Source of the DNA: Sutterella parvirubra YIT 11816
Lineage (GTDB): Bacteria; Pseudomonadota; Gammaproteobacteria; Burkholderiales; Burkholderiaceae_F
Length of the DNA: 15,173 nucleotides
Direction: 5' to 3'
Assembly (NCBI RefSeq): GCF_000250875.1
Contig: NZ_JH604928.1
Coordinates: forward strand, 19,480-34,652
Position numbers and translations under genes: made by a program
Shown: positions 1 through 15,173 of the stretch, one piece after another
Layout of the letters: every line of letters begins with the position of its first letter
Position numbering within the stretch: position 1 is the first letter of the stretch
Notes under the pieces: generated by a model
Databases searched by the model: none
The model's input: only the letters and a program-made list of their open reading frames with translations
What the model was told of the DNA's origin: nothing

Positions 1-280
1 GGCCGCCCCCGACCTTCGCGCCCGCGACGTCGATCACGGTGTCGTCCGGATGGAAGGCGCGGTTGGCGCGCTTGAAGGGGTCGGAAATGTGCTTGACTTC
101 GGCAACGATCGGGTGACCGAGGAGCCGGTCGTCGTCGAGGCGGCGCGTGTCGCCGACGACGCCGACGATGGTCTTTTCCGTGCCGACCACGACGGTGGTC
201 TTGAGACCCTGGGCCTCGATGTCGGCGACCAGCTGCCGCAGGCTCTCTTGAGAGGCCTCGGGTTTCGTGATGATGATCAT
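1..280 (-). CDS. aroF: DAHP synthase, N-terminal part (runs off left edge)
   Basis: 3-Deoxy-D-arabino-heptulosonate-7-phosphate synthase condenses phosphoenolpyruvate and erythrose 4-phosphate, the first step of the shikimate pathway, in the cytoplasm. Only the first 93 residues are present. They begin MIIITKPEAS and form a compact alpha/beta regulatory domain (about 1-67) with the TIVGVVGDTR strand-turn near residues 37-46. The hinge to the catalytic barrel follows: FKRANRAFHPDDTVIDVAG near 69-87. This is the arrangement of the Thermotoga maritima type I-beta enzyme, whose N-terminal ferredoxin-like domain mediates feedback inhibition by Tyr and Phe (family knowledge). The start at 280 is supported by an AAGGAAG Shine-Dalgarno 7-8 nt upstream. 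A Phe/Tyr leader peptide and attenuator precede it, which fits the assignment well. The catalytic metal and substrate residues lie outside the window. Confidence 0.9.
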   Translation of the reverse strand, partial: MIIITKPEASQESLRQLVADIEAQGLKTTVVVGTEKTIVGVVGDTRRLDDDRLLGHPIVAEVKHISDPFKRANRAFHPDDTVIDVAGAKVGGG

Positions 281-340
281 GGCGTGTCTTCCTTTTTCGC
301 TTCGGTGGGTTTCTGTGGAACCCTGCGGTGAAGACACGTC
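281..340 (-). promoter_or_regulatory. Helix sequestering the aroF Shine-Dalgarno
   Basis: Bases 330-340 and 281-291 are inverted repeats: nine consecutive Watson-Crick pairs (GAAGACACG with CGTGTCTTC), then one G.U and one G-C pair. In the minus-strand transcript the second arm lies directly before the aroF AUG and contains most of its GGAAG Shine-Dalgarno (288-292). A smaller hairpin, GGGTT with AACCC, can form in the loop. The pairing is seen directly. A role in limiting aroF translation when the helix is formed is inference. Confidence 0.5.
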
Positions 341-399
341 GGCGGTGGGGATCGGCTTGTGCGGGGAAGGACCTGCGGAGATGTGGTGAGGGACCTTCC

Positions 400-443
400 T
401 AAAAACCGAGAACCTGCGGGGACGTGAATTCACCGCAGGTTCT
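400..443 (-). terminator. Attenuator terminator of the aroF leader
   Basis: In the minus-strand transcript AGAACCTGCGG (443-433) pairs perfectly with CCGCAGGTTCT (419-409), giving 11 bp around a 13-nt loop. CGG and then a run of five U (405-401) follow. It lies between the leader peptide stop (493) and the aroF start (280), so it would end transcription before the enzyme gene. It is the 3:4 structure of a classical amino acid attenuator. Confidence 0.85.
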
Positions 444-490
444 TGGGGGTTGGGACTTCAGAAGGGTCCCGTTCGTGCAGCGCAATTCAC
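424..490 (-). promoter_or_regulatory. Candidate antiterminator (2:3 pairing)
   Basis: Just after the leader stop codon, GTGAATT (490-484) is complementary to AATTCAC (430-424) in the terminator loop. CTGCA (480-476) can pair with TGCGG (437-433), including one U.G pair, across a small internal loop. Forming this would take five of the eleven bases of the terminator's 5' arm. Its 5' part overlaps the base of the 1:2 hairpin (extended by wobble to 488), so the two should compete. The complementarity is seen; the regulatory role is inferred and no folding energy was calculated. Confidence 0.5.
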
Positions 491-514
491 TTCTACCGGT
501 AGTAGCGGTAGAAG
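490..514 (-). promoter_or_regulatory. 1:2 hairpin over the leader Tyr codons
   Basis: CTTCTACCG (514-506) and CGGTAGAAG (498-490) form a perfect 9-bp stem with a 7-nt loop, extendable by a G.U and a C-G pair. The stem and loop contain the codons for Phe13, all three Tyr and the stop codon of the leader peptide. A ribosome that reaches the stop would cover this region, while one stalled at Tyr codons would prevent the hairpin, as in known Phe, His and Trp leaders. Confidence 0.7.
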
Positions 515-549
515 CGGCTAAATCGCTGACTGCGTCGAACGGAATTCAT
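493..549 (-). CDS. Phe/Tyr leader peptide of the aroF attenuator
   Basis: An 18-residue reading frame reads MNSVRRSQRFSRFYRYYR and then TAG. Its second half holds two Phe and three Tyr codons (positions 10, 13, 14, 16, 17). These sit directly in the 5' arm and loop of a 9-bp hairpin that is followed by a terminator and then by DAHP synthase. The peptide itself probably has no function. Its translation would sense charged Phe- and Tyr-tRNA, and stalling at these codons would favour antitermination and enzyme synthesis. The start ATG at 549 has a modest purine-rich Shine-Dalgarno (AGAGAGAA, about 7 nt upstream). The peptide also has six Arg codons interleaved with the aromatic ones, so a part-response to Arg starvation cannot be excluded. 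The alternative is a chance ORF, which the register of codons, hairpin, terminator and target gene makes unlikely. Confidence 0.8.
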   Translation of the reverse strand: MNSVRRSQRFSRFYRYYR

Positions 550-618
550 GTCGTTTCTCTCTGAAGTCCAAATGGGGGTTTGGGGGTTGTCGGTCAGGCG
601 AGGATCGGCGTCCGACAT

Positions 619-640
619 CCTCGGTCTCTACCTCGGTCTC
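619..640 (-). repeat. Direct repeat upstream of the aroF leader; rest of 550-762 unassigned
   Basis: The minus strand carries GAGACCGAGG twice with a 2-nt gap (12-nt period), about 70-90 nt upstream of the leader peptide start. It could be an operator for the aroF leader promoter or a chance repeat. In the surrounding 550-762 stretch I found no convincing gene. A perfect TTGACA lies on the minus strand at 766-761, but only a poor -10 (AAGAAA) lies 17 nt downstream, so no promoter is called. Confidence 0.3.
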
Positions 641-844
641 AACGTCGTGACGCCTTTCCTCGCGCCGTGAGTTCAAGGTACCCGAGATCGGGCCGTTTGT
701 GGGCGGCTCTTGGACTTTTCGACGGGATCTGGCGGGTTTTCTTGGCCGAAACCGGACGAATGTCAAAGGTTCTTGGGCATCTTCTCTAAGAGGAAGTCCT
801 GAGGGGCGGAGGTGTCTTCGGCGACGGCGACGGTCATGCCCCGC

Positions 845-982
845 TCACGCTTCGGGCTTCTCTTCGGGCGAGGCTCCGCATTCGTCTTCTGGCTCGGGAT
901 GCCTCAGCACGTACCAGATGCCCCAAAGACCGGGGATGGCCAGGATCACGAGGAGGCCGATGACGCCGGGCAGATTTTGCAT
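845..982 (-). CDS. Small single-pass membrane protein, 45 residues
   Basis: Starts MQNLPGVIGLLVILAIPGLW. One hydrophobic helix spans about residues 5-26 and is followed by an acidic, Pro- and Glu-rich tail with one Cys (ECGAS, C35). The translated tail ends in PEEKPEA. The start is decided by a very strong Shine-Dalgarno (AGAAGGAGG, 987-996 on the minus strand). A longer reading from 1051 would overlap the preceding gene and is rejected. It begins 14 nt after the stop of the gene at 997-1221, so the two are almost certainly co-transcribed and probably act together in the inner membrane. I do not recognise the family. The small size, single helix and acidic cytoplasmic or periplasmic tail would fit an accessory subunit of a membrane complex, but that is speculation. 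Confidence 0.7.
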   Translation of the reverse strand: MQNLPGVIGLLVILAIPGLWGIWYVLRHPEPEDECGASPEEKPEA

Positions 983-996
983 GCCTGACCTCCTTC

Positions 997-1221
997 TCAA
1001 CGCTTGACCGAGTTGTAGACGGCGTGGCAGACGGCCGCGTACAGCATGCACGTCACGCCCAGCGCGAGCCCCGTGAGAAGCGGGACCTTCTCAATGATCG
1101 CGAGGACGATGACGATCCCGCCGAAGCACCCGAAAAGCCGGTATGTCGACCAAATCGCGCCCAAAGCGAGGCTTCTCGTAGACACGTACCACGGGCTGGA
1201 TGCCCACTTGGATTTCGGCAT
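997..1221 (-). CDS. Small two-helix membrane protein, 74 residues
   Basis: Starts MPKSKWASSPWYVSTRSLAL. Two hydrophobic segments lie at about residues 29-43 and 48-66, joined by a short IEKVP turn. The N-terminus is basic and aromatic-rich, and the C-terminus (HAVYNSVKR) is basic, suggesting both ends face the cytoplasm. The start is supported by AAAGGAG 7 nt before the ATG. A much longer frame extends upstream over the opposite-strand phosphohydrolase gene and is a shadow. It is first in a two-gene unit with the 45-residue membrane protein and is transcribed divergently from the 5'-nucleotidase-type gene. A TAGAAT -10-like hexamer lies at 1258-1253. The family was not recognised, and no catalytic motif is visible. 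Confidence 0.7.
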   Translation of the reverse strand: MPKSKWASSPWYVSTRSLALGAIWSTYRLFGCFGGIVIVLAIIEKVPLLTGLALGVTCMLYAAVCHAVYNSVKR

Positions 1222-1252
1222 GGGAAGCTCCTTTGGTCTTTGGTTTCTTCCG

Positions 1253-1258
1253 ATTCTA
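1253..1258 (-). promoter_or_regulatory. Candidate -10 for the small membrane gene pair
   Basis: TAGAAT on the minus strand matches five of six bases of the -10 consensus and lies about 32 nt upstream of the start at 1221. No convincing -35 is visible at the usual spacing, so this is tentative. Confidence 0.3.
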
Positions 1259-1347
1259 GGTGAACGCGGATTCGGACGCGCGGGGGTCGCTGAGCCCTCC
1301 GCGGCACCTCGACCGCACCACCCCGAACGTCCTCCTCCCGGCCCGAA

Positions 1348-1353
1348 TACAAT
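1348..1353 (+). promoter_or_regulatory. Candidate -10 for the 5'-nucleotidase-type gene
   Basis: TACAAT matches five of six bases of the -10 consensus, 30 nt before the ATG at 1384, in the divergent intergenic region. The -35 region (about 1325-1330) is poor. Tentative. Confidence 0.3.
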
Positions 1354-1383
1354 TCCGACCATCCGCAAGCACACCGCGCCGCC

Positions 1384-3057
1384 ATGCCCAAGCTCTTCCG
1401 ACATCTCCTCCGCACCCTCCGCCCCGCCCGCCTCCTCGCGGCCGCGGGGCTCGGCGCGCTCATCCTCTGCGGAGCCCGGGCGGCGGAGCCGCTCACGCTC
1501 ACGATCCTTCACGCGAACGACACGCACAGCTTCGCGGCGGGCGTGATGCGCCGCGGGGTCGCGGCGGATTCGGACGAGCAGTCTACGGGCGGCTACGCGA
1601 GGCTCGCCGCGGCGGTGAACGCGGAAAAAGCGAAGAACCCCAACGTCATCGCCCTCGACTCGGGCGACCGCTGGCAGGGAACGCTCTTCTTCAGCCTCCT
1701 CGGCCCCGACTTCATCACCGCGCTCACGAACCGCATGCCCTGGGACGCGATGACGCTTGGGAACCACGAGTTCGACCTCGGGTGCGAACGTCTCGCTGAA
1801 GTCCTCCCGCAGGAAAAGCTCCCGATCCTCGCCGCCAACATCGCACGCCGTCATGAAGGCGAAGACGCCTGCCCGATCGAAGGCAGACTCCCCGGCACGA
1901 TGGTGAAGACCGTCTCCGGCGTCAAGGTCGGGATCTTCGGGATCGCGAACGACGAGGTGAAGGTGGTCTCGAAGGCCTGTCCCGCCACCACCTTCGACAC
2001 CCGCGAGGACGCGGCCCGGAAGGCCGTGGCGGCGCTGCGCGCCCAAGGGGCGGAGATCATCATCGCGCTCACCCACATTGGCTACCCCGCCGACCGTGAA
2101 CTCGCCCGATCGGTCGCCGGCATCGACGTGATCGTGGGCGGGCACACGCACAGTCTTTTGGGGAAGAACCTCCGCGGGTCCGAGGGTCCCTACCCGACCG
2201 TCGAAATTTCGCCCGCGGGCGAGCCGGTCCTCGTCGTGCAGGCGAAGCGCTCGACCGAATACCTGGGGCGCCTCGTCGTCGCCTTTGATGAAAAGGGCCG
2301 CGCCGCCGCGTGGACCGGCGCTCCGGTGCGTTTGACCTCTGAGAAGCCCCGCGATCCGGAGCTTCGCGACGCGGTCGCGAAGGCGGCGGGGGTTTTGGAG
2401 AAGGCCCGCACCGTCAAGGTTTCGACGAACCCCAACGAATTTCCCGACGGGCTCGATCCCTGCCGCTGGGGTGACTGCCTCGCCGGCATGGTGACGGCGG
2501 ACGCCTTCCTTGACTTCGCCCGCCCCTACGGCGCGACCATCGCGCTTTTGAACGGCGGCGCGGTCCGCTCGGCGCTCCCCGTCGGCACGGTCGACCGCGG
2601 GAGCTTGGAAGAGATCCACCCCTTCGGGAACCTCATCGCCGTGATCGACGTCACGGGCGAGGCGATCCGCGCGGCGTTGGAGAACGGCGTCGCCGACCCG
2701 GACGTCGGCGGCCCGCACCTGCTGCAGCCTTCGGGCCTGCGCTACGCGGTCGATCCCGCGCAGCCCGTAGGTCACCGCATCCTGTCGGTCGAGACGGTTG
2801 AAACCGACGAAGCCGACGAAGCTGGGAAAGGCGCCTGGGTCCCGCTTGATCCCGCGAAGACCTACCGCATCGCCACGGTGAAGTACGTCGCCGACGGCGA
2901 CGACTTCGCGATGTTCGCCGACGCGCCGCGGGTGCCCGCGAACGACGCGCTCGAAGTCGACGTAATGGACGCGTACCTGCGCGCCCACGACCCGCTCCCG
3001 ATGCCCGCGGCCGGCCGCATCACCGGAATGCCCGAGATGCCCGAAGCGGCGGAGTGA
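1384..3057 (+). CDS. Exported 5'-nucleotidase / UshA-family metallophosphatase
   Basis: Periplasmic phosphohydrolase that should cleave nucleoside 5'-monophosphates or related nucleotides to nucleoside and phosphate. It has 557 residues, close to E. coli UshA. A basic start followed by a hydrophobic stretch (about 17-33) and ARAAEP gives a Sec signal peptide. The metallophosphatase core has the metal-binding motifs in order: HANDTH 43-48, DSGDRWQG 92-99, GNHEF 126-130, TH 230-231 and GGHTH 252-256. The C-terminal substrate domain has NGGAVR 390-395 and DGDDFAMF 504-511, where UshA-type enzymes have the aromatic base-stacking loop. There is no clear Shine-Dalgarno before the ATG, which is nevertheless the start that gives a good signal peptide. 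The exact substrate (5'-nucleotides, UDP-sugars or 2',3'-cyclic nucleotides) cannot be settled. It is divergent from two small membrane genes and followed after 79 nt by the pseudouridine synthase gene. Confidence 0.88.
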   Translation: MPKLFRHLLRTLRPARLLAAAGLGALILCGARAAEPLTLTILHANDTHSFAAGVMRRGVAADSDEQSTGGYARLAAAVNAEKAKNPNVIALDSGDRWQGTLFFSLLGPDFITALTNRMPWDAMTLGNHEFDLGCERLAEVLPQEKLPILAANIARRHEGEDACPIEGRLPGTMVKTVSGVKVGIFGIANDEVKVVSKACPATTFDTREDAARKAVAALRAQGAEIIIALTHIGYPADRELARSVAGIDVIVGGHTHSLLGKNLRGSEGPYPTVEISPAGEPVLVVQAKRSTEYLGRLVVAFDEKGRAAAWTGAPVRLTSEKPRDPELRDAVAKAAGVLEKARTVKVSTNPNEFPDGLDPCRWGDCLAGMVTADAFLDFARPYGATIALLNGGAVRSALPVGTVDRGSLEEIHPFGNLIAVIDVTGEAIRAALENGVADPDVGGPHLLQPSGLRYAVDPAQPVGHRILSVETVETDEADEAGKGAWVPLDPAKTYRIATVKYVADGDDFAMFADAPRVPANDALEVDVMDAYLRAHDPLPMPAAGRITGMPEMPEAAE

Positions 3058-3136
3058 CGGAGTGTCGGAACGCCTCTGCCCCTTCCGAAGCCGCCGAACT
3101 CACCCCCTGAATCCCTTTTGCTTTTGAAGCCTCCCC

Positions 3137-4510
3137 ATGACCGAGCCCCATTTCCTTCACCTCATGCCTCCCGAAGGTTTGGACGTCCCCGCGCGCCTTC
3201 CCAACCTTTGGTACGGCCCGCCCGCGCCCGTCGCGCGGTGTGCGGCGACGCTCATGCGCACGGCGCTCCCCGACGGCTTCTCGGGCCGCGTCGGGGTGGT
3301 CGTGGCGGTGAAGGCGTCGGGCGCAGATGACGCCCCGGGCATCGTTCACGCCGCCTGGGCGGCGGAACCCGCCCACCGCCCGGGGGTGGGCGTCTCCCCC
3401 GACCACCCGACGCTCCCCGCCGCGGACAGGCTCGTCGAACCCATGGAGGACGACGACTTCCAAAGGGCGGCCGCCGGCCTCGTCATACCCTTTGCGGACG
3501 GCACCTCCCGCACGCTCCTCGACCTCGCCCAAGAGCTCACCGCCGGGAAGCCGAAGTCCATCGCCCGCGGGGGCGGCGCGGGGCTGAAGCTCACGTACCG
3601 GCACTGGAACCGCGCGATGGCGGACGCCTTCCAAACGCCCGCCGTGCGGCTCGGCATCCTCATGAACACCGAAGGCGTGCGTCTGGGGCTGCGCCCCGCC
3701 GCGTATTTCGAATGGTGGGCGGGTGAGACGCCCCCGCACGACGTCAAATGGGACGGGATGCCGCTCTCGCCCCGCACCACCGCGAAGCCCGTGATCGAGC
3801 GCCTCTGGGAGGCGTGGTCCCCGGCGCCCGACCCCCGCTTCACCGACCCCGCCGTCGCGGCGCTCGCGCCCCGGATCATCGAAGAGGCCGAGGACTGGAT
3901 CGTGATCGAGAAGCCCTCGGGGCTCCTCTCCGTCCCGGGCGCGATGGGGCTTCCCGACGCGATGAGCATGACGGCCAAAGTGACGAACACCGTCCTCGTC
4001 CCCGTGCACCGCCTCGACATGGACACCTCGGGGCTCTTGGTCTACGCCAAGACCGACCGCGGCACCAAGGCGCTGATGGCGGCCTTCCGGGAGGGGCGCG
4101 TCGAGAAGCGCTACCGGGCTTTGCTTGAGAAGCGCCTCCCGGACGCGTTGGGCACAGAAGGCGAAGTGCGCTTTCCCATCACGACGAATCCCCTGGACCG
4201 GCTCCGTCAGTGCGCCGCCGTGGGCGGGCGCGAGAGCCTCACGCGTTGGAAGGTTTTGGGAAAGAGCGCAGAACGCACGCTCGTGGAAATGGAGCCCGTC
4301 ACGGGCCGCACGCACCAGCTGCGGCTCCACGCCGCGCACGCGCTGGGGCTGAACGCCCCGATGGTGAACGACCCCTACTACGGCTTCGACGGGATCGCGG
4401 CGGAGACGCCGGCGACGCCCCTCAATCTGCACGCCGCGATGCTCGACTTCCCGGACCCGGTGACGGGCGAGCGTCGGCGCTTTGAGACCGAGCCCGCCTT
4501 TCACCTCTGA
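3137..4510 (+). CDS. RluA-family pseudouridine synthase, long form with N-terminal extension
   Basis: Cytoplasmic enzyme that isomerises uridine to pseudouridine in rRNA or tRNA. The catalytic domain occupies about residues 245-457: IVIEKPSGLLSVPG 255-268, the catalytic-loop motif HRLDMDTSG 291-299 with Asp294 as nucleophile, EKRYRALL 323-330, and TGRTHQLRLH 389-398. The first 240 residues are an extension without an S4 domain. Its start (FLHLMPPEGLDVPARLPNLW, then a GRVGVVVAVKA strand) recalls the N-terminal region of the roughly 550-residue RluA-like proteins of Vibrio and Bacteroides, which is recognition from memory. Here it is shorter and lacks a long coiled coil. No strong Shine-Dalgarno precedes the ATG. 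The kinase-like gene follows after 53 nt, so the two may be co-transcribed. The target uridine is not predictable from sequence. Confidence 0.88.
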   Translation: MTEPHFLHLMPPEGLDVPARLPNLWYGPPAPVARCAATLMRTALPDGFSGRVGVVVAVKASGADDAPGIVHAAWAAEPAHRPGVGVSPDHPTLPAADRLVEPMEDDDFQRAAAGLVIPFADGTSRTLLDLAQELTAGKPKSIARGGGAGLKLTYRHWNRAMADAFQTPAVRLGILMNTEGVRLGLRPAAYFEWWAGETPPHDVKWDGMPLSPRTTAKPVIERLWEAWSPAPDPRFTDPAVAALAPRIIEEAEDWIVIEKPSGLLSVPGAMGLPDAMSMTAKVTNTVLVPVHRLDMDTSGLLVYAKTDRGTKALMAAFREGRVEKRYRALLEKRLPDALGTEGEVRFPITTNPLDRLRQCAAVGGRESLTRWKVLGKSAERTLVEMEPVTGRTHQLRLHAAHALGLNAPMVNDPYYGFDGIAAETPATPLNLHAAMLDFPDPVTGERRRFETEPAFHL

Positions 4511-4512
4511 TT

Positions 4513-4545
4513 CCTCACGCCTCATATCGCCTCATATCGCCTCAT
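4513..4545 (+). repeat. Short 10-bp tandem repeat in a spacer
   Basis: CTCATATCGC occurs twice in tandem (4521-4540), flanked by partial copies (CCTCACGC and CTCATCACGA). It fills the 53-nt gap between the pseudouridine synthase stop and the Shine-Dalgarno of the kinase-like gene. It is probably a slippage product with no assigned function. Confidence 0.55.
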
Positions 4546-4563
4546 CACGACAGGAAGACCGCC

Positions 4564-5076
4564 ATGATCACGCTCATCACGGGTGCGAGCCACACGGGGA
4601 AGACGCTTCTCGCGCAAAAGCTCCTCGAAGCCCGCCGCACGACCGTTCTCTCGATGGACCTCCTCAAGATGGGTCTGATCCGGAGCGGCACGGCGGCGCT
4701 CTCGCCCGAAGACGACGCCGGCGTCGAGGCGGTCCTCTGGCCCATCGTCGTCGGGATGATCCGCACCGCGATCGAAAACCGGCGGGACCTCATCGTCGAA
4801 GGGGGCTACGTGCCGGGGAACTGGGCGGAGGCGTTCACGGCGGCGGAGCGCCGTCAGATCGAAGTGCGCGTTCTCGTCATGTCGGACGACTACGTCCGGG
4901 AAGCGTTCCCCCGCATCAAGTCGGAGGCGTCGGTTGCGGAAGACCGCGGCGACGACGGCTGGGCGACGTTGGCGTTTCTGCTGGAAGACAACGCGCGCTT
5001 CCGGCGGGCCTTCCCGGAGGCTGAGGTGATCGCGTCGGAGGCCGACTGGGTGAGGCTCACCGCGGTCGGGCTCTGA
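4564..5076 (+). CDS. P-loop kinase-like protein, 170 residues
   Basis: Small cytoplasmic P-loop NTPase. The Walker A motif is GASHTGKT (7-14). A kinase-type acidic position follows strand 2 (SMDLLKMGLIRSG, D32). A conserved-looking LIVEGGYVPGNW (76-86) occupies the place of the Walker B/substrate strand. The C-terminal half contains a lid-like charged region (RIKSEASVAEDRGDD, 117-131). The overall plan is that of shikimate, adenylate or 2-phosphoglycerate kinase-like proteins and zeta-toxin relatives. I recall close relatives of the ASHTGKTLLAQKLLE and MDLLKMGLIRSG stretches in gut Clostridia, annotated only as AAA or P-loop ATPase. The substrate is unknown, and there is no partner antitoxin gene, so a toxin role is not supported. 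AGGAAG precedes the ATG. A hairpin without a U-tract (5090-5111) follows. Confidence 0.75.
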   Translation: MITLITGASHTGKTLLAQKLLEARRTTVLSMDLLKMGLIRSGTAALSPEDDAGVEAVLWPIVVGMIRTAIENRRDLIVEGGYVPGNWAEAFTAAERRQIEVRVLVMSDDYVREAFPRIKSEASVAEDRGDDGWATLAFLLEDNARFRRAFPEAEVIASEADWVRLTAVGL

Positions 5077-5089
5077 CGCCGGAGGTGTC

Positions 5090-5111
5090 GGCAAAGGCTC
5101 CGCCTTTTGCC
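5090..5111 (+). other. Stem-loop after the kinase-like gene
   Basis: GGCAAAGGC and GCCTTTTGCC form a 9-bp stem with one bulged T and a 3-nt loop, 14 nt after the stop codon at 5076. No U-run follows on either strand, so it is at best a weak or factor-dependent 3' end. Confidence 0.4.
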
Positions 5112-5210
5112 CCGGGAAGCCTCTCCTTTCGGGCTATGTCTCTGAAGCGGCTCCAAGGTTTATCATCCTTCCAGACAAGAACCGTTCTCAACTGAGAGCC
5201 TGAGGACCTG

Positions 5211-7877
5211 ATGGACAAGAAGGACCAAACCATCGCCCCGGCGACCGCGCCTGACACCGCCGTCGCCGCCCCCGAAGCATCCGCCCAAACGGAAGCGGTT
5301 TGCCCCATCACCGCCGCCGAGCCCGAAACGCTCCGCATGGCGGTCTCCGGCATGACCTGCGCCGCCTGCTCGGCGCGGGTCGAGCGCGCCGTCGCGGAAG
5401 TCGACGGCGTCGACGCCGTGTCGGTGAACCTCCTCAAGAATTCGATGAGCGTCACCGCGGCGCCCGGTGCGGACACCGCGGCCCTCCGGGCCGACATCGT
5501 CCGTGCGGTCGAGCGCGCGGGCTACGGCGTCCCCGACGCGAACGCCCCGGCGGGCGCCCCCGGGAACCCCGCCGCGGCGATCGACGCCGACGCGGAAGCC
5601 GCCAAAGCGCTTCAGGCCGACTACCGTCGGCTCATCACGTCGGTCGTTCTGCTGATCCCGCTCTTTGCGATTGCGATGGGCCCCATGGTGGGCGTGACGC
5701 TCCCCTTCGGGCTCGGCAACCCCGAAAACCGCCTGGTTTCGGCGCTCCTGCAGCTCTTCCTCGCGGTCCCGATCCTCTTCCTCGAGCGCGGGTTCTTCAT
5801 CCGCGGCTTCAAGGCGCTCTGGATGCGCGCCCCGAACATGGATTCGCTGGTCGCGATCGGCTCGGGCGCGTCGCTTCTCTACGGCCTCTGGGTGATCCTC
5901 GCGATGGCGCACGCGCTGGGTCTCGGTGACCAAGAAATGGTCGCCCACCTCGCGCACAGCCTCTACCTCGAAGGCGCCGCGATGATCGTGACGTTGGTCG
6001 CGGTCGGGAAATACTTGGAAGCCCGCGCCAAGGGGAAGACCTCGGAAGCCGTGGCGGCTTTGCTGAAGCTCGCGCCGCCCACGGCGGTGGTCTTGAAGGA
6101 CGGGAAGGAAACCCTCGTCAACCGCGACGACGTGGTTGCGGGCGACGTCCTGGTGCTTCGCACCGGCTCCACCGTCCCCGTCGACGGCGTGATCCTCACG
6201 GGCACCGGCACCTTCGACGAATCCGCGATGACGGGTGAGAGCCGTCCGCAGGAAAAGGCCGAGGGCAACACGGTGCTGGGCGCGACCCTCGTCACGTCCG
6301 GCCACATGACCGCCCGCGCGACCCGCGTCGGGAACGAAACGGTTCTGGCGCAGATCATCCGCATGGTGGACGAAGCGACCTCCTCCAAAGCGCCGGTCGC
6401 GCGCCTTGCCGACCAGGTGAGCGCCGTCTTCGTGCCCTTCGTGATCGGCGTCGCGCTCCTTTCCTTGGCCATCTGGCTTCTGATCGGTGCGACCTTCGAG
6501 GTCGCGCTCACGCACGCCGTCGCGGTCCTCGTCATTTCGTGTCCGTGCGCCCTGGGGCTCGCCACCCCCACGGCCGTGATGGTCGCGACGGGTGCGGGCG
6601 CCCGCCGCGGGATTCTCTTCAAGAACGCGGCGGCGTTGGAGCACCTCCGCAACACCACGCACGTCGTTCTCGACAAGACCGGGACGGTCACGTCCGGGAA
6701 GCCCGCCGTCGTGGGGCTCGTTCCGAAGGAGGCGGGGCTTGAATCGCCGCTTCTCATGATCGCGGCGGCGCTCGAAAGCAAGTCCGAACACCCGCTCGCC
6801 CACGCCGTCACGACCGAAGCCGCGGCCAAGAACATGGCGCCGCTTCCCGTCGAGGACTTCCGCCAGACGCCCGGGCGCGGGATTTCCGCCCGGATCGGTG
6901 CGAAGACCTACTTCGCCGGGAACGCCCGCTGGGCGGCCGACTGCGGCACCAACCCCAAGGACCTTGAGGTCGAAGCCTTTGAGAACCGCGGCGAAACGGT
7001 CCTCTACGTGGGCCAAGCAGGCAGTGAAGGCGCGCCCGGGACGCTTTTGGGCGCCATCCGCGTCGCCGACCCCGTGAAGCCCGACTCCAAGGACGCGATC
7101 GCGGCCTTGAAGCGCATGGGCCTGCGCGTGACGATTTTGACAGGCGACGAAAAGCGCACGGCCGAAACCGTCGGGCGCGACGTCGGGGCCGACCACGTGA
7201 TCGCAGGCGTTCTCCCGCAGGAAAAGGCGCAGCACGTCGACCGTCTCCAGAGTGAGGGTGAGCGCGTCCTCATGGTGGGTGACGGCGTGAACGACGCCCC
7301 GGCGCTCGCCGCCGCCGACGTCGGCGCCGCCATCGGCGCCGGGACCGACGTGGCCTTGGCGAGTGCGGACGTCGTCCTCATGAAGAATTCGCTCGCGGAC
7401 TTGGTCGCCGCGGTCGAACTCTCGCGCGCCGCGATCCGCAACATCCGCCAGAACCTCTTTTGGGCCTTCGCCTACAACACCGCCGGGATTCCGGTCGCGG
7501 CGGGCGTTTTTGCGGGCGCGGGGCTAAGCTTGAATCCCATGATCGCCGCCGCGGCGATGAGCTTGTCGAGCGTCTCCGTCGTCTCGAACGCGCTGCGGCT
7601 GCGGCGCTTCCGCCCGTCGATGGGCGGGGCGCTCCCCGACACCACCACTCCGAAGGAGAAGCAAACCATGAAGAAAACGATCCGCATCGAAGGCATGCAC
7701 TGCGGGAACTGCACGGGCCGCGTCCAAAAGGCTTTGGCCGCGCTCCCCGGCGTCGAGTCCGTCGAGGTCTCTTTGGAAGGGAAGTGCGCGACGGTCGTCG
7801 TCGACATCTTCGTGACGGACGAGATCCTGAAGAGCACCGTCGAGGGTCTCGGCTTCACGGTGACCGCGATCGAATAA
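5211..7877 (+). CDS. copA: Cu(I)-exporting P-type ATPase with C-terminal CopZ domain fusion
   Basis: Inner-membrane pump that uses ATP to export Cu(I), 888 residues. In order: Ala/Pro-rich start; N-terminal heavy-metal domain with GMTCAAC (48-53); transmembrane helices from about 140; actuator motif TGES (341-344); transport-site CPC (C444, C446); phosphorylated DKTGT (D488); SEHP (525-528) in the nucleotide domain; GDGVNDAP (690-697); and YN (755-756) and MSLSS (783-787) in the last helices, the signature of Cu(I) P1B-1 pumps. The normal end is near residue 801. Here the frame continues through an 18-residue linker into a second heavy-metal domain with GMHCGNC (828-834), whose sequence looks like a whole CopZ chaperone starting at Met820. 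GAGG precedes the start. No clear CueR dyad was found upstream. A terminator at 7910 ends the unit. Confidence 0.93.
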   Translation: MDKKDQTIAPATAPDTAVAAPEASAQTEAVCPITAAEPETLRMAVSGMTCAACSARVERAVAEVDGVDAVSVNLLKNSMSVTAAPGADTAALRADIVRAVERAGYGVPDANAPAGAPGNPAAAIDADAEAAKALQADYRRLITSVVLLIPLFAIAMGPMVGVTLPFGLGNPENRLVSALLQLFLAVPILFLERGFFIRGFKALWMRAPNMDSLVAIGSGASLLYGLWVILAMAHALGLGDQEMVAHLAHSLYLEGAAMIVTLVAVGKYLEARAKGKTSEAVAALLKLAPPTAVVLKDGKETLVNRDDVVAGDVLVLRTGSTVPVDGVILTGTGTFDESAMTGESRPQEKAEGNTVLGATLVTSGHMTARATRVGNETVLAQIIRMVDEATSSKAPVARLADQVSAVFVPFVIGVALLSLAIWLLIGATFEVALTHAVAVLVISCPCALGLATPTAVMVATGAGARRGILFKNAAALEHLRNTTHVVLDKTGTVTSGKPAVVGLVPKEAGLESPLLMIAAALESKSEHPLAHAVTTEAAAKNMAPLPVEDFRQTPGRGISARIGAKTYFAGNARWAADCGTNPKDLEVEAFENRGETVLYVGQAGSEGAPGTLLGAIRVADPVKPDSKDAIAALKRMGLRVTILTGDEKRTAETVGRDVGADHVIAGVLPQEKAQHVDRLQSEGERVLMVGDGVNDAPALAAADVGAAIGAGTDVALASADVVLMKNSLADLVAAVELSRAAIRNIRQNLFWAFAYNTAGIPVAAGVFAGAGLSLNPMIAAAAMSLSSVSVVSNALRLRRFRPSMGGALPDTTTPKEKQTMKKTIRIEGMHCGNCTGRVQKALAALPGVESVEVSLEGKCATVVVDIFVTDEILKSTVEGLGFTVTAIE
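7668..7877 (+). CDS. copZ: Candidate CopZ copper chaperone made by internal initiation in copA
   Basis: The last 69 residues of the copA frame form a self-contained heavy-metal-associated domain. It starts MKKTIRIEGMHCGNC and has CxxC cysteines at residues 12 and 15 of the short product. An ideal Shine-Dalgarno, AAGGAG (7653-7658), lies 9 nt before the in-frame ATG at 7668, and no stop codon separates it from the ATPase. Free CopZ carries Cu(I) in the cytoplasm to CopA. The simplest reading is that copZ was a separate downstream gene whose upstream stop was lost, so that both a fused pump and a free chaperone could be made. E. coli copA also yields two products, but by ribosomal frameshifting at the N-terminal domain. 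That the short protein is actually made is inference. An error in the window sequence that removed a stop is also possible. Confidence 0.55.
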   Translation: MKKTIRIEGMHCGNCTGRVQKALAALPGVESVEVSLEGKCATVVVDIFVTDEILKSTVEGLGFTVTAIE

Positions 7878-7909
7878 GGTCGGAGCGAGATCCGGATCGC
7901 TACGACGAA

Positions 7910-7950
7910 CGCCCCGGGCTTCTTAGGAAGCACCGGGGCGCATCTTTCTC
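7910..7950 (+). terminator. Rho-independent terminator after copA
   Basis: CGCCCCGG (7910-7917) pairs with CCGGGGCG (7933-7940), and inside it GCTTC pairs with GAAGC around TTAG, with one bulged A. This gives 13 bp in all, followed by CATCTTTCT. It lies 33 nt after the copA stop. Confidence 0.75.
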
Positions 7951-8060
7951 CGAAAGGCGGAGCTTTCCGTCGAGAAGCCCGAAACCACCGGCCCTTTCGG
8001 GGAAACGCGTAAGGCTCTACCTCGGTCTACTCCCTCTCCTCCCAATGGCGTAGAAAGAAT

Positions 8061-8127
8061 TAGGGATAGTCCCCATTTTCGCCTCCATAGTGCTTGGGTT
8101 TCGCATCCCGCCCCCGATTTCTACACT
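8061..8127 (+). promoter_or_regulatory. Candidate activator-dependent promoter of the flavoprotein gene
   Basis: The region holds an imperfect dyad AGGGATAGTCCCC (8062-8074), then CCATAGTGCTTGGGTT (8085-8100) and a -10-like TACACT (8122-8127), 38 nt before the ATG at 8166. The same parts in the same register occur upstream of the porin gene (10384-10450): TAGGG to GCTTGGG is 31 nt in both, and TTGGGT to the -10 is 28 nt in both. No normal -35 is present at 17 nt, so an activator bound at TAGGG or GCTTGGG is likely. The remaining intergenic bases 7951-8060 show only GC-rich short repeats. Confidence 0.45.
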
Positions 8128-8165
8128 CCTCCTCAGACCATACAGCTCACAAGGAGGAGCTTTCC

Positions 8166-9692
8166 ATGGCCACGAATCTTTCCCGCCGCACCTTCTTCGG
8201 CGCCGCCGCCGGCACGACCGCCCTCGGCCTCGGCATGTTCCGCACGGTTTCCGCTGCGGAAGCGAAGGACATCAAGTGGGACGAAACCAAGAAGTTCGTC
8301 ATCATCGGCACGGGCTTCGCCGGCCTCGCCGCCGCGCTCGAAGCCTATGAAAACGGCCTCAAGGCGGACGAAATCGCCATCCTCGAAAAGATGCCGACCC
8401 CGGGCGGCAACTCGATCATCAACGGCGGCGCCGTCGCCGCGGCCGGCACCGACATGCAGGAAAAGGAAGGCATCAAGGACAGCCCGGACCTCCTCTACGC
8501 CGACATCCTGAAGGCGGGCGGCGGTCTCGCCCACCCGACCCTTGCGCGCCGCATCGCGGACGAATCCGTCCAGAACTTCTACTGGCTGCGCGACAAGGTC
8601 GGCGTCCAGTTCAAGGCCGTCACGTTCCACGGCGGCCACTCTGTCAAGCGCTCCCACGCCGTCACGAACAACTCGGGTTCGGGCTTCATCAACCCGATGC
8701 TCGCGAAGTGCAAGGAATACGGCATGGAACCGCGCCTGCGCACGATCGTCGACGAAATCATCATCGACGACCAACGCCGCGTGCTGGGCGTGCGCGGCCG
8801 CACGAACTACCGCTTCGGCCGTGAAGATTCCGGCCGTCCCTTCACGATGCGCGCCACGAACGGCGTGCTCCTCGCCTCGGGCGGCTTCTCGAACAACGTC
8901 CAGATGCGCATGTCGCACGACCCGCGCTTGAACGAAAAGTTCGACTCCACGAACCATCCGGGCGCCACGGGCGAAATGATTCAGGCCGCGCAGGAAATCG
9001 GCGCCAACACGATCCAGATGGACTGGATCCAGATGGGCCCCTGGACCTCGCCCGACGAAAAGGGCTTCGGTCTCGCGCCGCTCTTCGTTGAATCCTGCCT
9101 CGGCTACGGCCCGATGATCGACCCGGTCACCGCCAAGCGCTTCATCCAGGAATCCGGCAACCGCAAGGTCCGCGCCGACGCCATCGTCGCGATGGGTCAC
9201 CCTGCCGTCATCTACACGACGCTCGAAAATGCGAAGACCGCCATCATCGGTCAGAACATGACGCAGGAACTCTACGACCGCGCCCGCAAGAACAACGTCA
9301 TCAAGGAATATCCGACGTTGGATGCGATGGCCGCCGACCTGAAGATCCCGCTCGATGAACTGAAGAAGACCAACGACACCTTCAACAAGTACATCAAGGA
9401 TCAGAAGGACCCGGACTTTAACTGCATGATGTTCAAGAACGCCAAGCCGAACGTCGAGGGCCCCTTCCTCGCCGTCCGCCTCTGGCCGCGCGTCCACCAC
9501 TGCATGGGCGGTCTTGAAATCAACGACAACGCTGAAGTCCTCAGCTGCCGCGGCAAGCCCATCGAAGGCCTCTACGCCGCCGGCGAAGTCACGGGCGGCG
9601 TGCACGGCATGGTGCGTCTCGGCACCGTCGCCGTCGCCGACTGCATGATCTTCGGCCGCGTCGCCGCGCGTCAGGTCGCCGCGAAGAAGTAA
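8166..9692 (+). CDS. Tat-exported FAD flavoprotein of the fumarate/urocanate reductase family
   Basis: Periplasmic flavoprotein (508 residues) that should reduce an unsaturated acid such as fumarate, urocanate or an acrylate as a respiratory electron acceptor. A twin-arginine signal (SRRTFFG, 6-12) is followed by a hydrophobic stretch ending near SAAEA (29-33). The FAD dinucleotide motif is GTGFAG 48-53, with PGGNS 79-83. Catalytic-region parallels with Shewanella Fcc3 are HPGATGE 264-270; AKRFIQESGNRKVRADAI 323-340, placing R333 at the proton-donor Arg402; VHHCMGG 443-449, H445 matching His504; and GEVTGGVHGMVRLGTVA 473-489, R484 matching Arg544. The usual RLGGNA is RLGTVA here. No heme motifs are present: the heme part is the separate gene at 9803. 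The start is fixed by AAGGAGGAG at 8151-8159. Glycine GGG codons appear absent, unlike in copA, suggesting high expression. The substrate cannot be read from sequence. Confidence 0.88.
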   Translation: MATNLSRRTFFGAAAGTTALGLGMFRTVSAAEAKDIKWDETKKFVIIGTGFAGLAAALEAYENGLKADEIAILEKMPTPGGNSIINGGAVAAAGTDMQEKEGIKDSPDLLYADILKAGGGLAHPTLARRIADESVQNFYWLRDKVGVQFKAVTFHGGHSVKRSHAVTNNSGSGFINPMLAKCKEYGMEPRLRTIVDEIIIDDQRRVLGVRGRTNYRFGREDSGRPFTMRATNGVLLASGGFSNNVQMRMSHDPRLNEKFDSTNHPGATGEMIQAAQEIGANTIQMDWIQMGPWTSPDEKGFGLAPLFVESCLGYGPMIDPVTAKRFIQESGNRKVRADAIVAMGHPAVIYTTLENAKTAIIGQNMTQELYDRARKNNVIKEYPTLDAMAADLKIPLDELKKTNDTFNKYIKDQKDPDFNCMMFKNAKPNVEGPFLAVRLWPRVHHCMGGLEINDNAEVLSCRGKPIEGLYAAGEVTGGVHGMVRLGTVAVADCMIFGRVAARQVAAKK

Positions 9693-9707
9693 TCAGCCCA
9701 CTGGGCA

Positions 9708-9741
9708 GCGGGGTCCCGGCTCCGGCCGGGGCCTACCCCGC
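9708..9741 (+). other. GC-rich stem-loop between flavoprotein and cytochrome genes
   Basis: GCGGGGT (9708-9714) pairs with ACCCCGC (9735-9741), and inside it CCCGG (9715-9719) pairs with CCGGG (9726-9730) with a 4-nt bulge on the 3' side. No U-run follows (AAACC). It probably stabilises or punctuates the mRNA after the flavoprotein stop at 9692. Confidence 0.55.
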
Positions 9742-9751
9742 AAACCATCCA

Positions 9752-9784
9752 GGGCGTATGCTCTAGGGCATGCGCCCCTTCTTT
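9752..9784 (+). terminator. Terminator-like hairpin just before the cytochrome ribosome site
   Basis: GGGCGTATGC (9752-9761) and GCATGCGCCC (9768-9777) form a 10-bp stem with one U.G pair and a 6-nt loop, followed by CTTCTTTCCCC. It ends only 5-12 nt before the cytochrome Shine-Dalgarno AAGGAG (9789-9794). The interrupted U-run suggests partial termination or an mRNA processing stop that sets unequal amounts of the two proteins. Confidence 0.45.
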
Positions 9785-9802
9785 CCCCAAGGAGAACCCA
9801 CC

Positions 9803-10156
9803 ATGCAATCGAAGCGCCTTCTCGCTCTCGTTCTGGCGACCGGTCTTCTCGCCTTCGGCGCCGCTCATGCCGCCGACTTCGGCTCCGATCGCCACGTCGC
9901 CCGCGGCGTCCAGTGCCAGACCTGCCACGGCCCCGACCTGAAGAACCCGGTTTGGCCGGAAGAAAAGGTCTGTCTCGGCTGCCACAACCGCGACGACATC
10001 GCTGCCAAGACCGCCTCGAAGCTGAACCCGAACCCGCACAAGGCGCCGCACAACGGCGACTGCACGCTCTGCCACATGCAGCATGAGCCCGAAGTCGACT
10101 ACTGCGCCCAGTGCCACCAGTTCAACTTCCAGATGCCCAACGGCAAGAAGCAGTAA
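9803..10156 (+). CDS. Periplasmic tetraheme cytochrome c (Fcc3 heme-domain type)
   Basis: Small electron carrier (117 residues) that should pass electrons from a membrane quinol oxidase to the flavoprotein encoded upstream. A Sec signal peptide (MQSKRLLALVLATGLLAFGAAHA) is followed by four heme sites: CQTCH 38-42, CLGCH 57-61, CTLCH 87-91 and CAQCH 101-105. Likely distal ligands include H31, H79, H82 and H94. Spacing and flanks match the N-terminal heme domain of Shewanella fumarate reductase Fcc3, including the end of the domain (CHQFNFQMPNGKKQ here, FDFNMPYAKKW in Fcc3 from memory). It corresponds to that domain cut free from its flavin partner. The start at 9803 is fixed by AAGGAG and by the signal peptide; the in-frame ATG at 9770 lies inside a hairpin and lacks a ribosome site. 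The membrane electron donor (CymA/NapC type) is not in the window. Confidence 0.93.
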   Translation: MQSKRLLALVLATGLLAFGAAHAADFGSDRHVARGVQCQTCHGPDLKNPVWPEEKVCLGCHNRDDIAAKTASKLNPNPHKAPHNGDCTLCHMQHEPEVDYCAQCHQFNFQMPNGKKQ

Positions 10157-10229
10157 CCAACCTGCGGACGCTTCCCCCGCCCCGGCCGACACGACTCGGA
10201 CCTTCGGGATTACGCGGGAAGACGCTCAG

Positions 10230-10262
10230 AAGGCCGCTCCTCCGGGAGCGGCTTTCCGTTTC
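10230..10262 (+). terminator. Rho-independent terminator after the cytochrome gene
   Basis: AAGGCCGCTCC and GGAGCGGCTTT form an 11-bp stem (one G.U) with a UCCG tetraloop, followed by TTTCCGTTT. It lies about 75 nt after the cytochrome stop and separates the respiratory pair from the porin. Confidence 0.8.
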
Positions 10263-10383
10263 GGAGAAACCACACGACGGCCAAGAATCCGCCTCCCGCA
10301 AGGCGACCCGACACCCCCGGGACACTCCAAAATCCTCAGAGATGCCTGATTCAAGGGTGATTTTGATGATTTTCGAGACACCC

Positions 10384-10450
10384 TAGGGTTTCCCTCGAAA
10401 ATTGCCCCCATATCGCTTGGGTTAATGCTGACGGACTAAGTACCTATCCT
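10384..10450 (+). promoter_or_regulatory. Candidate activator-dependent promoter of the porin gene
   Basis: TAGGGTTTCCCT (10384-10395) contains the dyad AGGG-TTT-CCCT and overlaps a perfect palindrome, ACCCTAGGGT (10380-10389). CCATATCGCTTGGGTT (10408-10423) and a -10-like TATCCT (10445-10450) follow. Aligned without gaps to the region before the flavoprotein (8061-8100), 27 of the first 40 bases agree and the -10-like hexamers fall at the same offset. This would start transcription about 155 nt before the porin ATG, giving a long structured leader. Confidence 0.45.
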
Positions 10451-10550
10451 TCGGGAGGAACGCGGGTTAGATGCCCGCAGCTCTCCGCGGCCGGGGATGC
10501 AGACCCGCCCGGGATCCGGGCGATTCCCTGCGTGAGAGAGGACTCTTGAC
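10451..10550 (+). promoter_or_regulatory. Structured 5' leader of the porin mRNA (first part)
   Basis: Between the predicted promoter and the porin gene several hairpins are possible: TCCT with AGGA near 10448-10459; GCGGG (10462-10466) with CCCGC (10474-10478); and CGCCCGG (10506-10512) with CCGGGCG (10516-10522). GCGGGT (10462-10467) can instead pair with ACCCGC (10503-10508), so two folds compete. No known riboswitch class was recognised, and I see no small gene here. Confidence 0.35.
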
Positions 10551-10586
10551 CGGTCGGCGGACGCCCTAAAGAACGTCCGCCGACCG
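10551..10586 (+). promoter_or_regulatory. 13-bp perfect hairpin before the porin ribosome site
   Basis: CGGTCGGCGGACG (10551-10563) pairs perfectly with CGTCCGCCGACCG (10574-10586) around a 10-nt loop (CCCTAAAGAA). It ends 25 nt before the porin ATG and leaves the Shine-Dalgarno AGAGGAAG free. There is no U-tract, so it is not a simple terminator. Stabilising the 5' end of an abundant porin mRNA, or exposing the loop to a small RNA or protein, are possible roles. Confidence 0.6.
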
Positions 10587-10611
10587 TCAACCACAAATAG
10601 AGGAAGACCCA

Positions 10612-11751
10612 ATGAAAAAGACTCTGCTTGCCGCCACGATCCTCGGTGCCTTTGCCTGTGCCGCCTCCGCGGCGAACGTTCAGGTCTACGGCCTGATCGA
10701 CACCAGCCTCTCCTTCGTGCATTCCGACGCCGACATTTCCGGCGTGGATTCGAAGAACTCCTTCACGATGGAAAACGCCGAACAGTTCGGCTCCCGCTTC
10801 GGTCTCCGCGGTTCGGAAGACCTCGGGAACGGCATGAAGGTGAGCTTCGTCCTCGAATCGGGCTTTGAATCCGACACCGGCGCCCTCGACACGAAGCAGC
10901 GCGGCCGCCTCTTCGGCCGTGAATCGAACGTCACGGTTTCGGGCGGCTTCGGCGACGTGACCTTCGGTCTCATCCCGATCTTCGGCTCCGTGTTGGGTGC
11001 CAACGGCCTCTTCCGCGCCCTCGACCCGGTGACCGCCAACTACACGGTGGGCTTCGGCTCGGGCTTCGCCACGGCCTCTTCGATGACCCGCGTCGACAAC
11101 GCGATTTCGTACAAGACGCCGACCTTCGCGGGCTTCACGGGCTACGCGATGTATTCGTTCAAGGTCAACGGCAAGGACGGCGCCGGTCAGGAAGGCGACG
11201 GTTCGACCGACCGCTACGCTTCTCTCGCCGTGCGCTATCAGCAGGGTCCGCTCGAAGCCGTGCTCATCGCCGACCAGACCCGCTACGGCAACGACCAGTA
11301 TCGTGGCTTCGACGACGGCTCTACGGTCACGTTCGGCGGCAACTACACGCTCGACAACGGCCTCAAGCTCATCGCCTTCGGTCAGTGGTTCGACTCGATG
11401 ATCCTCAGCACCGTCGCGCGCGCCGGCGTCGCCTATGACGGCATCACTGAACTCCTCGGTGATGCCGGCTACGGCCAGGTCGACGGCTACGGCCTCTCCT
11501 TCGGCGTGAACTTCCCGCTCGCGGGCGGCGTCGCCAAGGCGAGCGTCAACTACCGCGACATGGACAACACGGACAACGTCGACTTCACGCGTTGGACGGT
11601 TGCCGGCGGCTACGACTATCCGCTCTCGAAGCGCACCACCATCTACGCGATGGGCGGCTACTCGCAGGAAAAGGTTGAAAACCACGTTGAAAACAAGGAA
11701 GCGACCCCGGGCGGCTACCAGTTGGTCGCCGGTCTCCTGCACCGCTTCTAA
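10612..11751 (+). CDS. Outer-membrane general porin (betaproteobacterial type)
   Basis: Trimeric beta-barrel channel for small hydrophilic solutes in the outer membrane, 379 residues. The signal peptide MKKTLLAATILGAFACAASA is followed by ANVQVYGLIDTSL, the usual first strand of Burkholderiales porins (Omp32/OmpC-like). SRFGLRGSEDLGNGMKVSFVLESGF (61-85) is the hallmark second and third strand region, and the protein ends in LLHRF with the C-terminal Phe recognised by the BAM machinery. The loop around residues 125-150 (FGSVLGANGLFRALDPVTANY) is in the place of the constriction loop L3. The start is supported by AGAGGAAG. Gly is almost always GGC or GGT, as in the flavoprotein gene, consistent with high expression. 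It has its own promoter-like element and terminator. Selectivity is not predictable; co-regulation with the flavoprotein might mean that it admits the acceptor. Confidence 0.93.
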   Translation: MKKTLLAATILGAFACAASAANVQVYGLIDTSLSFVHSDADISGVDSKNSFTMENAEQFGSRFGLRGSEDLGNGMKVSFVLESGFESDTGALDTKQRGRLFGRESNVTVSGGFGDVTFGLIPIFGSVLGANGLFRALDPVTANYTVGFGSGFATASSMTRVDNAISYKTPTFAGFTGYAMYSFKVNGKDGAGQEGDGSTDRYASLAVRYQQGPLEAVLIADQTRYGNDQYRGFDDGSTVTFGGNYTLDNGLKLIAFGQWFDSMILSTVARAGVAYDGITELLGDAGYGQVDGYGLSFGVNFPLAGGVAKASVNYRDMDNTDNVDFTRWTVAGGYDYPLSKRTTIYAMGGYSQEKVENHVENKEATPGGYQLVAGLLHRF

Positions 11752-11795
11752 TCGGTTTCCCCGCGTCGGCTTCGGCTGACGTTTGAACGATCCCC

Positions 11796-11836
11796 AAGCT
11801 CCCGGAAGGACTTCCGTCCCCGGGAGCTTTTCTTTG
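11796..11836 (+). terminator. Strong rho-independent terminator after the porin
   Basis: AAGCTCCCGG (11796-11805) pairs perfectly with CCGGGAGCTT (11820-11829), with a further small GAAG/CTTC pairing in the loop, followed by TTCTTT. It lies 44 nt after the porin stop. Confidence 0.9.
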
Positions 11837-11908
11837 CACTCACGGAAAGTTCCGGAATGCAAGAGGAATCCGCGCCACTTCGGGAAGATCCTCTCCGGGT
11901 GCTCCGAG

Positions 11909-11941
11909 TTGTTGCATCGTTGTTGCATCGTTGTTGCGGCC
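11909..11941 (+). repeat. 11-bp tandem repeat upstream of the Crp-like gene
   Basis: TTGTTGCATCG occurs twice in tandem (11909-11919 and 11920-11930), with a degraded third copy TTGTTGCGGCC (11931-11941). It lies in the 330-nt space between the porin terminator and the regulator start. The 11-nt period places copies on the same face of the DNA helix, as operators often are. The rest of 11837-12166 shows no gene I can support; a purine-rich GAGAGA lies before the regulator start. Confidence 0.6.
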
Positions 11942-12166
11942 GAATCCGTCGGGCGCGGTGCCGCCCGCTCCGGGGCCGCCTCGCGCATCGTTCAGCTTTC
12001 GTTCCGGTTTCGAACGGGTTTCGGGTGGTTTTCAGACCGCGCCCCGCCGTCGTCTTTCCTTGAGACGGAGGGGAAGCGTTCTCGCGCGATCGGCCGAAGT
12101 GCCTTATCCTCCTTATGCACCGAAGACCGACGACCGTTGAAGGCCCAAAGAGAGAGACCCACACAC

Positions 12167-13021
12167 ATGCCCAGACGTTTCAGCGAAGCTTGGACCCGAG
12201 CCCTGAAGGAAATCCGCACGTCCGATTGGCCGGAGCTGCGCTACGTGCCCATGCTCCCCTTTCTGACGCCCCCCGTGCCCAAGGTGGTGCGAGAAGCCTT
12301 CGCATCAGCGGGGCGGCGCCTCTCCGTCCCCGCCGGACAGCACTTCTTCGGGTCGACCTTCGTCACCGACTTCATTCTGATCACCTCGGGCCTCTCCGGC
12401 CGCTACCTCGCCCCGAACGCGGCGCAGGCCGAAGGCGCCGGGATTCTCGCGCTCTCCACCACCGGGCGCTTCGCCTGCGGGAACCTCAACTTCCTCTCGC
12501 GTCGCCCCACGATCGGGCAGTACGCCGCGATCTCGGACCTGGAAGCCGTCGCCGTCTCGCACGTCGCGGTGGACGAAATCCTCCACATGCGCCGCGACCT
12601 GATCCGCCCGCTCTTCACCCACATCGAGGTGACGAACCTCTCGGACCGCATGGCCTTCGGGATCATGACGCTGCTGTCGGCGATCTCCCGCTACAAGTGC
12701 CTGCTCCTCACCTGGGCGGCCTACTACGGGAAGTTCGACGACGGTTGGATCGTGATCCCCACGCCGGGGCGCAACGCCCACGTCGAGCGCGTGATCGGGG
12801 CCTCCTCCGTCACGATGGACAAGCTCCGCGCGGAACTCCAGCAGACCGCAGGGATGGAGCGCGCGGGCGACTTCGTGCGGCTTCGCCCCGAAGCGCTTCA
12901 GGACGTCCACGACTGGATGCGCCGTGCCGACCATTCGAGCAGCATGTACGGTCGGCCGGCCAACGTCGTCGCGTTCCTCGAAGACATGCTCTCGGACGGG
13001 CTCGGCCCGCGACCGGACTAA
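12167..13021 (+). CDS. Crp/Fnr-like transcription regulator, divergent
   Basis: Probable cytoplasmic DNA-binding regulator, 284 residues. Residues about 45-135 have the pattern of a cyclic-nucleotide-binding-type beta-roll (AGRRLSVPAGQHFFG, then DFILITSGLSGRYL, ILALSTTGRFACGNLNFLS). A long helix follows (about 136-185) in the place of the dimerisation helix. HVERVIGASSVTMDKLRAELQ (205-225), then GDFVRLRPEALQDVHDW (234-250), looks like a winged helix-turn-helix of the Crp type. The ligand-binding Arg/Glu signature of CRP and the N-terminal cysteine cluster of FNR are not evident, so the signal is unknown. The start at 12167 is chosen because the Met begins the recognisable region; its Shine-Dalgarno (GAGAGA) is weak and a longer protein is possible. 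It stands alone downstream of the porin, behind an 11-bp tandem repeat. A role in regulating the flavoprotein and porin promoters is conjecture. Confidence 0.65.
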   Translation: MPRRFSEAWTRALKEIRTSDWPELRYVPMLPFLTPPVPKVVREAFASAGRRLSVPAGQHFFGSTFVTDFILITSGLSGRYLAPNAAQAEGAGILALSTTGRFACGNLNFLSRRPTIGQYAAISDLEAVAVSHVAVDEILHMRRDLIRPLFTHIEVTNLSDRMAFGIMTLLSAISRYKCLLLTWAAYYGKFDDGWIVIPTPGRNAHVERVIGASSVTMDKLRAELQQTAGMERAGDFVRLRPEALQDVHDWMRRADHSSSMYGRPANVVAFLEDMLSDGLGPRPD

Positions 13022-13140
13022 GAAAGGACCGGGGCCGGACCGGAGTGGAAAGGCCGGATCCCCGGAAGGGTTCTCCTCGTTTTCCCGCAATCGGTCGCCT
13101 CAAATCGCCGAACGCTGATATTCCGCAAGAATCGCGAATG

Positions 13141-13156
13141 TCGGACGTCCGATAAT
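13141..13156 (+). promoter_or_regulatory. 12-bp perfect palindrome overlapping a -10-like hexamer
   Basis: TCGGACGTCCGA (13141-13152) is a perfect palindrome. Its right end overlaps GATAAT (13151-13156), a five-of-six match to the -10 consensus, about 80 nt before the periplasmic rhodanese gene. A repressor bound there would block the promoter; the ArsR-type protein encoded at 13820 is an obvious candidate. No good -35 is visible. Confidence 0.4.
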
Positions 13157-13168
13157 CCAAGGAACCCA

Positions 13169-13194
13169 GGCCGGAAGTGCGACCGCTTCCGGCC
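13169..13194 (+). other. Stem-loop upstream of the periplasmic rhodanese gene
   Basis: GGCCGGAAG (13169-13177) pairs with CTTCCGGCC (13186-13194) in a 9-bp stem with an 8-nt loop, followed only by TTCGC. It lies 42 nt before the ATG at 13237, either as the 3' end of the regulator transcript or as a 5' leader structure of the rhodanese mRNA. Confidence 0.5.
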
Positions 13195-13236
13195 TTCGCA
13201 CATGGATTGCCATCAAACCCCAAGGAGAATCTGACC

Positions 13237-13668
13237 ATGCGTCTTCGTCATGCCGCCCTCGCGCTTACGCTCGCCACCGGGCTTCTCGTCGGCCAGGCCC
13301 ACGCCCTCGAACCCGTGAACCCGCAGCCCGCGACCCCGCTCACGTATTCGAACCCGGCCTACCACAAGATCACGCCGCAGGTCGCGAAGAAGATGATGGA
13401 GGAAGGGAACGTCGTGATCCTCGACGTGCGCAACCCCGACGAAATCCAGGCTGAAGGGAAGATCAAGGGGTCGGTGAACGTTCCCCTCGGGGAACTGCGT
13501 CCCGGCGTGAAGCTCCAGGCGGCGCCGGACTTGAACCAGAAGATCCTCGTTCACTGCCGCTCGGGCGTGCGCGCAGAGAAGGCTTCGCAAATTCTGATTG
13601 AAACCGGCTACAAGGACGTCTACAACTTCTACGGCACGATGCAGTGGCCCTACGAGCTCGTGAAGTAA
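13237..13668 (+). CDS. Periplasmic single-domain rhodanese
   Basis: Sulfurtransferase-like protein, 143 residues, exported: Sec signal peptide MRLRHAALALTLATGLLVGQAHA. The mature part is one rhodanese domain: ITPQVAKKMMEEGNVVILDVRNPDE (45-69), GKIKGSVNVPLGEL (75-88), and the active-site loop HCRSGVRA (106-113) with Cys107 as the persulfide-forming residue, followed by AEKASQILIETGY. Rhodaneses move sulfane sulfur between thiosulfate or persulfide donors and thiol or cyanide acceptors. A six-residue loop starting at the Cys favours sulfur over phosphate or arsenate substrates. The start at 13237 is fixed by AAGGAG and the signal peptide; the in-frame ATG at 13177 lies within a hairpin. A terminator separates it from an ArsR-rhodanese regulator 151 nt downstream, so the two probably form a functional pair. 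Confidence 0.9.
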   Translation: MRLRHAALALTLATGLLVGQAHALEPVNPQPATPLTYSNPAYHKITPQVAKKMMEEGNVVILDVRNPDEIQAEGKIKGSVNVPLGELRPGVKLQAAPDLNQKILVHCRSGVRAEKASQILIETGYKDVYNFYGTMQWPYELVK

Positions 13669-13683
13669 AGTAGGAAAAAGAAG

Positions 13684-13724
13684 GAGCACCCCGCCGGGCC
13701 CGCGCCCGGCGGACGCTCTTCTCT
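13684..13724 (+). terminator. Terminator after the periplasmic rhodanese gene
   Basis: CCGCCGGGC (13691-13699) pairs perfectly with GCCCGGCGG (13704-13712) around a CCGC loop. Outer GAGC/GCTC pairing adds to it, followed by TTCTCT. The U-run is poor but the stem is very stable. Confidence 0.65.
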
Positions 13725-13819
13725 GCCGAAACCATTCCCCGAACGCTTTCCTCAGGCGCTTCTTCCCGCCGATTCCACCGATCCGACCGACAGGCGACAC
13801 CCTTCCCGGAGGCCCGACC

Positions 13820-14476
13820 ATGCGCAACATCGAACGCAAGCATCAGCTCTACGGCCGCGTGAGCCTCCTGGGCCGCGCCCTCGGGCATGAGACCCGGCTG
13901 GAGCTTCTGGAACTCCTCTCGCAGTGTCCGCAGACGGTGGAAAAGTTGGCGGCAACGCTCGACCACGACGTCAAGGCCGTGAGCGCGCACTTGAAAGTCC
14001 TCGCCAAGGCGGGGCTCGTCGCGGCGACGCGCGAGGGGCGCTTCATGCGCTATGCGCTGAAGAGCCCCAAGGTGGCGGCGCTGGCCGTGCTGCTGCGCGA
14101 AACCGCCGAGCAGATCGACCGGGACCTCGCGGGGCTCGTCCACGAAGTCGTCCCCAAAGCCCACGTGGATCTGAGGCAGGCGGTCGACGCGGCCGGGCGC
14201 GGGCAGATCGTCCTGATCGACGTGCGGCCCGCGGAAGAATACGCTGCGGGACATCTTCCCAATGCGGTGTCGATGCCGTTGGACGAGCTCGAGGCGCGCA
14301 TGGGCGAACTCGCCCAGGATGCGGTGTTGGTCGCCTACTGCCGCGGGCCCTACTGCTTCCAGGCGTTGGAAGCCAAAAAGATCTTCGAAGCCCACGGGCG
14401 GAGCCTGCGCGTCATTCCGGCGGGCGTCATGGAATGGGCGAGCCGCGGCGAGGCGCTCACGATCGAGAAGGCCTGA
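13820..14476 (+). CDS. ArsR-family repressor fused to a rhodanese domain
   Basis: Cytoplasmic one-component regulator, 218 residues. The N-terminal winged helix-turn-helix (about 8-100) has the ArsR layout: LGRALGHETRLELLELLSQCPQTVEKLAATL (17-47), the recognition helix VKAVSAHLKVLAKAGLV (51-67), and the wing ATREGRFMRYAL (69-80). A C-terminal rhodanese domain (about 115-215) has IVLIDVRPAEEYAAGHLPNA (130-149) and the active loop AYCRGPYC (172-179), giving Cys173 and Cys179. This fusion is a known architecture, and a role in sensing or handling persulfide or a metalloid is likely. The classical arsenic CxC metal site is absent; Cys36 is the only thiol in the DNA-binding part. GGAGG precedes the start. 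It may act on the palindrome before the upstream periplasmic rhodanese gene. Confidence 0.88.
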   Translation: MRNIERKHQLYGRVSLLGRALGHETRLELLELLSQCPQTVEKLAATLDHDVKAVSAHLKVLAKAGLVAATREGRFMRYALKSPKVAALAVLLRETAEQIDRDLAGLVHEVVPKAHVDLRQAVDAAGRGQIVLIDVRPAEEYAAGHLPNAVSMPLDELEARMGELAQDAVLVAYCRGPYCFQALEAKKIFEAHGRSLRVIPAGVMEWASRGEALTIEKA

Positions 14477-14553
14477 GGCTGAACGCCTCCGGGCGCGGAG
14501 ACTTCCCGGACTTTCCGGAACGGCCGGAAGAGTCCGAGACGACCGGGAACGGC

Positions 14554-14588
14554 AAGGGGCGGCAATCGAACCGCCCCTTCTTTTTTCT
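14554..14588 (+). terminator. Strong rho-independent terminator after the ArsR-rhodanese gene
   Basis: AAGGGGCGG (14554-14562) pairs perfectly with CCGCCCCTT (14571-14579) around an 8-nt loop, followed by C and six T (14581-14586). Confidence 0.93.
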
Positions 14589-14631
14589 CGGGATCAAGCG
14601 GCCCCGCAGGGAGGCCGCCTTGCGACGGTGG

Positions 14632-15173
14632 TCAATCGTCCTCGTGGCTCCTGCGCATGCCGGACCCCACCAGCGTGCGGCGGCGCGTCCTGCGCGCGGG
14701 CTCTTCGTAGACGGCCGCGGGGAGCGTCCCGATGATTTCGCGCGTCAAGCTCACCTCGTCTCCGGCCTGCACCGCGGCGGCGCTCAGGCACGCCTGCGAG
14801 CGGGCGAGCTCGCGCATGCGGCGGAGTTCCTCGCGCTCATTCGCGCGGATGGTCGCGTTCGCGGCGGCCAATTCACGCTCGGCGCGCTTTTGCAGATAGA
14901 GCTCGTCCTCGCGGCGCAGCGTTTCGCGAAGCGGCTCCACGAACTTCTGCACGGCGCGAAGCCCCACCTCGATCCCGTGCTCTTCGCGGAGCACCTCCGC
15001 CAGGCGCGGGCACGAGCGGTATTGACGGAAAAGCGCGTAGACCAGCTCGCGGTGCGGGGCGAGCACGCTTCGGGGCTCGCTCTTTCTCGGCGCCACCACG
15101 CAGTCGACGGCGGACCAGTACTTCCGGACGGTCACGCGGGAGAACCCGAGCATCTCGGCCGTCCGGCCCTTTG
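14632..15173 (-). CDS. HTH protein resembling the IS21 IstA N-terminus (partial, runs off right edge)
   Basis: The minus-strand frame is open from the window edge to a TGA at 14632-14634. An ATG at 15153 is possible, but it lies inside the helix-turn-helix (GRTAEMLGFSRVTVRKYW), so the true start is probably beyond the window. The HTH resembles that of IstA, the IS21-family transposase. A second HTH-like segment follows (LAPHRELVYALFRQYRSCPR, then LREEHGIEVGLRAVQKFV), matching the layout of IstA's N-terminal DNA-binding region. A charged, probably coiled-coil stretch (LRREDELYLQKRAERELAAA onwards) and a basic C-terminus follow. The DDE catalytic domain is missing, and no IstB or terminal inverted repeat is seen. 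It could be a domesticated DNA-binding protein or a transposase remnant. A weak hairpin (14598-14618) lies just after the stop. Confidence 0.65.
   Translation of the reverse strand, partial: KGRTAEMLGFSRVTVRKYWSAVDCVVAPRKSEPRSVLAPHRELVYALFRQYRSCPRLAEVLREEHGIEVGLRAVQKFVEPLRETLRREDELYLQKRAERELAAANATIRANEREELRRMRELARSQACLSAAAVQAGDEVSLTREIIGTLPAAVYEEPARRTRRRTLVGSGMRRSHEDD

Follow-up and report, generated by a model that had tools for sequence, protein, structure and literature searches.

The window analysed here is the whole 15,173-nucleotide stretch of Sutterella parvirubra YIT 11816 DNA, and its minus strand holds at one end the start of a type I-beta DAHP synthase gene of the aroF type (ATG 280-278), which is cut by the window end. 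On the same strand, a short leader reading frame (ATG 549-547, TAG 495-493) and a set of RNA elements lie 5' of the gene (Table 1). Elsewhere in the window, the ORF list points to a copper-type P-ATPase on the plus strand (5211-7877), whose frame seems to continue and to encode another heavy-metal-binding domain (MKKTIRIEGMHCGNCTGR...). On the same basis, plus-strand 13820-14476 would be an ArsR-like regulator that ends in a rhodanese-like part, and a rhodanese-like ORF (13177-13668) adjoins it.

Table 1. Features of the aroF leader region in the window, with the basis of each assignment
Feature	Position	Strand	Basis
aroF-type gene for type I-beta DAHP synthase, first 93 codons, cut by window end	2..280	minus	PF18152, NF006421, PDB 1rzm
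Intrinsic terminator, main stem 443-433 with 419-409, two more pairs 446-445 with 407-406, U5 405-401	401..446	minus	sequence, fold
Segment 3, 3' strand of antiterminator, UGCGGUGAAUUCAC 437-424, overlaps 5' arm of terminator	424..437	minus	duplex energies
Segment 2, 5' strand of antiterminator, GUGAAUUGCGCUGCA 490-476	476..490	minus	duplex energies
Outer 1:2 helix, CAGCGAUU 528-521 with 487-478	478..528	minus	fold, alignment
Inner 1:2 (protector) hairpin, 516-506 with 498-488, loop 505-499	488..516	minus	fold and covariation
Leader ORF, 18 codons and TAG, MNSVRRSQRFSRFYRYYR	493..549	minus	sequence; counterparts in five family genomes with the gene
Shine-Dalgarno-like AGAGAG of leader, weak	557..562	minus	sequence
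Possible extra helix, GGACUUCAG 569-561 with CUGAAGUCC 461-453	453..569	minus	fold, shuffles

A preliminary description of this region had proposed a Phe/Tyr attenuator made of a leader ending in Phe/Tyr codons, a 1:2 hairpin that holds the Tyr codons, a 2:3 antiterminator and an 11-bp terminator with U5 ahead of the aroF-type gene. The leader was found on the minus strand as described, and five of its 18 codons are aromatic (Phe10, Phe13, Tyr14, Tyr16 and Tyr17). The Tyr-codon hairpin is also present, but its inner stem comprises 11 bp, including one G-U, and not the 9 bp first given; the codons for Tyr16 and Tyr17 lie in its loop and those for Phe13 and Tyr14 in its 5' arm, and both fold and covariation place the regulatory codons under this protector hairpin, as in an attenuator. 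The terminator has the 11 bp and the U5 that had been described, with a 1x1 mismatch and two further pairs in addition, and sits between the leader and aroF. As a whole, the RNA from 575 to 395 folds at -77.8 kcal/mol, compared with a shuffle mean of -45.7 (z -8.1; 0/200 shuffles). A consensus scan of 281-900 recognized no sigma-70-like promoter and, by its own rule, which admits loops of at most 8 nt only, no terminator. In three relatives (L085-L087), -35/-10-like pairs end 47-60 nt 5' of the leader by an ad hoc score used without a control, and any position given to the promoter is conjectural.

The possible extra helix is a perfect 9-bp complement between the Shine-Dalgarno region of the leader and a stretch just 5' of the terminator. 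Such a helix exceeds shuffles in three of six Sutterellaceae sequences, namely the window, L002 and L087, and the pairings at this site in the last two are unrelated to that of the window in sequence and similar in strength. A helix hiding the Shine-Dalgarno region was rejected as a conserved feature, since L001, L085 and L086 are not above shuffles.

The product of the gene carries the N-terminal ferredoxin-like domain PF18152 (E 2.9e-21; 75.5 bits against a cut-off of 27), which agrees with the Tyr/Phe-sensing domain of type I-beta enzymes that had been predicted; its match to NF006421, with a 93-codon partial protein as query, is below the cut-off of that model. Its nearest solved relatives include the Thermotoga structures 1rzm and 3pg9. 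The window end cuts the gene off before the DAHP synthase barrel PF00793, which was found in the relative L001, and ORFs for aroB, aroA and aroC were read by eye behind aroF in two relatives. The further suggestion of matched control at both levels gains no support from the alignment. His29 and Ser31 of the T. maritima enzyme, which we take to be Tyr contacts, have no counterpart in the window protein, where Thr and Val occupy the aligned positions; the five relatives show V or T at the first and M or V at the second, and 19 other Burkholderiales H or N and S. Feedback of the enzyme by Tyr/Phe is, on this alignment, unproven.

To compare upstream regions, we took the best 80 of 359 confirmed loci with related genes, among the matches listed; 78 are from outside Sutterella, and the two Sutterella loci are 71% and 80% identical to the window over 93 residues. 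Within the family, the type I-beta gene was detected in 5 of 67 genomes (E<=1e-60), and all five have a leader, hairpins and a terminator. The leaders of these five relatives measure 19-25 codons, their terminator core reads ACCTGCGG...GCAGGT, and each of the six Sutterellaceae leaders contains 5-8 aromatic codons. Two leader subgroups can be distinguished, one formed by the window, L002 and L001 (SQRFS) and a second, subgroup B, by L085-L087 (FYxAFWR); loops and stems differ in sequence between them, but either subgroup allows all three competing pairings. An aromatic leader, a terminator and competing pairings were thus observed in 6/6 Sutterellaceae examples, the window and its five relatives.

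Covariation was counted in the window's subgroup only, that is, in three related sequences that are not independent trials. In this subgroup, 97.7% of the stem cells of 1:2 and 3:4 are paired, compared with 34-45% in slid versions of the alignment, and six pairs are changed on both sides, a result reached by 0/500 shuffles; in the inner 1:2 stem alone, 5 of 11 pairs are changed on both sides among the three sequences. The 2:3 pairing is formed in 97.4% of cells, with one pair changed on both sides, and its covariation is not above that of shuffles of this subgroup (170/500 equal it). The search of Sutterellaceae upstream regions for F/Y codons and stem covariation, suggested together with the preliminary description, therefore returned both, in favour of that description (6/6 leaders; 1:2 and 3:4, n=3).

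Segments 2 and 3 of the window, the antiterminator first called plausible, pair at -19.6 kcal/mol, a value equalled by 13 of 1000 shuffles. What supports 2:3 is its energy. Over all six sequences the duplex ranges from -16.7 to -19.9 kcal/mol with the first bases of segment 4 included and from -13.3 to -19.9 without them, and the shuffles that equal it vary by sequence from 1 to 136 per 1000. In full-length RNA the terminator always wins at equilibrium, and hence an attenuation model needs a kinetic order. The usual attenuation model, which we prefer here by choice, restricts folding to the RNA between ribosome and polymerase. When only the RNA 3' of the ribosome, up to the polymerase, was allowed to fold, the window formed 13.5-16.4 pairs of 2:3 with the ribosome at any aromatic codon and 7.8 with the ribosome at the stop codon; in the other five Sutterellaceae, 2:3 likewise forms at aromatic stalls and weakens at the stop. 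When pairing across the ribosome was allowed, 2:3 was not favoured at F13 of the window (5.6 vs 7.9 pairs), nor at Y14, Y16 and Y17, nor at any stall site of L002 and L087. An antiterminator that excludes both 1:2 and 3:4 and forms on stalling is obtained in the downstream-RNA model and is not favoured under cross-ribosome pairing. In an automatic stall test, for which 59 leaders were tried and the 58 with a terminator were used, segment 3 formed 9.3 pairs with upstream RNA when the ribosome was stalled and 3.9 when it was at the stop; the ribosome-free value was 7.2, and shuffles gave 6.7 (Wilcoxon tests of the stalled state against the other three in this order: 5e-10, 3e-7 and 3e-9). Taken singly, only 19 of the 58 exceeded shuffles of their own sequence at the 5% level, and the window leader was not among them (28/100).

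Computation thus shows the parts of the attenuator and their conservation, covarying 1:2 and 3:4 stems in one subgroup, and a 2:3 pairing that competes with these two. Taking these folding models into consideration, we regard the region as very probably a classical ribosome-mediated transcription attenuator that would govern the DAHP synthase gene and the following aro genes upon Phe/Tyr shortage, and we infer its response to tRNA charging as follows: (i) with charged Phe- and Tyr-tRNA plentiful, the ribosome would arrive at the leader stop and cover the start of segment 2, because of which segment 3 would pair with segment 4 and transcription would end near 401; (ii) with Phe or Tyr short, the ribosome would stall at codons 10-17, covering segment 1, so that 2:3 would pair, the terminator would be blocked and RNA polymerase would continue into aroF; (iii) with the leader untranslated, 1:2 and 3:4 would form and transcription would stop. 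Phe/Tyr attenuation of aroF, the core of the preliminary description, is well supported by the 6/6 Sutterellaceae examples and by the covarying stems of the window's subgroup.

Could the terminator instead be a constitutive one that ends an upstream transcript, with aroF transcribed from a promoter of its own between 400 and 281 and the ORF a chance occurrence? The 120 nt between terminator and aroF and the absence of a recognized promoter upstream fit this explanation, but the leader ORF and the three pairings recur in 6/6 Sutterellaceae, and aromatic leaders far exceed controls at homologues as well as before the type I-alpha gene described below, which makes it very unlikely. A riboswitch or T-box, where the RNA itself would be the sensor of a metabolite or of uncharged tRNA and the ORF incidental, is hardly credible: a terminator ahead of a biosynthetic gene and a strongly structured 5' region would suit it, yet Rfam gave no match at gathering score anywhere in the window and, for 281-640, none with E up to 1, and the aromatic-codon ORF is kept across subgroups although the stem sequences change.

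The 450 nt 5' of the gene in the best 80 of 359 confirmed loci were scanned with a strict rule, which calls for a short aromatic-rich ORF, a Shine-Dalgarno-like motif and a terminator. It was satisfied at 48 of the 80 loci and at 46 of the 78 from outside Sutterella, which are mostly clostridial, against 15/800 shuffles and 3/481 other ORFs; a relaxed rule without the Shine-Dalgarno motif gave 54/78 loci and 11/481 other ORFs. These counts were compared by Fisher test, and the 481 control ORFs are reading frames of at least 250 aa in any frame and not curated genes. Examples of the clostridial type are MSKFSFAAEYFYFYFTGFFGKVSSAFAVNV (L005) and MQNNMFAAAYYYFYFTSFGKVISFAA (L013). At one locus, L045, an aromatic-rich leader-like ORF MNTILFIFSFIFFAGFSFYNSFSFGFFCRKKYSA with a terminator (~3758-3954) precedes another ORF upstream of aroF, and here aroF may stand further down in an operon that is attenuated as a whole.

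Clostridia, the class of G069 (the genome of L013), were sampled evenly, and 106 of 148 genomes contained matches. One upstream region was taken in each of 98, eight being dropped because the match lacked a gene start or was unlisted; one locus of this sample, L120, was known beforehand. Leaders were found by the strict rule in 25/98 (shuffles 2/980) and by the relaxed rule in 50/98, of which L207, L271 and L277 look like chance. This suggests, from sequence scans, that in Clostridia between a quarter (strict) and half (relaxed) of the type I-beta aroF genes have such leaders. The clostridial phylum is better known for T-boxes; T-box control of aroF was rejected, as none was detected in 43 distinct relative loci (Rfam, gathering score), and at the leaders present in about 19 of these loci there was no match. 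Three clostridial DAHP synthase matches (G415, G465 and G401) have one in-frame stop each.

For the order Burkholderiales, 100 of 300 genomes matched at E<=1e-60, G001 included, and the best 69 of the 99 others were examined, one of them (L172) with only 176 nt upstream. An aromatic leader with a terminator, no Shine-Dalgarno motif being required, was present at 9/69 (L125, L128, L129, L133, L141, L145, L155, L173 and L174); the strict rule gave 0/40 of the Burkholderiales loci tested and 1/400 shuffles. Seven of the nine (all except L129 and L174) appear to belong to a separate leader family, FSFYYFP or similar, with strong terminators before type I-beta aroF.

Matches to the RNA models at E<=1 occurred in 16/67 genomes of the family for R2 and in 6/67 for R1. 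Most of the 12 extra R2 matches and the one extra R1 match resemble ordinary terminators, so that R2 E-values down to ~2e-4 mean little. Among 18 extra matches checked, an aromatic ORF was seen at L107 (E 0.43) and a weaker one at L104. The L107 match, with the leader MLIKSARFYFFSFYFCPLAEGDGVRA and a terminator, precedes in genome G018 a type I-alpha DAHP synthase, which has PF00793 without PF18152. A type I-alpha match is present in 45/67 family genomes (E<=1e-60); identity is 63-100% in 41 of these and only 47-50% in the other four (G001, G002, G027 and G029). When the upstream regions of the best-scoring 30 loci (L290-L319, one per genome) were surveyed, L297 having too little upstream, an aromatic ORF with a terminator was found before the gene at 29/29 by the relaxed rule and at 14 by the strict one; many of these leaders are of the form ARFYFYGFFRPLAERVERRA. 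In the five genomes that carry the type I-beta gene, the close type I-alpha form of the 41 genomes was never found (P 0.007, kinship ignored), and the absences of either gene are unsure because genome completeness is not given. At L001, a further DAHP synthase gene of the type I-alpha kind (2913-4154, minus strand) lies upstream of the type I-beta gene and in divergent orientation to it; its identity to the type I-alpha enzyme of G018 that has the leader is 49%.

We infer the history of the gene and its leader from a protein tree and from leader comparisons. The tree used 101 of 102 proteins (L020 was too short), with 19 of 29 Burkholderiales loci and without the 93 residues of the window, and was rooted at the midpoint for drawing only. 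The type I-beta proteins of the five Sutterellaceae cluster together (100/100) and nest within a group of 58 rows, most of them clostridial (100/96), and the 19 other Burkholderiales stand apart on a long branch (100/100); the 23-row fork that joins Sutterellaceae with L003 and L037 has support of only 88/93. On this topology, transfer of the gene from Clostridia to Sutterellaceae is likely.

For the leaders, a model built from the three Sutterella sequences and searched against the 78 other loci (716 kb) gave 14 matches at E<=10, ten of them at aroF leaders on the right strand, including all of the best six; three of the ten are the terminator part alone. A subgroup B model placed 16 of 25 matches, the best eight included, at clostridial aroF leaders. 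By position, ~1.6% would be expected there, and any terminator helps such a match. In a mostly non-coding part, from 9 nt before the leader stop to mid-terminator, L001 and the window have the clostridial L037 as best match (z 8.6 and 5.8; 0/200 shuffles) and L002 has L031 (z 2.4) before L037 (2.1), while subgroup B shows no clear clostridial match in this part. L001 aligns with L037 from the ATG to the U-tract (z 11.4, 60 shuffles).

These likenesses speak against, and do not dispose of, the explanation that the clostridial gene arrived without its attenuator: aroF would have been set behind one already resident, for instance the type I-alpha attenuator, or a new one would have arisen, the clostridial likeness being convergence. 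All 29 type I-alpha loci examined in the family have leaders, and when 16 of the 29 were added to a joint comparison, the window's full leader had its best matches among them (L315, z 5.6). The subgroup B leaders have a mean z of 2.6-2.8 with type I-alpha leaders vs 0.7-1.1 with clostridial ones, their best match being L290 (z 5.1-9.5), and the Sutterella leaders average 1.61 with other Burkholderiales vs 1.37 with clostridial leaders. In the mostly non-coding part, L002 then matched L303 best (4.1), and two of the three subgroup B leaders L312 (4.1 and 5.0), but the window and L001 were still best with L037 (z 6.3 and 7.4). We consider a resident or new attenuator a serious possibility that falls somewhat short of probable. 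Joint transfer of attenuator and gene is plausible on these alignments for the window's subgroup and may or may not extend to subgroup B.

Since the type I-beta proteins nest among clostridial ones, the type I-alpha gene has an aromatic leader and a terminator too and no genome has both close forms, the resident enzyme seems to have given way to a clostridial one with the control kept; judged from sequence, it looks like the replacement of one attenuated enzyme by another. Our fullest reading, which we put forward tentatively as nearly probable, is that the type I-alpha enzyme of the family would be attenuated by a Phe/Tyr leader, that a clostridial type I-beta enzyme would have replaced it in some lineages, bringing in the window's subgroup its own working attenuator across phyla, and that in some copies, the window included, the extra helix may hide the leader ribosome-binding site once the terminator has formed.

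The logic proposed for the window is that of the E. coli trp, pheA and pheST attenuators, where a leader peptide is combined with 1:2, 2:3 and 3:4 pairings; the genes and the leader codons differ. PMC11802643 names these three as attenuators, and according to PMC8632094 E. coli aroF itself was once hypothesised to be attenuated. Closer in kind is C. glutamicum, where, as PMC4046766 and PMC11802643 describe (Neshat et al. 2014), an aroR leader with Phe-Tyr-Phe precedes aroF, transcription is attenuated and Phe shortage raises expression. This system has the same short Phe/Tyr leader and attenuation before a DAHP synthase gene; however, it belongs to Actinobacteria, Tyr is reported to be without effect there (PMC4046766, PMC11802643), and we liken it by description, not by sequence. 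In Acholeplasma, the uORFC-13-1 motif, described in part of PMC8632094 from 24 sequences with a proposed function, places a Phe-codon uORF and a terminator before aroF, as in the window, a likeness again of description and not of sequence. Two uORF candidates at shikimate genes, which encode F and Y and come from a study of five genomes including Clostridium novyi (PMC6429828), resemble the window in their aromatic codons and are possibly clostridial; Fig. 6b of that paper may show clostridial aroF uORFs. Given these leaders, Phe/Tyr attenuation of aroF is already a known kind of control and its novelty is lower. Neither a clostridial aroF leader family nor likeness across phyla nor enzyme replacement was found described in open-licence PMC papers without supplementary files, in a search that predates the type I-alpha finding.

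The classical leader peptides of hisS/hisZ in bacilli have raised the question of spread by horizontal transfer as opposed to convergence (discussed in a section of PMC2965389). In that section, Naville and Gautheret (2010) report no likeness between Firmicutes and Proteobacteria leaders and ask whether there was transfer into Firmicutes or a new origin; here, some likeness across phyla is seen for part of the sequences. By its tree, the type I-beta gene of Sutterellaceae probably came from Clostridia, the attenuator of the window's subgroup keeps a clostridial likeness, and the family's own DAHP synthase appears to be attenuated as well; with these three together, transfer and re-invention of a leader become testable with one gene.
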